NCBI GenBank assembly: GCA_021811235.1
Contig: JAJZPG010000007.1
Coordinates: 1-64,000, forward strand
From: Pseudomonadota bacterium
Lineage (GTDB): Bacteria; Pseudomonadota; Gammaproteobacteria; Burkholderiales; Thiobacillaceae
Direction of reading: 5' to 3'
DNA: 64,000 nucleotides
The translations under genes and the position numbers were made by a program. The notes below the pieces were generated by a model. That model ran no database searches, was not told where the DNA came from, and saw nothing but the letters and a program-made list of their open reading frames with translations. Shown here piece after piece: positions 1 to 64,000 of this stretch (positions are counted from its first letter, which is position 1; the number at the start of each line of letters is the position of its first letter).

Positions 1-182
1 GAGTGGGAGTGACGGGCATTCGAGGCAGCAAGAATTTATTCAGTACTATCATGGGTTTGTTGGTTTTTGACGAGCACTTCGGTTGCATCGTAAATTGCGC
101 GGATTTTCGGTGGTAAGCGATTGATGTAGAAAGCCTTCGCGCCTGTCATCTGTCGGATGGTTCGCTTGCAGCGCGAAGATTT

Positions 183-200
183 GACGGTAAAACTGACGGT
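183..200. repeat. 18-bp composite repeat, left copy
   Basis: GACGGTAAAACTGACGGT: two GACGGT units 12 nt apart. A near-identical composite (16 of 18 positions, same spacing) lies at 11150-11167. Further GACGGTAAA-type copies occur nearby, at 232-240 (inverted) and 257-268. The surrounding 1-374 bases hold no gene I can support. The motif may be an integrase arm site or an island end, but no integrase gene is visible in the window. Confidence 0.5.
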
Positions 201-374
201 AGATTTGTTCTTGGAGTCTCGGGGTCTGCATTTACCGTCGTATCCGTGTAGCTTCAGACGGTAAAACCAAACAAGAGCGACATAAAACTAATAACGCTTC
301 GGCGAGCTTGTGCATCCCGGTAGTGGCGTTCCAGTTCATATACTGCGCAGTAAATATCGATGTTCTTCGCTTAA

Positions 375-552
375 TTCGTCCCTCATCCGCTTCAAAACCA
401 GAGCCCCTCGCGGCTTTCCACGGACGAGAAGGTGGGGCTGTTTCGCAGGTTGTTCCGGGGACGCACGGATGTCTATCCAATCCGCTGGGAAGGCAAGACT
501 TCGGCGAAATCGGGATGCTCGGCGGCCTGCGCCAACGAATGGCGCATCGGTG
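375..552 (+). pseudogene. Fragment of TOTE conflict-system primase-domain gene
   Basis: A short reading frame contains LFRGRTDVYPIRWEGKT followed by a CANEWR motif. To my recollection these are characteristic of the archaeo-eukaryotic primase domain of TOTE anti-element conflict proteins. About 60 residues remain. The frame opens just after a stop at 372-374, the likeness ends near 552, and there is no plausible start or remainder of the protein. It abuts a toxin remnant on the other strand, so this is a recombination scar, not a working gene. Family assignment is from memory of the motif. Confidence 0.55.
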
Positions 553-684
553 TTTGGCGACGTACATTACCCGATAAATGCCGCTGGCCTCCCGGATGCG
601 GATTTCCATGGTACCGGCCCCGACATCATCGAACGGCTTCCAGCCGTCCGGATACTGATGAAGCGCATGGCGGGCTACGAGCGT
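553..684 (-). pseudogene. RelE/HigB-type (phage Gp49-like) toxin fragment
   Basis: The minus strand reads DGWKPFDDVGAGTMEIRIRE then SGIYRVMYVAK, the core of Gp49-like RelE/ParE-superfamily mRNA interferase toxins. Intact members continue with a strand beginning after VAK; here the likeness stops abruptly at 553, where the TOTE fragment begins. Upstream in frame there are stop codons and no start. It is therefore a toxin gene truncated at both ends, with no antitoxin gene beside it. Confidence 0.55.
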
Positions 685-699
685 ACCCTATTGTTCGTT

Positions 700-1914
700 T
701 CACCCGTTCATGGCGGACAACTCGACCAAGGCATTCACCCACTGCCGCACCAGCCTGCCGGTGCGGATAGCAATCTGTTCGATCTCGGCGTCGGTACACA
801 CCAGCGCGGGCAGCAGGCGGATGGTCCTGTCGCGGGTGACGCTGATGAGCAGGTTCTCATCGGCCAATGCCCGCTGCACCAACTCGTTGCATGGCCGATC
901 CAGTTCAATCCCGATCATCAGTCCGTGGCCGCGGATGGCAACTATGCCAGGGACGCCGACCAACGCCGCCTGCAGGCTTGTCAGCAGGCGGCGCCCGGCA
1001 ACTGACGCGCGCTCGGGGAGCTGGTCCCGCTGCATCACGTCAATGACCGTGCAACCTACCCGGCAGGCCAGTGGGTTGCCGCCGAAGGTTGAACCATGGT
1101 GGCCAGGAGAGAACAATTCAGCAGCCCGACCACGTGCAAGGCACGCGCCGATGGGGAATCCGTTGCCTAGCCCCTTGGCCAAGGTGATGACATCCGGCAG
1201 CACTCCGGCATGCTGGTAACCGAACCAAGTGCCGGTGCGGCCCATGCCTGTTTGCACCTCGTCCATCATGAATATCCAATCATTCTCGTCGCATAACACC
1301 CGCAAGGCGCGCAGGTACTCGGGGGAAGCGATGCGCACGCCGCCTTCTCCCTGCACGGGCTCGACCAGCACTGCAACGATGCCGGGTGAGCGCTTGGCCG
1401 CATGGCGGATTGCGTCAATGTCGTCATAGGGCACGCGCACAAAACCGGGCATCAGCGGCTCGAAGCCACGATGCACGGATGGGTTGCCGGTGGCGGCCAG
1501 TGTGGCGAATGTGCGGCCGTGGAAGCTGTTTTCCATCACCAGCACTTGAGGCTGCACAACCTGTTTGCAATTGCCGTGCAGACGCGCCAGTTTGAGCGCT
1601 GTTTCGTTGGCTTCCGCGCCGGAGTTGCAGAAGAATGCGGTTTCCATATTCGAGAGCGAGCAAAGTTGCTCACCCAGGCGCTCCTGCCACGCGATCGTGA
1701 ACATGTTGGAGGTATGCAGCAGTAGTCCGGCCTGATCGGCGATGACTCGGGCAATCTCAGGATGGGCGTGGCCCAAGTTGGTCACGGCCACGCCGGCGAT
1801 GGCATCGAGGTATTCGTGACCGTGCTCATCCCACAGGTGCGCCCCGAGTCCATGAGTGAATGAAACCGACTGACGCGAATAGGCTTGCATCAAGTGCCGG
1901 GTGGAAGTCTGCAT
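700..1914 (-). CDS. Class III PLP aminotransferase, ArgD-like
   Basis: This 404-aa protein is a fold-type I, class III aminotransferase of the acetylornithine/ornithine group. It would move an amino group from an omega-amino donor to 2-oxoglutarate. Visible marks are NSGAEANE (~97-104) for cofactor phosphate binding, MDEVQTGMGRTG (~217-228) and the Schiff-base lysine in ITLAKGLGNG (K247). It is the last gene of the minus-strand PLP/diiron cluster, 26 bases after the 79-aa gene. Because the neighbours handle vitamin B6 and amine oxidation, it may be a dedicated pathway enzyme and not the housekeeping ArgD. The substrate is not known. Confidence 0.8.
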   Translation of the reverse strand: MQTSTRHLMQAYSRQSVSFTHGLGAHLWDEHGHEYLDAIAGVAVTNLGHAHPEIARVIADQAGLLLHTSNMFTIAWQERLGEQLCSLSNMETAFFCNSGAEANETALKLARLHGNCKQVVQPQVLVMENSFHGRTFATLAATGNPSVHRGFEPLMPGFVRVPYDDIDAIRHAAKRSPGIVAVLVEPVQGEGGVRIASPEYLRALRVLCDENDWIFMMDEVQTGMGRTGTWFGYQHAGVLPDVITLAKGLGNGFPIGACLARGRAAELFSPGHHGSTFGGNPLACRVGCTVIDVMQRDQLPERASVAGRRLLTSLQAALVGVPGIVAIRGHGLMIGIELDRPCNELVQRALADENLLISVTRDRTIRLLPALVCTDAEIEQIAIRTGRLVRQWVNALVELSAMNG

Positions 1915-1940
1915 AACAGCACGTTCTCCAATTGGTTGAT

Positions 1941-2180
1941 TCAGGTGCCCAAGGCCACGGTCTTGAACTGGTATTCGATGCTCAACACCCGTATCCCGTC
2001 AGGGCTGCTTTCCAGCAGGCGGCGCTCGCCATCGGCGATCAGCAGTTCCAATTGGTAGCCATCGCCCGTGCCCAGTCGTGCGGCGATGTCCTCGACCGCT
2101 TCCCGCGACCAGGGGGTGCTGGATTCAAAATGGCCCAACAGCCTGTCGTAGCGGCGAATGATGAGTCGATAGGTGCGCAT
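1941..2180 (-). CDS. Small conserved-context protein of unknown function (79 aa)
   Basis: A 79-residue protein I do not recognise, starting MRTYRLIIRRYD. It has no cysteine, no signal peptide and no membrane segment. Alternating hydrophobic/charged runs suggest a small alpha/beta fold. It sits 4 bases after the pyridoxal kinase gene and 26 bases before the aminotransferase gene on the same strand, so it is very probably co-transcribed with them. A role as a small binding or accessory subunit is only a guess. Confidence 0.6.
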   Translation of the reverse strand: MRTYRLIIRRYDRLLGHFESSTPWSREAVEDIAARLGTGDGYQLELLIADGERRLLESSPDGIRVLSIEYQFKTVALGT

Positions 2181-2184
2181 GCGA

Positions 2185-3063
2185 TCATCCTGGACAAGAA
2201 GTGCGCCCCACCGGGGGCAGCATCAGTTCTGCGCAACATGTCCGGCGGGTGTGCTTGAGGGCAACGACGACTTGGTTGCAGGCTTGCGTGGCGGCCTCGA
2301 ATATCGAGTTTCCATCCAGAAGATGACCGGTCAGTGCGGCAGCGAACAGGTCGCCGGTGCCCTTGGGCGAGGTCGCGATGCGAGGGTGCTTCAAGACCCG
2401 TGTTTGGTCACGGGTGACGACGGCGACCTGCATCTCGGCAGGTGACAGGGCGATGGGTGTGGCACTAGTCACGGCCACCCATTGCGTACGCCCTGTCAAC
2501 AGCATTCGCGCGGCGGCGATAACGCTAGCGATATCGCCTGTGGGCTGACCGGTCAGGCGCTCAAGCTCGAAGCCGTTTGGCGTCAGGCCATGCGCCAGAG
2601 GCAGCAAGTGACGGCGATAGGCTTCGATCATGCCAGGATCGACATAGACTCCGTGGTCATGGTCCCCGATCACCGGATCAACGATCACCCGCAGGCTTGG
2701 CCGTTCGTCATGGAGATTACTAATCCAGCGGGCCAGCACCTCGGCTTGAGCCGGGTTGCCAAGATAGCCCAGCAGGATGGCTCTGGTCTGTCGCAGTGCA
2801 CCGCGAGCCGACAAATCCAACAGATAGCCGTTGAACCATTCCGTGGGAAGTGCCCCGCCGTGGATGGTCGGGTAATGAGGGGTGTTGCTGAGCATGACCG
2901 TCGGCACCGCCGCGGCGGTCAGGCCAAATGACTCCAAGATGGGGATGGCGACGTTGTTGCCGACGTGGCCATAGACCACCTGTGATTGCACCGACACGAC
3001 ATCGATGGGCAGCGGCCGCAATGCCGGGCTGGCCGCCGCATCGTTAAACAAGGTCCGTGCCAT
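2185..3063 (-). CDS. pdxY: Pyridoxal kinase, PdxY/PdxK-like
   Basis: About 292 aa of the ribokinase-fold pyridoxal kinase family, which phosphorylates pyridoxal with ATP to make PLP. Marks: [15 protein letters not shown] near the N-terminus, VIVDPVIGD in the middle, [12 protein letters not shown], and the GTGDLF anion hole with catalytic Asp near the C-terminus. I chose the ATG at 3063, which overlaps the amidotransferase stop (TGATG); a TTG one codon upstream is the alternative. Its place between an amidotransferase and an aminotransferase, with a PtsJ-like regulator nearby, points to cofactor supply for this cluster or to a B6-like substrate. Confidence 0.8.
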
Positions 3064-3782
3064 CAAGATGCCGATGCGCCCACAGTCGCCTCGATGCTAT
3101 CGAGCCAGGCTGTGAATACGCTGCGTGCCGCCAAAGAGAGCTTCGCTTCGAGTTCTCGTGCCTGGGCGCGCAGCGTGCGCGGATCGATAGCGGCCTGGGC
3201 CAGCTCGCAGGCATGGCCGACCAACCAACGTTCGATCAACCGGGGGTCGGCCTCCAAATGGAACTGCAGCCCCAACACCCCCGGACCCTGTGTGAAAGCC
3301 TGGTTCGCGCCTATCGCCGTGCTCGCCAATCGTGCGGCGCCGGGCGGAATGTCAAACTGGTCGCCGTGCCAGTGCAGCACCGGCGTATCGCCCAGCGACG
3401 CCAGGACGGACGTGCGGCCGTTGTTTGTCAGCGTAAGCGGCCCGAAGCCGATTTCCTTGTTACCCAAGGCATACACCGGAGCACCCAAGGTGCGAGCAAT
3501 CAGTTGGGCGCCCAGGCAGATGCCAAGAATGGGGCGTTTGCTTGCCAAGCGACGCTGTACGAGCGCCAGCTCATCAGCGAGGAAGGGGTATGCATTTTCG
3601 TCGAAGGCGCCAATGGGACCGCCCAACGCCACCAGCAGATCTGGCGTCTGCACGTCAAGCGCGGCGAGGTCTTCCACGGTGGCATCGACATATTGCACCG
3701 TGTAGCCGCGTTCATGCAGCAACGGCTCCAAGGTTCCAAGGTCTTCGAAATGAATGTGGCGGATGGCAACGGCTGATTTCAT
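3063..3782 (-). CDS. Class I glutamine amidotransferase domain protein
   Basis: A 239-aa stand-alone GATase1-fold protein, similar to the GuaA amidotransferase half but without a synthetase domain. The triad is visible: nucleophile C89 in GICLGAQ, and H175 and E177 in LQFHLE. Proteins of this type release ammonia from glutamine for a partner, or act as gamma-glutamyl hydrolases. Its stop overlaps the kinase start, so the two are translationally coupled; the reductase gene ends 62 bases upstream. It may pass ammonia to, or remove a gamma-glutamyl group from, the cluster's product. The partner is unknown. Confidence 0.75.
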
Positions 3783-3844
3783 CGGTATGTCCTTAATCGT
3801 GTAGATGTGTGGGTGGGGCTTCGCATCCTGTTAGAAGCGCAGCA

Positions 3845-4891
3845 TCAACGTGTGGCGTGCAGCGCGATGGTGATGTCTCCAGACTTCGGGAACGTGCAGC
3901 AAGCCAGCGCATGGCCGTTGGCTCTGTCTCCTTCGCTGAGGCAAAAGTCTGGCTCGAACCGGTAGTTCCCCGAGATGATCCTGAGACGACAAGCCCCACA
4001 GATACCAGAACGGCATTGGCTTCTTATAGGAATGTTGTTGGTCTCCAGATTCTCGAGGATGCTTTTTCTGGTATCCGCTTCGATCGCACAGCCGGTCTCC
4101 GCGAGCAGTATCCGTGCGCAGGTAGGGGACACCTGAGGCGATTCCCTTGGCGAGGGCGGCGGTGTGAAGGATTCTGCGAACAAGCGTGCGCCTGGAAACC
4201 GATGGTTTACGCGCTGCCGGAACTCATGAGCGAATGTGCGACTTCCACAGATCACAACCGCATCGGGTTGCTGCAGGGCTTCCAAAGACTGGTCGGTTGG
4301 ACGCCCCGGCTGGAAGTGGGTGCATGCCTGGATATCTTCACGGGTGACGAACACGCGGAAGGTGAACCATTCTGTGGTGAGATCTAATTCGAGCAATTCG
4401 TGGAGAAACGGTACGTCTCCGACACGCGGGAAGCACAGCAGTAAGGTGACGGCTGGTACGTGCTTTCCGCTTCGCGACAGCGAGGCGAACTCTCGAATCA
4501 GGGCCATCGGCAAGGTTATGCCAATGCCGCCAGCCAGCATCGCGACCCTGTGGAAATTGCTGATCGATGCCACGGTGACGGTACTGGCTGCATACTGAAG
4601 CGGAATAATCGATCCCTCCTTCGCAGTCGAATGCAAATAGTCAGATACGCCATGATGTCCGGTCCTCTTAACCGCAATTTCGAAGAGATCGGGCTCTTTC
4701 TTGCGTGTGATCGAATAAAGCCGCTGCTGAGGTGTGCCTGAGAAATCGGGATAGCGAATGGCCACATGTCCGCCGGGCTGGAGCGCATTGAGGAACCCGG
4801 CGTCGGCGTCGCTGGCGCGTAGCGCGAAGACCTTAACGCCACCGGCCTCTGCGTGCATATACTCGCAGCGGGCCTGGATGATCTGGTTCAT
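3845..4891 (-). CDS. Flavin/2Fe-2S oxidoreductase, phthalate-dioxygenase-reductase type
   Basis: A 348-aa electron-transfer protein with an N-terminal flavin domain (RLYSIT near residue 60), an NAD-binding domain (GGIGITLPMALIREF, ~120-135) and a C-terminal plant-type ferredoxin domain. The ferredoxin domain has C-x4-C-x2-C in QCRSGICGACR plus a further Cys near the end. This is the order found in vanillate demethylase and phthalate dioxygenase reductases. The start ATG overlaps the stop of the diiron oxygenase (ATGA), so the two are coupled. It most likely carries electrons from NAD(P)H to that oxygenase. Confidence 0.82.
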   Translation of the reverse strand: MNQIIQARCEYMHAEAGGVKVFALRASDADAGFLNALQPGGHVAIRYPDFSGTPQQRLYSITRKKEPDLFEIAVKRTGHHGVSDYLHSTAKEGSIIPLQYAASTVTVASISNFHRVAMLAGGIGITLPMALIREFASLSRSGKHVPAVTLLLCFPRVGDVPFLHELLELDLTTEWFTFRVFVTREDIQACTHFQPGRPTDQSLEALQQPDAVVICGSRTFAHEFRQRVNHRFPGARLFAESFTPPPSPRESPQVSPTCARILLAETGCAIEADTRKSILENLETNNIPIRSQCRSGICGACRLRIISGNYRFEPDFCLSEGDRANGHALACCTFPKSGDITIALHATR

Positions 4892-5859
4892 ATACGTACC
4901 CCTTTTCCTTCATGTTTTATATGGGCTGAAGCGACCAGGGAGTGAATTTGCCCGCTGCGGGCGAGCCCGACCCGGTCAATAAGGCTTTCAACTGAGTCTG
5001 TGTAAACGTTGATCTCATTGCTGTCGCCAGTGTCGTGCAAGATGTCCCGAGCGCGGGGAAAGTTCACCATCGAGAACACGGTGGCCCAGGCACCAAGCTC
5101 GTTATTGGCAAACATCTGGACGGTCTGGAGAATCACCGATCGCAGATACTCGCGTTCGTTACTGCTGAGACCTTGAACGATGTCGGTGGCGACGAAACTG
5201 AAGACACTCGAATGACTCCATTCGTCCATCGCGTGGGTCTTGGTAACCTCATGGCAAACCCTCTGGATTGAGCTGTCTTCAGCCAGTGTCTTGAGGTAGT
5301 CGGTGATCAGCGTCTCGCTGGCGCAAGCAATGGCGAAGCGGGTCAAACGGCGTTCCCATTCAGCATTACACGTGCTGAGGACGTTGTTGCGCCACTGCAC
5401 CAGGTTGAAATCGGCGAAGTCCAGTGGCGGGATGCCACGCATGTCGTATATGTAGTTGCAGGCCAGCATGGACATCCGAGTATGCAAAGCCTCATCCAGC
5501 AAGGCTTCCGACATCACATCCTGCAACAAGACTCGATTGTTGCTGATCGGAGGCGTCTTGATGATGTCCTCGCAAGCAGGCGTGACCACATTGCATTCGA
5601 TATAGATGGTTTTCAGGTTGTAGATACCCCAAGCGTAGGAAAGACACCTCGACTTGAGTTCTTCGGGCGCATCGAGCCATGCTGGGTGGTCCCGGAATGG
5701 CAATAAGGAGACGCAGAAGTCCTGCTTTGATGGATCGAACGTCAGACTCGAATAGTCGAGCGGTTCCTGATTGACCGCCGCGCGGCTTTTCCAAAGCACA
5801 GATAACTTCTTTAGCATGCTGGCGACGCCAGCTTCTTGTTCAACGTTTACTCGTTCCAT
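4888..5859 (-). CDS. AurF-like diiron N-oxygenase
   Basis: A 323-aa protein of the AurF/CmlI family, non-haem diiron enzymes that oxidise aryl or alkyl amines to hydroxylamine, nitroso or nitro products. All seven expected metal ligands can be placed with AurF-like spacing: E88, E123 and H126 (DEALHTRM), E182, then H209, E213 and H216 in HAMDEWSH. Family-typical text such as LDYSSLTFDPSKQDF (~34-48) and LLPFRDHP is present. Its stop overlaps the reductase start, giving a two-component oxygenase. No NRPS, PKS or pABA genes lie nearby, so the substrate is open. Confidence 0.8.
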   Translation of the reverse strand: MERVNVEQEAGVASMLKKLSVLWKSRAAVNQEPLDYSSLTFDPSKQDFCVSLLPFRDHPAWLDAPEELKSRCLSYAWGIYNLKTIYIECNVVTPACEDIIKTPPISNNRVLLQDVMSEALLDEALHTRMSMLACNYIYDMRGIPPLDFADFNLVQWRNNVLSTCNAEWERRLTRFAIACASETLITDYLKTLAEDSSIQRVCHEVTKTHAMDEWSHSSVFSFVATDIVQGLSSNEREYLRSVILQTVQMFANNELGAWATVFSMVNFPRARDILHDTGDSNEINVYTDSVESLIDRVGLARSGQIHSLVASAHIKHEGKGVRI

Positions 5860-5981
5860 ATCTCGACTCCAATCTTGATCGCACAGGTGGGATGTAGCTT
5901 TTCAGCGGATAGGCGGCCTCTCGGTCACGGATGTCAACCACGCTTGGGCCGGAAAAGGCGAGGCGACAGTTGGGTGAAGCA

Positions 5982-6857
5982 TTAGGGTTTCCATTCAGTG
6001 CTAGGCGAAGCAGCAGGCCAGAAATGACTGTCGGGTAAGGGACGGGCACCATAAATAGCCTGGCCGACACGAACGACCGTGGCGCCTTCCTCAATGGCAA
6101 TCTCGAAGTCGCCAGACATACCCATCGACAGCTCATTCATCTCAATGCCCGCGGGTATGTCCTGACACAGGCGATCGCGCAGCGTACGCAGGAGGACGAA
6201 ACAGGCCCTAACCCTCAAGGTGTCATGGGCCAACAGGGCCAAAGTCATCAGGCCGCGGACGCGCAGGGCAGAAAAGGTTGGCAATTTGTGCACGAATGCC
6301 TGTACGTCTTCCGGAGGCAAGCCGTACTTGCTGGCCTCCCCTGAGGTGTTGACCTGAACGAACACGTCGAGCGAGCGACCTTCAGCCTGCAGGTGGCGAT
6401 CCAGAGTCTCGGCCACGCGCAGGCTGTCAAGCGCCTGGAATTCCGTGGCGAAGCGGGCTACCAGCTTTGCCTTGTTGGTCTGCAGGTGCCCGATTACCGA
6501 CCAGTGCAAATCGGGTAGGTCGGCCATAGTCGACCACTTGCGGTGGGCCTCCTGTACCTTGTTCTCGCCCAGCAGTCGACAGCCGGCGGCATAAGAGAGC
6601 CGGATGCGCGCTTCGTCAACCGTCTTGCTGACCGGCAACAATCGAACTGTGGCCGGATCGCGGGCGACGCGACGGCATGCGTCTGCGATGCGTGTCTTGA
6701 CAACGCCGAGGTTGCGACGAAAGTCCTCGACGGTGTTGGCTTGCGGATACCGTGGTGGGGTGGCAAGCCATTCTTTAGTCTGTGGATCGTTCAAAATAGA
6801 GCCCTCCTCACTCCATGGGCCCGCCAGCCAAATTGCGGCTGAACAGGGGTTAGACAT
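5982..6857 (-). CDS. YggS/PROSC-family PLP homeostasis protein with N-terminal extension
   Basis: A 291-aa member of the YggS family, non-catalytic fold-type III PLP-binding proteins that buffer free PLP. The PLP lysine is K78 in LLPVSKT; GENKVQE, HWSVIGHLQTNKAK and ELSMGMSGDFEIAI are standard family motifs. The chosen ATG gives about 42 residues more than usual before the barrel. A later non-ATG start would remove this extension. It is the first gene of the minus-strand cluster, 122 bases ahead of the diiron oxygenase, and is divergent from the MocR regulator. Confidence 0.8.
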   Translation of the reverse strand: MSNPCSAAIWLAGPWSEEGSILNDPQTKEWLATPPRYPQANTVEDFRRNLGVVKTRIADACRRVARDPATVRLLPVSKTVDEARIRLSYAAGCRLLGENKVQEAHRKWSTMADLPDLHWSVIGHLQTNKAKLVARFATEFQALDSLRVAETLDRHLQAEGRSLDVFVQVNTSGEASKYGLPPEDVQAFVHKLPTFSALRVRGLMTLALLAHDTLRVRACFVLLRTLRDRLCQDIPAGIEMNELSMGMSGDFEIAIEEGATVVRVGQAIYGARPLPDSHFWPAASPSTEWKP

Positions 6858-6862
6858 CAGCG

Positions 6863-6903
6863 TATAATTGTTATGTGTCAAATTGTATATTGTCCTAGGA
6901 CAA
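6863..6903. promoter_or_regulatory. Divergent regulatory region with direct repeats and palindrome
   Basis: The space between the two divergent starts is only 47 bases. It contains two similar direct repeats, AATTGTTATGTGTC (6867-6880) and AATTGTATATTGTC (from 6881), then the perfect palindrome TTGTCCTAGGACAA at 6890-6903, ending one base before the regulator's ATG. TATAAT at 6863-6868 is a good -10 for the plus strand, with a weak -35 (TGAACA) 17 bases upstream. Direct repeats plus an inverted unit are typical of MocR operators, so autoregulation and control of the cluster are likely. Confidence 0.5.
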
Positions 6904-6904
6904 A

Positions 6905-8200
6905 ATGAAAATAACCGGAAGAACTGCCGCAGATATCTATGACAGCGTGCGCCTGTTGGTTCAATCAGGGCGATTGCGCCCAGGCCAGTCATTGCCGCCC
7001 GTGCGTAGTTTGGCAATGGAACTGGACGTCAACCGCAACACCGTGGCGGCAGCCTACAAGCGGCTGGTGGCAACTGGCATCGCGCTTGCCCACGGGCGAC
7101 TAGGAACGGTCATCCGCGAACAGCAGACACAGGGGGAGCAGGAAGGCGCGCTTCTTGGCACACCGCTGACCGATCTGGCGAGCGGCAATCCCAATCCGGT
7201 CTGGCTACCGGACATTCGAGAGGCCGTTGCCCGATCGTCATATCACCCGAGGTTGTACGGCGAGGCCACTGTCAACCCTGAACTCGAGGCCTATGGGAGG
7301 CAATGGTTTGCAGGTGATTGTCCGGAGATGTTTGAGATCGATCTCGCCCACGGTGCGGTAGATGCCGTCGAACGTCTGCTGGCTGCAAATCTGGTCGCGG
7401 GTGACAAGGTGGCAGTGGAAAACCCCTGCTTCCTCAGCAGCATTAGTACGCTCCGTGTTGGAGGGCTGGAGGCGGTCGGCGTGCCGGTGGACAGCGAGGG
7501 CATGCGTGTCGAGAGCCTGGAGGAGGCGCTGTCAGTTGGCGGGGCACAAGCGGTAATTTTAACGCCGCGTGCGCACAACCCCACCGGATGCAGTTTGAGT
7601 CCAGCGCGCGCCAAAGCGTTACGGCGGGTACTGGAGCGGTACCCTCATGTGCTGGTGATCGTCGACGATCATTTCGCGCTGCTGTCCGAGGCGGCGTATC
7701 ACTCTGTGATTCCCGCTGTGGCTCAGCGTTGGGCGCTGGTCCGGTCGGTCTCCAAGGTTCTCGGCCCGGATCTGAGGCTGGCGTTCGTCGCCAGTGACCA
7801 CCAAACATCTTTGCGGTTGCGACTGCGCCTGGCTTCAGGCACTACCTGGGTGAGTCATCTGCTGCAGGACATTGTTGCTGTGTGCCTGACATGCGAGACC
7901 CTCTCCTCGCGCGTCGCCCAGGCGAGACAGGACTATAGCCGTCGTCGTTCCTGGCTGGCGGCGGCTTTGGCTGATCACAAGATACCCGTCGCCACGCCGG
8001 CGGATGGCTTGAATCTATGGGTGCCGTTGAGACAGGACAGCCAGCCGGTTGTCTTCGCTTTGGCCAAACACGGTTGGCTGGTTCGCAATGGAGAGGCTTT
8101 TAGTGTGCGAGAAGTCATACCCGGTTTGCGCATCACGATTTCAGACCTGAACGAGGCCGACTCCAGGCGCTTGGCGCAGGATATACGGCATAGCCTATGA
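6905..8200 (+). CDS. MocR/GntR-family regulator with aminotransferase-like domain, PtsJ-like
   Basis: A 431-aa transcription factor: an N-terminal GntR winged helix (1-75; RPGQSLPPVRSLA and VNRNTVAAAYKRL) joined to a fold-type I aminotransferase domain (~90-431). The PLP lysine is retained (K284 in RSVSKVLG), with HNPTGCS and DDHFALL also visible. The N-terminal helix region strongly resembles PtsJ, which senses PLP and controls pyridoxal kinase in Salmonella. It is divergent from the cluster that contains a pyridoxal kinase, so it probably senses PLP, or a PLP adduct, and regulates that cluster and itself. Confidence 0.83.
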   Translation: MKITGRTAADIYDSVRLLVQSGRLRPGQSLPPVRSLAMELDVNRNTVAAAYKRLVATGIALAHGRLGTVIREQQTQGEQEGALLGTPLTDLASGNPNPVWLPDIREAVARSSYHPRLYGEATVNPELEAYGRQWFAGDCPEMFEIDLAHGAVDAVERLLAANLVAGDKVAVENPCFLSSISTLRVGGLEAVGVPVDSEGMRVESLEEALSVGGAQAVILTPRAHNPTGCSLSPARAKALRRVLERYPHVLVIVDDHFALLSEAAYHSVIPAVAQRWALVRSVSKVLGPDLRLAFVASDHQTSLRLRLRLASGTTWVSHLLQDIVAVCLTCETLSSRVAQARQDYSRRRSWLAAALADHKIPVATPADGLNLWVPLRQDSQPVVFALAKHGWLVRNGEAFSVREVIPGLRITISDLNEADSRRLAQDIRHSL

Positions 8201-8204
8201 GGAA

Positions 8205-8565
8205 CCCCCATGACAGGCAAGGCTCGGTGACAAAGACGCATGAGTCGGAGTGACCTGCGTGTGGTATGCCGCCATGGTCTGCGGAACCGATCCATTGTTA
8301 TCTTCGGGCCTATCCACGCCAACCGGGAAGCTGATACCGTATTCGTGCGCGAAGACACGCAGCCGTGACGGTCTAGCCTCCTGATGCTCGAACCTGTGTA
8401 CCGACCCACCACGACCACGTCTTGCGAGCCGAACAGTTCGTGCACCGCCTTCATTTGCGGAACCGCATGAACCACACAGCCGGGGCACAGCATCTGATGG
8501 CGCAGACGACCATGACGTAGCCGCGCTGCGCCTCCAGGTTCAGTGGAACCGGCATGTTCGGCCAT
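8205..8565 (-). pseudogene. Broken thioredoxin-fold (TlpA/redoxin-like) gene
   Basis: Two minus-strand frames together spell one protein. The first carries QMLCPGCVVHAVPQMKAVHE with a CxxC-type centre, then VVVVG. The next frame resumes with FEHQEARPSRLRVFAHEYG and FPVGVDRP, then TMAAY. This matches redoxin/TlpA-like proteins with a CPGC active site. At least one frameshift near 8400 joins the two parts, and the C-terminus is eroded towards the regulator gene. It would have encoded a thiol-disulphide enzyme and is probably no longer functional. Confidence 0.65.
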
Positions 8566-8615
8566 TGCGAAATGCGTCAGGGGGGCGCCAATGCGGGCTG
8601 ATTCACGGCGCGACC

Positions 8616-9092
8616 TCAGTCACGCAGCCGGCTGAAGGTATAGTCCTGAGCCTTTTGCGGCTGATGGCAGGCGAAGCAGGCCGAGGCCGCATTTGCGCCC
8701 ACCACCCGCTTGGCCGGATCACCGCCACCGAAGCCTTCGAAACCCCAGCCTCCGGTTGCCTTGAACTGCTTCGCATCCTTGTGCATCACGCCCACCACCT
8801 TGCGTGCGCCTTCCGTGACGGCATTGCCATCATTCACGGCTTCAAGCAGATCGAAGATGATGACCGAACCATCCGGAAAACTTTTACCCCGGTAGCCTTT
8901 CATGGCCTTGTCGTTGGCATAGATGTGGTGAATGCCACCGAAGGATGCGAACAGGGGATGTCTTTCCTCGATCACCATGCTCTTGATGTGATGCCAATCG
9001 CGGTAGCCCCCGGGATAGGGGACAGTGGGCTCGACCGCCAGCGCGGTTGTCGTCGCAGTCGTGCAAATCAAACTCAGAATACGTGCTTTCAT
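8616..9092 (-). CDS. Cytochrome P460-family protein
   Basis: A 158-aa exported haem protein. A short signal peptide (about residues 1-20) leads into a P460-type beta domain with GGYRDW, HHIYAND and FPDGSVI, and a C-terminal haem-binding CFACH (139-143). P460 cytochromes oxidise hydroxylamine and detoxify nitrogen species in the periplasm; related family members of unknown role are common. The start is placed at the ATG behind a strong GGAGGAG ribosome site, not at an earlier in-frame ATG. It follows the small thioredoxin-like gene by 13 bases and should share its MarR-type control. Confidence 0.8.
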   Translation of the reverse strand: MKARILSLICTTATTTALAVEPTVPYPGGYRDWHHIKSMVIEERHPLFASFGGIHHIYANDKAMKGYRGKSFPDGSVIIFDLLEAVNDGNAVTEGARKVVGVMHKDAKQFKATGGWGFEGFGGGDPAKRVVGANAASACFACHQPQKAQDYTFSRLRD

Positions 9093-9105
9093 GGTTGGCT
9101 CCTCC

Positions 9106-9342
9106 TTATTTGAGATCGGCAATGGCAGCGCCGAAGTTGATGTGAAACGTCTGTCCGGCGATGACCAGCGCAGGTACGGACTTCACTCCAACCGCTTCGG
9201 CCTCCGGGATGCGCGCCTTGGCTTCGCCCAAGTGGACGACCTCGAGGTCAAAGCGTGCCGGATCGATGGCGTCGGCGAGCTGTTGCTCGGCGGCGATACA
9301 GACGGGACAGCCGGCGTGATAAAAGGTGGCGGATGTTTTCAT
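9106..9342 (-). CDS. Small thioredoxin/glutaredoxin-like protein
   Basis: A 78-aa thioredoxin-fold protein with the redox centre CPVC at residues 12-15 and a cis-proline region (KSVPALV). It has no signal peptide. It probably reduces disulphides or handles a thiol adduct in the cytoplasm. It is the first gene of a two-gene unit with cytochrome P460, and its start codon lies directly beside an operator matching the one in front of the MarR gene. Confidence 0.72.
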   Translation of the reverse strand: MKTSATFYHAGCPVCIAAEQQLADAIDPARFDLEVVHLGEAKARIPEAEAVGVKSVPALVIAGQTFHINFGAAIADLK

Positions 9343-9343
9343 A

Positions 9344-9356
9344 TTAGGACTCCTAA
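9344..9356. promoter_or_regulatory. MarR-type operator, copy 1
   Basis: TTAGGACTCCTAA: arms TTAGG/CCTAA with a 3-base spacer, one base upstream of the thioredoxin-like start codon. The same arms and spacer occur at 10008-10018 in front of the MarR gene. A regulator bound here would block ribosome access or the promoter of the trx-P460 unit. Confidence 0.65.
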
Positions 9357-9410
9357 CTATATGGCCCGAAAGAAGCCCCGATCATATTGAACGGGGCGGT
9401 TAAACCGCCG

Positions 9411-10004
9411 TCAGGCGGCGGATTCGTGCTCCGCGCAATCGACCCGCAGGTGCCGTCCGGCCATTGGTGCGCGGACGAAAGCACAGAAATGCGGCATGCC
9501 CGTGCCCGGGGCGACGTTCTCGCGGAAATGCCTGCAGGTCACGCAGGTGCGCTGCGGCGCGATCAATTGGCGCTGCTGCAACTGCCGGATCATCTTGACC
9601 ACCAGCCCAAACAGCATTTCCTGCTCGGCCAGTGACAGGCCGGCCACGATCGGCGCGAAACTGCTAGGCCACGCCTGCGCGACCCGCTTGCCCTTGGGCG
9701 TCGCCTTCAAGGCGACCGCGCGACCGTCCGCGGCATCCGCGTACTTATGCACCAGTGCTTTCCTCTCCAGGGCCGTCACGGCATCGCTGGCCGTGGCCTT
9801 GCGGATGCCAGCGTGCGCAGCCGCATCGGTAAGCCGGGCGCCCTGCGGACGATTGGCGACGAAGCGCAGGATGTCGGCCTGAGTCGGAGACAAGCTGGCG
9901 GCCTCCGCCGCCTGCCAGTCGATCTGGCGGGCGACCGCGGCCAGCCGGGTAAGACCGTCGGACAGACGCCGATCCAGGGGCTCAGTAATTTGATCGAGGT
10001 CCAT
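9411..10004 (-). CDS. MarR-family regulator with Cys-rich C-terminal tail
   Basis: A 197-aa regulator: a MarR winged helix (~15-145, with LTDAAAHAGIRKATASDAV as the recognition region and an ADGRAV wing) followed by a tail with C154, C157 (CVTCRHF), C174 and C190. Ordinary MarR proteins are about 140-150 aa, so the tail is extra. Four cysteines in this spacing could bind an iron-sulphur cluster or zinc and sense redox or nitrosative stress. It lies upstream of trx-P460 on the same strand, with matching operators before both units, which argues for autoregulation plus control of those genes. Confidence 0.8.
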   Translation of the reverse strand: MDLDQITEPLDRRLSDGLTRLAAVARQIDWQAAEAASLSPTQADILRFVANRPQGARLTDAAAHAGIRKATASDAVTALERKALVHKYADAADGRAVALKATPKGKRVAQAWPSSFAPIVAGLSLAEQEMLFGLVVKMIRQLQQRQLIAPQRTCVTCRHFRENVAPGTGMPHFCAFVRAPMAGRHLRVDCAEHESAA

Positions 10005-10022
10005 AGTTAGGCATCCTAACTA
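10004..10022. promoter_or_regulatory. MarR-type operator, copy 2
   Basis: TAGTTAGGCATCCTAACTA is a perfect inverted repeat with 8-bp arms around a 3-base centre. It starts at the first base of the MarR ATG and runs upstream, so it overlaps the ribosome-binding region. The core TTAGG-N3-CCTAA is shared with 9344-9356. Confidence 0.7.
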
Positions 10023-10036
10023 ATGATCCATCAATG

Positions 10037-10282
10037 TCAAGCTGCGGATGTGTCCGCCGCTTCTCTCATATGGCAAAGTCTTGCTGTGGGTTCGGTCGGC
10101 GTCGCGAGTGAAGGTAGGCTGTAGTCAGGAAATACCAATTCCGGGTCCACCGATAGGCGAGGCATATCGCGAATGAACAGGTTGATCGCCGTGCCACCCT
10201 TGAGGGCGAATGTGTCATCTGAAAAGATGTGCGGGGCGACTTGGATCAGTAGGCGTGCGGTGTCGAGTTAGAGCTGATTCAT
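10037..10282 (-). pseudogene. AbiEii toxin (nucleotidyltransferase) remnant
   Basis: Starting at the ATG that overlaps the AbiEi stop (ATGA), the frame reads MNQL, then a TAA stop at codon 5, then LDTARLLIQVAPHIF, FALKGGTAIN and RDMPRLSVDPELVF. These are the N-terminal and GGT-containing parts of AbiEii nucleotidyltransferase toxins. Likeness ends after about 55 codons and the frame stops at 10037; the rest of the roughly 300-aa protein is missing. The toxin is inactivated both by the early stop and by the 3' deletion. Confidence 0.75.
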
Positions 10283-11016
10283 GGCTTGAGCACCAGCAGT
10301 CCGTCAGCCGAACGGGATACCCAAGCTCGGTCGCTGCCGGTCGGCAGTTGCGCGGCATCCAGTTTGGCGGCCCAGGGCAGGGCGAGTTCGCGTCCGAGTT
10401 GCAGGCACAGGCGCACTGTCTTTACGCTGGTGCAGCGCTGCAGCAAATCACGCAGCACATCGGCCCGTAGGCTATAGGCGCTCTCGGCGAGTTCGCGCGC
10501 CTCCTGCAACTGCTGACGCACACCTACCTCGCTGAGCACCTCCAGTAGCGCTCGCTCGGGTGTCGAGACCCGTGGCGCGCCGTCGCGCTTCTCGAACGGT
10601 CCAGCATGAAGCGGGTCGGCCGGCAGCTCGTCGAACAGGCGCTTGCGGTGGTACTCCGCCGGGAAGCGCTCAGTGAACCAGCCGGGGAGGCGGGCGGTTG
10701 TCCAGCCGTAGAGATGCAGAACTGGCTTCTGCGACAGGTACTGCCTCACACCGTACCAGTCGAGGGCAGATTTGCCGCCAACATGCAGTCCTTCGATGGA
10801 GCACTGCATCAGTACCAGACAGGCATGGAGATCCAGCGTATCGTTGGGCCGACGGTACACCCCGCGCGCCAAGCGGGAAAGCCAGCCGGCACGCGCGTAG
10901 TGGACGGCCAGGTCCGCGGAGACACCCAGTGCCGCCAGATCCTTCGACGTCAAGGGGGTTCCTGGTGCCCACTGCCGGTAGAGAGCGTTTAACTTGGTTC
11001 TTCCAGTCGTAGTCAT
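10279..11016 (-). CDS. AbiEi-family type IV antitoxin
   Basis: A 245-aa AbiEi-like protein with an N-terminal winged helix (LTSKDLAALGVSADLAVHYARAGWL, ~17-41; ARGVYRRP) and a C-terminal AbiEi domain (HVGGKSALDWYG, STPERALLEVLSEV). In intact systems AbiEi represses its own promoter and opposes the AbiEii nucleotidyltransferase toxin. Here the reading frame is full length while the toxin gene that overlaps its stop is ruined. It is now an orphan antitoxin, possibly kept as a repressor or as protection against related AbiE systems. Confidence 0.8.
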   Translation of the reverse strand: MTTTGRTKLNALYRQWAPGTPLTSKDLAALGVSADLAVHYARAGWLSRLARGVYRRPNDTLDLHACLVLMQCSIEGLHVGGKSALDWYGVRQYLSQKPVLHLYGWTTARLPGWFTERFPAEYHRKRLFDELPADPLHAGPFEKRDGAPRVSTPERALLEVLSEVGVRQQLQEARELAESAYSLRADVLRDLLQRCTSVKTVRLCLQLGRELALPWAAKLDAAQLPTGSDRAWVSRSADGLLVLKP

Positions 11017-11149
11017 GCTACGATAGTAACAAACAATCCAAAGCGTCTGGTTTGCCGGTTCGCAGCGATAGTTGACGATTGATGGGCTGGAGGAGCCGCC
11101 CGTCAGACCGAGTCCATCTCCCGCGTCTGCAAAAGCGCTTGTTTTATAT

Positions 11150-11167
11150 GACGGTAAAAACGACGGT
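11150..11167. repeat. 18-bp composite repeat, right copy
   Basis: GACGGTAAAAACGACGGT, matching the left copy at 183-200 in 16 of 18 positions and in spacing. It lies in the 154-base gap between abiEi and the flavoprotein gene, where accessory genes give way to core-like genes. This is consistent with an island boundary. Confidence 0.5.
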
Positions 11168-11203
11168 TAAGTGCGATGGCGAAGTCAAAGAGATCAAGTT
11201 TTA

Positions 11204-12496
11204 ATGCGGGTTTTCAGCCATCGGAAACCATCGAGTGGGAATGACCGGATAGGGTCGACGGTTGCCGTCATCGGTGCCGGCCCCGCCGGCCTGATGGCCG
11301 CAGAAATCCTTGTTCAGGGGGGTATCCGGGTCGATCTCTACGACGCCATGCCCTCGGTCGGCCGCAAGTTCCTGCTGGCAGGCGTGGGCGGCATGAACAT
11401 CACCCATTCCGAGCCATTCGAGGCCTTCCTGTCGCGCTACGGCGCGCGCGCTTCAGCGATCGAGCCGATGCTGCGGGCTTTTGCGCCGACAGCGCTGCGC
11501 GCGTGGATACATGCACTGGGCATCGACACCTTCGTCGGTTCCTCGGGCCGTGTATTTCCACGGGACATGAAGGCCGCGCCGTTGCTGCGCGCCTGGCTGC
11601 ATCGGCTGCGTGAAGCCGGCGTGCGCTTGCACGTCCGTCATCGCTGGCTGGGCTGGAATGATGCGGGCGCGCTGCGTTTCGCCACGCAGCAGGGGGAAAC
11701 GGCAGTCCGGGCCGACGCGGTGGTCCTGGCACTGGGCGGTGCCAGCTGGCCGAAGCTGGGCTCGGACGGCATGTGGGTGCCGCTGCTGGCGCAGCGCGGC
11801 GTCGCCGTGGCGCCGCTGACGCCCTCGAACTGCGGCTTCGATGTCGCGGGTGGCTGGAGCGAGCATCTGAAGAGCCGCTTCGCCGGCCAGCCGCTGAAGA
11901 CCGTGGCGCTGAGCTTCGCCGATGCCGCCGGCCAGCTGCATGAACGCCACGGCGAACTGATGCTGTCCGACAGCGGCATCGAAGGCAGCCTGGTCTATGC
12001 GTTGTCGGCGCCGCTGCGTGACACGATCGCGGCGCTGGGGGCGGCGACGGTGCACCTTGACCTGTTGCCCGACAAGACGCTGGAGCGGGTGGTCGCCGAG
12101 GTGTCCCATCCGCGGGGATCGCGCTCGCTGTCCAGCCATCTGCAAAGCCGCGCCGGCATCCAGGGCGCGAAGATGGCGCTGCTGCGAGAGGTCCTGACGG
12201 CCGATCAACTGAACGCCCCGCTGCGGCTGGCACACGCGATAAAATCGCTGCCGCTCGTGCTTGCCGCACCGCGTCCCATCGCCGAGGCGATCAGCAGCGC
12301 GGGCGGCGTGCGCTTCGAGGCGCTCGACGAACATCTGATGCTTCGCGATCTGCCCGGCGTGTTCTGCGCGGGCGAAATGCTCGACTGGGAGGCGCCTACC
12401 GGGGGCTATCTGCTCTCCGCCTGTTTCGCCAGCGGGCGCGCGGCAGGGCGGGGCGCATTGAACTATTTGAAAACACATCATGCTGCGACTGACTGA
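11204..12496 (+). CDS. HI0933/BaiN-type flavoprotein (TIGR03862 family)
   Basis: About 430 aa. A Rossmann FAD-binding motif near the N-terminus (VIGAGPAGLMAAE) is followed by GRKFLLAGVGGMNITHSE, both signatures of the HI0933/BaiN-like NAD(P)/FAD oxidoreductase family; the C-terminus has the FAD-contacting GEMLDWEAPTGGYLL segment. The reaction is not established for this branch. I chose the ATG at 11204. An upstream GTG at 11171 overlaps the accessory-region junction, so the first residues may come from joined DNA. The gene's end overlaps the next start by 17 bases. Confidence 0.78.
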   Translation: MRVFSHRKPSSGNDRIGSTVAVIGAGPAGLMAAEILVQGGIRVDLYDAMPSVGRKFLLAGVGGMNITHSEPFEAFLSRYGARASAIEPMLRAFAPTALRAWIHALGIDTFVGSSGRVFPRDMKAAPLLRAWLHRLREAGVRLHVRHRWLGWNDAGALRFATQQGETAVRADAVVLALGGASWPKLGSDGMWVPLLAQRGVAVAPLTPSNCGFDVAGGWSEHLKSRFAGQPLKTVALSFADAAGQLHERHGELMLSDSGIEGSLVYALSAPLRDTIAALGAATVHLDLLPDKTLERVVAEVSHPRGSRSLSSHLQSRAGIQGAKMALLREVLTADQLNAPLRLAHAIKSLPLVLAAPRPIAEAISSAGGVRFEALDEHLMLRDLPGVFCAGEMLDWEAPTGGYLLSACFASGRAAGRGALNYLKTHHAATD

Positions 12497-14120
12497 ACTC
12501 AAACTGCCGCTCGGCCACCCCGAGGACGCACTGCGCGCGGCGATCCTGCAACGCCTGGGTCTCAAGGACGACGAGTTGCTGAACGTCAGCATCTTCAAGC
12601 GCGGCTACGACGCGCGCAAGAAGCACGCGCTGCTGCTGGTGTACACGGTCGATGTCGCAGCCAGAAACGAGGCGGCGCTGCTGAAGAAATTCCGCAACGA
12701 TCCGCACCTCGCGCCAGCGCCCGATATGGACTATCAGTTCATCGGCCACGCGCCGGAGAACCTGGCCGAGCGCCCCCTCGTCGTCGGTTTCGGTCCCTGC
12801 GGCATCTTTGCTGCCCTGCTGCTGGCGCAGATGGGCTTCAAGCCGATCGTGCTCGAGCGCGGCAAGGCGGTGCGCGAGCGCACCCAGGACACCTGGGGGC
12901 TGTGGCGCAAGAAGGTGCTCAACCCGGAATCCAACGTGCAGTTCGGCGAGGGCGGGGCGGGCACCTTCTCCGACGGCAAGCTCTACAGCCAGATCAAGGA
13001 TCCCAAGCATCTGGGGCGCAAGGTGCTGACCGAGTTCGTCAAGGCGGGCGCGCCCGAAGAAATCCTGTACGTGTCCAAGCCTCACATCGGCACCTTCCGC
13101 CTGGTCGGCATGGTCGAGGCCATGCGCCACGAGATCGAGTCGCTGGGCGGCGAGATCCGCTTCCAGCAGCGCGTCGACGATGTGCTGATCGAGGACGGCC
13201 CGAATGGAAAACATATCGGCGGCGTGGTGCTCGCCGGCGGCGAAACCCTGCGCAGCCGCCACGTCGTGCTGGCGCTCGGCCACAGTGCCCGGGATACCTT
13301 CGAGATGCTGCACGCGCGAGGCGTGTACATGGAGGCCAAGCCGTTCTCCATCGGCTTTCGCATCGAGCATCCGCAGTCGCTGATCGACAAGGCCCGGCTG
13401 GGACCCAATGCGGGGAATCCGCTCCTGGGCGCGGCGGACTACAAGCTGGTGCACCACGCGAAGAACGGCCGCTCGGTCTACAGCTTCTGCATGTGCCCCG
13501 GCGGCACCGTCGTGGCGGCGGCCTCGGAGCCCGGACGCGTGGTCACCAACGGCATGAGCCAGTATTCGCGCAACGAGCGCAACGCCAACGCCGGCATCGT
13601 CGTCGGCATCACGCCGGAGGATTTCCCGGGCGACGATCCGCTCGCCGGCATCGAGCTGCAGCGCACGCTGGAGGCGCGCGCGTTCGAGCTGGGCGGAGGC
13701 GATTACGAGGCGCCCGGCCAACTGGTCGGCGATTTTCTCGCGGGCAAGCCCTCCAGCCAGCTCGGCAGCGTCGAGCCTTCCTACAAGCCGGGCGTGCGCT
13801 TGACCGATCTGGCCTCCGCACTGCCCGGCTACGCCATCGAGGCGATCCGCGAGGCGCTGCCGGCGTTCGACCAGCAGATCAAGGGCTTCGCCATGAAGGA
13901 CGCCGTGCTCACCGGTGTCGAGACGCGCACCTCGTCGCCGGTGCGCATCACCCGCGGCGACGATTTCCAGAGCCTCAACCTCAAGGGCCTGTTTCCGGCC
14001 GGCGAGGGCGCCGGCTATGCCGGCGGCATCCTGTCGGCGGGTGTGGACGGCATCAAGGTTGCCGAGGCGGTGGCGCGCGACATGCTGGGACAGCCGGCGC
14101 CTGTCCGCCAGGCCGACTAG
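12480..14120 (+). CDS. FAD-dependent dehydrogenase, COG2509 type
   Basis: A 546-aa flavoprotein. An N-terminal extension of ~95 residues precedes the FAD motif (VVGFGPCGIFAALLLAQMG, ~101-119). FGEGGAGTFSDGKLYSQIKD and a C-terminal GEGAGYAGGI are typical of COG2509 dehydrogenases, whose substrates are poorly known. No signal peptide. It overlaps the upstream flavoprotein gene, so the two are probably co-expressed. Its stop meets the convergent anti-sigma gene, with a 4-base overlap of 3' ends. Confidence 0.8.
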   Translation: MLRLTELKLPLGHPEDALRAAILQRLGLKDDELLNVSIFKRGYDARKKHALLLVYTVDVAARNEAALLKKFRNDPHLAPAPDMDYQFIGHAPENLAERPLVVGFGPCGIFAALLLAQMGFKPIVLERGKAVRERTQDTWGLWRKKVLNPESNVQFGEGGAGTFSDGKLYSQIKDPKHLGRKVLTEFVKAGAPEEILYVSKPHIGTFRLVGMVEAMRHEIESLGGEIRFQQRVDDVLIEDGPNGKHIGGVVLAGGETLRSRHVVLALGHSARDTFEMLHARGVYMEAKPFSIGFRIEHPQSLIDKARLGPNAGNPLLGAADYKLVHHAKNGRSVYSFCMCPGGTVVAAASEPGRVVTNGMSQYSRNERNANAGIVVGITPEDFPGDDPLAGIELQRTLEARAFELGGGDYEAPGQLVGDFLAGKPSSQLGSVEPSYKPGVRLTDLASALPGYAIEAIREALPAFDQQIKGFAMKDAVLTGVETRTSSPVRITRGDDFQSLNLKGLFPAGEGAGYAGGILSAGVDGIKVAEAVARDMLGQPAPVRQAD

Positions 14121-14884
14121 CGGCGGGTGGCGGACGTCAACTGGTGGTAGGCAGCATCCGCCAGTTGCTGCATCGCCTGGCGTCCGATCTGGCCGGACAG
14201 GGCGTAACCGAAATCGCCATCGATCCAGTAGAACACGTCGACGTCATTTTCAGTGGCATGGCGGAAAGTGGCCAGCTGCCTGTTCGTGGCTGCGCGGCGT
14301 ACGTACAGGGTGACGCGGCGTTCGATCCTGTCCTCGTACATGAACTGGGCGACAGGCCCGGCCTCGTCCGTCAGCAGACGGCCGCCGAGCAGCTTGAATC
14401 CCTGTGCGCTGAAATCCGGCGCATGGAGCGGAGTGCCGACGCGTTTGGACAGCCAGGCCACCAGATGCTCCGCGTGCGTGGCGTCGACTTCGACTGGATG
14501 GCGCGACTCCGGACTGAATACGGCGTGGGCGATGGCGGCATCCCGGGCGAGATGCGTGGGGGCGAGTGCGGCCTGTTCGGCGTGGATGCCGATCATGTAG
14601 CCACCCAGACCGGTTGCCGTCATCGCCAGCAACGCGGCTACCGCCCGGAATGGCGACGCCCTGGACGGACGGCGTGCGGCGCGCGCCAGCTGGAGCGGCA
14701 GCGGTTCGCCGAGGACGGCGTCGAAGGCGGCGTGCAGGGCCTGGTTCTGGGCTGACCAGGCCTTGACCCGGGCGGCATCGGCAGGATGGGCAAGCAGCCA
14801 GGCCTCGACTTCCAGCCGCCGCGCTTCCGGCAGAGCGCCGTCGACATAGGCATGAAGATCGTGCTCGTACACTGCGTCGGTCAT
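14117..14884 (-). CDS. Membrane anti-sigma factor
   Basis: A 255-aa protein with an N-terminal anti-sigma segment (DLHAYVDGALPEARRLEVEAWL), one membrane helix near residues 80-100 (AVAALLAMTATGLGGYMIG) and a periplasmic C-terminal domain. It should hold the adjacent ECF sigma factor inactive until an envelope signal releases it. Its ATG overlaps the sigma-factor stop (ATGA). No zinc-binding HxxxCxxC is apparent in the N-terminal part. Confidence 0.82.
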   Translation of the reverse strand: MTDAVYEHDLHAYVDGALPEARRLEVEAWLLAHPADAARVKAWSAQNQALHAAFDAVLGEPLPLQLARAARRPSRASPFRAVAALLAMTATGLGGYMIGIHAEQAALAPTHLARDAAIAHAVFSPESRHPVEVDATHAEHLVAWLSKRVGTPLHAPDFSAQGFKLLGGRLLTDEAGPVAQFMYEDRIERRVTLYVRRAATNRQLATFRHATENDVDVFYWIDGDFGYALSGQIGRQAMQQLADAAYHQLTSATRR

Positions 14885-15378
14885 TTCACCACTTTCAGCT
14901 TGATTGGGGATTCGCCCGCCAACAGGTGCCGCATGTGTTCACGCGCACGCGACAGGCGCGACATCACCGTGCCCACCGGCACGCCTAGAACCTCGGCAGC
15001 CTCACCGTAGCTGAACTGCTCCAGCCCGACCAGCAGCAGGATGACCCTCTGGGATTCGGGCAGCTTCGCGAGCGCCGCGTGGATGTCGCGCGCGGCCAGC
15101 GCTTCCATCTGTCCGCCGCTCACCGGTTCGTCGAGCGCGTCGTCGAGCAGGGTTTCGTGGGGCCCCTGACGGCGGATCTGGTTCACGAACAGGTTGTGCA
15201 TCAGGGTAAACAGCCAGGCCCGCAGATTGCTGCCGGGCTGCCACAGGTCCAGCTTGGCCAGTGCACGCTCCAGCGTGTCCTGCACCAGATCGTCCGCGCG
15301 TGCGGCATCCCCCGTCAGCGCCCTGGCGTAGCGGCGCAGACGGGGCAGGTGCTCGGTCAGGTCGGGGCGTGCGTGCAC
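14881..15378 (-). CDS. ECF-type RNA polymerase sigma factor
   Basis: A 165-aa group 4 sigma factor: region 2 (ALTGDAARADDLVQDTLERAL, then LRAWLFTLMHNLFVNQIRR) and region 4 (LPESQRVILLLVGLEQFSYGEAAEVLGVPVGTVMSRLSRARE). The likely start is GTG at 15378, directly after the TGA of the upstream lipoprotein gene. Together with the downstream anti-sigma gene it forms a sigma/anti-sigma pair. The upstream lipoprotein in the same unit may belong to the response. Confidence 0.85.
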   Translation of the reverse strand: MHARPDLTEHLPRLRRYARALTGDAARADDLVQDTLERALAKLDLWQPGSNLRAWLFTLMHNLFVNQIRRQGPHETLLDDALDEPVSGGQMEALAARDIHAALAKLPESQRVILLLVGLEQFSYGEAAEVLGVPVGTVMSRLSRAREHMRHLLAGESPIKLKVVK

Positions 15379-15756
15379 TCAGGGCTTGGCCACATGCCAC
15401 ACATTGTTGACCCCGTCGCCGGTGGTGTCGCCCGGCTTCTGATCCTTGAACCACCGGTACAACGGCTTGCCTTTGTATGCCCACTGTCGCGAGCCGTCGT
15501 CGCGGGTGATGATGGAATAGTCGCCATGGGCCTTGTCGGCCACGCTGGCGACCAGAGGCGGCCATTTCACCGCGCATTCGCCGTTGCAGACGCTCTTGCC
15601 GGCGTTGGCGGCGTCCTTGTCGAACACATACAGCGTCATGCCGGACGGGTTGGTGAGCATGCCCATCTCGGTTTTGGCCGGGTTCCCCGCGTAGGGGCTG
15701 GCGCAGGCAACCAGCATGCTGAGGGCGGTGAGTGAAAGGATGGAGGATTTTTTCAT
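15379..15756 (-). CDS. COG4315-type lipoprotein with repeated beta motif
   Basis: About 125 aa. A lipoprotein signal (LSMLVACASP) precedes a domain built of two related units: MTLYVFDKD...CNGECAVKWPP and WAYKGKPLYRWFKD. This is the secreted-repeat family PF03640, often found beside ECF sigma genes; its function is unknown. I placed the start at the MKKSS methionine because an earlier in-frame start would precede the signal peptide with 12 polar residues. It is the first gene of the sigma operon. Confidence 0.75.
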   Translation of the reverse strand: MKKSSILSLTALSMLVACASPYAGNPAKTEMGMLTNPSGMTLYVFDKDAANAGKSVCNGECAVKWPPLVASVADKAHGDYSIITRDDGSRQWAYKGKPLYRWFKDQKPGDTTGDGVNNVWHVAKP

Positions 15757-15797
15757 GGCGGGTCCTTGTTCAGTGGAAGGGGAAATTCGCAAGCTTG

Positions 15798-15917
15798 CCT
15801 AGGGAGGCGCTGAACAAGTCCTTCGACAGGCTCAGGACGAACGGCAGGTTGTTGATTCCGTTCGCGGTGAGTTTGTCGAACCAGGAGCGGAATCAACTTG
15901 TTCAGCGCTTCCCTAGG
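15798..15917. repeat. Nested palindromic element (possible MITE/REP-like)
   Basis: A 120-bp element with outer arms CCTAGGGAGGCGCTGAACAA and their inverse ending CTTCCCTAGG (TTGTTCAGCGC shared). Inside are inner arms TTCGACAGGCTCAGGACGAACGG and a partial inverse CCGTTCGCGGTGAG...TTTGTCGAA. It would fold into a long hairpin. No gene lies inside. It separates the sigma-operon lipoprotein from the arsenic operon. Confidence 0.75.
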
Positions 15918-16000
15918 CGTAAACGCCAGGGCGGACAGGTTTATTCCGCCAACCGGAAAAAAGTCTTGCCAAACGGATATATTTCGATGATCATTGAAAC

Positions 16001-16339
16001 ATGGAAACGAAAGCCGCCGTCGCCGCTCTTGCAGCCCTTGCCCAGGATTCCCGCCTGGCAGTCTTCCGCACGCTGGTCCAGGCCGGTCCGTCCGGTCTTG
16101 CGGCTGGAAAAATCGGCGAGCTCACCGGCATCCCGCCGTCTTCGCTGTCGTTCCACCTGAAGGAGCTGTCGCATGCCGGGATGGTGGATTCGCAGCAGGC
16201 CGGGCGCTTCGTCATCTACACCGCGAATTTCTCGACCATGAACGCGCTGCTCGGTTTTCTCACCGAAAACTGCTGCGGCGGCAATCCCTGCTCGCCGGTA
16301 TGCACGCCGGCCTGCGCCACTGAGAAGGAGTCAACATGA
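16001..16339 (+). CDS. arsR: ArsR-family arsenic-responsive repressor
   Basis: A 112-aa winged-helix repressor: helix-turn-helix with LTGIPPSSLSFHLKELSHAGMV (~41-62) and a Cys-rich C-terminus (C91, C92, C97, C101, C105). No Cys pair is present in the DNA-recognition helix, so the As(III) site is of the C-terminal type. It is the first gene of the ars operon, and its end overlaps the arsI start by four bases (ATGA). It should repress the operon until arsenite binds. Confidence 0.87.
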   Translation: METKAAVAALAALAQDSRLAVFRTLVQAGPSGLAAGKIGELTGIPPSSLSFHLKELSHAGMVDSQQAGRFVIYTANFSTMNALLGFLTENCCGGNPCSPVCTPACATEKEST

Positions 16340-16809
16340 AACGCCTGCACGTACACGTCGCGGTCGACGATCTGGCCGCCAGCATCCGGTTCTATTCCGC
16401 CCTGTTCGCCGCCGAGCCGACCGTCGCCAAGGACGATTACGCCAAGTGGATGCTCGACGATCCGCGCGTGAATTTCGCGATCTCGGCGCGCGGTGCCCCG
16501 GCCGGTCTCAACCACCTGGGCGTGCAGGTGGAAAACGCCGACGAGCTGGCCGAGATGAGCGCCCGCCTGCAGAAGCTCGACGCCGAAGTGGTCGAGGAGA
16601 TGGGTACCGCCTGCTGCTACGCCAAATCGGACAAGTACTGGGCGACCGATCCCACCGGCATCGCCTGGGAAACCTATCACACGCTCGACAGCGTGCCGGT
16701 GTTCGGCGGACAGCAGGCGAGCGGCTGCTGCGTGCCCGAGCCCGCGGTGGCCAAGGTGTCCGGCTGCATCCCGGTCAAGGCCAAGGCGGCTGCGGGCGGG
16801 TGCTGCTGA
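16336..16809 (+). CDS. arsI: ArsI/CadI-family vicinal-oxygen-chelate protein
   Basis: A 157-aa VOC/glyoxalase-fold protein of the ArsI/CadI family. ArsI is a Fe(II) dioxygenase that cleaves the C-As bond of trivalent methyl and aryl arsenicals. Marks: HVHVAVDDL with a metal His at the N-terminus, HLGVQV with a second, the vicinal pair C93-C94 (TACCYAKSD) that binds MAs(III), and DPTGIAWETYHT with the metal Glu. The C-terminus carries extra Cys pairs (SGCC and GGCC). It is coupled to arsR and lies upstream of two arsenate reductases. Confidence 0.83.
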   Translation: MKRLHVHVAVDDLAASIRFYSALFAAEPTVAKDDYAKWMLDDPRVNFAISARGAPAGLNHLGVQVENADELAEMSARLQKLDAEVVEEMGTACCYAKSDKYWATDPTGIAWETYHTLDSVPVFGGQQASGCCVPEPAVAKVSGCIPVKAKAAAGGCC

Positions 16810-16839
16810 GTTTTATTTGTTCAATTTCAAGGAGCCATC

Positions 16840-17271
16840 GTGGCTGAAAAAACCTACACCGTGCTGGTGCTGTGCACCGGCAATTCCTGTCGTTCGCAAA
16901 TGGCCGAAGTGCTGTTGAATCATGACCTCGCCGGCCAGGTGCGCGCGCTGTCCGCCGGCACCCGCCCGCAGCCCAAGGTGGCCGACGGCGCCATTGCGGC
17001 GCTGAAAGCGGCCGGCCTGAATACCGACGGCCTGCATCCGAAGGACGTCGACGCGGTGATGGACGAGGACATCGACCTGGTGGTGACCGTGTGCGACAAC
17101 GCCAAGGAAGCCTGCCCGATCTTCCCCAAGCCGATCCCGGCCATCCACCTGCCGTTCCACGACCCGCACGGCGAGCCGCTGGAGAGCTTCCTCGCGGTGC
17201 GCGACGACATCCGCACCCGTCTGGTTGCCGCGGTGCGCGACAAGCTCGGCCTGCAGGCCGCCGCAGCCTGA
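16840..17271 (+). CDS. arsC: Arsenate reductase, low-MW phosphatase type
   Basis: A 143-aa cytoplasmic thioredoxin-linked arsenate reductase. The P-loop CTGNSCRS begins at C12 with R18. The redox pair C85 and C92 (VCDNAKEACP) completes the three-cysteine relay, and DPHGEP is the DP loop with the general acid. It reduces As(V) to As(III) for export by Acr3. It follows arsI by 30 bases and has a good ribosome site (AAGGAG). Confidence 0.88.
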   Translation: MAEKTYTVLVLCTGNSCRSQMAEVLLNHDLAGQVRALSAGTRPQPKVADGAIAALKAAGLNTDGLHPKDVDAVMDEDIDLVVTVCDNAKEACPIFPKPIPAIHLPFHDPHGEPLESFLAVRDDIRTRLVAAVRDKLGLQAAAA

Positions 17272-17289
17272 TTCGAGGGAGACGCTGCC

Positions 17290-17787
17290 ATGGCCGAACC
17301 GGTCTTCAACGTGCTGTTCCTGTGCACCGGCAATTCGGCGCGCTCGATCCTGGCGGAATCGCTGCTCAATCAATTCGGCAAGGGGCGCTTCAGGGCCTTC
17401 AGTGCGGGCAGCCACCCAGCCGGGCAGGTGAATCCCTTTGCACTGGAACTGCTGGAGAAAAACCACTTCCCCGTCGGCGAGCTGCGCAGCAAGCCGTGGG
17501 ACGAATTCGCCCGGCCCGATGCGCCGCAGCTCGACTTCGTCATCACCGTGTGCGACAAGGCCGCGGGTGAAGTCTGCCCGGTGTGGCCGGGGCAGCCGAT
17601 GACCGCACATTGGGGCATCCCCGACCCGGTCGCGGTGGAAGGCAGCGACGAAGCGAAGCGCCATGCCTTCGTCGACGCGATGAACCAGATGCAGCGACGC
17701 ATCTGCAGCTTCGTCAGCCTGCCGTTCGACAAGCTGGACCGCATGAAGCTGCAACAGGCCGTGCGCGAAATCGGGAAAACGGCATGA
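17290..17787 (+). CDS. Second arsenate reductase / LMW phosphatase-like protein
   Basis: A 165-aa paralogue of the preceding ArsC, longer at the C-terminus. It has the P-loop CTGNSARS, the VCDKAAGEVCP cysteine pair and a WGIPDPV acid loop. All three catalytic cysteines are kept, so it should also reduce arsenate. The long variant with SKPWDEFARP is common beside acr3. Its stop overlaps the Acr3 start (ATGA), coupling reduction and export. Confidence 0.85.
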   Translation: MAEPVFNVLFLCTGNSARSILAESLLNQFGKGRFRAFSAGSHPAGQVNPFALELLEKNHFPVGELRSKPWDEFARPDAPQLDFVITVCDKAAGEVCPVWPGQPMTAHWGIPDPVAVEGSDEAKRHAFVDAMNQMQRRICSFVSLPFDKLDRMKLQQAVREIGKTA

Positions 17788-18863
17788 GCGCGCAGTGCGA
17801 GGTGACCGGAAAGCGCGCAGCCGGCGCGCCGATGAGCGTGTTCGAGCGCTGGCTTTCGCTGTGGGTGGCGCTGTGCATCGTCGCCGGCGTGCTGCTGGGC
17901 CAGTTGCTGCCGGCGCCGTTCCAGGCGCTGGGGCGCATGGAGGTCGCGCAGGTGAACATTCCGGTCGGCCTCTTGATCTGGGTGATGATCATCCCGATGC
18001 TGATGAAGATCGACTTCGGCGCCCTGCATCAGGTGAAGTCGCACTGGAGGGGCATCGGCGTCACGCTGTTCGTCAACTGGGCGGTGAAGCCGTTTTCGAT
18101 GGCGCTCCTGGCGTGGCTGTTCATCCGCCACTGGTTCGCGCCGTATCTGCCGGCGGAACAGCTCGACAGCTACGTCGCCGGCCTCATCCTGCTGGCCGCC
18201 GCGCCGTGCACCGCGATGGTGTTCGTGTGGAGCCGGCTCACCGGCGGCGATCCGTATTTCACGCTTTCGCAGGTGGCGCTGAACGACACCATCATGATCT
18301 TCGCCTTCGCCCCCATCGTCGGTCTGCTGCTCGGGCTGTCGGCGATCGTCGTGCCGTGGGACACCTTGTTCATCTCGGTGGTGCTGTACATCGTCATCCC
18401 GGTGATCCTGGCGCAGATCTGGCGCAAGATCCTGCTCGGACGCGGGCAGGCGGCATTCGACGCGACGATGGCCCAGCTCGGCCACGCGTCGATCCTGGCG
18501 CTGCTGGCGACCCTGGTGTTGCTGTTCGCTTTCCAGGGCGAGGCGATCATCCGGCAGCCGCTGATCATCGCGCTCCTGGCCGTGCCGATCCTGATCCAGG
18601 TGTTCTTCAACTCGGCGCTGGCCTACTGGCTCAACCGCAAGGTCGGCGAAAAGCACAGCGTGGCCTGCCCGTCGGCGCTGATCGGCGCGTCGAACTTCTT
18701 CGAACTCGCCGTGGCCGCGGCGATCGCGCTGTTCGGCTTCCAGTCGGGCGCGGCGCTCGCCACCGTGGTCGGCGTGCTGATTGAGGTGCCGGTGATGCTG
18801 CTGGTGGTGAAGATCGTCAACCGCAGCAAGGGGTGGTATGAAGCGGGACTGTCATCCCGTTGA
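17784..18863 (+). CDS. acr3: Acr3-type arsenite efflux transporter
   Basis: A 359-aa membrane protein with about ten helices. Acr3 motifs are seen: AAPCTAMVFVWSRLTGGDP with the conserved Cys in transmembrane segment 4, and ASNFFELAVAAAIALFGF containing the conserved Glu. It exports As(III) using the proton motive force. The start overlaps the previous stop (ATGA); a further methionine at ~17 (MSVFERWLS) is a possible alternative. Confidence 0.9.
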   Translation: MSAQCEVTGKRAAGAPMSVFERWLSLWVALCIVAGVLLGQLLPAPFQALGRMEVAQVNIPVGLLIWVMIIPMLMKIDFGALHQVKSHWRGIGVTLFVNWAVKPFSMALLAWLFIRHWFAPYLPAEQLDSYVAGLILLAAAPCTAMVFVWSRLTGGDPYFTLSQVALNDTIMIFAFAPIVGLLLGLSAIVVPWDTLFISVVLYIVIPVILAQIWRKILLGRGQAAFDATMAQLGHASILALLATLVLLFAFQGEAIIRQPLIIALLAVPILIQVFFNSALAYWLNRKVGEKHSVACPSALIGASNFFELAVAAAIALFGFQSGAALATVVGVLIEVPVMLLVVKIVNRSKGWYEAGLSSR

Positions 18864-18873
18864 GAGCATTGCC

Positions 18874-19097
18874 ATGCTGAAACGCTTCGTCTTGCTGCTG
18901 CTTGCCGGAAACGCGAAACCGGCGACTACTACGACTTTCTCGCCGGCAAGGTGGGCGCTGCCGCGAAGGAGATGGAACCGTTGGACGCCCCCCTCGACCG
19001 CTACGCCGACCTGCCTGAATTCCGGCATCTCGAGAATGACGGCGACCTGCACCGCACCAACATGAACCGGGCGTTCGTCGAGTTCGAATCGCAATAA
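18874..19097 (+). pseudogene. Deleted, frameshifted gene remnant between acr3 and arsP
   Basis: The remnant begins MLKRFVLLLLAGNA, an apparent signal peptide. In another frame it continues ETGDYYDFLAGKVG...DLPEFRHLENDGDLHRTNMNRAFVEFESQ and stops at 19097, overlapping the arsP start by one base. The two parts look like the two ends of one secreted protein with the middle lost and the frame broken. I do not recognise the parent family with confidence. Confidence 0.5.
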
Positions 19098-20059
19098 TGT
19101 TCGACGCCTTCGCCAGCCTGCTGGTCTTCGATCTCGCCGGCCTCGCACCGGATACCCCGCTGGGCGCGGCGCTGCACTTCTTCGTCATGGACGTGGCGAA
19201 GATCCTGGTGCTGCTGACGCTGGTGATCTACGCGATGGGGCTTTTGCGCGCGCTCTTGAAGCCGGAGAAGGTGCGCGAGTTCATCCGCAACCGCGGCAAC
19301 CTGCAGAGCCGCTTCATGGCGGTGGGGCTGGGAGCGGTGACGCCGTTCTGCTCGTGCTCGTCGATCCCGCTCTTCATCGGCTTCGTCGAGGCCGGCATCC
19401 CGCTCGGGGTGACGCTGTCCTTCCTGATCGCCAGCCCGATGATCAACGAGGTGGCGGTGGTGGTGCTGGCCTCCGTCATCGGCTGGAAGTTCACCGTGCT
19501 GTATGTCGTGACCGGCCTCGCCGTGGCGCTGATCGGTGGCTTCGTGCTGGAACGCTTCAGGCCCGAGCGCTGGGTCGAGGACTACGTGTGGAAGATCCGC
19601 ATGGGCGAGACGGCGCAGGTCGACGAGGACACGTCGCTGCGCGCCCGCCACGACTACGCCGTCGCCCAGGTGAAGGAGATCGTCGGCCGCATCTGGAAAT
19701 TCATCCTCATCGGCGTCGGCGTCGGCGCCTTCATCCACGGCTACGTGCCGGCCGACTTCGTGGCGAAGATCGCCGGCGACGGCGGCGTGCTGTCGGTGGT
19801 CGGTGCGGTGCTCGTCGGCGTGCCCCTGTATTCCGACGCGGTCGGAATCATTCCCATCGCCGAGGTGCTGCTCGACAAGGGCGTGCCGATCGGCACGGTG
19901 CTGGCGTTCATGATGGCGGTGACCGCGCTGTCGCTGCCGGAAATGATCATCCTGAAGAAGGTCGTGAAGGTGCCGCTCTTGGCGCTGTTCGCGGCCTATC
20001 TATCCACGGCCTTCGTCATCGTGGGCCTGCTGTTCAATTCTCTGAAGGGGGTTCTATGA
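19097..20059 (+). CDS. arsP: ArsP-like organoarsenical permease (DUF318)
   Basis: A 320-aa permease with about eight hydrophobic helices in two blocks joined by a charged middle segment. The signature TPFCSCSSIPLFIGF contains the cysteine pair, mirrored by GVPLYSDAVGIIP in the second half. ArsP exports trivalent methyl/aryl arsenicals, a role that complements ArsI upstream. Other DUF318 permeases have unknown cargo, so context supports but does not prove the call. Confidence 0.8.
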   Translation: MFDAFASLLVFDLAGLAPDTPLGAALHFFVMDVAKILVLLTLVIYAMGLLRALLKPEKVREFIRNRGNLQSRFMAVGLGAVTPFCSCSSIPLFIGFVEAGIPLGVTLSFLIASPMINEVAVVVLASVIGWKFTVLYVVTGLAVALIGGFVLERFRPERWVEDYVWKIRMGETAQVDEDTSLRARHDYAVAQVKEIVGRIWKFILIGVGVGAFIHGYVPADFVAKIAGDGGVLSVVGAVLVGVPLYSDAVGIIPIAEVLLDKGVPIGTVLAFMMAVTALSLPEMIILKKVVKVPLLALFAAYLSTAFVIVGLLFNSLKGVL

Positions 20060-20367
20060 GCACCGACCTGCATCCATCCATCGTCGCGCTGGTTTCGCTG
20101 GCGGCCAACATCGCGGCCAACCATCCCAAACAGGGCCTGTGCCAGGTCGAGCGCCTGAAAGGCTACGGCGTGTCGCGCGAGCAGATCGACACGGTGATCG
20201 AGATCGCCCGCCACATCCGCGACGAGGCCGCGCAGACGCTCGACGCCCGTTTCGACGAAGCCTGCGCGGCGCATTTCCCGCGCGCGGCCGTGAAGCTTGC
20301 CGGAATCGCCGTGGCGGAAAGCGGCGCCTGCTGCACCCCGACGCCCTCCGGAAAATCGTGTTGCTGA
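20056..20367 (+). CDS. Small AhpD/CMD-like helical protein with Cys tail
   Basis: A 103-aa protein whose core (ALVSLAANIAANHPKQGLCQVERLKGYGVSREQIDTVIEIARHI) resembles the carboxymuconolactone decarboxylase/AhpD helical fold. It lacks a clear CxxC in the usual place and ends with ACC...KSCC. The Cys pairs may bind arsenite. The ATG overlaps the arsP stop, so it is translated with arsP. Its function is unassigned. Confidence 0.6.
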   Translation: MSTDLHPSIVALVSLAANIAANHPKQGLCQVERLKGYGVSREQIDTVIEIARHIRDEAAQTLDARFDEACAAHFPRAAVKLAGIAVAESGACCTPTPSGKSCC

Positions 20368-20380
20368 ACAGGAGAATCCC

Positions 20381-20614
20381 ATGAAAGACATCAAGGTGCT
20401 CGGCAGCGGCTGTGCCAACTGCAAGACCACGCTGAAGCTGATCGAGGAAGTCGCGCAGGCGCGCGGCGTGCCAGTCAATATCGAAAAGATCGAGGACATG
20501 GCGGCCATCCTGGGCTACGGCGTCATGTCCACGCCCGGCGTCGTGATCGACGGCAAGGTGGTGCATGCTGGCGGCGTGCCGGATCGCAAGAAGATCGAGG
20601 GCTGGTTGGCCTGA
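20381..20614 (+). CDS. TM0996/MTH895-type small thioredoxin
   Basis: A 77-aa thioredoxin-fold protein with CANC at 11-14 (GSGCANCKT) and the cis-proline in MSTPGVVIDGK. These short thioredoxins are frequent beside ArsP-type permeases and probably serve arsenate reductase or organoarsenical turnover as a reductant. It is the last gene of the arsenic operon; a terminator hairpin follows about 60 bases downstream. Confidence 0.78.
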   Translation: MKDIKVLGSGCANCKTTLKLIEEVAQARGVPVNIEKIEDMAAILGYGVMSTPGVVIDGKVVHAGGVPDRKKIEGWLA

Positions 20615-20675
20615 GCATGACACCGGATTCCTGATCCCTGCGTCAGGTGCTCGCAATCCGCAAGCGTCCAAACAA

Positions 20676-20700
20676 AAACGCCGCTCGATGAGCGGCGTTT
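20676..20700. terminator. Hairpin terminator, copy 1
   Basis: AAACGCCGCTCGATGAGCGGCGTTT folds into an 11-bp stem with a short loop, following an A-rich tract and ending in T-rich sequence. It would end the arsenic operon. The same hairpin with the flanking CAAACAAA occurs at 25112-25136, so the DGQHR-methyltransferase operon lies between two copies. Confidence 0.75.
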
Positions 20701-20813
20701 GTTCAGACCAGCCACTGTCCGTACTTCGGCCATTGCAGCCGGTGGCGTTGACTCAGTTGAACGACCGGTATCGAGCAGGTTGCCGACCTTGTAGTCTTAA
20801 GCGTTAAAGCGTC

Positions 20814-21983
20814 TTAAGGCACGAAGCAAATGATCGATTCGTTGCAGGCTTGGCGTGCCTCGCGATGCTTCTTGTTCCCACCCAATGTGCTGAAGTCGCT
20901 TTCGACTTCTTCGACATGAACGTCTGAGAACAGCGTACGCCCGTACTCGACGAAATCGTTAGAGCCCAATCCATTGCTGGCGCCCACCGTTGGGAACGTC
21001 AATATCAGCGTTGCTCGCTTAGTCAAACATGCGTCGAGTAGTTGCTTGGCAGCCTGCTTGGCCGTCGTCTTCTTGCTGAATTCCGATGAAGGGCGTTTGT
21101 CGATCGACGGATAGCGCCCCCTTCCTTCTGGTTCGAACTCGATCCCGCGCGTAACAGTTTCGAGCGCGTGATAGAAGCGGCTGTAATGGACGCCAGAGTA
21201 TGGTGGATCGGCGAATACGAGATCGCCCTCGTTAAGGTGGGCTATCGTCTTCCGAAAATCGCCAACGCTCCCTTTTCCCTTTACTAGCGCAGTCCTAGTG
21301 GAAATTTCCTCTACGGCGTTCTTGACGAGAGACCAGGAATTGCGCGTCCAAGCCTCGATGATGTATTTGGCCGACGATGCGGTCGGCTGGAAGGGTTGCG
21401 CGGTATGCCCTGGCGCGGCGGCGGCTCTGCTTACCGCCTCAACCAACGCGGCCAGCGCAACCTTTCGTTTATTGGTGTCAGATGGCAGACACTGCCTGAG
21501 TGCATCGAAAACAAGCGACTGCACCGGAGAGTAGTAATAGCCACCATACGCCTTCGAAATTGGCCACGCCCCGCCCAAATCGTCGAACACGGCGGGGAGT
21601 ACGTCGCGACAGAAATTTCGAGATTGGGTGACGACTTGTTTAATCTGTTTGGGGTCGGTGAGATTGGGCTCGATCGAACGAAGGTTGTTTGGAAAATGGC
21701 TTGCGATCTGCCCAACCAAGCTGGTGGCCCTCGCAAACCAAGACTCGATCATGCGATCCGGGTCGAAAGATTCCGTACGCTCAACGACTGCTTTCGCCCT
21801 GGCTACCGCGAACGATTGGATATCGCCTGCCACGATCTCCTTGTCTGTGTTTTCCGCAAGAAACCATGAGACTGTGGCTGAGCCACAGAACGGGTCTGCA
21901 ATTTTTCCGGCACCATCCGCATAGTGAAGGAGTATGTCACCCAATACCGGAAGCATCTTGCCCTTGTGTCCCATGTACTTCAT
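20814..21983 (-). CDS. D12-class (alpha-type) adenine DNA methyltransferase
   Basis: A 389-aa methyltransferase. An N-terminal KYMGHKGKM element (motif X), motif I DPFCGS (30-35) for AdoMet binding, a long helical target-recognition stretch, then motif IV ADPPYSG (258-264) followed by HYSRFYHALE. This order is that of alpha-class N6-adenine methyltransferases (D12 group). No restriction nuclease is recognisable next to it. Its start overlaps the stop of the 421-aa unknown gene (ATGA). It is probably the modification or effector part of a three-gene module. Confidence 0.8.
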   Translation of the reverse strand: MKYMGHKGKMLPVLGDILLHYADGAGKIADPFCGSATVSWFLAENTDKEIVAGDIQSFAVARAKAVVERTESFDPDRMIESWFARATSLVGQIASHFPNNLRSIEPNLTDPKQIKQVVTQSRNFCRDVLPAVFDDLGGAWPISKAYGGYYYSPVQSLVFDALRQCLPSDTNKRKVALAALVEAVSRAAAAPGHTAQPFQPTASSAKYIIEAWTRNSWSLVKNAVEEISTRTALVKGKGSVGDFRKTIAHLNEGDLVFADPPYSGVHYSRFYHALETVTRGIEFEPEGRGRYPSIDKRPSSEFSKKTTAKQAAKQLLDACLTKRATLILTFPTVGASNGLGSNDFVEYGRTLFSDVHVEEVESDFSTLGGNKKHREARQACNESIICFVP

Positions 21984-23245
21984 GAGAGGACACTCCAGGC
22001 AACAGAACGATCAGCTCGAGAAATTATGTACGTGTTTCCAGCATGAGGATCTTCCCACAGCTCGTTAGGTAGTTTTCCGAATGAAGCCGAGCGATGACTA
22101 TCGATAGCAATTTGAAGGTCTGCCGATAAATCACTTGGGTTGACGTCAGACGTGCAACTTCGTATTCCTATGTGATCGAGCCAGTTCAAGAGCCATCCCG
22201 AAACTGGCGAACCCGGTGAGGTGGCAAGACTTTTTTCCACGCTAAGCGTTGCCAGACGAAGAAGGAAGATAGCTCTGCTAATTACATTCCTAGGTTCCGT
22301 TGAGGAAGATGCTGCATGAGTGAATATATTTGCTTGAGTTTCGTCTGGCTCAATCAGAAGATCCGACAAGAGCTCCTTACTCTCACCTGTCGAGGCAGAC
22401 AGCTCATCGATCATACGGACTCGTTCTGCTTGTACTTTGGCTGCCCAGTCAGGGTCGGTGTCTGGCACCTTGCTTTCTATGGCAGTTTGTACGAGCCATT
22501 GGATAAGTACGGAATCGAAGGCAAGGCTATTTCTGAGACCGCTTGAGGCAGGGAGAAGGAGATCGCACAGCGCGAGAATGAATTCAACATCATCAGTCGA
22601 CATTCTCGAGAGGGGTTTTGTTGCATGGCTGGGCAAGTAGCTCGCGGTATTCCGCTCTTCTCTATCACGCTTGGGATCGGCAAGGAGATCGCTACCCCAT
22701 TTAAGGACCATGTCCTCCGTGCTGAATAATGCAAGACCGGGGATGATAGTCCTAAGCGAAACTGCTGCACTGACGCGAAGTCCATTCTGGACAAGATCGC
22801 AAACGTCATTTCTCTTTACCCATCGTTCCCACAGAGCCCACGCGATTGTGTGGGTTCGGAGTTGCATTTTTTCGCCATTGTTTGCCGGATTAATGGGATG
22901 CTTAGTGCCTGAACTGTCGATGTAGTAATTCTTACCTTGCCGGATGCGTATTCCTGTTCCGGCATAGAGGGACATTGCTGCCCTCAGCTCTGCATAGTAT
23001 GCGTAATGGATTGCTTCTCCTTGTGCATTTCGCAGAAACGCACTAATAGCTGAAGTGGCATAACGCCAGCCGTCGCAAAGATGAACAGTCTGTTCGGCCG
23101 CAAGCTCGTTCGAAGCAGCGGGAGTCAGCATTGCGGCCGGGATCAATACATCGCTGAAGTCGTTAATTGGCCCCAAGCTTGAGTACGCATTCTTGACATG
23201 CGCACCGCTTGAGTTATCTGCAAATCGTTTAGCGAGATCGGCCAT
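21980..23245 (-). CDS. Unknown protein (421 aa) of DGQHR-methyltransferase operon
   Basis: A 421-aa soluble protein that I cannot place in a family. It is largely helical, without signal peptide, clear membrane helix, Walker motif or recognisable nuclease motif. Stretches such as HYAYYAELRAAMSLY and HTIAWALWERW are well-formed amphipathic helices. It begins 10 bases after the DGQHR gene and overlaps the methyltransferase start, so the three are one operon. It could be a nuclease-like effector of new type, a DNA-binding subunit or a regulator; nothing in the sequence decides. Confidence 0.75.
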   Translation of the reverse strand: MADLAKRFADNSSGAHVKNAYSSLGPINDFSDVLIPAAMLTPAASNELAAEQTVHLCDGWRYATSAISAFLRNAQGEAIHYAYYAELRAAMSLYAGTGIRIRQGKNYYIDSSGTKHPINPANNGEKMQLRTHTIAWALWERWVKRNDVCDLVQNGLRVSAAVSLRTIIPGLALFSTEDMVLKWGSDLLADPKRDREERNTASYLPSHATKPLSRMSTDDVEFILALCDLLLPASSGLRNSLAFDSVLIQWLVQTAIESKVPDTDPDWAAKVQAERVRMIDELSASTGESKELLSDLLIEPDETQANIFTHAASSSTEPRNVISRAIFLLRLATLSVEKSLATSPGSPVSGWLLNWLDHIGIRSCTSDVNPSDLSADLQIAIDSHRSASFGKLPNELWEDPHAGNTYIISRADRSVAWSVLS

Positions 23246-23255
23246 CAGTTTTCAG

Positions 23256-24815
23256 TCAGGCGCCGGATCGATCGAGGACCAACTGGACGTATCTCTTTAA
23301 CTCGTCGGGACTGTGCTGAAGCAAATGGGATAGCGCATTTCTTTGCAGCAGCGTGTAGCCACTGCTACCTTTGTAAGCCATTTGGGCTTGTCGGTGTGCG
23401 GCGTCGATACTCGGGGCACTCCCGGAACGCCAGTCAAACGTGCTGTCAAAAAGGCACTTTGAAACCAATTTGATGAAATCGGCAATAGTCTTCTGGCTTC
23501 GGAGGTCGGCTAGCGCTTGAGTTATAACGGCTTCCGGTTCGTCATCGCCAACCTGATCTAATTCCCAATTGTCGAGCCCAATGTCTTCGTAGGCGACAGA
23601 GAGCAAGGCATTGAACACTACTAAGACCGCTCGCGCACCTTGGTCTGTACCGAGCAACGTATGGGGACCTGCGAAGGCAGGATGGAGGCCCTTGCTTTTC
23701 AAGGCATCTCTCTGAGAGGCGGATGCACTCTCAAAGTCACGTTCGCAGCCCTCAATCCAGGCAGCATTGCCACCTCTAATGCATGCATGGATTCTGTCCC
23801 AGAGATAAATCAGAAATGCAGCCTGCTGAAGGCGAGTCCATCGAATCAGGCGCTCTTTTCCATCTCTATCGATGGACCCAAATAAGCCACCAATTCGGCC
23901 ATCTGATTTCCAGCGCCTGATGAAGCTGCTAGCGAGGGAGCGGATAAAGGCAGCATTAGAGACATGGCCGTCGACACGTTTGCCATGCAACTCAATGCGT
24001 TCGCACCATGGACTTTCAGGATGGCGCCAAAGGAGCTCGGTCAATTCCTGCGCGCGGTGCTCTTGGTAGACCTTGATTGCTTCACCACGCTCCAACCATG
24101 CGCTACTTCTCAGTTCTGGATATAGATCGAAAGCGAGGCTGGTATTGATCTTCCTCGGTTCAACATTGATTACCCAGAATAAATAGGCTTGCCACTGCTC
24201 AGTAAGTCCCTGGAAAAGTACTACGGGCACCTGATAGGACTCATCCAAATGAAGAGAATCGTCAGCAGCAAAAAGCCGATGTTGCCCATCAATTACCTCA
24301 ATAGGCTCGATATAATCTGTGCCAAGGCGCAGATCTGCACTCACGGATTCTGGCTCAGGATAGCGAAGAACAGGGCCTGATGGCCCATACTCGATGCGCG
24401 TTTCAAGATGTGCTGGAACCGTAAGATCCTTCCCGTGTCTGCGCCGCGTCTCTCCGATAGGAATTAAGTTTAGAAGAATGGTGGTTGGCAACCATCCAGG
24501 GTGAACCAGATCGGGATGATCCTTAGGATCAAGACCAAGTTGGGAAGAAAGTGGATATCCATAGTCGATATATCGACCAATTTTCCGCGAGCGCTTCTCA
24601 TCGCGCGGGCGCTGATAGCCAGGATTCTGCGTACCCTGCTTACGTTCTGGAATTTCGCGTTTACTTACATTGGCTAAGGCACGAAGGTCCCGAATTGACA
24701 TTGAGGCGACATAAAATTCTTTGGGCGGTTCGCCAAGTCCTTCTTCTGGGGTCCATTTTGTTATGTCCCAACTCTTGACCCATTGGTGAACCGGAAGTAC
24801 GGGTATTGATTTCAT
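23256..24815 (-). CDS. DGQHR-domain (DndB-like) protein
   Basis: A 519-aa protein with the motif VIDGQHRLFA (DGQHR at 176-180) and supporting elements (RKIGRYIDYGYP before it, WVINVEPRKINTSLAFDL after it), as in DndB and related DGQHR proteins. Such proteins are linked to DNA phosphorothioation regulation and to other mobile defence-type loci; DndB itself is a DNA-binding regulator. No other dnd genes are present here. It is the first gene of the three-gene operon, read toward the arsenic operon, in DNA of clearly lower GC than its surroundings. Confidence 0.78.
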   Translation of the reverse strand: MKSIPVLPVHQWVKSWDITKWTPEEGLGEPPKEFYVASMSIRDLRALANVSKREIPERKQGTQNPGYQRPRDEKRSRKIGRYIDYGYPLSSQLGLDPKDHPDLVHPGWLPTTILLNLIPIGETRRRHGKDLTVPAHLETRIEYGPSGPVLRYPEPESVSADLRLGTDYIEPIEVIDGQHRLFAADDSLHLDESYQVPVVLFQGLTEQWQAYLFWVINVEPRKINTSLAFDLYPELRSSAWLERGEAIKVYQEHRAQELTELLWRHPESPWCERIELHGKRVDGHVSNAAFIRSLASSFIRRWKSDGRIGGLFGSIDRDGKERLIRWTRLQQAAFLIYLWDRIHACIRGGNAAWIEGCERDFESASASQRDALKSKGLHPAFAGPHTLLGTDQGARAVLVVFNALLSVAYEDIGLDNWELDQVGDDEPEAVITQALADLRSQKTIADFIKLVSKCLFDSTFDWRSGSAPSIDAAHRQAQMAYKGSSGYTLLQRNALSHLLQHSPDELKRYVQLVLDRSGA

Positions 24816-25111
24816 ATGTGCTCCAGCCAGTACGGATTTTGTTGCTGTTATTTCCCGTCGAACTGCAAAGTAGCCCTATAGCGAGAGTGCTGGATTATGG
24901 GGGCCGAACCAGTACTCGGTCAATTTGCACCGGCATCCCTTAATTGAAATGAAATCAAGTTACTCTGAAGGGGCTGCATAGCAATTCAATGCAGACCGAA
25001 ACAGCTAGCCCCTCGAACGTCAGTAATGGCCGACGACCGGACGGTCGTGCCACTCAGCCTGAACCTCCACTGGCCGCTTGCAGACAGCGACAAGCGCCAA
25101 ATCCCAAACAA

Positions 25112-25136
25112 AAACGCCGCTCAATGAGCGGCGTTT
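25112..25136. terminator. Hairpin terminator, copy 2
   Basis: AAACGCCGCTCAATGAGCGGCGTTT, an 11-bp stem with T-runs on both strands, ten bases beyond the tRNA-Thr 3' end. It would terminate the minus-strand gltX/tRNA-Thr transcript. It matches 20676-20700 except for one loop base. Between the DGQHR start and this hairpin (24816-25111) I see no gene. Confidence 0.8.
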
Positions 25137-25145
25137 TTTTACAAC

Positions 25146-25221
25146 TGGTGCCGGCGATCGGAATCGAACTGACGACCTTCGCATTACGAATGCGCTGCTC
25201 TACCAACTGAGCTACGCCGGC
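25146..25221 (-). tRNA. tRNA-Thr (anticodon CGT)
   Basis: A complete cloverleaf on the minus strand: acceptor GCCGGCG paired with CGCCGGC, D arm GCTC...GAGC, anticodon loop TTCGTAA, T arm with TTCGATT and encoded CCA. The CGT anticodon reads ACG (Thr). It lies 15 bases after gltX on the same strand and borders the DGQHR island, a usual integration neighbourhood. Confidence 0.93.
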
Positions 25222-25236
25222 GAAAAACAGCGCGCA

Positions 25237-26655
25237 TTATAGCGAATTCGTCCCGGCTTGTGGCGCCTGCAGGGCGGCTTTCAGGCGGGCGACCACCTTG
25301 TCCTGGCCGATCAGCTCCAGGGTGGCGTCGATCGCGGGGGTCTGCGGCTCGCCGGTCACCAGCACACGCACCGGCATCGCCAGCTTGGGCATCTTGAGGC
25401 CGTGCGCGGCGAGCGTTTCCTTGAACGCGGCGCTGATGGCGCTGCGCTCCCAGTTCAGCGTTTCGAGGCGCCCGGCCAGCTCGGCCAACGCGGGCAGCAC
25501 CTCCGGCGTGACGTGCTGCGCCAAAAGTTCGGGGGTCGGATGCAGGGTGCGGTAGAACAGGGTGGCGGCGTCGGCCAGTTCCTCGATGGTGGCGGCGCGC
25601 TCCTTCACCAGTGCGCACACCGCGGCGAGGTCGGGGCCGTCGTCCAGTGCCGCGCCGTTGCGGATCAGGAAGGGGCGGGTGAGTTCGGCCAGGCGTGCAT
25701 CGGCGGCCGCCTTGATGTATTGCTGGTTGATCCAGCGCAGCTTCTCGGTGTTGAACTGCGCGGCCGACGGCGTGATGTGGTCGAGGTCGAACCACTGCAC
25801 GAACTGCTCGCGGCTGAACAGTTCGGCATCGCCGTGCGACCAGCCGAGCCGGGCCAGGTAGTTGATCACCGCTTCGGGCAGGTAGCCTTCCTCGAAATAC
25901 TGCATCACCGACACCGCGCCGTGGCGCTTGGACAGCTTGGTGCCGTCGTCGCCGAGGATCATCGACAGGTGGGCGTATTGCGGCACCGTCGCACCCAGTG
26001 CCTTCAGGATGTTGATCTGGCGCGGGGTGTTGTTGACGTGGTCGTCGCCGCGGATGACGTGGCTGATCTGCATGTCCCAGTCGTCGACCACCACGCAGAA
26101 ATTGTAGGTCGGCGTGCCGTCGGCGCGCGCGATGATGAGGTCGTCGAGCTCGGTATTGGAAAACTCGATCACGCCCTTGACCAGGTCCTTCCACGCCACT
26201 GTGCCCTCGGTGGGGTTCTTGAAGCGCACCACCGGTTGCACGCCGGCAGGTGGCACCGGCAGCGTCTTGCCGGGTTCGGGGCGCCAGCGGCCGTCGTAGC
26301 GTGGTTTTTCGCCGCGCGCGCGCTGCCCTTCGCGCATCTCATCGAGTTCTTCCGGGCTGCAGTAGCAGTAATAGGCCTGGCCATTGGCCAGCATCTGCTC
26401 GATCACTTCCTTGTAGCGGTACAGGCGCTGGGTCTGGTAGAACGGGCCTTCGTCGTGGTTGAGGTCGAGCCAGGCCATGCCGTCGAGGATCGCCTGCACC
26501 GCCTCGGGGGTGGAGCGCGCGATGTCGGTGTCCTCGATGCGCAGGATGAACTGGCCGCCGTGATGACGCGCGAATGCCCACGAGAACAGCGCGGTACGGG
26601 CGCCGCCGATGTGCAGGTAACCGGTGGGGGAGGGGGCGAAGCGGGTGCGGATCAT
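25237..26655 (-). CDS. gltX: Glutamyl-tRNA synthetase
   Basis: A 472-aa class I synthetase that attaches glutamate to tRNA-Glu. The HIGH element is LHIGGART near residue 16, with RFAPSPTG before it; the KMSKS loop is KLSKRHG (~245-251). Length is usual for the family. It is followed on the same strand by tRNA-Thr and a terminator, so a shared transcript is likely. Confidence 0.95.
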
Positions 26656-26750
26656 GGCGGGGGCGGGCGGAAAAAGGCGCCATTTTACCGGATCGGGCGT
26701 CCTGAAATTGACCTCGCCGGGTCGGATGTGGTTTAATTCGCGCCGCTTCG

Positions 26751-26825
26751 GGGCAGTTAGCTCAGCGGTAGAGCATCGCCTTCACACGGCGGGGGTCACA
26801 GGTTCAAACCCTGTACTGCCCACCA
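26751..26825 (+). tRNA. tRNA-Val (anticodon CAC)
   Basis: Acceptor GGGCAGT pairs with ACTGCCC; D arm GCTC...GAGC, anticodon loop TTCACAC with CAC (reads GTG), T arm ACAGG-TTCAAAC-CCTGT and an encoded CCA. It is divergent from gltX, and a strong terminator follows. Confidence 0.93.
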
Positions 26826-26837
26826 GCCCGAACATCG

Positions 26838-26867
26838 AAAAAGGACCGGCCCAGGCCGGTCCTTTTT
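26838..26867 (+). terminator. Rho-independent terminator of tRNA-Val
   Basis: AAAAAGGACCGGCC-CA-GGCCGGTCCTTTTT is a perfect stem with a T-run, 12 bases after the tRNA 3' end. The rest of the gap up to 27046 shows no gene; it holds the promoter and leader of the helicase gene. Confidence 0.9.
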
Positions 26868-27046
26868 CATTTCCGCATGCCGGCGCAGAAATGCATTGCC
26901 GCATCAGGTTCCTGCCGGTATAGTGCGGCCTCCCGCACCCTGCCAATCGGTGCGCGGCTCTTTTACCCCGATCTCACGATCCCCTATTCGTCTGCCTCGA
27001 TTGGTGTCACTGCAAACGTGACAGGCCGTCGCAGGAAAAAAACCAC

Positions 27047-28501
27047 ATGACTACTGAAACCACCTCAGCCAGCCCGGCTTTTGTCGAGCTCGGCCTGGCC
27101 GAACCCATCTTGCGTGCGATTGCCGACGCCGGCTACACCACGCCCACCCCGATCCAGGCACAGGCGATCCCGCAGGTGCTGGCGGGCGGCGACCTGCTCG
27201 CCGCCGCGCAGACCGGCACTGGCAAGACTGCCGGCTTCACCCTGCCCATCCTGCATCACCTGTCGACGCGCGCCGCGCAGGCTTCGAAGCCCGGGCGTCC
27301 GCGTTGCCTGATCCTGGTGCCGACGCGCGAGCTCGCCGCCCAGGTCGAGGAGTCGGTCAAGATCTATGGCAAATACCTGTCGCTGAAATCGATGGTGATG
27401 TTCGGCGGCGTCAACATCAACCCGCAGTTCAAGGCGCTGCAGTCGCGCGTCGACATCCTGGTCGCCACACCGGGCCGCCTGCTCGACCACATGGGGCAGA
27501 AGACGGTGGACTTGTCCGGCGTCGAGATCCTGGTGCTCGACGAAGCCGACCGCATGCTCGACATGGGCTTCATCCGCGACATCAAGAAGGTGCTCGCGGT
27601 GCTGCCGAAGCAGCGCCAGAACCTCTTGTTCTCGGCGACCTTCTCCGACGAGATCCGCACCCTGGCCAACGGCCTGCTGCACAATCCGAAGAGCGTCGAA
27701 GTGGCGCGCCGCAACACCACGGTGGAAGTCGTCGAGCAGTCGATGCACCGGGTGCCGCAGGCGCACAAGCGCGACCTGCTGGCGCACCTGATCAAGCACC
27801 ACGACTGGCAGCAGGTGCTGGTGTTCACCCGCACCAAGCACGGCGCCAACAAGCTGGCCGAAAAGCTCAACAAGGACGGCATCAGCGCCGCCGCGATCCA
27901 CGGCAACAAGAGCCAGTCGGCGCGCACCAAGGCGCTGGCGAGCTTCAAGGACGGCAGCGTGCGCGTGCTGGTGGCGACCGACATCGCCGCGCGCGGCATC
28001 GACATCGACCAGCTGCCGCAGGTGGTGAACTTCGAACTGCCCAACGTGCCGGAAGACTACGTGCACCGCATCGGCCGCACCGGCCGCGCCGGGGCGACCG
28101 GCTCGGCGTTGTCGCTGGTCGACGACGAGGAAATCGGCTATCTGCGCGACATCGAGAAGCTGATCAAACGCTCGATCGTGCGCGTCGAGATCGAACCCGG
28201 CTTCGTGCCGCCGGCCAAGGCCGACCTGATGTCCGACGAGCGTCCGCCGCGTCCGCCGCAGGGTCGCGGCGGCCCGCGTCAGAACAACGGCCAGCGTCAG
28301 GGCCAGCCGGGGCGGCAGCCGCAGTCCGGCAACCGCAGCGCGCCGGGCCGGGCAGAGCAGGGCAAATCCGCATCCGGTGGCGCCCGTCCTGCCGCTGCCA
28401 AGGCCGCGCCCAAGCCGGGCGCGCAGCCCGCCGCGCATCCGCGCAAGCCGCGCCCGCAGGCGGCGCTGTTCTCGGCCAAGCCGGGTTCGCGCGGGCACTG
28501 A
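27047..28501 (+). CDS. rhlE: DEAD-box RNA helicase RhlE
   Basis: A 484-aa ATP-dependent RNA helicase used in ribosome assembly and RNA turnover. In order: Q motif ([10 protein letters not shown]), Walker [28 protein letters not shown], and the second domain with [10 protein letters not shown] and HRIGRTGR. The basic, Gly/Pro/Ala-rich tail after ~380 fits the RhlE group and binds RNA without specificity. A long leader (~180 bases) precedes it. Confidence 0.92.
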
Positions 28502-28518
28502 GCGCAAGCCCTTCGCCG

Positions 28519-28603
28519 CCCGTCGTTGCGGGCAACGCGAAGCAGTCCCGTAGCGGGCCTCCGCATGCGCTGGATGGCTCCGGCTAGGCTTCGCAATGAC
28601 GGG
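28519..28603. repeat. Imperfect palindromic intergenic repeat
   Basis: Arms CCCGTCGTTGCG...GCGAAGC at the left and GCTTCGCAATGACGGG at the right are inverse copies around a GC-rich middle. This resembles the interspersed intergenic repeats common in proteobacteria. It follows the rhlE stop directly. Confidence 0.6.
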
Positions 28604-28624
28604 CGGGGGCAACGGCGCTAGAGC

Positions 28625-28657
28625 GTGGTTGTTGCCGGCTTGTCGGCCTACAACCAC
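28625..28657. other. Hairpin downstream of rhlE
   Basis: GTGGTTGT...ACAACCAC with an inner GCCG/CGGC stem forms a stable hairpin without a T-run, 30 bases before the next start. It may slow or end transcription, or protect the rhlE mRNA 3' end. Confidence 0.45.
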
Positions 28658-28687
28658 GGCCTCCCATAAGCTGGGACAATCGCCGCC

Positions 28688-30217
28688 ATGCACACCCTCG
28701 CCAGCTACGACGAGCTGCCCTACGACAGCCTGCCGCTGCCCGAAACCCAGCCGGATTTCCTGGCCGCGGTCGCGCGGCTGCACGGCTTCGAGGCGCCCCC
28801 TCCGAGTCGGGCGCGCATCCTCGAACTCGGCTGCGCACAGGGCGGCAATCTGATTCCGCTGGCATGGCGCTGGCCCGAGTCCGTCTGCGTCGGCGTCGAG
28901 CTGTCGCGCGTGCAGGCGGAGGCCGGGGCGGACTTCGTCCGGCGGCTGGGCCTCGGCAACGTCCGCATCCTGCACGGCGACCTCGCCGCGTTGCCGGACG
29001 ATCTTGGTCAATTCGACTACCTCATCGCGCACGGGGTGTTCTCATGGGTGCCGCCGGCGGTGCAGGCGGCGCTGCTCGAAGTCTGCCGGCGCCATCTGGC
29101 GCCACAGGGCATCGCCTACCTCAGCTTCAACGTCGCCGCCGGCTGGGAAAAGCTGCAGCCCCTGCGTGCGGCGCTGGTCGGGCGCACGGCGGCCGATCTG
29201 CCGGCCCCGGCGCGTTACGTGCAGGCACTGCGCGTGCTGGACGAACTGCAGACGGAATGTTCCGACCCCTTGCTGTTGAAGGAGATCGCCTACCTGAAAA
29301 CCGCGGCGCCGTCCTACCTGTTCCACGAGTACCTCGCCGATTTCAACGCGCCGATGACGTTTGCGGAGTTTGCCGCCCGGCTGGACGCGCACGGGCTGCG
29401 CTATGTCGGCGAGGCGGGGCCGCGGCGCGCCGTGGTCGAACTCGAGGATGCCTGGGGGTTGATTCCGGAGAGCATGGCGGGCCGCTGGCTGGACGCCGAG
29501 GGCGCGCTCGACGATGCCTTCGCCACCCGTTTCCGCCGCGCGCTGGTCGCGCGCGACGACGCGCCCTGCGCGCAGCCGCCGCAGGCTTCGGCGCTGCGCA
29601 CGCTGGCGTTTCATGCCGACCTGCGGAGCGACGCGGAGATCGATCTGGAATCGGCCACGGAGCAGGATTTCGTCAACCCGGCGGGCAATCGCTTCCCGAT
29701 CGCGCTGCCGGCGATGAAGGCTGCCGCGATGGCGCTGTCGGGCGTCTATCCCAATGCATTGCCCTATCCCGACATGGTGGATGCGGCGCGCCGCTTGCTG
29801 GCCGGGTTCGGCCTGCCTGCCGCCCTCGATGAAGCGGCGTTCGACGCGGCGCTGTTCCAGCTGGTGATCGCGCACGGCGTGATGCCGACGGCCTGGCCAG
29901 GCACGTTCGAAGCCGAGCCGGGCGAGCACCCCCGTGCGCACGCGCTGGCGCGGCAGCAGGCCGGCTCGCCCGGCTGGGTGGTGAGCGGGGCGCGGCACGT
30001 GGCGCTGGATCTCGATCCGGCGGGGCGGATGCTGCTGGCCGCGCTGGACGGCAGCCGCACGGTCGGCGAACTGGCGGCGTGGATGCGGACTTCGCTGCAG
30101 GCGTCGGGGCGGGTGCCTGCGCTAGACCGGCTCGACGAGCTGACGCGCCGGCAGCTCTGGCTGTTCGCGCGCCAGGGGCTGCTGCAGGCGGACCGGGATA
30201 CGCCCGACCCGGCATGA
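28688..30217 (+). CDS. SAM methyltransferase with methyltransferase-regulatory domain
   Basis: A 509-aa protein. Residues ~35-150 form a class I AdoMet fold with motif I ILELGCAQGGNL and an acidic motif GVELSRVQ. A middle domain (~215-300, with YLFHEYLADFNAPMTFAEFAARL) corresponds to the methyltransferase-regulatory domain (PF10119). The C-terminal part is a separate helical region. The substrate is unknown. It stands alone between rhlE and a terminator. Confidence 0.8.
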   Translation: MHTLASYDELPYDSLPLPETQPDFLAAVARLHGFEAPPPSRARILELGCAQGGNLIPLAWRWPESVCVGVELSRVQAEAGADFVRRLGLGNVRILHGDLAALPDDLGQFDYLIAHGVFSWVPPAVQAALLEVCRRHLAPQGIAYLSFNVAAGWEKLQPLRAALVGRTAADLPAPARYVQALRVLDELQTECSDPLLLKEIAYLKTAAPSYLFHEYLADFNAPMTFAEFAARLDAHGLRYVGEAGPRRAVVELEDAWGLIPESMAGRWLDAEGALDDAFATRFRRALVARDDAPCAQPPQASALRTLAFHADLRSDAEIDLESATEQDFVNPAGNRFPIALPAMKAAAMALSGVYPNALPYPDMVDAARRLLAGFGLPAALDEAAFDAALFQLVIAHGVMPTAWPGTFEAEPGEHPRAHALARQQAGSPGWVVSGARHVALDLDPAGRMLLAALDGSRTVGELAAWMRTSLQASGRVPALDRLDELTRRQLWLFARQGLLQADRDTPDPA

Positions 30218-30218
30218 A

Positions 30219-30242
30219 AAAAGGCGCCCGAAGGCGCCTTTT
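30219..30242. terminator. Bidirectional hairpin terminator
   Basis: AAAAGGCGCC-CGAA-GGCGCCTTTT, a 10-bp stem with A- and T-tracts. It starts one base after the methyltransferase stop codon and also faces the convergent 5'-nucleotidase gene, serving both. Confidence 0.85.
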
Positions 30243-30266
30243 GGGTCGAGCTTGTGCGTAGGGGGG

Positions 30267-32267
30267 TCAGTTGCACGAAGCCACGTGCTGGATGCGGTCG
30301 CGTGCGCCGGGTGCGACCGGCGCATGGCCGGAGAGGTAGGCCTCCATGGCGTCCAGGTCGACGTCGCCGCCCAACTGGTCGGTCCCCTGATTGAACAGCG
30401 TGAAGTTGTCGCCGCCCGAGGCCAGGAAGGAGTTCATGGTCACGCGGTAGCTGGCGGCCTTGTCGATGGCCACGCCGTTGAGCGTGACCGAGCCGTCGCA
30501 CACATAGTGCCCGCCCAGGGGGCTGGAGTTGGGCACGAAGGTGTGCTTGTAGCCGAAGCCCTTCGACACCTGCAGAGTCCGGTAGCCGTCGGCATACTGG
30601 CCGATGGCCCATTGCTGCTCCAGCAGATCGTAGATTTGCTGGCCGGTGAAGGTCTTGACCACCAGGCTGTTGCCGAAAGGCTGAACGGTGAAGGACTCGC
30701 CATAGGTGACGTTGCCGTCGCCTTCGCCCGCTGCGCTGCCGGCATACTGCAGATCGGCGCGAATGCCGCCGGAGTTCATGAACGCGATCACCGCGCCGCC
30801 TTTGTTGGCCGGGGCGGTCGCCTCGAGCTGGGCATCGGCGATCACGTCGCCGAGCGCGGACTCGCCCGCCGCGGTGCGGGCACGCGTGATGTCGGCGGTG
30901 ATCGCGCCGATCACGCGGTTGGCGATGGGGGCGGCAAGGGCGTTGTAGTTGGCGACGATGTCGCTGATCTCCGCCACCGGCACGATGGGGTCGGTCGCAC
31001 CCAGCACATTGTTGCGGTCGACCAGACGGTTTTCGGCGCTGGCCGCCACGACGTCGCGGGTCCGGGTGTCGAGCGTGAGGTCGATGCTGGTCATCAGGCG
31101 GCTGAAGGAACCCGCACTGGTGACGGGAATGGTGCGGCCGGTGCTGTTGGGCAGGGTGCAGTTGTAGGCCCAGTGGGTATGGCCGGACACGACCAGGTCC
31201 ACTGCATCGTCCAGGCGGCTGACGATATCCACGATGGGGCCGGAGACCCCGCTGCAGCCGTTGATGCTGCCGCTGGTGAAGCCGCCTTCGTGGATCAGCA
31301 CCACGATGGACTCGACCCCGTGCCGGCGCAGTTTGCGGATCAGGGCATTCGCCGTGTCGGCCTCGTCGCGGAATTCCAGCCCGGCCACGCCGGCGGGGGT
31401 GACGATGCTGGGCGTGCCTTCCAGGGTCATGCCGATGAAGGCGACCCGATTGCCCTTGAAGTTCTTCACGCCGAAGGCGGGGAGCAGGGTCTTGCCGCTC
31501 GCGGTGTCCACCACGTTGGCGGCCAGGAAATCGAACTTCGCCCCTTCGAACGGATAGGGCGTGCCGACCTGGTTGCCCTGGCAGGAATTGGGGTCGACGG
31601 GATGGCAGCCGCCGTTCTGCATGCGCAGCAGTTCGTCGCGGCCCTCGTCGAATTCATGATTACCGACGGCGTTGAAGTCCAGGCCGAGACGGTTCATGGT
31701 CTCGATCGCGGGTTCGTCGTGGAAGAGGGACGAATTCAGCGGGCTGGCGCCGATCAGGTCGCCGGCCGACACCACCACGCTGTTGGGCGCCCCCGCTTTC
31801 AGCTGCTTGACCAGGCCGGCCATGTAGTCGACGCCGCCGGCCGGGGTGCGCGCGGGGATGCCGTCGACCGTGCTGCCGAAGCTCAGGCTGGAGCCGTCGA
31901 TGTTGCCGTGGAAATCGTTGAAGGCGATGACGCGGACCTTGAGCGTCTTGCCGACGTCCGATTGCGCGCCGGCGCGCAGCAGCTGCACCGCCTCGGACCA
32001 GGTGATGTCGCGATGCCGGGCCCATTTCGCGACCTGCTTCGCCAGCGAAGCGACGAATTCGCCGTGATTGCCGTAATTCGAGCCTTCGGCCGCGGTGTCG
32101 ACGATCAGTTCGTTGAGGCAGGCGCTGCCGACGGTCTTGTTGGCCACCGCGGTGGCGATCTGGGCGGACCCTTCGCCGATGGTCACGTTGCCGTTGCAGT
32201 CCGCCAGCACGGGGCCGGCGAGCGCAAGGCAAACGAGGGCGGCAAGCGGTTTGAGGATGGGCTGCAT
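30267..32267 (-). CDS. Secreted bifunctional metallophosphatase / 5'-nucleotidase
   Basis: About 666 aa with a signal peptide ending near VLADC. The N-terminal half is a calcineurin-like phosphoesterase (FNDFHGNID, GDLIGASP, GNHEFDEG, SGHTHW), the C-terminal half a 5'-nucleotidase substrate domain (FMNSGGIRADL; SYRVTMNSFLASGGD). It would dephosphorylate nucleotides or 2',3'-cyclic nucleotides in the periplasm. A segment of about 80 residues lies between the signal and the first metal motif, more than in UshA. The start is the ATG behind AGGGAGT; an upstream in-frame ATG would bury the signal peptide. Confidence 0.87.
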   Translation of the reverse strand: MQPILKPLAALVCLALAGPVLADCNGNVTIGEGSAQIATAVANKTVGSACLNELIVDTAAEGSNYGNHGEFVASLAKQVAKWARHRDITWSEAVQLLRAGAQSDVGKTLKVRVIAFNDFHGNIDGSSLSFGSTVDGIPARTPAGGVDYMAGLVKQLKAGAPNSVVVSAGDLIGASPLNSSLFHDEPAIETMNRLGLDFNAVGNHEFDEGRDELLRMQNGGCHPVDPNSCQGNQVGTPYPFEGAKFDFLAANVVDTASGKTLLPAFGVKNFKGNRVAFIGMTLEGTPSIVTPAGVAGLEFRDEADTANALIRKLRRHGVESIVVLIHEGGFTSGSINGCSGVSGPIVDIVSRLDDAVDLVVSGHTHWAYNCTLPNSTGRTIPVTSAGSFSRLMTSIDLTLDTRTRDVVAASAENRLVDRNNVLGATDPIVPVAEISDIVANYNALAAPIANRVIGAITADITRARTAAGESALGDVIADAQLEATAPANKGGAVIAFMNSGGIRADLQYAGSAAGEGDGNVTYGESFTVQPFGNSLVVKTFTGQQIYDLLEQQWAIGQYADGYRTLQVSKGFGYKHTFVPNSSPLGGHYVCDGSVTLNGVAIDKAASYRVTMNSFLASGGDNFTLFNQGTDQLGGDVDLDAMEAYLSGHAPVAPGARDRIQHVASCN

Positions 32268-32484
32268 GGGGACTCCCTGTAAGTGTCTGATGAAGGGATG
32301 CAGCATGGCTGGGCTTGATTTCGGCTTCGTGACGCGCACGCCCCTCCGGCATGAGCGGTTTGGGCGGGTATGCCGCCGCCCCGGACAGGCGGCGAGACAG
32401 AGTGCGTCGAGGGGGAGCCCGGACCTGCTTGGCGCAGGGGCATGCGGCCGGGCCCGGATCGGGGAGGGGCGATTCGGGGCGCGG

Positions 32485-32979
32485 CTAGCGCGGCGCCTGC
32501 CAGCAGTTGTTGCCGACCTGCCAGCTCAGCGAGAGTTGTTCGCTGCTGGGATAGAGCACGTACTTCAGCCCGAGATAGTCCGATCCCTTGCGCCAGAACA
32601 TCGCCAGCAGGTTCTTCTCGCCGGTGGCGACGACGCTGGAATAGGGAATGACCTTGAGCGGGTTGCCGTAGAGGTTGGAATAGTTCGACGCGACGACGAC
32701 GAAATGGCGGAAGGCCGGTTCGATTTCCTGGTCGAATGCCACCAGCTTGTCGTTGCAGAAGGTGAACAGGAAGCGGCGGCCGGCCGGGTTGTTCGGCAGG
32801 TCGTAGGCGAACAGGCCGTCGTTGCCGACGCTCATGGTGCGGTCGAAATTCCAGGTCTTGAGGGCCTTGTCGACCTCGACGCGGCTCATGCCGTTCCTGA
32901 ATTCGCCGACTTCCCAGGCGTGCGCGGGCAGGGCGAGCAGCAGCCCGGCGAGCAGGCAGAGACGGTTCATTTTGGTCAT
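32485..32979 (-). CDS. Exported protein of unknown function
   Basis: About 164 aa with a clear Sec signal (LCLLAGLLLALPAHA). The mature part begins WEVGEFRNGMSRVEVDKAL, like the start of SmpA/BamE-style small domains, and has two cysteines (FTFCND and NNCWQ) that could form a disulphide. No family is recognised with confidence. I chose the ATG at 32979; a GTG three codons earlier is possible. Confidence 0.65.
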   Translation of the reverse strand: MTKMNRLCLLAGLLLALPAHAWEVGEFRNGMSRVEVDKALKTWNFDRTMSVGNDGLFAYDLPNNPAGRRFLFTFCNDKLVAFDQEIEPAFRHFVVVASNYSNLYGNPLKVIPYSSVVATGEKNLLAMFWRKGSDYLGLKYVLYPSSEQLSLSWQVGNNCWQAPR

Positions 32980-33038
32980 GGTTTTCACAATGGCGAGGTC
33001 AGGTCAGTCCATAACAGCGGACATGATCCGGCCCGACT

Positions 33039-33800
33039 TTACTTGCCGCTGACGGCGCCGAAGACCTTCTTCAGCAGATCGCTGCCGGCCTGCAGCGGAT
33101 TGGCGCGGATGGCCGCTTCCTTTTCCCCGATCAGGAGGTAGAGCCGGTCGAGCGCCTGCTGGGTGACGTACTGCTCGACCGAGGCCTGGTTCTTGTCGAC
33201 CAGATCGAACTGCGCCGCCATGCCTGCGTAACGGTTGTATTGCTGGGCCAGTCCGACCTTGTCGGTGGTGGTCTTGACGATGGGCTGGAAGCGCTCGGTC
33301 AGCCTGGTCTCGGTTTTCTTGCGGAAGAAATCGGTGGCCGAGGTCTTGCCGCCGGTGAGGATGCCGCGGGCATCTTCCAGCGTCATCTCCTTCACCGCAT
33401 CGACCAGCAGGGTCCTGGCTTCCGGCACGGCGGCCTCGGCGGCGCGGTTCATCGACAGCACCAGTTCATCGGCCTGCTTGCCCATGCCGATCATGCGCAT
33501 GGCTTGCTCGGCTTTCTGCAAACTCGGCGGCAGCGGGATTTTCAGCTGGGCATTGCCGAAGAAGCCATCCTTCCGGCCGAGTTGCGCGACGGCGGCGTCG
33601 GCGCCACGGGTCAGCGCCTCCTTCAGCCCGGCGTTGATGTCGGCGTTGGACAGCGCATCGACGCCGCTGGCGGCGGGCTGCGTGGCGGGCGTGCCGAGCA
33701 CGCCACGCAGCATCTCGTTCCAGTCGAAGGCGTGGGCGGGCAGGGCAAGCGTCAGGCCGGCGGCCAGGATCGTCCAGCGCTTTGCAATCAGGGGGGCCAT
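33039..33800 (-). CDS. DUF4197 family exported protein
   Basis: About 253 aa: signal peptide (LAAGLTLALPAHA), then a mostly helical protein with ALSNADINAGLKEALTRGADAAV, PLPPSLQKAEQAMRMIG and a C-terminal ALDRLYLLIGEKEAAIRANP. These are the hallmarks of DUF4197 proteins, which have no known role. The start is the methionine just before the signal peptide; an in-frame upstream start would add 23 polar residues. Confidence 0.8.
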   Translation of the reverse strand: MAPLIAKRWTILAAGLTLALPAHAFDWNEMLRGVLGTPATQPAASGVDALSNADINAGLKEALTRGADAAVAQLGRKDGFFGNAQLKIPLPPSLQKAEQAMRMIGMGKQADELVLSMNRAAEAAVPEARTLLVDAVKEMTLEDARGILTGGKTSATDFFRKKTETRLTERFQPIVKTTTDKVGLAQQYNRYAGMAAQFDLVDKNQASVEQYVTQQALDRLYLLIGEKEAAIRANPLQAGSDLLKKVFGAVSGK

Positions 33801-33825
33801 GGTGCGTCTCCTCGTGAGCTTGGGC

Positions 33826-35226
33826 TCACAACACCTCTGCAGCATAGTCTGCCAGACGCGAACGTTCACCCCGCTGCAGGGTGACGTGGCCGTTGTGCGG
33901 CCAGCCCTTGAAGTGGTCGACCACGTAGGTGAGACCGGAACTGCCCTCGGTCAGGTAGGGCGTGTCGATCTGTGAGATGTTGCCGAGGCAGACCACCTTG
34001 GTGCCGGGGCCGGCGCGCGTGATCAGCGTCTTCATCTGCTTGGGCGTGAGGTTCTGCGCCTCGTCGATGATGAGGAATTTGTTGAGGAAGGTGCGGCCGC
34101 GCATGAAGTTGAGCGACTTCACCTTGATGCGCGACCGGATCAGGTCCTGCGTCGCGGCGCGTCCCCAGTCACCGGCCTCGTCGTCGCTCTTGTTCAGCAC
34201 GTCGAGGTTGTCCTCCAGCGCGCCCATCCAGGGCGTCATCTTCTCTTCCTCGGTGCCGGGCAGGAAGCCGATGTCCTCGCCCACCGGCACGGTCACGCGG
34301 GTCATGATGATCTCGGTGTAGAGCTTCTTGTCCAGCACCTGCGCCAGCGCGGCGGCCAGCGTCAGCAGGGTCTTGCCGGTGCCGGCCTGGCCGAGCAGGG
34401 TGACGAAGTCGATCTCGGGGTCCATCAGCACGTTGAGCGCGAAGTTCTGTTCGCGGTTGCGCGCGGTGATGCCCCAGACGTTGTTCTTGTGGTGCGTGTA
34501 GTCGCGCACGGTGACCATCTCGGCCAGCTTGCCCTCGACCTTCAGTACCTTGGCGTAGAGAGGGTTGGGGCCCTCCTGGAACACGAATTCGTTGGGCAGC
34601 AGGCTGGAGACCAGCGGCCCCCTGACGCGGTAGTAGGTGTGGCCGTTGCCCTGCCACGATTCCATGCCCTTGCCGTGCGTGTCCCAGAAGTCGCCGGGCA
34701 GTTCGCGCAGGCCGGCGTACAAAAGGTCGGTGTCTTCCAGCACCTTGTCGTTGAAGTAGTCCTCGGCGGGCAGCCCCAGCGCACGCGCCTTGATGCGCAT
34801 GTTGATGTCCTTCGACACCAGGATGACCTGGCGCTTGGGCTGGTGGCGCGAGAGGAACAGCACCACGCCGAGGATCTGGTTGTCGACCTTGGAAGTCGGC
34901 AGGCTCATCGGGATGTCGCCGCTGATCGCCTGGGTCTGCAGGAACAGCCGACCGGTGGCGGCGTTGTGGCTGTGCGGAGCGAGCGGCACGCCGTCTTCGA
35001 TGCTGTCGAGCTTGCTGACGATCTCGTCGATGAAGCGGCTGGCCTGGCGCGCGTTGCGCGAGACTTCGTTCATGCCCTTCTTGTGCTGGTCGAGTTCCTC
35101 CAGCGTGGCGATCGGCACATAGACGTCGTGCTCCTCGAAGCGGTACAGGCTGGTGGGGTCGTGCATCAGCACGTTGGTGTCCAGGACGAAGAGCTTGGTC
35201 GGGTCGGCGGCTTTTTTTCTCGGCAT
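33826..35226 (-). CDS. PhoH-family ATPase with N-terminal PIN domain
   Basis: A 466-aa protein. Residues ~8-150 are a PIN-like nuclease domain (FVLDTNVLMHDP, acidic residues); ~240-460 are the PhoH ATPase with Walker A GQAGTGKTLL and Walker B LIIDEAQNLTP. PIN-PhoH fusions (PhoH2 type) couple RNA unwinding and cleavage. It is common in betaproteobacteria as a single gene. Confidence 0.9.
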   Translation of the reverse strand: MPRKKAADPTKLFVLDTNVLMHDPTSLYRFEEHDVYVPIATLEELDQHKKGMNEVSRNARQASRFIDEIVSKLDSIEDGVPLAPHSHNAATGRLFLQTQAISGDIPMSLPTSKVDNQILGVVLFLSRHQPKRQVILVSKDINMRIKARALGLPAEDYFNDKVLEDTDLLYAGLRELPGDFWDTHGKGMESWQGNGHTYYRVRGPLVSSLLPNEFVFQEGPNPLYAKVLKVEGKLAEMVTVRDYTHHKNNVWGITARNREQNFALNVLMDPEIDFVTLLGQAGTGKTLLTLAAALAQVLDKKLYTEIIMTRVTVPVGEDIGFLPGTEEEKMTPWMGALEDNLDVLNKSDDEAGDWGRAATQDLIRSRIKVKSLNFMRGRTFLNKFLIIDEAQNLTPKQMKTLITRAGPGTKVVCLGNISQIDTPYLTEGSSGLTYVVDHFKGWPHNGHVTLQRGERSRLADYAAEVL

Positions 35227-35402
35227 GACGTGATCGTGGTGACGGGAATGAGGATGGCTTCATCCTACCTCAAGGGGAAGGCCGCTTGTCTACCCGAAAG
35301 GCAAACAAAAAAAGTAAACCTGAAACCGCCGGGACGGCACGGATGGGGAGGCGGTTTTATCAGTAGAATGCGTGATTCTGACCCTGAAGTCCGGACCTCT
35401 GA

Positions 35403-35801
35403 ATGTATCGTCGCCTGACGCTGCTGTGGCTGTTCTGGGGGTGGGCGCTGCCGCTGCACGCCCAGGTCGCCGCGCACATCCTGCTGCAGGATTCGCCGCT
35501 GGCCGGGTTCCAGTACCACGCGGGCAAGGCGCTGTGGACGCAGCTCGCGGTGGGCGACGCGCTCGACCTGATTCGCGAACCGGACAATCCTCACGATGCC
35601 AGGGCGGTGCGCGTCGAATGGCGCGGCCACAAGCTCGGTTACGTGCCGCGCCGCGAGAATGCCGATGTGGCGCGTCTGATGGACGGCGGACAGCGGCTCG
35701 TCGCGCGCATCACCCGGCTGGCCGACGTGCGCGATCCGTGGTCGCGTGTGCGTTTCGAGATTCGGGTGCCTGTGCAGCCACAAGGGGGGAAGGCGCAATG
35801 A
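35403..35801 (+). CDS. Exported HIRAN-domain protein
   Basis: A 132-aa protein with a signal peptide (LTLLWLFWGWALPLHAQ) followed by a HIRAN domain (LAGFQYHAGKALW, LIREPDNPHDARAVRVEWRGHKLGYVPR). HIRAN domains usually sit in DNA-repair helicases and nucleases and bind 3' DNA ends; here the domain is alone and apparently exported. Its stop overlaps the next start (ATGA). The role is unknown. Confidence 0.75.
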   Translation: MYRRLTLLWLFWGWALPLHAQVAAHILLQDSPLAGFQYHAGKALWTQLAVGDALDLIREPDNPHDARAVRVEWRGHKLGYVPRRENADVARLMDGGQRLVARITRLADVRDPWSRVRFEIRVPVQPQGGKAQ

Positions 35802-36892
35802 GGCGACTGGCCATATTCGTGACGTTGATGGCCGGCTGGCTGGCGCGGGCGACGGCGGTTCCGGCCGAGCTGCCGCTGGCGAACCTCAGCGTGCCCCCCG
35901 GTTTCATCATCGAACTCTTTGCCCGCGTGCCCAATGCGCGGCAGATGGCGCTCGGCAAGGACACGCTGTTCGTGGGCAGCATGCGCGCCGGCAAGGTCTA
36001 CGCGGTCCCGCTCGCGGGCGCACGCAAACCGGTGGTGATCGCCGACGGCCTCAACATGCCGGTCGGCGTGGCGTTTCGCGACGGCGACCTGTACGTGTCG
36101 GCGGTGAGCCGTGTTCTGCGCCTGCGCAACATCGAGGCGCGCCTGGACTCGCCGCCGCGTCCCGAGGTCGTCAGCCATGCCTGGCCGGGCGACATCCACC
36201 ACGGCTGGAAATTCATCGCCTTCGGTCCCGACGGCAAGCTCTATGTGCCGGTGGGCGCGCCGTGCAACATCTGCGAGCCCGATCCCGACCGCTACGCGAC
36301 GATTACCCGCCTCGACGTGGCACATGGCAAGGTCGAGGTGGTGGCGCGCGGCGTGCGCAATACGGTGGGATTCGACTGGCATCCGCAGAGCGGCGAGCTG
36401 TGGTTCACCGACAACGGCCGCGATTGGCTGGGCGACGATGCGCCGCCCGACGAGCTGAATCGCCTCGCCCGGCCGGGCCAGCATTTCGGCTACCCGTATT
36501 GCCACGGCGGCGGCATCGCCGATCCCGAGTTCGGGCGTACCCGCCGCTGCGCCGAGTTCGTGCCGCCGGCGCAGAACCTCGGCGCCCACGTGGCGAGCCT
36601 GGGCATGCGCTTCTACACCGGCAAGGTTTTTCCCGAACGCTACCGCAATGCCGTCTTCATCGCCGAACACGGGTCGTGGAACCGCAGCCGCAAGAACGGC
36701 TACCGCATCAGCGTGGTGCGGCTGCAGGGCGACCGCGCGATCGCTTATGAATCCTTCGTCAGCGGCTGGCAGCAGGGCGAGTCGGCGTGGGGCCGCCCCG
36801 CGGACGTGCTGGTGATGCCCGACGGCAGTCTCCTGATCTCGGACGACCATGCCGGTGCGATTTACCGCGTGCGCTATCGCGCTAACCGGTAA
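35798..36892 (+). CDS. Secreted beta-propeller, sorbosone/PQQ sugar dehydrogenase-like
   Basis: About 364 aa with a signal peptide, then a six-bladed propeller of the soluble glucose/sorbosone dehydrogenase type: VPPGFIIELFARVPNARQMA, GDIHHGWKFIAFGPDGKLYVPVGAPCN, RNTVGFDWHPQSGELWFTDNGRDW and FIAEHGSWNRS. Relatives bind PQQ and oxidise sugars or aldehydes in the periplasm. It is coupled to the exported HIRAN protein. The substrate is not known. Confidence 0.82.
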   Translation: MRRLAIFVTLMAGWLARATAVPAELPLANLSVPPGFIIELFARVPNARQMALGKDTLFVGSMRAGKVYAVPLAGARKPVVIADGLNMPVGVAFRDGDLYVSAVSRVLRLRNIEARLDSPPRPEVVSHAWPGDIHHGWKFIAFGPDGKLYVPVGAPCNICEPDPDRYATITRLDVAHGKVEVVARGVRNTVGFDWHPQSGELWFTDNGRDWLGDDAPPDELNRLARPGQHFGYPYCHGGGIADPEFGRTRRCAEFVPPAQNLGAHVASLGMRFYTGKVFPERYRNAVFIAEHGSWNRSRKNGYRISVVRLQGDRAIAYESFVSGWQQGESAWGRPADVLVMPDGSLLISDDHAGAIYRVRYRANR

Positions 36893-36902
36893 AATCGCGT
36901 CG

Positions 36903-37592
36903 ATGAACGTGCTTGTCCTCGATACCTCCACCGAATGGTGTTCGGCAGCCTTGTGGCTCGACGGCCGCATCCTGGCGCGCCGCGTGCTGGCCGAACAGCG
37001 CCACAGCTCGCTGCTGCTGCCGATGGTCGACGAACTGCTGCGCGAAGCGGCGGTCGGCTTGCGCCAGCTCGACGGCATTGGCTACGGCGCCGGTCCCGGT
37101 TCCTTCACCGGCCTCAGGATCGCTTGCGCGGTGACGCAGGGGCTGGCGCTCGGCGCCGACCTGCCGGTGGTCGGCGTCTCCACGCTGGAGTCGATCGCCG
37201 AACAGAGCGGCGCCGAACGGGTGCTGACCGTGCTCGATGCGCGCATGGCCGAGGTCTACTGGGCGGCGTATCGGCGGGAAGGGGAGGCCTGGCGTGCAGT
37301 GAGCGAGCCGCAGCTGGCGCTGCCGGAGTCGGTCGCCGTGCCTGCGGGAGGCGACTGGGTCGGCGCCGGCAACGGCTTCGCGGCGCTGGGCGAGGTCTTG
37401 CGGCCGCGCCTGGAACATGCGCTGCTGCGCATCGACACCACGCTCATGCCCGACGCCGCGGCCATGGCGCCCCTCGCCGCTGCGGCCTTCGCGCGCGGCG
37501 AAGGCATGGACGCCGCACTGGCGGCGCCGATCTACCTGCGCGACAAGGTGGCGCTGACGGTCGACGAACGCCGCGCGAGGCAATCCGCATGA
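36903..37592 (+). CDS. tsaB: tRNA t6A-modification protein TsaB
   Basis: A 229-aa inactive ASKHA-fold partner of TsaD in making threonylcarbamoyl-A37 of tRNA. LVLDTSTEWCSAALW at the N-terminus, EQRHSSLLLPMVDELL and GYGAGPGSFTGLRI are characteristic. The end overlaps rimI (ATGA), the common tsaB-rimI arrangement. The start is chosen at MNVLV, since the upstream frame lies within the previous gene. Confidence 0.92.
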   Translation: MNVLVLDTSTEWCSAALWLDGRILARRVLAEQRHSSLLLPMVDELLREAAVGLRQLDGIGYGAGPGSFTGLRIACAVTQGLALGADLPVVGVSTLESIAEQSGAERVLTVLDARMAEVYWAAYRREGEAWRAVSEPQLALPESVAVPAGGDWVGAGNGFAALGEVLRPRLEHALLRIDTTLMPDAAAMAPLAAAAFARGEGMDAALAAPIYLRDKVALTVDERRARQSA

Positions 37593-38056
37593 GCGCTGTG
37601 TTCGAAATCCGGCACAGCCTGCGCCCGATGCGCGAGGCCGACCTGCCGCGCATCCATCGCATCGAGCTGGCGAGCTACGACTATCCCTGGAGCCCGGGCA
37701 ATTTCGCCGATTCGCTCGGCGCCGGCTACAGCATGTGGGTGCGCGAGGCCGAAGGCGAGATCATCGGCTACTACGTGATGATGGCGGCGGCGGGAGAAGC
37801 CCATCTGCTCAATCTCACCATCGCGCCGTCCTGGCGCCGCCACGGTCTCGGGCGCGACCTGCTCGAGCACTGCCTGGCGCGCGCCTGCGACCACAAGGCA
37901 GGCAGCATGTTTCTCGAAGTGCGCACCTCCAATGTGGCCGCGATCGCGCTGTATCACAGCAGCGGATTCGCCGATCTGGCGGTGCGGCGCGGCTACTACC
38001 CGGCGCGCGAGGGCCGTGAGGATGCCCTCATCATGAAGAAGGAATTGTCGTGCTGA
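37589..38056 (+). CDS. rimI: Ribosomal-protein-alanine N-acetyltransferase RimI
   Basis: A 155-aa GNAT enzyme that acetylates the N-terminus of ribosomal protein S18. LLNLTIAPSWRRHGLGRDLLEHCL holds the acetyl-CoA R/Q-x-x-G-x-G/A loop (RRHGLG), and EVRTSNVAAIALYHSSGF is the RimI signature. It overlaps both tsaB and udg, so it lies within a compact operon. Confidence 0.9.
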   Translation: MSAVFEIRHSLRPMREADLPRIHRIELASYDYPWSPGNFADSLGAGYSMWVREAEGEIIGYYVMMAAAGEAHLLNLTIAPSWRRHGLGRDLLEHCLARACDHKAGSMFLEVRTSNVAAIALYHSSGFADLAVRRGYYPAREGREDALIMKKELSC

Positions 38057-38736
38057 GCCGTGACGACGTGTTCGAGGAACTCGGCATCGGGCCGGTGTGG
38101 CGGTTGCGCGAAGCGGCTCCCGCGCCAGCACCGGAAGGCGGCCCGGCCATTCCGGAAACCGCCCGTCCCTTGCTGGACTGGGACCAGCTCGCCGATGCCG
38201 TCGCCCATTGCACCGCCTGCAAGCTGCATCTCACCCGCACCCAGGGCGTGCTCGGCGTCGGCGACCGCACCGCCGACTGGCTGATCGTCGGCGAGGCGCC
38301 GGGGGCCGACGAGGACGCCCAGGGCGAGCCCTTCGTCGGCCAGGCGGGCAAACTGCTCGACGCCATGCTGGCATCGATAGGATTGAGGCGCGGCGACAAC
38401 GTCTACATTGCCAACGTGCTGAAGTCGCGCCCGCCCGGCAACCGCAATCCGGAACCGGACGAGATCGCCGCCTGCATGCCCTACCTGCTGAACCAGATCG
38501 CCCTGATCCAGCCGAAGATCATTCTCGCGCTGGGCCGCTTCGCCGCGCAGACCCTGCTCGCGACCGACGAGGCCATCGGCCGCCTGCGCGGCCGCGTGCA
38601 CGCGTTCCAGGGCGTGCCGCTGGTGGTGACCTACCATCCCGCCTACCTGCTGCGCACCTTGCCCGACAAGGCACGCGCGTGGGAAGACCTGTGCCTGGCG
38701 CGCAGAACCTATCAGTCCCTGACCCCTGAATCCTGA
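38050..38736 (+). CDS. Family 4 uracil-DNA glycosylase
   Basis: A 228-aa iron-sulphur uracil-DNA glycosylase for base-excision repair. ADWLIVGEAPGADEDAQGEPFVGQAGKLLD is the family motif A, and TYHPAYLLR carries motif B. Cluster cysteines include CTACKLH near residue 55 and one near 137. GTG start at 38050 overlaps rimI. A variable ~40-residue N-terminus precedes the domain. The last codons and stop lie inside a 14-bp tandem repeat. Confidence 0.88.
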   Translation: MLSRDDVFEELGIGPVWRLREAAPAPAPEGGPAIPETARPLLDWDQLADAVAHCTACKLHLTRTQGVLGVGDRTADWLIVGEAPGADEDAQGEPFVGQAGKLLDAMLASIGLRRGDNVYIANVLKSRPPGNRNPEPDEIAACMPYLLNQIALIQPKIILALGRFAAQTLLATDEAIGRLRGRVHAFQGVPLVVTYHPAYLLRTLPDKARAWEDLCLARRTYQSLTPES

Positions 38737-38749
38737 CCCCTGAATCCTG
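38718..38749. repeat. 14-bp tandem repeat spanning udg stop codon
   Basis: CCTGACCCCTGAAT is present twice in tandem plus a third partial copy. It encodes the C-terminal tail of the glycosylase and supplies its stop, and fills the gap to the next gene. Such CCTGAATCCTGA-like strings are common intergenic repeats. Confidence 0.8.
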
Positions 38750-38751
38750 TA

Positions 38752-39807
38752 ATGAAATTGCTCCATTCCGCCCTGCGTTTTCGCGTCAATTACTTCTCCG
38801 ACCTCGGCCGCCATCAGGTGGTGATCTGGATGCCGGGCGACACGCCGCCGGTCGACGCCCAGGTCGACGTCGGCCCGAAGATCGAGCACGAGGTGCCGAA
38901 CGAGGTGTTCCGCAGCGACATCGCGCCGCTGAAGCTGGGACGCTTCTATCCCTCGCAGCTGCTGCACGCCGACGACGCGCCGGGCCCGATGTTCCGCGTG
39001 ACGAAGCTGAACGAAGCCAGCTTCGTCGCCAATTTCAGCCATCCCCTGCAGGGCCGCATCTTCAGCATCGACAGCGGCAAGAGCGACATCTCGACCGAGC
39101 CGGTCGGCAAGGTGGAACAGTTGCTGGAATGGAGCGGCATGGACACGCAGATGCAGACGCCGACCGACTTCGAGGGGCCGGACGCATTCCGCCGCGAGGA
39201 CGAATTCCCCGACACCGAGTTCTACGCGCTCGCCCGCAAGGTCACCCACGTCGACGCCGTGTGCGCGCGCCGCATCCAGGCGCTGTACCGCACCGTGCTG
39301 CCGGAGAATGCGCGGGTGCTCGACCTGATGGCGGGTTGGCGCTCGCACCTGCCCGACACGGTGCAGTCCGCCGTCGGCCTCGGGCTCAACGCCGAGGAAC
39401 TCGCCGACAACCCGCAGCTCGCCGAGCGCATCGTCAAGGACATCAACGCCGACCCGACGCTGCCGTTTGCCGACGCCAGCTTCGACGCGGTGGTGTGCAC
39501 GGTCTCCTTCGAATACCTGACGCAGCCGCACAGAATCGTCGCCGAGGCGAGACGGGTGCTGAAGCCGGGCGGCATGTTCGTGGTGACGCTGTCGCACCGC
39601 TACTTCCCGCCCAAGGTGATCAAGCTGTGGACCGAGCTGCATCCGATGGAGCGCATGGCCTGGGTCGGCACGCTGATCAAGCAGGCCGGCTTCAAGAAGG
39701 TGGAAACCTACGTCGAGCGCGGCCTCAAGCGGCCGAAGGATGATCGCTATTCCGACACGCTCACCGAGTCCGATCCACTGTTCGCGACCTGGGGCGTCGC
39801 GCCCTGA
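38752..39807 (+). CDS. Class I methyltransferase with FKBP/SlyD-like N-terminal part
   Basis: A 351-aa two-part protein. Residues ~1-110 resemble an FKBP/SlyD-type fold without the usual PPIase residues (IEHEVPNEVFRSDI, FVANFSHPLQGRIF). Residues ~150-350 are an AdoMet fold with VLDLMAGWRSHL, LPFADASFDAVVCTVSFEYL and EARRVLKPGGMFVVTLSHRYFPPK. The AdoMet motif I is unusual, LDLMAGWRS in place of the glycine-rich loop. The substrate is unknown. Confidence 0.75.
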   Translation: MKLLHSALRFRVNYFSDLGRHQVVIWMPGDTPPVDAQVDVGPKIEHEVPNEVFRSDIAPLKLGRFYPSQLLHADDAPGPMFRVTKLNEASFVANFSHPLQGRIFSIDSGKSDISTEPVGKVEQLLEWSGMDTQMQTPTDFEGPDAFRREDEFPDTEFYALARKVTHVDAVCARRIQALYRTVLPENARVLDLMAGWRSHLPDTVQSAVGLGLNAEELADNPQLAERIVKDINADPTLPFADASFDAVVCTVSFEYLTQPHRIVAEARRVLKPGGMFVVTLSHRYFPPKVIKLWTELHPMERMAWVGTLIKQAGFKKVETYVERGLKRPKDDRYSDTLTESDPLFATWGVAP

Positions 39808-39820
39808 CCGGCTTGCCGCG

Positions 39821-40303
39821 ATGCCGCGCGCGCTGGTCGGGCTGATCGCCGATACCCACGGCCTGCTGCGTCCCGAGGCCGTCGCGGCCTTGCAGGGCTG
39901 CGCGCACATCGTCCACGCCGGCGACATCGGATCGCGCAGCGGCGAGCCGCGCGGCGTGCTCGACACGCTGGCGGGCCTGGCGCCGCTGACGGTGGTACGC
40001 GGCAACAACGACCGCGCGAGCTGGGCGGCGCCGATCCCGTACACGGCGGATATTGAATTCGAAGGCGTGCGTATCCATGTCCTGCACATCCTCGGCGAAC
40101 TGGCCCTCGACCCCGCCGCGGCGGGGGTGAAGGTGGTCGTGTCGGGCCATTCGCACCAGCCATGTGTGGAAACCCGGGACGGCGTGCTGTTCGTCAACCC
40201 GGGCAGCGCAGGACCGCGCCGTTTCAAACTGCCGGTCAGCGTGGCCCGGCTGTGGGTGGAAGCGGGCCGCGCCGAGGCGGAGCTGGTGACACTTTTGCGG
40301 TAA
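39821..40303 (+). CDS. YfcE/MJ0936-type metallophosphoesterase
   Basis: A 160-aa calcineurin-like phosphodiesterase: IADTHG at the N-terminus, HAGDIG, VRGNND, and C-terminal VSGHSHQP with VNPGSAGPRR. All metal ligands are kept. Physiological substrate unknown. The start is at MPRALVGLIAD, 14 bases after the methyltransferase stop. Confidence 0.87.
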   Translation: MPRALVGLIADTHGLLRPEAVAALQGCAHIVHAGDIGSRSGEPRGVLDTLAGLAPLTVVRGNNDRASWAAPIPYTADIEFEGVRIHVLHILGELALDPAAAGVKVVVSGHSHQPCVETRDGVLFVNPGSAGPRRFKLPVSVARLWVEAGRAEAELVTLLR

Positions 40304-40374
40304 GGTAGTCTTCGCAGCGACCGGGCGCCGGTGGTTTCCGGCGCCGGCATATTCACTTGAACGAGGAGCGCGAC

Positions 40375-41046
40375 ATGTTGAAATGGCTGATGGTGACGTT
40401 TATGACGCTGATGCTGTCCGGCTGCGGCTACAACACGCTGCAATCGACCGACGAGGACATCAAGGCGACCTGGGCCGAGGTGCTGAACCAGTACCAGCGC
40501 CGCGCCGACCTGGTGCCCAACCTGGTCAACGTGGTGAAGGGCTACGCGGCGCATGAGAAGGACGTGCTGACGTCGGTGACCGAGGCGCGGGCGCGTGTCG
40601 GCGCGATCCAGGCGACGCCGGAGTTGATCAACGACGAGGCTGCGTTCCAGCGTTTCATCGCCGCGCAGGGCGAACTCACCGGCGCGATCTCGCGCCTTTT
40701 GCTGGTGGCGGAGAACTACCCGCAATTGAAGGCCGACGGCCTGTTCCGCGACCTGCAGGCGCAACTCGAAGGGACCGAGAACCGCATCACTGTCGCACGC
40801 AACCGCTACATCGAGGCGGTCAAGACCTACAACGTCACGGTGCGCTCCTTCCCGTCCAATCTCACCGCGATGCTGTTCGGCTACAAGACCAAGCCGAGCT
40901 TCACGGTGGAAAACGAGAAGGCCATCGCCGTGCCGCCCAAGGTCGATTTCGGCACGCCGACCCCTCCCGCACCGGCGCCTGCCCCTGCGCCGGCCGCCCC
41001 GGCCGGCGGCGGCGAGACCTCCGGCAGCCTGTCGCACGGCTACTGA
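40375..41046 (+). CDS. lemA: LemA-family lipoprotein
   Basis: About 223 aa. A lipoprotein signal (LMLSGCGYN) precedes a helical LemA core (WAEVLNQYQRRADLVPNLVNVVKGYAAHEKDVL, AENYPQLKADGLFRDLQAQLEGTENRI). A Pro/Ala-rich tail follows. LemA proteins occur with TPM-domain proteins in envelope quality control. It heads a five-gene plus-strand run with two TPM proteins, NfeD and an SPFH protein. Confidence 0.9.
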   Translation: MLKWLMVTFMTLMLSGCGYNTLQSTDEDIKATWAEVLNQYQRRADLVPNLVNVVKGYAAHEKDVLTSVTEARARVGAIQATPELINDEAAFQRFIAAQGELTGAISRLLLVAENYPQLKADGLFRDLQAQLEGTENRITVARNRYIEAVKTYNVTVRSFPSNLTAMLFGYKTKPSFTVENEKAIAVPPKVDFGTPTPPAPAPAPAPAAPAGGGETSGSLSHGY

Positions 41047-41061
41047 CCCGGCTTGGCCGCC

Positions 41062-41898
41062 ATGAACCGCCGAGCGCGAACCGCGCTTGGTTTCTTTCTG
41101 CTGCTGTGTGCACTGTCCGCCTGGGCCCAGGTGGCGGTGCCGGAGCTGTCGCGCCGCGTCACCGATCTGACCGCTACACTGAGCACCGACCAGGTTGCCG
41201 CGCTGGAAGACAAGCTCGCCGCGTTCGAAGCCAAAAAGGGCAGCCAGATCGCCGTGCTGATCGTGCCCACCACCCAGCCGGAGGACATCGCGCAATTCGG
41301 CATCCGGGTGGCCGAGCAGTGGAAGATCGGGCGTGAGAAAGCCGACGACGGGGTGATCCTGATCGTCGCCAAGAACGACCGTACCCTGCGGCTCGAGGTC
41401 GGCTACGGGCTCGAGGGCGCCATACCCGACGCGATCGCCAAGCGGGTGATTGCCGAAACCATCACACCGTTCTTCAAGACGGGCGATTTCTACGGTGGCA
41501 TCGATGCGGGCGTGGCGCAGCTGATGCAACTGATCGAGGGCGAGCCGCTGCCGCCGCCGGCACGTGCGCAGGACGGCGGCGGCGAGGCTTCCTTCGTCCT
41601 GCTCATCGTCGGCGGCCTGGTCGCAGGCTGGCTGCTCTCGCTGCTGATGAGCCGCCCGGCAGCAGGCGGCCTCGCCGCCCTGGGGAGTGGTGTGGCGGGT
41701 GCGATGCTGCTGGGGCTCAGTCCAGTGCTGTTCATCGTCGTCGTGTTCGTGTTCGCCGGCGTGGCCGGGGGGTTCCGCCACGGCGGCGGCTGGTCCAGCG
41801 GTGGCGGCGTCTGGACGGGTGGAGGTGGATTCGGTGGCGGCTCCTGGGGCGGTGGCGGAGGCGGATTCGGCGGCGGGGGCGCATCGGGATCATGGTGA
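41062..41898 (+). CDS. TPM-domain membrane protein, YgcG-type
   Basis: About 278 aa: signal peptide (FFLLLCALSAWAQ), TPM_phosphatase domain (~22-150; VTDLTATLSTDQVAALEDKL, GREKADDGVILIVAKNDRTLRLEVGYGLEG), two membrane helices (~175-235) and a Gly/Trp/Ser-rich tail. These are partners of LemA; roles in photosystem repair and envelope maintenance are known in related families. An in-frame TTG lies three codons upstream. Confidence 0.87.
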   Translation: MNRRARTALGFFLLLCALSAWAQVAVPELSRRVTDLTATLSTDQVAALEDKLAAFEAKKGSQIAVLIVPTTQPEDIAQFGIRVAEQWKIGREKADDGVILIVAKNDRTLRLEVGYGLEGAIPDAIAKRVIAETITPFFKTGDFYGGIDAGVAQLMQLIEGEPLPPPARAQDGGGEASFVLLIVGGLVAGWLLSLLMSRPAAGGLAALGSGVAGAMLLGLSPVLFIVVVFVFAGVAGGFRHGGGWSSGGGVWTGGGGFGGGSWGGGGGGFGGGGASGSW

Positions 41899-42398
41899 AT
41901 ATCAAGCGCTGGTTCAGGCACCTTTTCATGCCGCCGCGGGCATGGCGTCGAGCCTTCCCGCAGGCAACGCTCGCCGCCATCGAGGCGGCGATCCGCGCGT
42001 CCGAAACGCGTCACGGCGGCGAGATCCGCTTCGTCATCGAGAACAGCCTCGCGCCGGGGCAAGTGTGGCGCGGCATGCGTGGCCGCGAACGCGCGCTTGA
42101 CGTGTTTTCCCGCCTGCGCGTATGGGACACCGAGCACAACAGCGGCGTGCTGATCTACCTGCTGCTGGCCGATCACGATATCGAGATCGTCGCCGACCGC
42201 GGCATCGCCGCGCGGGGCGAGCAGGGCGCGTGGGAACAGGTGGCGCAGACGATGGAGGCCGCGTTCCGCGCGGGGGAATTCGAGCGCGGGGCGCTGGCCG
42301 GAATCGGGCGCGTCAGCGATCTGCTGGCTGCGCATTTCCCGCCGACCGGCAATAATCCGGATGAGCTGGCCAACCGGCCCGTGATTTTGGGGAGATGA
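41892..42398 (+). CDS. Second TPM-domain protein, membrane-anchor-less
   Basis: A 168-aa protein with one TPM domain: AIEAAIRASETRHGGEIRFVIE, DVFSRLRVWDTEHNSGVLIYLLLADHDIEIVADRGI. Unlike its neighbour it lacks a signal peptide and membrane helices. The N-terminus is basic (VNIKRWFRHLF). Its start lies inside the end of the first TPM gene. It probably works with LemA and YgcG-type partners at the membrane. Confidence 0.82.
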   Translation: MVNIKRWFRHLFMPPRAWRRAFPQATLAAIEAAIRASETRHGGEIRFVIENSLAPGQVWRGMRGRERALDVFSRLRVWDTEHNSGVLIYLLLADHDIEIVADRGIAARGEQGAWEQVAQTMEAAFRAGEFERGALAGIGRVSDLLAAHFPPTGNNPDELANRPVILGR

Positions 42399-42399
42399 G

Positions 42400-42807
42400 A
42401 TGCAGGCGTATGTGTGGTGGTGGATCCTGGCGGCGGTTCTGGTGGGGGTGGAGCTCACCAGCGGAACCTTTTATCTGCTGGTGTACGGCATCGCCGCGGC
42501 GGCCGCCGGCGTGGCTGCCTGGCTGGGCGCCGGTGTCGTGGTGCAGCTGCTGACGGCGGGCGCGATCGCCGTGCTCGGTACACTGGCGCTGCGCCACTGG
42601 AAACGCAGCACCGCGCATCCGGAAACGTCGGTCCAGGACATGGACATCGGCCAGACCGTGCAGGTCGAGTCGTGGCAGGGCGGCCGCGGCCAGGTCAAGT
42701 ACCGCGGCGCGCTATGGGACGCGGAGGCGGAATCGGCGGCGGTCGACAGCACCCGCCCTCTGTTGATCCGTGCCGTGCGGGGCAATACGCTGGTGCTGGG
42801 CAATTGA
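42400..42807 (+). CDS. NfeD-like membrane protein
   Basis: A 135-aa short NfeD protein: three close membrane helices (~5-65) and a C-terminal OB-fold domain (IGQTVQVESWQGGRGQVKYRGALWDAE). NfeD proteins pair with SPFH proteins in membrane microdomains. The SPFH partner follows 28 bases downstream; the gene starts one base after the TPM gene ends. Confidence 0.87.
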   Translation: MQAYVWWWILAAVLVGVELTSGTFYLLVYGIAAAAAGVAAWLGAGVVVQLLTAGAIAVLGTLALRHWKRSTAHPETSVQDMDIGQTVQVESWQGGRGQVKYRGALWDAEAESAAVDSTRPLLIRAVRGNTLVLGN

Positions 42808-42835
42808 CAAAGAATCAGACAGGGAGAAAAAACAC

Positions 42836-43765
42836 ATGGATATCGTCGCACTGGTCGTTCTCATCGTCATCGGCATCGTCGTCGCCAAGGGCGTGCGCGT
42901 GGTGCCGCAACAGAATGCCTGGGTGGTCGAACGCCTCGGGAAATTCCACGCGGTGCTCGCGCCCGGCCTCAACCTGGTCATCCCTTTCATCGACAACATC
43001 GCCTACAAGCATTCGCTGAAGGAGATCCCGCTCGACGTGCCGAGCCAGGTCTGCATCACCCGCGACAACACCCAGCTCGCGGTCGACGGCATTCTCTACT
43101 TCCAGGTCACCGACCCGAAGATGGCCTCCTACGGGTCGAGCGACTACATCTCGGCCATTTCTCAGCTGGCGCAGACCACGCTGCGCTCGCTGATCGGCCG
43201 CATGGAGATGGACCGCACCTTCGAGGAACGCGAGGAAATCAACCGCGGCGTGGTGATGGCGCTGAACGAAGCCTCGACCAACTGGGGCGTGAAGGTGTTG
43301 CGCTACGAGATCAAGGACCTGACGCCGCCGAAGGACATTCTTCACGCCATGCAGCGGCAGATCACCGCCGAGCGCGAAAAGCGCGCGCTGATCGCCTCAA
43401 GCGAAGGCCGCATGCAGGAACAGATCAATATCGCCACCGGCGAACGCGAAGCCTCGATCCAGCAGTCCGAAGGCGACAAGCAGGCGGCGATCAACGTCGC
43501 GCTGGGCGAGGCCGAGGCGATCAAGGCGATCGCCGCCGCCAACGCCGAGGCCATCGCCCGCGTCGCTCGCGCCATCGAACTGCCGGGCGGCATCCAGGCA
43601 GTGAATCTCAAGGTCGCGGAAAAATACGTCGAGGCCTTCTCCGGCCTCGCCAAGACCGGCAACACCCTGATCGTGCCATCCAACATGGCCGATCTCAGCA
43701 GCTTGATCGCAGGCGCGATGACGGTGGTGAAATCGCAGAACAGCGTGGGCACCACTACCCCCTGA
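42836..43765 (+). CDS. qmcA: SPFH/prohibitin-like protein QmcA
   Basis: A 309-aa paraslipin. One N-terminal membrane helix (IVALVVLIVIGIVVAKG) is followed by the SPFH domain (VVERLGKFHAVLAPGLNLVIPFIDN, DVPSQVCITRDNTQLAVDGILYFQVTD) and a long coiled coil (~170-260), ending in a Gly/Ser-poor tail. It forms membrane-bound rings and is a partner of NfeD; FtsH-type protease control is known for relatives. Placed next to NfeD and TPM proteins. Confidence 0.88.
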   Translation: MDIVALVVLIVIGIVVAKGVRVVPQQNAWVVERLGKFHAVLAPGLNLVIPFIDNIAYKHSLKEIPLDVPSQVCITRDNTQLAVDGILYFQVTDPKMASYGSSDYISAISQLAQTTLRSLIGRMEMDRTFEEREEINRGVVMALNEASTNWGVKVLRYEIKDLTPPKDILHAMQRQITAEREKRALIASSEGRMQEQINIATGEREASIQQSEGDKQAAINVALGEAEAIKAIAAANAEAIARVARAIELPGGIQAVNLKVAEKYVEAFSGLAKTGNTLIVPSNMADLSSLIAGAMTVVKSQNSVGTTTP

Positions 43766-43829
43766 GGCTGCATTTCCCTGGGCATTCCCCCCGGCCGCTG
43801 CGCTGCGGATCGAATGCGACGAGGCGCTG

Positions 43830-44036
43830 GTGCGCATACGCGGCGTACACGGCCTCATCATGCCGGGCAGCATCTTCCCGGTGGCCGAGCTGCGCGGGCC
43901 GGAACCCGAATTCGACCTCGCCGTGCCGGAGCGGGTGCGGCGCGATCTGGAGGACGGCCGCGGAGCGGGGGTGTCGTTCAACGTGTCCGGGCCGGGCATC
44001 GTCAATGCCCGCGTCAACGACAAGCCGATGCAGTAG
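43830..44036 (+). CDS. Short hypothetical ORF
   Basis: A 68-codon frame (GTG start; the frame stays open further upstream) reading VHGLIMPGSIFPVAEL and GVSFNVSGPGIVNARVNDKP. Composition looks protein-like but I recognise no family. No convincing ribosome site is seen. It lies between qmcA and a broken EAL gene, so it could itself be a remnant. Confidence 0.3.
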   Translation: MRIRGVHGLIMPGSIFPVAELRGPEPEFDLAVPERVRRDLEDGRGAGVSFNVSGPGIVNARVNDKPMQ

Positions 44037-44070
44037 GCCTTTTTGCGGTCATCCTGCAAGCTGGTGCCGG

Positions 44071-44331
44071 GATGACGGAAACCTCGCTCATCACCCAGAT
44101 CGCCCAGGCCTCGGCCAATCTCAACCGGTTGCGCAAGGCCGGTTTCATCATCGCGCTCGACGATTTCGGCAGCGGCCATTCCTGCGCTATCCGGCGCGTC
44201 TGATCAAGGACGCGGGCTACCCGCTAGTGGCCGAGGAGATCGAGACCGAGGCCCTGCTGCAACGGGTCGCCGCGGCCGGTTTCTCGCATGCCCAGGGCTT
44301 TCATATCGGCCGTCCCGCCGCGCTGGCCTGA
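44071..44331 (+). pseudogene. EAL-domain (c-di-GMP phosphodiesterase) remnant
   Basis: One frame reads LITQIAQASANLNRLRKAGF then IALDDFGSGHS, the DDFG motif of EAL domains. After a frame change the text continues VAEEIETEALLQRVAAAGFSHAQGFHIGRP, the C-terminal EAL signature. The segment between them is missing, as is the N-terminus with the EAL motif. It is a relic of a c-di-GMP phosphodiesterase gene. Confidence 0.75.
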
Positions 44332-44348
44332 GCGGCGTTGAGCGCGGC

Positions 44349-45566
44349 TCAGTGCACCACGTCGTGGCGGTGGCGTAGCCAGATCGCCGTCATCACGCTG
44401 CTGATGAACAGGCCGAACACCCAGATGATGGTGTGGATGTGCCAGTCCGCGCGCACCATCAGGGCGTAGGCGCCGGTCAGCAGCAGGATGCTGATGTTTT
44501 CGTTGAAATTCTGCTGGGCGATGGAGTGGCCCGCGCCCATCAGCAGGTGGCCGCGGTGTTGCAGCAGGGCGTTCATCGGCACCACGAAGTAGCCCGCCAG
44601 GATACCCGCCAGCATCAGCAGGAGCAGCGCGGGGACGAGGCTTTCCACCCAGATCAGCGCGATCGGCACGAACCCCAGGATGATGCCGGCGGGCAGCACG
44701 CCGATGGCACTCTGCAGACGCACGAACTTACCGGCCAGTACCGAGCCGACGGCGATGCCGAGCGCGGTGGCCGCGGTCAGCTGGGTGGCCTGGTCGAGGC
44801 CGTATTTCAGGTTGAGCGCGGCCCACGCGATGATGAGCAGGCGCAGGGTGGCGCCGACGCCCCAGAACAGCGTGGTGACGGCGAGCGAAACCTGGCCCAG
44901 CGGGTCGCGCCACAACAGGACGAAGCTGTGCCAGAAGTCGTGCAGGATGAACAGCGGCGACTTGCTCGGCAGGGTGTGATCGATCGGCAGGCGCGGAATG
45001 AACAGGTTGGCGACGGCGGCGGCGAAGTAAAGACTCGTGATGGCGACGATGGCGAACTTGGGCGCGATCAGCACACCGTCCAGGCCTGCGCTGGCGAGGA
45101 TGCCTTCGGCCAGTTGCGGGTTGATGAGCGCCCCGCCGATGATGGCGCCGAGCACGATGGCTGCGACGGTGGTGCCTTCCACCCAGCTGTTGGCGACGAC
45201 GAGTTTTTCGGGCGGCAGCAGCTCGGTGAGGATGCCGTACTTGGCGGGCGAATACATGGCGGCGCCGATGCCGACGATGGCGTAGGCCAGCAGGGGGTGC
45301 AGCCCGGCCAGCATGACGAGGCAACCGGCGAACTTGACCGTGTTGGCGATGAGCATGACGCGCCCCTTGGGCAGGGCGTCGGCGAACGGTCCCACCAGCG
45401 GGGCCAGCACGATGTAGGCGATGACGAAGACGGTCTGCAGCAGCGGCGAATGCCATTCCGGTGCGGAGAAGAACACCAGCAGGCCGATGGCGGCGAACAG
45501 CAGCGCGTTGTCAGCCAATGCGGACAGGAACTGCGCCAGCAGGATGGTGTAGAACGCGCGGTTCAA
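44349..45566 (-). CDS. lplT: Lysophospholipid transporter LplT-like MFS protein
   Basis: A 405-aa major-facilitator protein with about 12 helices. NRAFYTILLAQFLSALADNALLFAAI at the N-terminus, APLVGPFADALPKGRVMLIAN and GAAMYSPAKYGILTELLPPE are typical of LplT, which flips lysophospholipids inward for re-acylation. No Aas acyltransferase gene is adjacent. It is divergent from the LysR gene; 45567-45724 is the shared intergenic space. Confidence 0.88.
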   Translation of the reverse strand: MNRAFYTILLAQFLSALADNALLFAAIGLLVFFSAPEWHSPLLQTVFVIAYIVLAPLVGPFADALPKGRVMLIANTVKFAGCLVMLAGLHPLLAYAIVGIGAAMYSPAKYGILTELLPPEKLVVANSWVEGTTVAAIVLGAIIGGALINPQLAEGILASAGLDGVLIAPKFAIVAITSLYFAAAVANLFIPRLPIDHTLPSKSPLFILHDFWHSFVLLWRDPLGQVSLAVTTLFWGVGATLRLLIIAWAALNLKYGLDQATQLTAATALGIAVGSVLAGKFVRLQSAIGVLPAGIILGFVPIALIWVESLVPALLLLMLAGILAGYFVVPMNALLQHRGHLLMGAGHSIAQQNFNENISILLLTGAYALMVRADWHIHTIIWVFGLFISSVMTAIWLRHRHDVVH

Positions 45567-45724
45567 GAGAGGGTCCGGATCAGCTTCGGCGGTGCGCTGT
45601 GCAGGGGCGGCGGCGGGGCATCCGGGAAAGCCCAGAAATTACAACGACTTGATGACGGGAAGGTTTCAACACGGGCGGGTTTGTGGTTGAATAAAAATCT
45701 TTTCTGACCCAGGGGCGGGGATTA

Positions 45725-46669
45725 ATGGCCGACCGCAGACTTCAAGTATTCTACACCGTCGCCAAGCAGCTCAGCTTCACCAAAGCCGCCGATATCCTCT
45801 ACATGACGCAGCCGGCGGTGACCTTCCAGGTCAAGCAGCTGGAAGAGCACTTCAACACGCGACTGTTCGAGCGCAGCCACGGCAAGATTTCGCTGACGCC
45901 TGCCGGCGACCTCGTGCTCGGCTATGCCGAACGCATCCTGGCGCTGACCGGCGAGATGGAAGCACGCGTCGGCGAACTGACCGGACAGGTGACCGGCCCG
46001 CTGATGATCGGTGCCTCGACCACCATCGCCGAATACCAGCTGCCGCGCATCCTGGGCGAGTTCAAGGAACGCTTCCCGCAGGTGCAGGCGCGGCTCACCG
46101 TGGCCAACTCCGAAACCGTCGCCGCCAAGGTGGCCGATCATTCGCTCGACGTCGGCCTGATCGAGGCGCCGTCGCACAATTCCAACCTGACCACGCTGGC
46201 CTGCTGCGAAGACGAGCTGGTGATGATCTGTTCGCCGAACCATGCGCTGGCGTCGCGTTCCAGCGTCACCGCGCGCGACATCGTCGAGCAGCCCTACGTG
46301 TCGCGCGAGCATGGCTCCGGCACGCGCGAGGTGGTGGACGATTTCTTCAAGAACAACGGCGTCAACCCGGACGACCTGCACATCGAAATGGAGCTCGGCA
46401 GCCGTGAGGCGATCAAGGGCGCGGTCGAGGCCGGATTGGGCGTCGCGATCATGTCGGCGTCCACCGTCACCAAGGAAGTGCAGCTCGGCACGCTTGTCGC
46501 GGTGCCCCTGACGCCGCGCCTGACGCGCGAGTTGTCCATGGTCTATGCGCCGGAAAAATTCCGCAGCAAGCTGCTCGACGCCTTCATCAGCTTCGTCGAG
46601 AACAAGTTCCAGCAGTGCAACCTGGACGTCATCCCGATGAAACGCCCGCACAAGGGGCGCGGCCGCTGA
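45725..46669 (+). CDS. LysR-family transcriptional regulator
   Basis: A 314-aa LysR regulator: helix-turn-helix at ~1-60 (LQVFYTVAKQLSFTKAADILYMTQPAVTFQVKQLE), then a periplasmic-binding-like effector domain (~90-300; GPLMIGASTTIAEYQLPRIL). The effector domain resembles the CysB/CbbR branch that senses small anions or metabolites, but the ligand cannot be told. It is divergent from lplT and overlaps a small downstream gene by one base. Confidence 0.85.
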   Translation: MADRRLQVFYTVAKQLSFTKAADILYMTQPAVTFQVKQLEEHFNTRLFERSHGKISLTPAGDLVLGYAERILALTGEMEARVGELTGQVTGPLMIGASTTIAEYQLPRILGEFKERFPQVQARLTVANSETVAAKVADHSLDVGLIEAPSHNSNLTTLACCEDELVMICSPNHALASRSSVTARDIVEQPYVSREHGSGTREVVDDFFKNNGVNPDDLHIEMELGSREAIKGAVEAGLGVAIMSASTVTKEVQLGTLVAVPLTPRLTRELSMVYAPEKFRSKLLDAFISFVENKFQQCNLDVIPMKRPHKGRGR

Positions 46670-47034
46670 TGCGCGACAGCAAGCGCCTGCTGTCGATCTT
46701 CCGGGCACTCTCGGAATCCCGGCAGCAGGCCTTGCTCGATTACGCCGAGTTCCTGGCTGCCAAGGAGGGGGGCGAGCCGGCCGCCGAGGCGCCCGCCGAA
46801 CCGTTGCCGATCCCGCGTCCCGAGCAGGAAAATGTGGTGAAGGCGATCCAGCGCCTGATGCAGACTTACCCCATGCTGGAGCGCAACCGGATTTTCCACG
46901 AAGCCTCGGCGCAGATGACGCGCCACCTGATCCACGGCGTGACGGCGTCCGAAGCCATCGACGAACTGGAGCGGATTTTCGCGCGCCACTACGAGCTGCA
47001 CGTCGAAGCTCGAAACCAGGATACGCAGGCCTAA
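46669..47034 (+). CDS. Small helical protein of unknown function
   Basis: A 121-aa protein, largely alpha-helical (LSIFRALSESRQQALLDYAEFLAAKE, then ENVVKAIQRLMQTYPMLERNRIFHEAS) with a Pro/Glu-rich linker. The N-terminal helix resembles DUF2281-like segments. No membrane helices or cysteines. It shares a base with the LysR stop, so it is probably co-translated, and may assist that regulator. Convergent 3' end with the DUF2007 gene. Confidence 0.7.
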   Translation: MRDSKRLLSIFRALSESRQQALLDYAEFLAAKEGGEPAAEAPAEPLPIPRPEQENVVKAIQRLMQTYPMLERNRIFHEASAQMTRHLIHGVTASEAIDELERIFARHYELHVEARNQDTQA

Positions 47035-47339
47035 TCCGGCAGCGCGCCGCCGCACTGCCAGCAACTCAGGAAGTTGCCCGGATTCGTCTCGCCACAGCGC
47101 GGGCAGGCTTTTTCTCCGCGCGTGGGCGCATTCGACAAGGCTGCCAGGGCCTCCCGTGCCCGTGCCTCCTGCGTATCGTCGTCTATCCAGATTTCGGGCT
47201 GGGCCTGCATGAACGGCACTTCGCCCAGCGCGCCGGCTGCATTGGCGTTGAGGATGCGGGTGGCGATGCCGAGGCTGGACAAGGCGTCGGCTGCGAGTTG
47301 GGCGTCGAGCAGGGTGGGGGCGATGTGGACCCGTTTCAT
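47031..47339 (-). CDS. DUF2007 domain plus zinc-ribbon protein
   Basis: A 102-aa protein. Residues ~1-70 are a DUF2007-type domain (TLLDAQLAADALSSLGIATRILNANA, PEIWIDDDTQEARAREAL). Residues ~78-100 are a zinc ribbon, CPRCGETNPGNFLSCWQCG. Often annotated as putative signal-transducing proteins without experimental role. It lies 16 bases downstream of the Fur-family gene on the same strand. Confidence 0.78.
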   Translation of the reverse strand: MKRVHIAPTLLDAQLAADALSSLGIATRILNANAAGALGEVPFMQAQPEIWIDDDTQEARAREALAALSNAPTRGEKACPRCGETNPGNFLSCWQCGGALPD

Positions 47340-47355
47340 CGACGGGCGAAAGAGA

Positions 47356-47766
47356 TTACGCCTTGCGGCGGACGCGCACGATCAGGTCGATCCCCTCGGT
47401 CACCATCCCGTCCGGCAGCGGCGGCAGGCCGGAAATCTGCACGTGCGACGCGTCGATATCCGACAGATGGCCGGTATCGATTTCGTAGAGGTGGTGATGC
47501 GGGCTGGTGTTGGGATCGAAGAACACCTTGCTGGGGTCGACGATCACCTCGCGTACCAGGCCCTTTTCGAGGAACAGCTTGAGCGTGTTGTAGACCGTGG
47601 CTTTGGAAGTTTCGGAGTGGCGGGTATTGACGATCGCCATCACCTGGTCGGCCGACAGGTGCTCCTGGCGCGAAAACAGCGCGTGCGCGATCTCGATCCG
47701 CTGGTGGGTCGGATTGATGTCGTGGCTGCGCAGCAGGCTGGCCATGTTGTCGCGCGTGTAATGCAT
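47356..47766 (-). CDS. Fur-family repressor, Irr/PerR-like
   Basis: About 136 aa: winged helix (INPTHQRIEIAHALF, HSETSKATVYNTLKLFLEKGLVREV) and dimerisation domain with DPSKVFFDPNTSPHHHLYE. No cysteines of the usual structural zinc site (CxxC pairs) are present, and the HHH motif matches Irr-type members. It may sense peroxide or haem/iron status. I chose the methionine at 47766, because the ATG seven codons earlier lies in an AT-rich stretch (TGATTATCA) that looks like an operator. Confidence 0.8.
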   Translation of the reverse strand: MHYTRDNMASLLRSHDINPTHQRIEIAHALFSRQEHLSADQVMAIVNTRHSETSKATVYNTLKLFLEKGLVREVIVDPSKVFFDPNTSPHHHLYEIDTGHLSDIDASHVQISGLPPLPDGMVTEGIDLIVRVRRKA

Positions 47767-47919
47767 GCACCCTATGATAATCACCAATCTGGACTTTGTC
47801 TAATATCCGGAACAGGTATGAAAATCGCTCGGAACCCCCCGGCGGGGCACGGAAAATCGCCAAAAGCCGGTACAATTCTACCCAGTCATTTGCCCCATCC
47901 TTTGTGAAGCAGGAATCCC

Positions 47920-49224
47920 GTGGTTACGCTCACCCGCCTTGATAGCGCGCAGCCTGATTTTCAGGCGCGCCTCGCCCGCCTGTTGCAATTCGACGACGCC
48001 ACCGACGCTTCGATCGAGCAGACGGTCGCGGCGATCCTGCACGACGTGAAGACGCGCGGCGACGCCGCGGTGCTCGAATACACCGAACGCTTCGACCGCC
48101 TCAAGGCTGACTCGCTGGCCAGCCTGGAGCTGAAGCCGGCCCAATTGCAGGCCGCGCTCGACGCCTTGCCCGCCGACACCCGGCAGGCGCTGGAAGCCGC
48201 GGCGGAACGCGTGCGGCGCTATCACGAGAAGCAGGTCCAGGGCTCGTGGAGCTACACCGAGGACGACGGCACCGTGCTGGGACAGCAGGTCACCCCGCTC
48301 GATCGCGTCGGCCTCTACGTGCCGGGCGGCAAGGCCGCGTATCCGTCGTCGGTGCTGATGAACGCGATCCCTGCCAAGGTGGCGGGGGTGGGCGAACTCA
48401 TCATGGTGGTGCCGACTCCGGGGGGCGAACAGAACCCGCTGGTGCTGGCGGCCGCGGCGATCGCCGGTGTCGACCGGGTGTTCACCATCGGCGGCGCGCA
48501 GGCGGTGGCGGCGCTGGCTTACGGTACCGCGACCGTGCCGCAGGTGGACAAGATCGTCGGCCCCGGCAATGCTTACGTGGCAGCGGCCAAGCGCCGCGTG
48601 TTCGGCACCGTCGGCATCGACATGATTGCCGGACCGTCCGAAATCCTGGTGATCGCCGACGGCAGCACGCCGCCGGAATGGGTGGCGATGGACCTGTTCT
48701 CGCAGGCCGAGCACGACGAGCTGGCGCAGTCGATCCTGCTGTCGCCCGACGCGGCCTATCTCGACGCGGTCGCGGCAGCGATCGACAAGCTGATCGAAGA
48801 GATGCCGCGCAGCGAAGTGATCCGCACCTCGCTCACCAACCGTGGTGCGCTGATCAAGACGCGCGACCTCGACGACGCGGCGGCGATCTCCAACACCATC
48901 GCGCCGGAACACCTCGAAGTCTCGGTGGCCGACCCCGACGCGCTGCTGCCCAAGCTGCGCCACGCCGGCGCGATCTTCATGGGCAAGCACACCTGCGAGG
49001 CGCTGGGCGACTACTGTGCCGGGCCGAACCACGTGCTGCCGACCTCGCGCACCGCGCGCTTCTCCTCGCCGCTGGGGGTGTACGACTTCCAGAAGCGCAG
49101 CAGCCTGATCCATGTTTCGCAGGCCGGCGCGCAGACGCTGGGGCGGATCGCCGCCACGCTCGCCTATGGCGAAGGCCTGCAGGCGCACGCGCGTTCCGCC
49201 GAGTATCGCCTGACGCACAAATGA
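47920..49224 (+). CDS. hisD: Histidinol dehydrogenase
   Basis: A 434-aa zinc enzyme for the last two steps of histidine synthesis (histidinol to histidine with 2 NAD). [59 protein letters not shown] and [11 protein letters not shown] are conserved; catalytic EH is in APEHLE. First gene of the his run. No ATP phosphoribosyltransferase gene (hisG) is present in the window upstream. Confidence 0.95.
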
Positions 49225-49237
49225 GCCGGCTATTCCA

Positions 49238-50296
49238 ATGAGCCAATATTGGAGCGCCGTGGTGCACGGCCTGACACCCTACGTGCCGGGCGAACAGCCC
49301 AAGCTGGCCAACCTGGTCAAGCTCAACACCAACGAGAATCCCTACGGGCCGAGCCCGAAGGTGCTCGACGCGGTGCGTGCGGAAGCGGCCGACACGCTGC
49401 GACTGTATCCGGACCCCAATTCCGACCGCCTGCGTGCGGGCATCGCTGCCTATCACGGCGTGACTAGCGAGCAGGTGTTCGTCGGCAACGGCTCGGACGA
49501 GGTGCTGGCGCATGCCTTCATGGCACTCCTGAAGCACGACCGGCCGATCCTGTTCCCGGACATCACCTACAGCTTCTATCCGGTGTACTGCGGCCTGTAC
49601 GAGATCGCCCACCGCGCGATTCCGCTCACCGAGGCGTTCGAGATCCAGGTCGACGACTACCTCGTGCCCAACGGCGGGGTGATCTTCCCCAATCCCAACG
49701 CGCCGACCGGGCGCCTGTTGGGGCTGGGCGAGGTCGAGCGCCTGCTCGCCGGCAATGCAGGCTCGGTGGTGGTGATCGACGAGGCCTACATCGACTTCGG
49801 CGGCGAGTCGGCGGTGGGGCTGGTGGCACGCTACCCGCAGCTGCTGGTTGTCCGCACCCTGTCGAAATCGCACGCGCTGGCTGGCCTGCGCGTCGGCTAC
49901 GCCATCGGCCAGCCGCATCTGATCGAAGCGCTCAACCGGGTGAAGGACAGCTTCAATTCCTATCCGCTCGACCGCTTCGCCCAGGCCGGCGCACTGGCGT
50001 CGATGGAAGACCATGTCTACTTCGAGTCGATCTGTGCGAAGGTCGTGGCCACGCGCAGCCGCCTGGTGGCAGAAATGGAAAGCCTCGGCTTCGAGGTGCT
50101 GCCGTCCGCTGCCAACTTCATCTTCGCCCGCCACCCCGCGCACGACGGCGCGGCACTGGCCGCGAGCCTGCGTGAACGCAGCATCATCGTGCGGCATTTC
50201 AGGAACCCCGCCCGCATCGCGCCGTTTTTGCGCATCACGGTCGGCACCGATGCGCAGTGCGATGCGCTCGTCGACGCCTTGAAAGCGCTGTGCTGA
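49238..50296 (+). CDS. hisC: Histidinol-phosphate aminotransferase
   Basis: A 352-aa class I/II PLP aminotransferase. [32 protein letters not shown] and the PLP lysine in [16 protein letters not shown] are all present. It converts imidazole-acetol phosphate to histidinol phosphate. Thirteen bases after hisD, in the same operon. Confidence 0.94.
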
Positions 50297-50346
50297 AAAC
50301 GAGTGTGGCCTGCTAGAATCCTTTTACAGCCTTATATTCCGACGCC

Positions 50347-50934
50347 ATGCGCACCGCACAAGTCAGCCGCAACACCCTTGAAACCCAGATCACGGTCAGT
50401 CTTAACCTCGACGGCACGGGGGTGTCCAAGCTCGCCACCGGTGTGCCCTTCCTCGACCACATGCTCGACCAGATCGCGCGTCATGGCCTGATCGACCTCG
50501 ACATTGAGGCCCGCGGCGACCTGCACATCGATGCCCACCACACGGTGGAGGACACAGGCATCACGCTGGGGCAGGCTTTCGCCCAGGCGCTCGGCGACAA
50601 GAAGGGGATCCGCCGCTACGGCCACGCCTACGTGCCGCTCGACGAGGCGCTGTCGCGCGTGGTGGTCGACCTGTCGGGGCGCCCCGGCCTGGAGTATCAC
50701 GTCGACTACACCCGCGCGCGCATCGGCGAGTTCGACGTCGATCTGTTCCTCGAATTCTTCCGCGGCTTCGTCAACCACGCTGCGGTGACGCTGCACATCG
50801 ACAATCTGCGCGGCATCAACGCGCACCACCAGGCCGAGACGGTCTTCAAGGCCTTCGGCCGTGCGCTGCGCATGGCGGTTGAGGCCGACCCGCGCATGGG
50901 CGACGCGCTGCCTTCCACGAAAGGCGCACTATGA
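50347..50934 (+). CDS. hisB: Imidazoleglycerol-phosphate dehydratase
   Basis: A 195-aa single-function HisB (no N-terminal phosphatase half). Metal-site motifs [15 protein letters not shown] and [19 protein letters not shown] are present, as is [10 protein letters not shown]. It catalyses the sixth step of histidine synthesis. A separate histidinol phosphatase is needed, and none is seen here. Confidence 0.95.
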
Positions 50935-50962
50935 ACGCACCGCGGATCATGGGAGTTGCGCA

Positions 50963-51649
50963 GTGAGCATCGACATCGCCGTCATCGACTACGGCATGGG
51001 CAACCTGCGCTCGGTGTCCAAGGCCATCGAGCACGTCGCGCCGGCCGCGAATGTGGTGGTCACGTCCGATCCGGCGGTGATTGCGGCAGCCGCTCGCGTG
51101 GTGTTTCCGGGACAGGGCGCCGCGCGCGATTGCATGCGCGAGATCGACGCGCGTGGCCTGCGCCAGGTGATCGTCGACGCGGCCCGCAGCAAACCCTTCC
51201 TCGGCATCTGCATGGGCATGCAGGTGCTGTTCGAACACAGCGAGGAGGGCGACACGGCCTGCCTCGGCATCCTGCAAGGCACCGTGCAGCGTTTCCCGCA
51301 CGAGGCGATGCACGACGACAAGGGCAACAAGCTCAAGGTGCCGCACATGGGCTGGAACAACGTCCATCAGGCGATGCCGCACCCGCTATGGGTGGGGATC
51401 GAAGAGGGCGAGCGCTTCTACTTCGTCCACAGCTATTTCGTGCAGCCGACCACCCCCGACGTGATCGCCGGCTTCTCGCATTACCCCTTCCCATTCACCT
51501 GCGCCGTGGCGTCGGGGAACATCTTCGCCGTGCAGTTCCATCCGGAAAAAAGCCAGAATGCCGGACTGGCGCTGTTGGGCAATTTCGTAACCTGGAATCC
51601 GGGTGAACACGCCTCCGCCTGTGATATGTCCGGCGCAACCTGCGCCTAA
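50963..51649 (+). CDS. hisH: Imidazole glycerol-phosphate synthase, glutaminase subunit
   Basis: A 228-aa GATase1 subunit that makes ammonia for HisF. Catalytic Cys in GICMGMQ, His and Glu in VQFHPEKS, and the oxyanion region FPGQGAARDCM. The start is GTG at 50963 (VSIDIAVIDYGMGNL). The C-terminus carries about 15 extra residues with two cysteines (ASACDMSGATCA). Confidence 0.94.
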   Translation: MSIDIAVIDYGMGNLRSVSKAIEHVAPAANVVVTSDPAVIAAAARVVFPGQGAARDCMREIDARGLRQVIVDAARSKPFLGICMGMQVLFEHSEEGDTACLGILQGTVQRFPHEAMHDDKGNKLKVPHMGWNNVHQAMPHPLWVGIEEGERFYFVHSYFVQPTTPDVIAGFSHYPFPFTCAVASGNIFAVQFHPEKSQNAGLALLGNFVTWNPGEHASACDMSGATCA

Positions 51650-51667
51650 TCTTTCTTTCGTACGACC

Positions 51668-52423
51668 ATGCTGATCATCCCCGCAATCGACCTCAAAGAC
51701 GGCCACTGCGTGCGCCTGGAACAGGGCGAAATGGACCGTGCCACCGTGTTCTCCGAGGACCCGGCCGCCACCGCCCGCCACTGGAAGGAGCAGGGCGCGC
51801 GTCGCCTGCATCTGGTCGACCTCAACGGCGCGTTCGCCGGCAAGCCGGTCAACGACGCCGCGATCCGCTCGATCGTCGACGCGGTGGGCGACGAGATGCC
51901 GGTACAGCTCGGTGGCGGCATCCGCGACCTCGCCACCATCGAACGCTATCTCGACGACGGCGTGCGCTACGTCATCATCGGCACCGCAGCGGTGAAAAAT
52001 CCCGGCTTCCTGCACGAAGCCTGCGACGCCTTCCCCGGCCACGTGATGGTCGGGCTCGACGCCAAGGACGGCAAGGTCGCGGTCGAGGGCTGGTCCAAGC
52101 TCACCGGCCACGACGTGATCGATCTGGCCAAGCGCTTCGAGGGCTACGGCGTCGAGGCCGTCATCTACACCGACATCGGCCGCGACGGCATGCTGACCGG
52201 CGTCAACATCGAGGCCACCCAGCGGCTGGCTCAGGCCTTGTCGATCCCGGTCATCGCCAGCGGCGGCGTCACCAACCTCGACGACGTGCGCGCGCTGTCG
52301 ACCGTCGCCAAGGACGGCATCATCGGCGCGATCACCGGCCGCGCCATCTACCAGGGCACGCTCGACTTTGCCGAGGCGCAGAAGCTCGCCGACGAACTGG
52401 CGGGCGGCGTGTTCGGAGTCTGA
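51668..52423 (+). CDS. hisA: Phosphoribosyl-formimino-AICAR-phosphate isomerase
   Basis: A 251-aa (beta/alpha)8 barrel. [16 protein letters not shown] carries the catalytic Asp, VQLGGGIRD the first phosphate-binding turn, and [14 protein letters not shown] with the second catalytic Asp and [11 protein letters not shown] follow. It catalyses the Amadori isomerisation before HisHF. Ends one base before hisF begins. Confidence 0.95.
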
Positions 52424-52424
52424 T

Positions 52425-53180
52425 TTGTTAGCCAAGCGCATCATTCCCTGTCTCGACGTCACCAACGGCCGCGTGGTCAAGGGCGTCAACTTCGTCGAGC
52501 TGAAGGACGCCGGCGACCCGGTCGAGATCGCACGCCGCTACAACGAGGCGGGCGCCGACGAACTGACCTTCCTCGACATCACGGCCTCCAGCGACAACCG
52601 CGACCTGATCCTCCACATCGTCGAGGCGGTCGCGTCGGAAGTGTTCATCCCCTTGACGGTCGGCGGCGGCGTGCGCGCGGTGGGCGACGTTCAGCGCCTG
52701 CTCAACGCCGGCGCCGACAAGGTCAGCATCAACACCTCGGCGGTCGTCAATCCGCAGCTGGTGAAGGACGCATCCGACCGCTACGGCAGCCAGTGCATCG
52801 TGGTGGCGATCGACGCCAAGCGCGTCGGCGACCATTGGGAGGTGTTCACCCACGGCGGCCGCAACGCGACGGGGCTCGACGCGATCGCGTGGGCGAAGCA
52901 GATGGAAAGCCTGGGCGCGGGCGAACTGCTGCTCACCTCGATGGACCGCGACGGCACCAAGAGCGGCTTTGACCTCGAACTCACGCGTGCGATTTCCGAC
53001 GCGGTCGACATTCCCATCATCGCCAGCGGTGGCGTCGGGACCCTGCAGCATCTGGTCGACGGCGTGAAGGAAGGCCGCGCCGACGCGGTGCTGGCGGCAA
53101 GCATCTTCCACTTCGGCGAATACGGCATCGACGAGGCGAAGAAGTACATGAAGCAACACGGCATCGAGGTGCGCCTGTGA
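52425..53180 (+). CDS. hisF: Imidazole glycerol-phosphate synthase, cyclase subunit
   Basis: A 251-aa barrel paired with His[23 protein letters not shown] with catalytic Asp, [43 protein letters not shown] with the second Asp. The start is a TTG codon, fixed by family alignment ([12 protein letters not shown]) and by the absence of a nearby ATG. Overlaps hisI by four bases (GTGA). Confidence 0.95.
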
Positions 53181-53560
53181 GCGACTGGCTCGACGCCGTG
53201 AAATGGGATGCGCAAGGCTTGGTGCCGGCGATTGCGCAGGACGCCGCCTCGGGTGAAATCCTGATGGTGGCGTGGATGAACCGCGAGGCGCTGGAGGAAA
53301 CCGCGCGCACGCTGCGCGGCGTGTATTTCTCCCGCTCGCGCAGCAAACTGTGGCGCAAGGGCGAGGAGTCCGGCCATGTGCAGAAGGTCAGCGAAATCCG
53401 TCTCGACTGCGACAACGACGTGGTGCTGCTGAAGATCGAGCAGGTCGGCGGCATCGCCTGCCACACCGGGCGCCGCTCGTGTTTTTTCCAGAAGCTGGAG
53501 AACGGGCACTGGGTGACGACCTCACCGGTACTGAAGAATCCTGACGAGATCTACAAATGA
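53177..53560 (+). CDS. hisI: Phosphoribosyl-AMP cyclohydrolase
   Basis: A 127-aa zinc enzyme. [30 protein letters not shown], the metal site [10 protein letters not shown] and [10 protein letters not shown] are conserved. It opens the purine ring of PR-AMP. It is separate from hisE, unlike the fused HisIE of enterics. Start GTG overlaps hisF; end overlaps hisE (ATGA). Confidence 0.94.
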
Positions 53561-53874
53561 GCGACATCCTCGACCGCCTCGCCGAGACCCTGGAAGCGCG
53601 CAAGCAGGCGTCGCCCGACAGCTCCTACGTCGCCAGGCTCTACGCCAAGGGCACCGACGCCATCCTGAAGAAGATCGGCGAGGAGGCGACCGAGACCGTG
53701 ATGGCGGCGAAGGACGACCAGCCCGAAAAGATCATCTACGAAGTCGCCGATTTGTGGTTTCATACCCTGGTGCTGCTGGCGCACAAGGGGCTGAAGCCGG
53801 CGGACGTGCTGAACGAACTGGCGCGCCGCGAGGGCCTGTCCGGGCTGGCTGAGAAAGCGAATCGGCAAGGCTGA
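53557..53874 (+). CDS. hisE: Phosphoribosyl-ATP pyrophosphatase
   Basis: A 105-aa MazG-like all-alpha pyrophosphatase: [32 protein letters not shown] with the acidic metal cluster, and [14 protein letters not shown]. It converts PR-ATP to PR-AMP. Overlaps the hisI stop by four bases. Confidence 0.93.
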
Positions 53875-53879
53875 TCGAC

Positions 53880-54218
53880 ATGAGTGACTGCATCTTCTGC
53901 AAAATCGTCGCCGGGGACATCCCTTGCGGCAAGGTCTATGAAGACGACGAAGTGCTGGCGTTCCACGACATCCACCCGTTCGCGCGGGTGCATTTTCTGA
54001 TCATCCCGAAAGTGCATGTCGCGTCGCTCGCCGACTGTACGCCGGGGCACGAAGGATTGTTGGGCAAGATGCTGCTGCTGGCGCCGCGCCTGGCGCAGGA
54101 GCAGGGGCTCGACGCCGGATTCAAGACGCTCATCAATACCGGGCGCGGCGGCGGGCAGGAAGTGTTTCACATTCACGTTCATGTGTTTGGCGGGGGCGAG
54201 CCCGTCAAGCGCGCTTAA
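53880..54218 (+). CDS. hinT: HIT-family nucleotide hydrolase, HinT
   Basis: A 112-aa HIT protein: CIFCKIVAGDIPCGKVYEDD at the N-terminus and the catalytic HIHVHVFGG triad region. Hint enzymes cleave adenosine phosphoramidates. Placed between hisE and tatA, 5 bases after hisE, an arrangement seen in other betaproteobacteria. Confidence 0.92.
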   Translation: MSDCIFCKIVAGDIPCGKVYEDDEVLAFHDIHPFARVHFLIIPKVHVASLADCTPGHEGLLGKMLLLAPRLAQEQGLDAGFKTLINTGRGGGQEVFHIHVHVFGGGEPVKRA

Positions 54219-54236
54219 GGCAAAAGGAGACATCGC

Positions 54237-54446
54237 ATGGGTAGCTTCAGCATCTGGCATTGGCTGATCGTTCTGGTGGTCGTGCTGCTGATTTTCGGCA
54301 CCAAGAAACTGCGCAACATCGGCAGCGACCTCGGCGGCGCGGTCAAGGGCTTCAAGGAAGGCATGAAGGAAGACGCGCCCAAGATCGCCGAAGGCGACAA
54401 GGGCCGCACCATCGACGCCGAAGTCAAGGACAAGCAGCAGAGCTGA
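54237..54446 (+). CDS. tatA: Twin-arginine translocase subunit TatA
   Basis: A 69-aa protein with one N-terminal membrane helix ([19 protein letters not shown]), hinge [14 protein letters not shown] and an amphipathic helix ([11 protein letters not shown]). It forms the pore for folded protein export with TatBC. It has a good ribosome site (AAGGAG). Confidence 0.95.
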
Positions 54447-54460
54447 GAAACGAGACACAA

Positions 54461-54509
54461 GGTGCAAGTTACAAGGGAACCTTGCATCTTGAACCTTGCA
54501 ACTTGCATC
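54461..54509. repeat. Inverted repeat between tatA and tatB
   Basis: GGTGCAAGTTACAAGG and CCTTGCAACTTGCATC are near-perfect inverse copies, with a further CTTGCATCTTGAA in the loop. The RNA would form a long hairpin just after tatA and before the tatB ribosome site. It may be an interspersed repeat, or may set the higher TatA level needed relative to TatB. Confidence 0.7.
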
Positions 54510-54516
54510 TGAATCT

Positions 54517-54990
54517 ATGTTCGACATCGGCTTTACCGAACTCATCGTCATCGGCGTGGTGGCGCTGATCGTCATCGGCCCCGAGCGCCTGCCCAAGGTG
54601 GCGCGCACGGCCGGGCACCTGTACGGCCGGTTGCAGCGCTACGTGTCGACGGTGCGCTCCGACATCAGCCGCGAGATGCAGCTCGACGAGATGCGCCGGG
54701 TCGGGCAGGACTTCCGTGAATCGATCGAATCGGTGGCGTCCGACGTCCAGCAGCAGGCGACGGTGGTCGACGACTACCTGAAGAACGAGGTGGACAGCGT
54801 CAACAAGGTGGTGGAGGCCATGGCGACGACCGAGGGCGAGCGTCCCGTCACCGAACCGGCAATGAAGGAGCTTGCTGCGAAACCGGTTGAAACCACGTCG
54901 TCGCCGCAGCAGAGCCTGCCGCTGGACGAACCCGACCAGAATCCCCATACGCTGATCGAAACCGCATCCTCAGGCGGGAAAACCGCATGA
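54517..54990 (+). CDS. tatB: Twin-arginine translocase subunit TatB
   Basis: A 157-aa protein: N-terminal helix with [25 protein letters not shown], amphipathic helix with [22 protein letters not shown], and a long acidic C-terminus. It binds TatC and the signal peptide. The start at MFDIGF is standard. Overlaps tatC by four bases. Confidence 0.94.
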
Positions 54991-55796
54991 ACGTGGGCGA
55001 AGAGAGCTTCATCTCGCACCTGATCGAGATGCGCGACCGCCTGCTGCGGGCGGTGCTGGCGGTCGTCATCATCTTCGTCTGCCTGTTTCCGTGGGCGCAG
55101 GATCTGTATGCGCTGCTGGCCAAGCCCCTGCTGGCTGAATTGCCCAAGGGCGGCCAGATGATCGCCACCGAGGTCACCACGCCGTTCTTCGTGCCGATCA
55201 AGGTCACGATGATGGCGGCCTTCCTGCTGGCGTTGCCGTGGGTGTTCTATCAGGCGTGGGCCTTCATTGCGCCGGGGCTTTACCAGCACGAGAAGCGCCT
55301 CGGCGTGCCGCTGGTGATCGCGAGCGTGATCCTGTTCCTGCTCGGCATGGCGTTCGCCTATTTCCTGGTGTTCCCGGTGGTGTTCGGCTTCATCGTCGGC
55401 GTGGCGCCGGAAGGCGTGGCGGTGATGACCGACATCGGAAAATACCTCGATTTCGTACTGACCCTGTTCATGGCCTTCGGCATCACCTTCGAGGTGCCGG
55501 TCGCCGTCGTGCTGCTGGTGAAGATGGGCATGGTGTCGGTGGCCAAGCTGCGCGAGATCCGTCCCTACGTCGTCGTCGGCGCCTTCGTCATCGGCGCGAT
55601 CTTCACCCCGCCCGACGTCATCTCGCAGTTCATGCTGGCCGTGCCGCTGTGGGTCCTGTACGAGCTGGGCATCGTGGTCGCTGCGATGATCACCAAACCT
55701 AAGCCTGAAACGGCCTCGGATTACGAACCCCTGTCCGAATCCGCCATGGATGCCGAGCTCGACCGTATCGAAAGCGAATCGCACGAGCCCAAGTAG
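54987..55796 (+). CDS. tatC: Twin-arginine translocase subunit TatC
   Basis: A 269-aa six-helix membrane protein: [18 protein letters not shown] at the N-terminus, [36 protein letters not shown] in the middle and [22 protein letters not shown] near the end. It is the signal-peptide receptor of the Tat system. ATG overlaps the tatB stop (ATGA). Confidence 0.95.
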
Positions 55797-55897
55797 TGCT
55801 CGATCAAGGTGCGCAATGCGCCTGTATGCACATTATTGGTGCATAAAAAACGGCTTTCATGATGTTTTTTTCATAAAAATCAATTGCTTGCCATGTG

Positions 55898-55911
55898 GGA
55901 ATGCAGCTTGC
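55898..55911 (+). promoter_or_regulatory. Possible sigma-54 promoter of amt
   Basis: GG at 55898-55899 and GC at 55910-55911 lie 10 bases apart, in TGGGAATGCAGCTTGCTT; the TTGC half is good, the GGCAC half poor. It sits about 35 bases before the ammonium channel ATG. Nitrogen-controlled amt genes often use sigma-54, but this match is only partial. Confidence 0.35.
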
Positions 55912-55945
55912 TTGTTTGGGCCGGCATTCAATCAGGAGCTGGTGC

Positions 55946-57148
55946 ATGGAAGCGTTGAAAACAGGCAGTGATGTGTTGTTCGTATTGCTCGGCGGGATCA
56001 TGGTGCTCGCCATGCACGCCGGGTTCGCCTTTCTCGAACTCGGTACGGTGCGCAAGAAGAATCAGGTCAACGCCCTGGTCAAGATCCTCACCGACTTCTC
56101 GGTGTCCACCATTGCCTATTTCTTCATCGGCTACAGCATCGCCTACGGCGTGAGTTTCTTTTCCGGCGCCGAGGCGCTGTCGGCGAAGAACGGCTACGAC
56201 CTGGTCAAGTTCTTCTTCCTGCTGACTTTCGCCGCGGCGATCCCCGCCATCATCTCGGGCGGCATCGCCGAGCGTGCCCGCTTCAATCCGCAACTGGCCG
56301 CGACCTTCGCGCTGGTGGGCCTGGTGTATCCCTTCTATGAAGGCATCGTCTGGAACGGCAACTACGGCATACAGGACTGGCTGGCGGCGGCGACGGGCGC
56401 GAAATTCCATGATTTCGCCGGATCGGTGGTGGTACATGCCGTGGGCGGCTGGATCGCGCTGCCTGCGGTGCTGCTGCTGGGCGCGCGGCGCGGGCGTTAT
56501 ACCAGGGACGGCATGATCTCGGCGCACCCGCCGTCGAACATCCCCTTCCTGGCGCTCGGCGCGTGGATCCTCACCGTGGGCTGGTTCGGCTTCAACGTGA
56601 TGTCGGCGCAGCTGATCGAGACGGTATCGGGGCTGGTCGCGGTCAATTCGCTGATGGCGATGGTGGGCGGCACGCTGGCGGCGCTGGTGATCGGCCGCAA
56701 CGACCCGGGCTTCATCCACAACGGCCCGCTGGCCGGTCTGGTCGCAGTGTGCGCGGGATCGGACCTGATGCATCCGCTGGGGGCGCTCGCTACCGGCGTG
56801 ATCGCCGGCGCGCTGTTCGTCGGCATGTTCATGGTGACGCAGAACCGCTGGAAGATCGACGACGTGCTCGGTGTGTGGCCGCTGCACGGCCTGTGCGGCG
56901 CCTGGGGCGGGATCGCCGCCGGGATTTTCGGCGCCAAGGCGCTGGGCGGGATCGGCGGCGTCAGCCTGCTGGCGCAGCTGATCGGCACGCTGGGTGGGAT
57001 CGCGGTGGCGGCGGTCGGCGGTCTGGTGGTGTACGGGCTGCTGAAACAGACGGTCGGTCTGCGTCTCGACCCGGAAGCGGAATTCACCGGCGCCGATCTC
57101 AGCATCCACAAGGTGTCGGCGACAGCCGAGCGCGAGACCAACTGGTAG
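55946..57148 (+). CDS. amt: Ammonium channel Amt
   Basis: A 400-aa protein with 11 membrane helices. LLGGIMVLAMHAGFAFLELGTVRKKN at the N-terminus, DFAGSVVVHAVGGWIALPAVLLLGAR with the pore His, and DVLGVWPLHGLCGAWGGIAAGIFG with the second pore His. It conducts ammonium in trimers under nitrogen limitation. No GlnK-type PII gene is beside it here. Ribosome site CAGGAG 8 bases before ATG. Confidence 0.93.
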   Translation: MEALKTGSDVLFVLLGGIMVLAMHAGFAFLELGTVRKKNQVNALVKILTDFSVSTIAYFFIGYSIAYGVSFFSGAEALSAKNGYDLVKFFFLLTFAAAIPAIISGGIAERARFNPQLAATFALVGLVYPFYEGIVWNGNYGIQDWLAAATGAKFHDFAGSVVVHAVGGWIALPAVLLLGARRGRYTRDGMISAHPPSNIPFLALGAWILTVGWFGFNVMSAQLIETVSGLVAVNSLMAMVGGTLAALVIGRNDPGFIHNGPLAGLVAVCAGSDLMHPLGALATGVIAGALFVGMFMVTQNRWKIDDVLGVWPLHGLCGAWGGIAAGIFGAKALGGIGGVSLLAQLIGTLGGIAVAAVGGLVVYGLLKQTVGLRLDPEAEFTGADLSIHKVSATAERETNW

Positions 57149-57151
57149 ACG

Positions 57152-58393
57152 CTAACCTTCCCGGTTTTTCTCCCGCTGCCGCAGGTGCCGGCGGCGCTCG
57201 ACCTGCAGCCGTTCGAGCTGGCGGTCGATCTGCACCACGTCGGGATGCTGGCGGGTGTATTTCAGCAGGAGTTCGGTGCGCTTGATGCGCAGTTCGACCT
57301 GTTTCTTGTCGAGGCCGGCGAGATAGGCATCCGCTTCAAGGTCCGGCGGCGAGCGCATGTCTGCCAAAGGCGGGAGTGCGGCAGGCGCGGCCTGCGGCGG
57401 ACGGGCGGCAGGCCGGGCAACCACCGCAGGCGTGGTTGCTTGCCCGGGCGGGCCGAGAAAATGCTGGATGACGATGATGCCCACTCCGATCAGCAGGAAC
57501 ACGCCCACCGGCGTGCCGAAGGCCAGCACCCGTAACAGGCGCGATACCCGGTTGGATGGTGGCGGTGCAGGCAGCAGCGGTGGGGGCGGGGTCACAGTCA
57601 AGGCCTGGAAGGCGCTGGCCAGGGCGCGGGCGTCCGGCCGCGTCGCGGGGTTCTTGTTCAGCATGCGCCCCAGCAGGGCAGCCAGCGCGGCGGGCAGTTG
57701 CGGGCGCAGGGACGCAGCGGGAACCGGCGTTTCGTTGACCACCCGATACACGATGGTCGGCAGGCTGTCGCCGTCGAAGGCGTAGCGGCCGGTCAGCATC
57801 TCGTACAGCACCGCGCCCAGCGAGAAGATGTCGGAGCGCCCGTCCACCTCGCGTCCCATTGCCTGCTCCGGCGACATATAGCGCGGCGAACCGAGCATTT
57901 GTCCGGCGTGGGTGTGGTCGCTGTTGACCAGATGGGCAATGCCGAAGTCGGTCAGCTTGATGCGACCGTGCCGGCCGGTGACGACGACGTTGGCCGGCTT
58001 GATGTCGCGGTGGATGACGCCATGCTCGTGCGCGAATGCCAGTGCCTCGGCCATTTGTGTGGCGGTCTCGAGCGCAAGGTCGAGCGGCATCGGCCCCTTG
58101 TTCATCAGGTGGCGCAGCGTCGCGCCGGGCAGGTATTCCATCGCGATGTAGGCGAGTCCGTCGGCCTCGCCCACGTCATAGATGGTTACGATGTTGGGGT
58201 GCGACAGCCGGCCGGCGCTTTGCGCCTCGCGCAGGAAGCGCGATTCGGCGTCGGCGCCTTCCTGCTGCAGCTGCGCGATCGGTACGGTCTTGATGGCCAC
58301 CGTCCGCTCGATCAGCGGATCGCGCGCCCGGTAGACCGTGCCCATCGCACCCTGGCCGATTTCGTCGAGGATTTCGTAACGGCCGATTTTCAT
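57152..58393 (-). CDS. Membrane-anchored Ser/Thr protein kinase
   Basis: A 413-aa Hanks-type kinase: GRYEILDEIGQGAMGTVYRA with VAIK, HRDIKPANV, DFGIAHL and the APE-like SPEQ motif (kinase domain 1-270). A proline-rich linker, one membrane helix (~290-312; GVFLLIGVGIIVIQHFL) and a charged outer helix (~350-413) follow. It lacks PASTA repeats. The target is unknown. Convergent with amt, 3 bases apart, and upstream of nothing obviously related. Confidence 0.88.
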   Translation of the reverse strand: MKIGRYEILDEIGQGAMGTVYRARDPLIERTVAIKTVPIAQLQQEGADAESRFLREAQSAGRLSHPNIVTIYDVGEADGLAYIAMEYLPGATLRHLMNKGPMPLDLALETATQMAEALAFAHEHGVIHRDIKPANVVVTGRHGRIKLTDFGIAHLVNSDHTHAGQMLGSPRYMSPEQAMGREVDGRSDIFSLGAVLYEMLTGRYAFDGDSLPTIVYRVVNETPVPAASLRPQLPAALAALLGRMLNKNPATRPDARALASAFQALTVTPPPPLLPAPPPSNRVSRLLRVLAFGTPVGVFLLIGVGIIVIQHFLGPPGQATTPAVVARPAARPPQAAPAALPPLADMRSPPDLEADAYLAGLDKKQVELRIKRTELLLKYTRQHPDVVQIDRQLERLQVERRRHLRQREKNREG

Positions 58394-58406
58394 GGCGGCG
58401 TAAAGG

Positions 58407-59153
58407 TCAGCGCGTCTGGCACTCGACGATCTGGCCGCGCACCGAACGGCTGTCGGCCCCCATCAGGTACAGATACCAGGGCATCAGATCGTCGGCGCTC
58501 GGCAGCGATTCCGGCGCGAGGCCCGGGTGAGTCTTGGCGCGCAGCGTGGTCGCGACCTGGCCGGGGATCAGCGTGTTGAAGCGCAGGTTTTCCTCGGCGC
58601 CGAGTTCGTCGGACCAGATGCGGGTAAGCGTCTCCAGCCCCGATTTCGCCACCGCATAGCCGCCCCAGTAGGCAGCGGGGTGATGGCCGTGGGTCTCGCC
58701 GGTGAAGATCACTGAAGCGTCCGGCGCCTGCCGCAAGAGCGGCAGGCAGGCGCGGGTGAGCGCGAACGGCGCGATCAGGTTGACCCGCATCAGGGTCTGC
58801 CATTGCTCCAGGGTCTGCAGGTCGAGCGGCGTCAGGCTGGTGAAATGGTGTGCGCTGTGCAGCATGCCGTCGAGCCGCTTCAGGTGGTGCAGGAGGGTGC
58901 CGGCCAGGGTTTCCATGCTGCGATCGTCGGCGGCGGCGAGGTCGTACGGAAACATCGCCGGCTCAGGGCCGCCGGCGGCGACGATCTCGTCATACACCGC
59001 TTCGAGCCTGGCTTCGTTGCGCGCCAGCAGGGCGACGGTGGCGCCGTGGCGTGCGTAGGCGAGACTGGCGGCGCGACCCAGGCCGGAGCTGGCGCCGGTG
59101 ACGAGGATGACGCGGCCTGCGAGCAGGTCGGAGCGGGGGAGATAATCTTTCAT
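58407..59153 (-). CDS. Short-chain dehydrogenase, YciK-like
   Basis: A 248-aa SDR: LVTGASSGLGRAASL cofactor loop, the serine position replaced in TGETHGHHPAAYWGGYAVAKSG, catalytic Tyr and Lys in YAVAKSG. Resembles the YciK group of unknown substrate. Its ATG overlaps the hpnE stop (ATGA), so it is co-expressed with the squalene genes and may act on an isoprenoid or on peptidoglycan-side metabolism; that is inference. Confidence 0.82.
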   Translation of the reverse strand: MKDYLPRSDLLAGRVILVTGASSGLGRAASLAYARHGATVALLARNEARLEAVYDEIVAAGGPEPAMFPYDLAAADDRSMETLAGTLLHHLKRLDGMLHSAHHFTSLTPLDLQTLEQWQTLMRVNLIAPFALTRACLPLLRQAPDASVIFTGETHGHHPAAYWGGYAVAKSGLETLTRIWSDELGAEENLRFNTLIPGQVATTLRAKTHPGLAPESLPSADDLMPWYLYLMGADSRSVRGQIVECQTR

Positions 59154-60436
59154 AGCGTTTCGAGGAGCGAGGCGGCCGATTGTACTCCGCTCGATGTTGC
59201 ACTTTCGAGCGTGGCGGGGTAAGGGCCGGCGGTGTAATCGCCGGCGAGGAACACGCGCGGGTGCGCCGTGCGCACGGCCGGGCGCGGGAGGTCCGGTACG
59301 CAGGCGTAGGTCGCCTGCTTTTCGACGATGCGGCGACGCCAGCGTGCCGGGCCGGGATCGACGATGCGGCGCAACTGGGCTTCGGCTTCGTCCACCCAGT
59401 TCGAGGACAGCTGCGCCGCTGCGCTGGCGACGAAGGCGAGCAGGCCGGTCTGCGCGTGGCTCTGGCCGCGGTCGAACACGAACTGGGCCGGGCCGTCCGT
59501 CAGTGCATACAGCGGTCTGGGAAGACGGAAAGCGTCGTCGTATTGCACGTAGGCGGTCGCGATGGGCTGGTAGGCGTAGCCCGACACCGTGCGGCTTGCC
59601 GCGTCGAGCGCAGGCACTTGTGCCGCCAGGGCGGGCAGGTGCTGCGGCGCGACCGCGAGGATGGCGTGGCTGTATTGCGCCGCATCGTCGCGCGTGCCCA
59701 CGGTGACGGCGTCCTCTTCGGCGTCGAGCGTGACGACCCGGCAGCCCAGACGCAGCGTGCCGCCCAGTCCGCTTACCCGGGCGGCGGCGGGGGCCGGAAA
59801 CAGCGCCGTCAGGTCGCGGCGCGGCAGCAGCAGGTCGCTGTGCTGCGTGCGGCCGCCGAAGGCGGCGCGGATCACGTCGCGGAAGACTTGCGCGCTGGCC
59901 TGTTCCGGGGGCGTGTTGAGCGCGGACACGCACAGGGGGTGCCACAGCAGGCGGTTGAGTTTGTCCGGCTGCGAGCGGGTGAGCTGGCTGACGCTGCCGT
60001 CGAGCGGTTCGGCGGTACCGCGGATCAGGGCATGCGCCCAGCGCGCCGCGGCCAGCTTTTCGCCCCAATTGATCCCGTTCGCGCCGAGCAGGCCTGCGGC
60101 GAGATGCAAGGGCGCCGGGAGACGCGGGCAGGCGAGCCGGAATGCCGGCGGCTGCTCGATCGTGAGCGGCAGGCGCCACAGGCCATTGTGCGAAGCGCCA
60201 GCTTGCAGGCGATCGATCATTCCTAGCGTCTGTTCGTAGGCTCCGAGCAGAATATGCTGGCCGTTGTCGAGCGCCTTGCCTTCGAGTTCGACCGCGCGCG
60301 CGCGGCCGCCGAGCGTGCGGCTGGCCTCGTACAGGGTGACCGCCACACCGGCCTCGGCCAGCGTCAGCGCGGCGGCGCAGCCGGCCCAGCCGCCGCCGAT
60401 CACCGCGACCCTGGGCTTGCTTGAGACAGCTTTCAT
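59150..60436 (-). CDS. hpnE: Hydroxysqualene dehydroxylase HpnE
   Basis: A 428-aa FAD flavoprotein of the amine-oxidase fold: AVIGGGWAGCAAALTLAEAGVAVTLYEAS at the N-terminus, GGRARAVE, and a C-terminal RVFLAGDYTAGPYPATLESATSSG. It reduces hydroxysqualene to squalene, completing the HpnCDE route. Starts at MKAVSSKPR, overlapping the hpnD stop. Confidence 0.9.
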   Translation of the reverse strand: MKAVSSKPRVAVIGGGWAGCAAALTLAEAGVAVTLYEASRTLGGRARAVELEGKALDNGQHILLGAYEQTLGMIDRLQAGASHNGLWRLPLTIEQPPAFRLACPRLPAPLHLAAGLLGANGINWGEKLAAARWAHALIRGTAEPLDGSVSQLTRSQPDKLNRLLWHPLCVSALNTPPEQASAQVFRDVIRAAFGGRTQHSDLLLPRRDLTALFPAPAAARVSGLGGTLRLGCRVVTLDAEEDAVTVGTRDDAAQYSHAILAVAPQHLPALAAQVPALDAASRTVSGYAYQPIATAYVQYDDAFRLPRPLYALTDGPAQFVFDRGQSHAQTGLLAFVASAAAQLSSNWVDEAEAQLRRIVDPGPARWRRRIVEKQATYACVPDLPRPAVRTAHPRVFLAGDYTAGPYPATLESATSSGVQSAASLLETL

Positions 60437-61278
60437 GGAAAAAGCCAGGTCTTGCTGGCGAGCCACAGCTTGCGCAGCGGCGTGAGCGAGACGCGGGCGC
60501 GCAGCACGGGGAAGCTGTCGCGGCGGATTTCATCGAGCAGGGTGCGGTAGATCGCCGCCATCACCAGCCCCGGGCGCTGCGCCCGCTTCGCGGCGGCGGG
60601 CAGGGCAGCGAACGCGCTGTCGTAATGGGCAATCGCGCGTTCGTACTGGAACGCCATCAGCGCCTGGAATTCAGGCGAGTCGCGGCCGCTCAAGAGATCG
60701 GCTTCGGCGACGCCGAAGCGCGCCAGTTCGTCCTGCGGCAGGTAGATGCGTCCGCGCCGCGCGTCCTCGCCGACGTCGCGGATGATGTTGGTGAGCTGGA
60801 ACGCCAGCCCCAGTTCGTGCGCGTAACGGCGGATATCGCGATCGTGTTCGCCGCGCGCGCCGTCGAAGATCGAGGCGGCGATTTCGCCGACCACGCCGGC
60901 GACGCGATAGCAGTAGAGATGAAGCGCCTTGAAGTCGGGATAGCGCGTATGGTCGAGATCCATCGCCATGCCGTCGACGACCTCGAGCAGCAGTGCGGCC
61001 GGGATGACTCGTCCCTGCGGCGTGTCGAAGAGTGCGCGGGTCGCCGGGTGCTCCGGCGCGCCTTCCGCGAAGCGGGCAATTTCGCTGCGCCACCAGTCGA
61101 GCTTGGCCTCGGCGACCTGGCGTTCGTGGCATTCGTCGACCACGTCGTCGAGCTCGCGACACAGTGCGTAGAACGCGGTGATCGCGCGCCGCGTCTCAGG
61201 CGGCAGGAAGACGAAGCTGTAGTAGAAGCTGGAGCCGCTGGCGGCGGCGCGATCCTGGCAATACTGATGGGCGTCCAT
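60433..61278 (-). CDS. hpnD: Presqualene diphosphate synthase HpnD
   Basis: A 281-aa trans-isoprenyl diphosphate synthase. First Asp motif CRELDDVVDE, second DVGEDARRGRIYLPQDEL. It condenses two farnesyl diphosphates to presqualene diphosphate. Starts at MDAHQYC, 2 bases after hpnC; ends in ATGA with hpnE. Confidence 0.9.
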   Translation of the reverse strand: MDAHQYCQDRAAASGSSFYYSFVFLPPETRRAITAFYALCRELDDVVDECHERQVAEAKLDWWRSEIARFAEGAPEHPATRALFDTPQGRVIPAALLLEVVDGMAMDLDHTRYPDFKALHLYCYRVAGVVGEIAASIFDGARGEHDRDIRRYAHELGLAFQLTNIIRDVGEDARRGRIYLPQDELARFGVAEADLLSGRDSPEFQALMAFQYERAIAHYDSAFAALPAAAKRAQRPGLVMAAIYRTLLDEIRRDSFPVLRARVSLTPLRKLWLASKTWLFP

Positions 61279-61280
61279 GT

Positions 61281-62093
61281 TCAGTGAAGGCTGCGCGCGA
61301 GCATGAAGATCCAGTCCTTTTTCGTGAGCACCGGGCGGTTGTGGAAGACGCAGCCGGGATCGGCGTGCAGCTTCTTCAGGATGGCCTCGCCGCCGCGGAT
61401 CGTCACCCGTATCTCCAGGCCGATACGGCCCGTGAGCGCGCGGCCGAGCGGCGCGCCGGCCTGCAGCAGTTTGCGGGTCCGTTCGATCTGCTTGTGCATC
61501 ATCATGTGCCACAGCCCGCGTGTGTCGCCGGCTGCGATCTGTGCCTCGCTGACGTGGTGCGCGGCGAGCTCGTCCAGCGGCAGGTAGATGCGTCCTTTTT
61601 GGTAATCGACCGCGATATCCTGCAGGAAATTGATCAACTGCAGGCTGCTGCAGATGGCATCGGAATAGGCGATGTGGCGCGCGTCGTGGTCGCCGTACAG
61701 ATGCAGCATCAAGCGTCCCACCGGGTTGGCCGAGCGACGGCAGTAGTCCATCAGTTCGCCGAAGCTGGCATAGCGGGTCTTTTCCACGTCCTGCGCGAAA
61801 GCCGACAGCAGGTCGCGAAACAGGGCGAGCGGAATGGCGTGACTGCGGATCACCTCGGCCAACGGGCCGAATACCGGGTCGGTCGGCGTCTCGCCGCGTT
61901 CGATGCGGTCGAGTTCGTGGTGGTAGGCCGCAAGTTGGGCCAGCCGCTCGGAAGCGGGGGCGTCGCCCTCGTCGGCGATGTCGTCCGCGCTGCGGGCAAA
62001 GCGGTAAATGGCTTCCACCGGCCGGCGCAGCCGCTTGGGCAGCAGCCAGGACGCAACGGGGAAGTTTTCGTAGTGATCGACCGGCACCGGCAA
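61281..62093 (-). CDS. hpnC: Hydroxysqualene synthase HpnC
   Basis: A 270-aa enzyme of the same fold as HpnD: ARSADDIADEGDAP (first Asp motif) and DIAVDYQKGRIYLPLDELAAH (second, with an altered residue as in HpnC). It rearranges presqualene diphosphate to hydroxysqualene. First gene of the hpnCDE operon. No squalene-hopene cyclase (shc) is in the window. Confidence 0.89.
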   Translation of the reverse strand: MPVPVDHYENFPVASWLLPKRLRRPVEAIYRFARSADDIADEGDAPASERLAQLAAYHHELDRIERGETPTDPVFGPLAEVIRSHAIPLALFRDLLSAFAQDVEKTRYASFGELMDYCRRSANPVGRLMLHLYGDHDARHIAYSDAICSSLQLINFLQDIAVDYQKGRIYLPLDELAAHHVSEAQIAAGDTRGLWHMMMHKQIERTRKLLQAGAPLGRALTGRIGLEIRVTIRGGEAILKKLHADPGCVFHNRPVLTKKDWIFMLARSLH

Positions 62094-62202
62094 TAAAAAA
62101 CGGAATGGGAATAAAGACTTAGGCGGGATGCCGGTGTGGCTTGGGTGACAGCATCGCTTTGATTATATTACACTTCTTGGTCGAAGGTTTTGCGGCCAAG
62201 CC

Positions 62203-62289
<87 letters not shown>

Positions 62290-62338
62290 GGCATCATGCC
62301 GTTCATCCCTAATTTCAATTCAGCCAGGAAGTATTGTG

Positions 62339-63637
62339 ATGCAAGCAAATCTTGAAGTTCTCGAAGGTCTGGTCCGGCGCCTGGACATCAACGTGCCCAT
62401 GGACCAGCTGGAAACCGAAGTGCAGAGCCGCCTGAAGCGGCTGGCGCGCAACGTCAAGATGGATGGCTTCCGTCCTGGCAAGGCACCCTTGAGCGCGGTG
62501 GCGCGTCAGCACGGTCCCGGCGTGCGTCAGGAAGTACTGGGCGAAACCCTGCAGGCCCGTTTCGGCGAGGCGGTGCAGGCGCATCAACTGAAGATCGCCG
62601 GCTATCCGCGCTTCGAACCGAAAACCGGGCAGGGCGCCGCCGCGGAAATGACTTTCAGCGCTAGTTTCGAGGTCTATCCTGAAGTGAAGATCGACGCGCT
62701 GAACAGCGGCAAGATCAGTCGTCCCGCTGTCGATCTGAGCGAGGCCGATGTCATGAAGACGCTGGAAGTGCTGCAGAAGCAGCGCCGTACCTTCGAAAAG
62801 GCCGATCGCGCCGCGGCGGAAGGCGATCTGGTCCGCTTCGACTACCAGGGCACGGTCGACGGCACGCCGTTTGAAGGCGGCAAGGGCGAGGACTTCGCTG
62901 CGGTGATTGGTGAAGGCCGCCTGCTGAAGGATTTCGAGCAGAGCCTGGTCGGGCTCAAGGCAGGTGACAGCAAAGGCTTCGATCTGACCTTCCCGGCTGA
63001 ATACGCTGCCCGCGAATTGGCAGGCAAGGCTGCGCATTTCGAGGTGCAGGTGAAGGAGGTGCAGGCCCCGGTGCTGCCGCCGGTCGATGCCGACTTCGCC
63101 AAGGCGCTGGGCGTGGAAGACGGTGACGTGGAAAAGCTCAAGGCCGAGGTGAAAGCCAACCTGGAGCGCGAGGTCAAGCGTCGAGTGCAGACGAAACTGA
63201 AGGAGCAGGCCATGGAGCTGCTGCTGCAGAAAAGCACGCTGGATCTGCCGCAGAGCCTGGTGGCGATGGAAACCGAGCGTCTGCTGAAAATGACGGAGGC
63301 CGACATGCAGTCGCGCGGGGTTCAGACCATGAAGCTCTCTGCCGATATGTTTACAGGACAGGCCGAGCGCCGTGTGCGTCTGGGGCTGATCCTGGCGGAG
63401 ATCGTGCAGGCGAACAAGCTGACGGCGCAGCCCGAGCAGATTCGTGCCCTGATCGCCGAGCAGGCGCAGAGCTACGAAGAGCCGGAACAGGTGGTGCAGT
63501 GGTACTACCAGAGCCCGGAACGGATGCAGGAGATCGAGTCCCTGGCACTGGAAGAGAATGTGGTAGCATGGGTCGCAGGTCAGGCCCAAGTGGAAGACGT
63601 GACAACCTCTTTTGAAGAATTGATGGGACGTGCCTGA
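62339..63637 (+). CDS. tig: Trigger factor (ribosome-bound chaperone)
   Basis: A 432-aa chaperone: N-terminal ribosome-binding domain with [19 protein letters not shown] (the GFRxGxxP signature), PPIase domain (~150-240; [20 protein letters not shown]), and a helical C-terminal cradle. The start is ATG at 62339; GTG one codon earlier is possible. Stop shares a base with clpP. Confidence 0.95.
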
Positions 63638-64000
63638 TGCGCATTGATTTTGAACGCAATTCCCTCGAGCCCCAGGGTCTGGGGCTGGTGCCCATGGTCG
63701 TCGAGCAGAGCGGCCGGGGCGAGCGTGCCTACGACATCTATTCGCGCCTGCTCAAGGAGCGGGTCATTTTCCTGGTCGGCCCGGTGAACGACGCCACCGC
63801 CAACCTGGTGGTGGCGCAGATGCTGTTCCTGGAGTCGGAAAACCCCGACAAGGACATCTACTTCTACATCAACTCGCCCGGCGGATCGGTTTCGGCCGGC
63901 CTCGCGATCTACGACACCATGCAGTTCATCAAGCCGGACGTGTCCACCCTGTGCATCGGCCAGGCGGCCAGCATGGGCGCGTTCCTGCTGACTGCGGGCG
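63637..64000 (+). CDS. clpP: ClpP protease subunit, N-terminal part (cut by window end)
   Basis: The first 121 codons of Clp[54 protein letters not shown] and the nucleophile Ser in [11 protein letters not shown] are present. The catalytic His and Asp lie beyond the window. ClpP with ClpX degrades tagged proteins. The start overlaps the tig stop (TGATG), the usual tig-clpP order. Confidence 0.95.

Follow-up and report, generated by a model that had tools for sequence, protein, structure and literature searches.

A predicted dnfABCD (Dirammox) gene cluster with vitamin B6 genes in a Thiobacillus

Gene content of the locus

The window, a DNA stretch of 64,000 nucleotides, carries seven minus-strand genes and a divergent regulator gene. 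All eight are present with open, intact reading frames at the positions given in the initial annotation, and Pfam and NCBIfam agree with its gene names. The genes for an AurF-type oxygenase and a reductase overlap by 4 bases, as do those for a glutamine amidotransferase and a kinase. The remaining intergenic gaps are short, the largest comprising 122 bases between yggS and dnfA. By sequence, the seven-gene locus of this sulfur bacterium, a Thiobacillus, is assigned as a dnfABCD (Dirammox) cluster. The genes dnfA, dnfB, dnfC and dnfD are uninterrupted and in the published order, from 5859 down to 2185; the comparison with Alcaligenes uses published gene order, annotation and residue numbers. 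The oxygenase thus belongs to a known pathway, and the earlier reading of a cluster of unknown product is not borne out. Mangotoxin biosynthesis (mgo and mbo operons), an identity also considered, was dropped once dnf emerged.

DnfA (4888..5859, minus strand) is an AurF-type diiron oxygenase (PF11583, 170 bits, 6e-50). All seven metal ligands, E88, E123, H126, E182, H209, E213 and H216, are found at the numbers published for DnfA (PMC9478400). An AlphaFold model of low confidence (mean pLDDT 60.8) was used for fold matching only; the best Foldseek matches were the arylamine N-oxygenases CmlI and AurF. DnfA shares with these enzymes the fold, as far as the model goes, and the seven metal ligands, reported as identical. 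It differs from them in being only 21-24% identical in the structural alignments and in its surroundings: a family scan (Pfam and NCBIfam) of the ten proteins encoded between 700 and 11016 revealed no aminobenzoate-type or NRPS/PKS-linked arylamine pathway.

The adjoining dnfB (3845..4891, minus strand) encodes an FNR-like reductase with a C-terminal 2Fe-2S domain (Fer2, PF00111, 2e-13; NAD_binding_6, 9e-5). DnfC (3063..3782, minus strand) is a class I glutamine amidotransferase (NF005458, 338 bits, cut-off 250) with Cys89, His175 and Glu177 all present, which we take to be the catalytic triad of this class from its motif. DnfD (2185..3066, minus strand) scores as a pyridoxine/pyridoxal/pyridoxamine kinase (NF006034, 416 bits, cut-off 342), the annotation it also bears in the Alcaligenes cluster (PMC9136411).

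The YggS-family PLP homeostasis protein (5982..6857, minus strand; TIGR00044, 181 bits, cut-off 106) is a cluster-specific paralogue. Its reading frame opens at 7016, but translation more likely begins at the ATG at 6857, because this position clears the divergent ptsJ. Two YggS proteins occur in 11 of 12 genomes, one linked to the cluster and one unlinked. The window protein is 54-89% identical to linked copies (54-80% in other genera) and 34-43% to unlinked ones. The linked copies form one side of a tree branch, separate from the further copies that the same genomes carry. The same topology was obtained for the ArgD-type class III aminotransferase (700..1914, minus strand; TIGR00707, 448 bits; Aminotran_3, 364 bits), again a cluster-specific paralogue: linked copies from other genera are 69-74% identical to it, versus 54% for the other argD product of its own genome (contig C17). 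Between argD and dnfD lies a 79-aa orphan gene (1941..2180, minus strand) without a Pfam or NCBIfam family, whose product is 90% identical in loci L008 and L133 and 48% in L132.

The divergent gene (6905..8200, plus strand) encodes a PtsJ-type MocR regulator (NF012025, 687 bits, cut-off 573), 94% identical in L008 and 69% in the Verminephrobacter locus L025. While the window regulator falls into the PtsJ subfamily, that of Pseudomonas-type clusters scores as PdxR-like. Just ahead of ptsJ, positions 6890..6903 form a perfect palindrome of 14 bp, TTGTCCTAGGACAA, a candidate operator. L008 has the identical sequence; the window contains 11 perfect palindromes of this length in all.

The Alcaligenes cluster dnfT1RT2ABCD is alike in its dnfABCD order, DnfA ligand numbers, a MocR-family regulator and attached PLP enzymes (PMC9136411, PMC9478400, PMC11440038). 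Unlike it, the window includes YggS, ArgD and the 79-aa gene within the operon and carries genes for a cytochrome c'-beta, a CPVC-motif protein and a MarR regulator alongside; it probably also differs in its regulator, which is of the PtsJ type. No match to dnfT1 (SerC) or dnfT2 (SHMT) was found anywhere in the window. Both are treated as accessories, since the fetched Herbaspirillum and Verminephrobacter stretches also lack them. The host differs too, having form I and form II RuBisCO.

Accessory DNA and recurrence of the cluster

The initial annotation placed the genes in accessory, possibly transferred DNA, and this holds. The GC content is 59.8% for positions 689-10117 versus 64.8% for 10118-64000. 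The former 9.4-kb block can be aligned with a sister genome at 90.6%, which does not hold for the flanks compared (left, 688 bases; right, the window to 22,000). Among 117 genomes of the family, dnfA occurs in two sister species, the window's own genome included. The cluster has probably been transferred. A search of viral contigs gave no match. No published report of dnfA in Thiobacillus was found; the accessible parts of the literature using both names describe a search for dnfABC in reactor genomes, where none was found, and mention Thiobacillus in other contexts.

Relatives of the cluster are present in Pseudomonas, Delftia, Verminephrobacter, Herbaspirillum and Xanthobacter. The relatives detected include P. 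cedrina, Delftia, Xanthobacter and V. aporrectodeae At4; dnfABC homologues have been published for the same species or genera, At4 itself included (PMC11440038). The survey covered 18 loci, 13 of them from Pseudomonas or Delftia, in fetched stretches of up to 10 kb on each side of dnfA. The reductase and the amidotransferase lie near dnfA in 18/18 loci and YggS in 16/18 (L024 being one locus where it is not near). This recurrence is beyond chance. The proposed association of B6 functions with the oxygenase is supported as a real cluster. The pyridoxal kinase is linked in 4/9 genomes tested, and most related loci lack both the kinase and PtsJ.

Apart from the oxygenase-reductase-amidotransferase core, which all these genera share with the window, and YggS, shared by most loci, the surroundings vary. 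The ArgD paralogue is common to the window and the Pseudomonas and Delftia loci, whereas a search at E 1e-100 did not recover it from Herbaspirillum or Xanthobacter. PtsJ is common to the window and Verminephrobacter. Unlike the window, Pseudomonas and Delftia loci carry two SHMTs, a BenE transporter, a PdxR-like regulator and an ABM protein; those of Pseudomonas also encode SerC and, in most cases, an MFS carrier.

The cytochrome block and an M24 variant

The transferred block contains three more minus-strand genes. The first (8616..9122, start probably 9092) encodes a predicted cytochrome c'-beta, named 'Cytochrome_P460' in Pfam (PF16694). Its best solved match is 6hih (3e-53) versus 2e-11 for McP460 (6hiu). 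The residues altered in the F32V and F61V structures correspond in the alignment to Phe51 and Phe80 of the window protein, both Phe-cap positions thus being Phe. A hydroxylamine-oxidising cytochrome P460, a type marked by a heme-crosslinking Lys and no Phe cap, was dropped despite the Pfam name, given the far better c'-beta match and the Phe cap. On the same grounds, the protein is at most a putative NO-binding cytochrome c'-beta. At E 1e-10, the cytochrome occurs in 26 of the 117 genomes of the family; dnfA is found in two of them, which are sister species. This rejects a strict tie between the cytochrome and dnf. The link is only local, given by the shared 9.4-kb block and by an inverted neighbour in genome G361. 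A small CPVC-motif protein (9106..9342) without NCBIfam match is presumably thioredoxin-like, judged by the motif only; its gene adjoins that of the cytochrome in L133, L132 and L109. The third gene (9411..10004) encodes a MarR-type regulator, 86% identical to the MarR of L132, which has a Pfam MarR match; the window protein itself has no NCBIfam match.

In G361, a third genome of the genus, similar genes for an amidotransferase, YggS, ArgD and the 79-aa product adjoin the same cytochrome block, the latter in inverted order. In place of the AurF/reductase pair, this genome has an M24 (pita-bread) metalloprotein with another 2Fe-2S reductase, and dnfA has no match in the assembly. From its position, the M24 protein is a candidate new N-oxygenase and, if so, would represent a new fold for N-oxidation. 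The amidotransferase and YggS were found in none of 13 other M24 loci (L150-L162, fetched stretches), so M24 as a general dnf partner was rejected; L150 and L151 also carry the reductase and MocR gene. Among the literature matches listed for an M24 or pita-bread oxygenase, nothing was to the point. A tentative and rather doubtful extension would couple hydroxylamine production to a portable PLP-defence kit with parts swapped between lineages, the N-oxidising pair itself being swappable.

Proposed hydroxylamine formation and PLP protection

The Alcaligenes gene set is reported to convert ammonia, via glutamine, to hydroxylamine and nitrogen gas. Escherichia coli with dnfABC forms hydroxylamine from ammonia and requires glnA unless glutamine is supplied, and deletion of dnfA in A. 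faecalis abolished hydroxylamine formation from amino acids (PMC11440038). Purified DnfA binds hydroxylamine and converts it to N2; it does not bind ammonia (PMC9478400). The exact molecule oxidised by DnfA, glutamine itself or not, is disputed, and how A. faecalis tolerates the hydroxylamine that it makes is described as unknown (PMC11440038).

For the window, the following explanation as a whole appears fairly likely: DnfABC would make hydroxylamine, the B6/PLP genes would protect the cell and the cytochrome may buffer NO. DnfA would N-oxidise a glutamine-derived amide nitrogen with electrons from DnfB. DnfC would then set the product free as hydroxylamine, and DnfA could further oxidise this to N2. 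For Alcaligenes, hydroxylamine formation and its oxidation by DnfA have been published and the sharing of roles among A, B and C has been proposed; homology suggests both for Thiobacillus. Protection is proposed for the B6/PLP genes because hydroxylamines trap PLP as oximes, free hydroxylamine forming an oxime with PLP just as its O-substituted derivatives do. With the latter, enzyme-bound PLP yields stable oximes (PMC11557217). The DnfD kinase would regenerate PLP, whose buffering and delivery would fall to the dedicated YggS. The set would be completed by a PLP enzyme of amino acid biosynthesis in an additional copy (ArgD here, SerC or SHMT elsewhere), and the MocR/PtsJ regulator could read the PLP level. 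In nitrifying A. faecalis, yggS transcripts rose about tenfold (TPM 207 to 2028) under conditions raising dnfABC; that yggS lies outside the dnf cluster, as indicated by distant tags (AFA2_00794 versus AFA2_03346-48) (PMC8629993). The accessible parts of the literature joining dnfA and pyridoxal do not propose a protective role for the PLP genes; the DnfR paper (PMC8939314) was outside the scope of that search.

Alternatively, the product of the cluster could be a small N-O secondary metabolite, either a hydroxamate or an aminooxy amino acid, with the aminotransferase, elsewhere SerC or SHMT, building the skeleton and free hydroxylamine as by-product. The Alcaligenes aminotransferases and SHMT were read by their authors as suggestive of a biosynthetic pathway (PMC11160463). 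A Pantoea plasmid locus (L007) encodes an oxygenase 66% identical to DnfA, followed by a 2Fe-2S reductase. With six genes, 5,784 bp and 41.87% GC, it fits PNP-2, a published antibiotic cluster of Pantoea agglomerans of six genes, 5,784 bp and 41.89% GC, as judged from size, gene number, GC and the fifth gene. This oxygenase falls into the DnfA-like tree group, so 'dnf' is not one clade. Unlike the window, L007 carries genes for an ATP-grasp protein, an arylamine N-acetyltransferase, a hydrolase and an MFS carrier instead of amidotransferase and PLP genes, and neither amidotransferase nor YggS was found nearby. A metabolite pathway seems unlikely for the window, where no ligase, NRPS or PKS family appeared among the ten proteins scanned (700-11016) and the PLP enzymes score as ordinary housekeeping families. 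Moreover, dnfABC suffices for hydroxylamine in E. coli, and the PLP enzymes vary by lineage (ArgD, SerC, SHMT, none) while A, B and C stay constant, a pattern that fits interchangeable protection better than a fixed pathway.

The DnfA assays are also compatible with removal of hydroxylamine made elsewhere, in which DnfA would act chiefly as a hydroxylamine oxidase forming N2 and the PLP genes would repair the damage. This is quite improbable in view of the dnfA deletion and the hydroxylamine formed in E. coli, and it leaves DnfC without a role. The second proposal of the initial annotation, a B6 vitamer or PLP adduct as the oxidised substrate, is suggested by the kinase, YggS and PtsJ beside the oxygenase. 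It finds no support and is very improbable: kinase and PtsJ are lacking in most related loci, no DnfA assay described in the accessible literature contained a B6 compound and the nitrogen route runs through glutamine (PMC11440038).

If hydroxylamine formation with PLP protection is true, a Thiobacillus possessing RuBisCO of forms I and II would extend the formation of hydroxylamine from organic nitrogen beyond the heterotrophs that the accessible literature names. The explanation offers testable answers to the open Dirammox question of how producers survive their own hydroxylamine, and to why PLP enzymes and a pyridoxal kinase are found in a dnf cluster. For such tests, defined genes are available in the dedicated YggS and ArgD groups and in the M24 swap.

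Gene content and relation to the dnf cluster

The window comprises bases 1-64000 of contig C19 in a host genome of 2.85 Mb, whose genus is taken to be Thiobacillus. Two genes for RuBisCO large subunits are present in this genome. The best solved matches of the first are RuBisCO large chains, among the first 1svd, presumably a form I enzyme; the best solved match of the second is 'Form II RubisCO' 5c2c. Seven minus-strand genes run from 6857 down to 700. First comes that for YggS, then those for an oxygenase of AurF type, a reductase with a 2Fe-2S domain, a glutamine amidotransferase (GATase) and a pyridoxal kinase; an orphan of 79 aa and an aminotransferase of ArgD type close the series. Divergent from them, at 6905-8200, lies a MocR regulator of PtsJ type, and all these reading frames are open. 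The perfect palindrome TTGTCCTAGGACAA (6890-6903), directly before ptsJ and the same in the sister genome, is a candidate PtsJ operator. The 79-aa protein (1941-2180) belongs to no known family and is kept in both Thiobacillus cluster types.

The GATase contains Cys89, His175 and Glu177, which we take to be the catalytic triad motif. A low-confidence model of the oxygenase (pLDDT 60.8) retrieved CmlI and AurF at the top Foldseek ranks. The last four genes of the published Alcaligenes cluster dnfT1RT2ABCD, dnfA to dnfD, occur in the window in the same order, and all seven published DnfA metal ligands are found at identical residue numbers (ligands from PMC9478400), a likeness drawn from published gene order and ligand positions. 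In the AurF tree, where outgroup branches are very long, the oxygenase of a Pantoea agglomerans plasmid cluster (L007) was placed inside the dnf-type rows. Six genes make up this cluster (L007 9417-15200; 5,784 bp, 41.87% GC), the fifth encoding a ferredoxin-type reductase; it fits PNP-2 as published (six genes, 5,784 bp, 41.89% GC, ferredoxin reductase pnp2E). Group membership alone is therefore no proof of Dirammox. With a DnfA homologue (66%) as the product of its fourth gene, the L007 cluster suggests an N-oxidised group in PNP-2.

Recurrence and dedicated gene copies

A genome-contig scan yielded 18 loci, whose neighbours were identified by tblastn of the query set on fetched stretches. 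Reductase and GATase were present in 18/18 loci, YggS in 16 (missing from L012, a short stretch, and L024), SHMT in 14, an ArgD paralogue in 13, SerC in 10 and pyridoxal kinase in just 2. These counts are not independent, since ten loci are from Pseudomonas and three from Delftia. The initial annotation had asked whether such neighbours of AurF homologues recur; GATase does in all 18 loci and YggS in most, the kinase in few. Genome G235 (L026), outside the 18 loci, has ArgD, YggS, SerC, SHMT and kinase. The Xanthobacter locus L023 carries two GATases and a reductase in two pieces (10963-11556), its middle part (residues about 99-258) missing. The Verminephrobacter oxygenase (L025 10001-10940) is split over two frames and the YggS stretch L047 was reported with one stop, reflecting either decay or sequencing error. 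Published carriers of dnfABC homologues include P. cedrina, V. aporrectodeae At4 and members of Delftia and Xanthobacter (PMC11440038); the loci found here belong to the same species or genera, At4 itself included. Counting the window's own genome, oxygenase matches occurred in 4 of 300 genomes of the order, one at 29% only, and in 2 of 117 of the family.

The PLP genes of the cluster are dedicated copies. At E 1e-15, 11 of 12 genomes searched contained two YggS, one linked to dnfA and one elsewhere; the twelfth (L18) had a single, unlinked copy (38%). Linked copies in other genomes share 54-89% with that of the window, unlinked ones 34-43%. In a 24-row tree, with two long Xanthobacter rows, a branch with SH-aLRT 99 separates all 12 cluster-linked YggS from the others; 11 of these accompany dnfA and the remaining one comes from L132, the variant locus with an M24 protein. 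ArgD matches at E 1e-100 were obtained in 10 of the 12 genomes, linked copies in other genera showing 69-74% to the window's and unlinked ones, the host genome's own included, 48-59%. Nine linked rows of 17 (eight with dnfA, one from L132) lie on one side of a branch with support 98. In four Pseudomonas genomes, Delftia and G235, SHMTs linked to dnfA match the Pseudomonas query at 72-100%, other SHMTs at 51-58%; all six have a second SHMT near ArgD. Among nine genomes tested, pyridoxal kinase was linked in four (two Thiobacillus, G235, Xanthobacter) and unlinked in three, and gave no match at E 1e-10 in two.

The probably transferred block and a variant with an M24 protein

The sister genome G387, of the same genus, also carries the cluster. 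The block 689-10117 aligns to it at 90.6%, and comparison of window 1-22000 with the 19.9-kb sister locus (L133) gave no other alignment of more than 100 bases. These edges and the GC content (59.8% in the block vs. 64.8% in 10118-64000) bear out the earlier placement of the cluster in accessory DNA. Also in the block are the gene of a MarR regulator, a small gene with a CPVC motif and a gene (8616-9122) whose product is a P460-like cytochrome in Pfam. The identity of this product as cytochrome P460 was dropped, its best solved relative being cytochrome c'-beta (6hih, 3e-53) vs. McP460 (6hiu, 2e-11). Structures of the F32V and F61V variants of cytochrome c'-beta differ exactly at the positions of Phe51 and Phe80 in the window protein. 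By sequence, the gene encodes a Phe-capped cytochrome c'-beta, and it lies in one block with the dnf genes. An AbiEi-type antitoxin gene (10279-11016) lies just beyond the common block.

Genome G361 (same genus, 98% complete) contains no dnfA match at E 0.001. Its locus on contig C123 (L132) harbors ArgD (62%), the 79-aa gene (48%), GATase (65%) and YggS (68%), followed by an M24-family protein, another 2Fe-2S reductase, another MocR regulator and the MarR-CPVC-cytochrome block in inverted order; a TrbI conjugation gene is located at the opposite end. The M24-family metalloprotein and reductase (L132 5003-6847) stand where AurF and its reductase would be. The M24-reductase-MocR trio also occurs in two further loci (L150, L151), from which GATase and YggS are absent. 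All 13 aligned rows, among them L132, share two Asp, one His and two Glu, presumably the M24 metal ligands. We hypothesize that the pair functionally replaces DnfAB.

Hydroxylamine and a possible role of the PLP genes

E. coli with dnfABC makes hydroxylamine and requires glnA unless glutamine is supplied. DnfA converts hydroxylamine to N2, and DnfC reportedly hydrolyzes glutamine and its gamma-hydroxamate; action of DnfA on glutamine itself is disputed (PMC11440038, PMC9478400, PMC11160463). The PLP genes of the cluster may guard the cell against hydroxylamine. Three observations support this: O-substituted hydroxylamines form an oxime with enzyme-bound PLP (PMC11557217); YggS and ArgD form dedicated groups; and in nitrifying A. 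faecalis, yggS (AFA2_00794, far from dnfABC, AFA2_03346-48) is up about tenfold where dnfABC rises (PMC8629993). Aminotransferases and SHMT might instead belong to a biosynthetic pathway, of which they have been considered suggestive (PMC11160463). The mechanism of hydroxylamine tolerance has been called unknown (PMC11440038), which leaves room for protection by the PLP genes. For the Thiobacillus cluster, a Dirammox-type function is predicted by homology.
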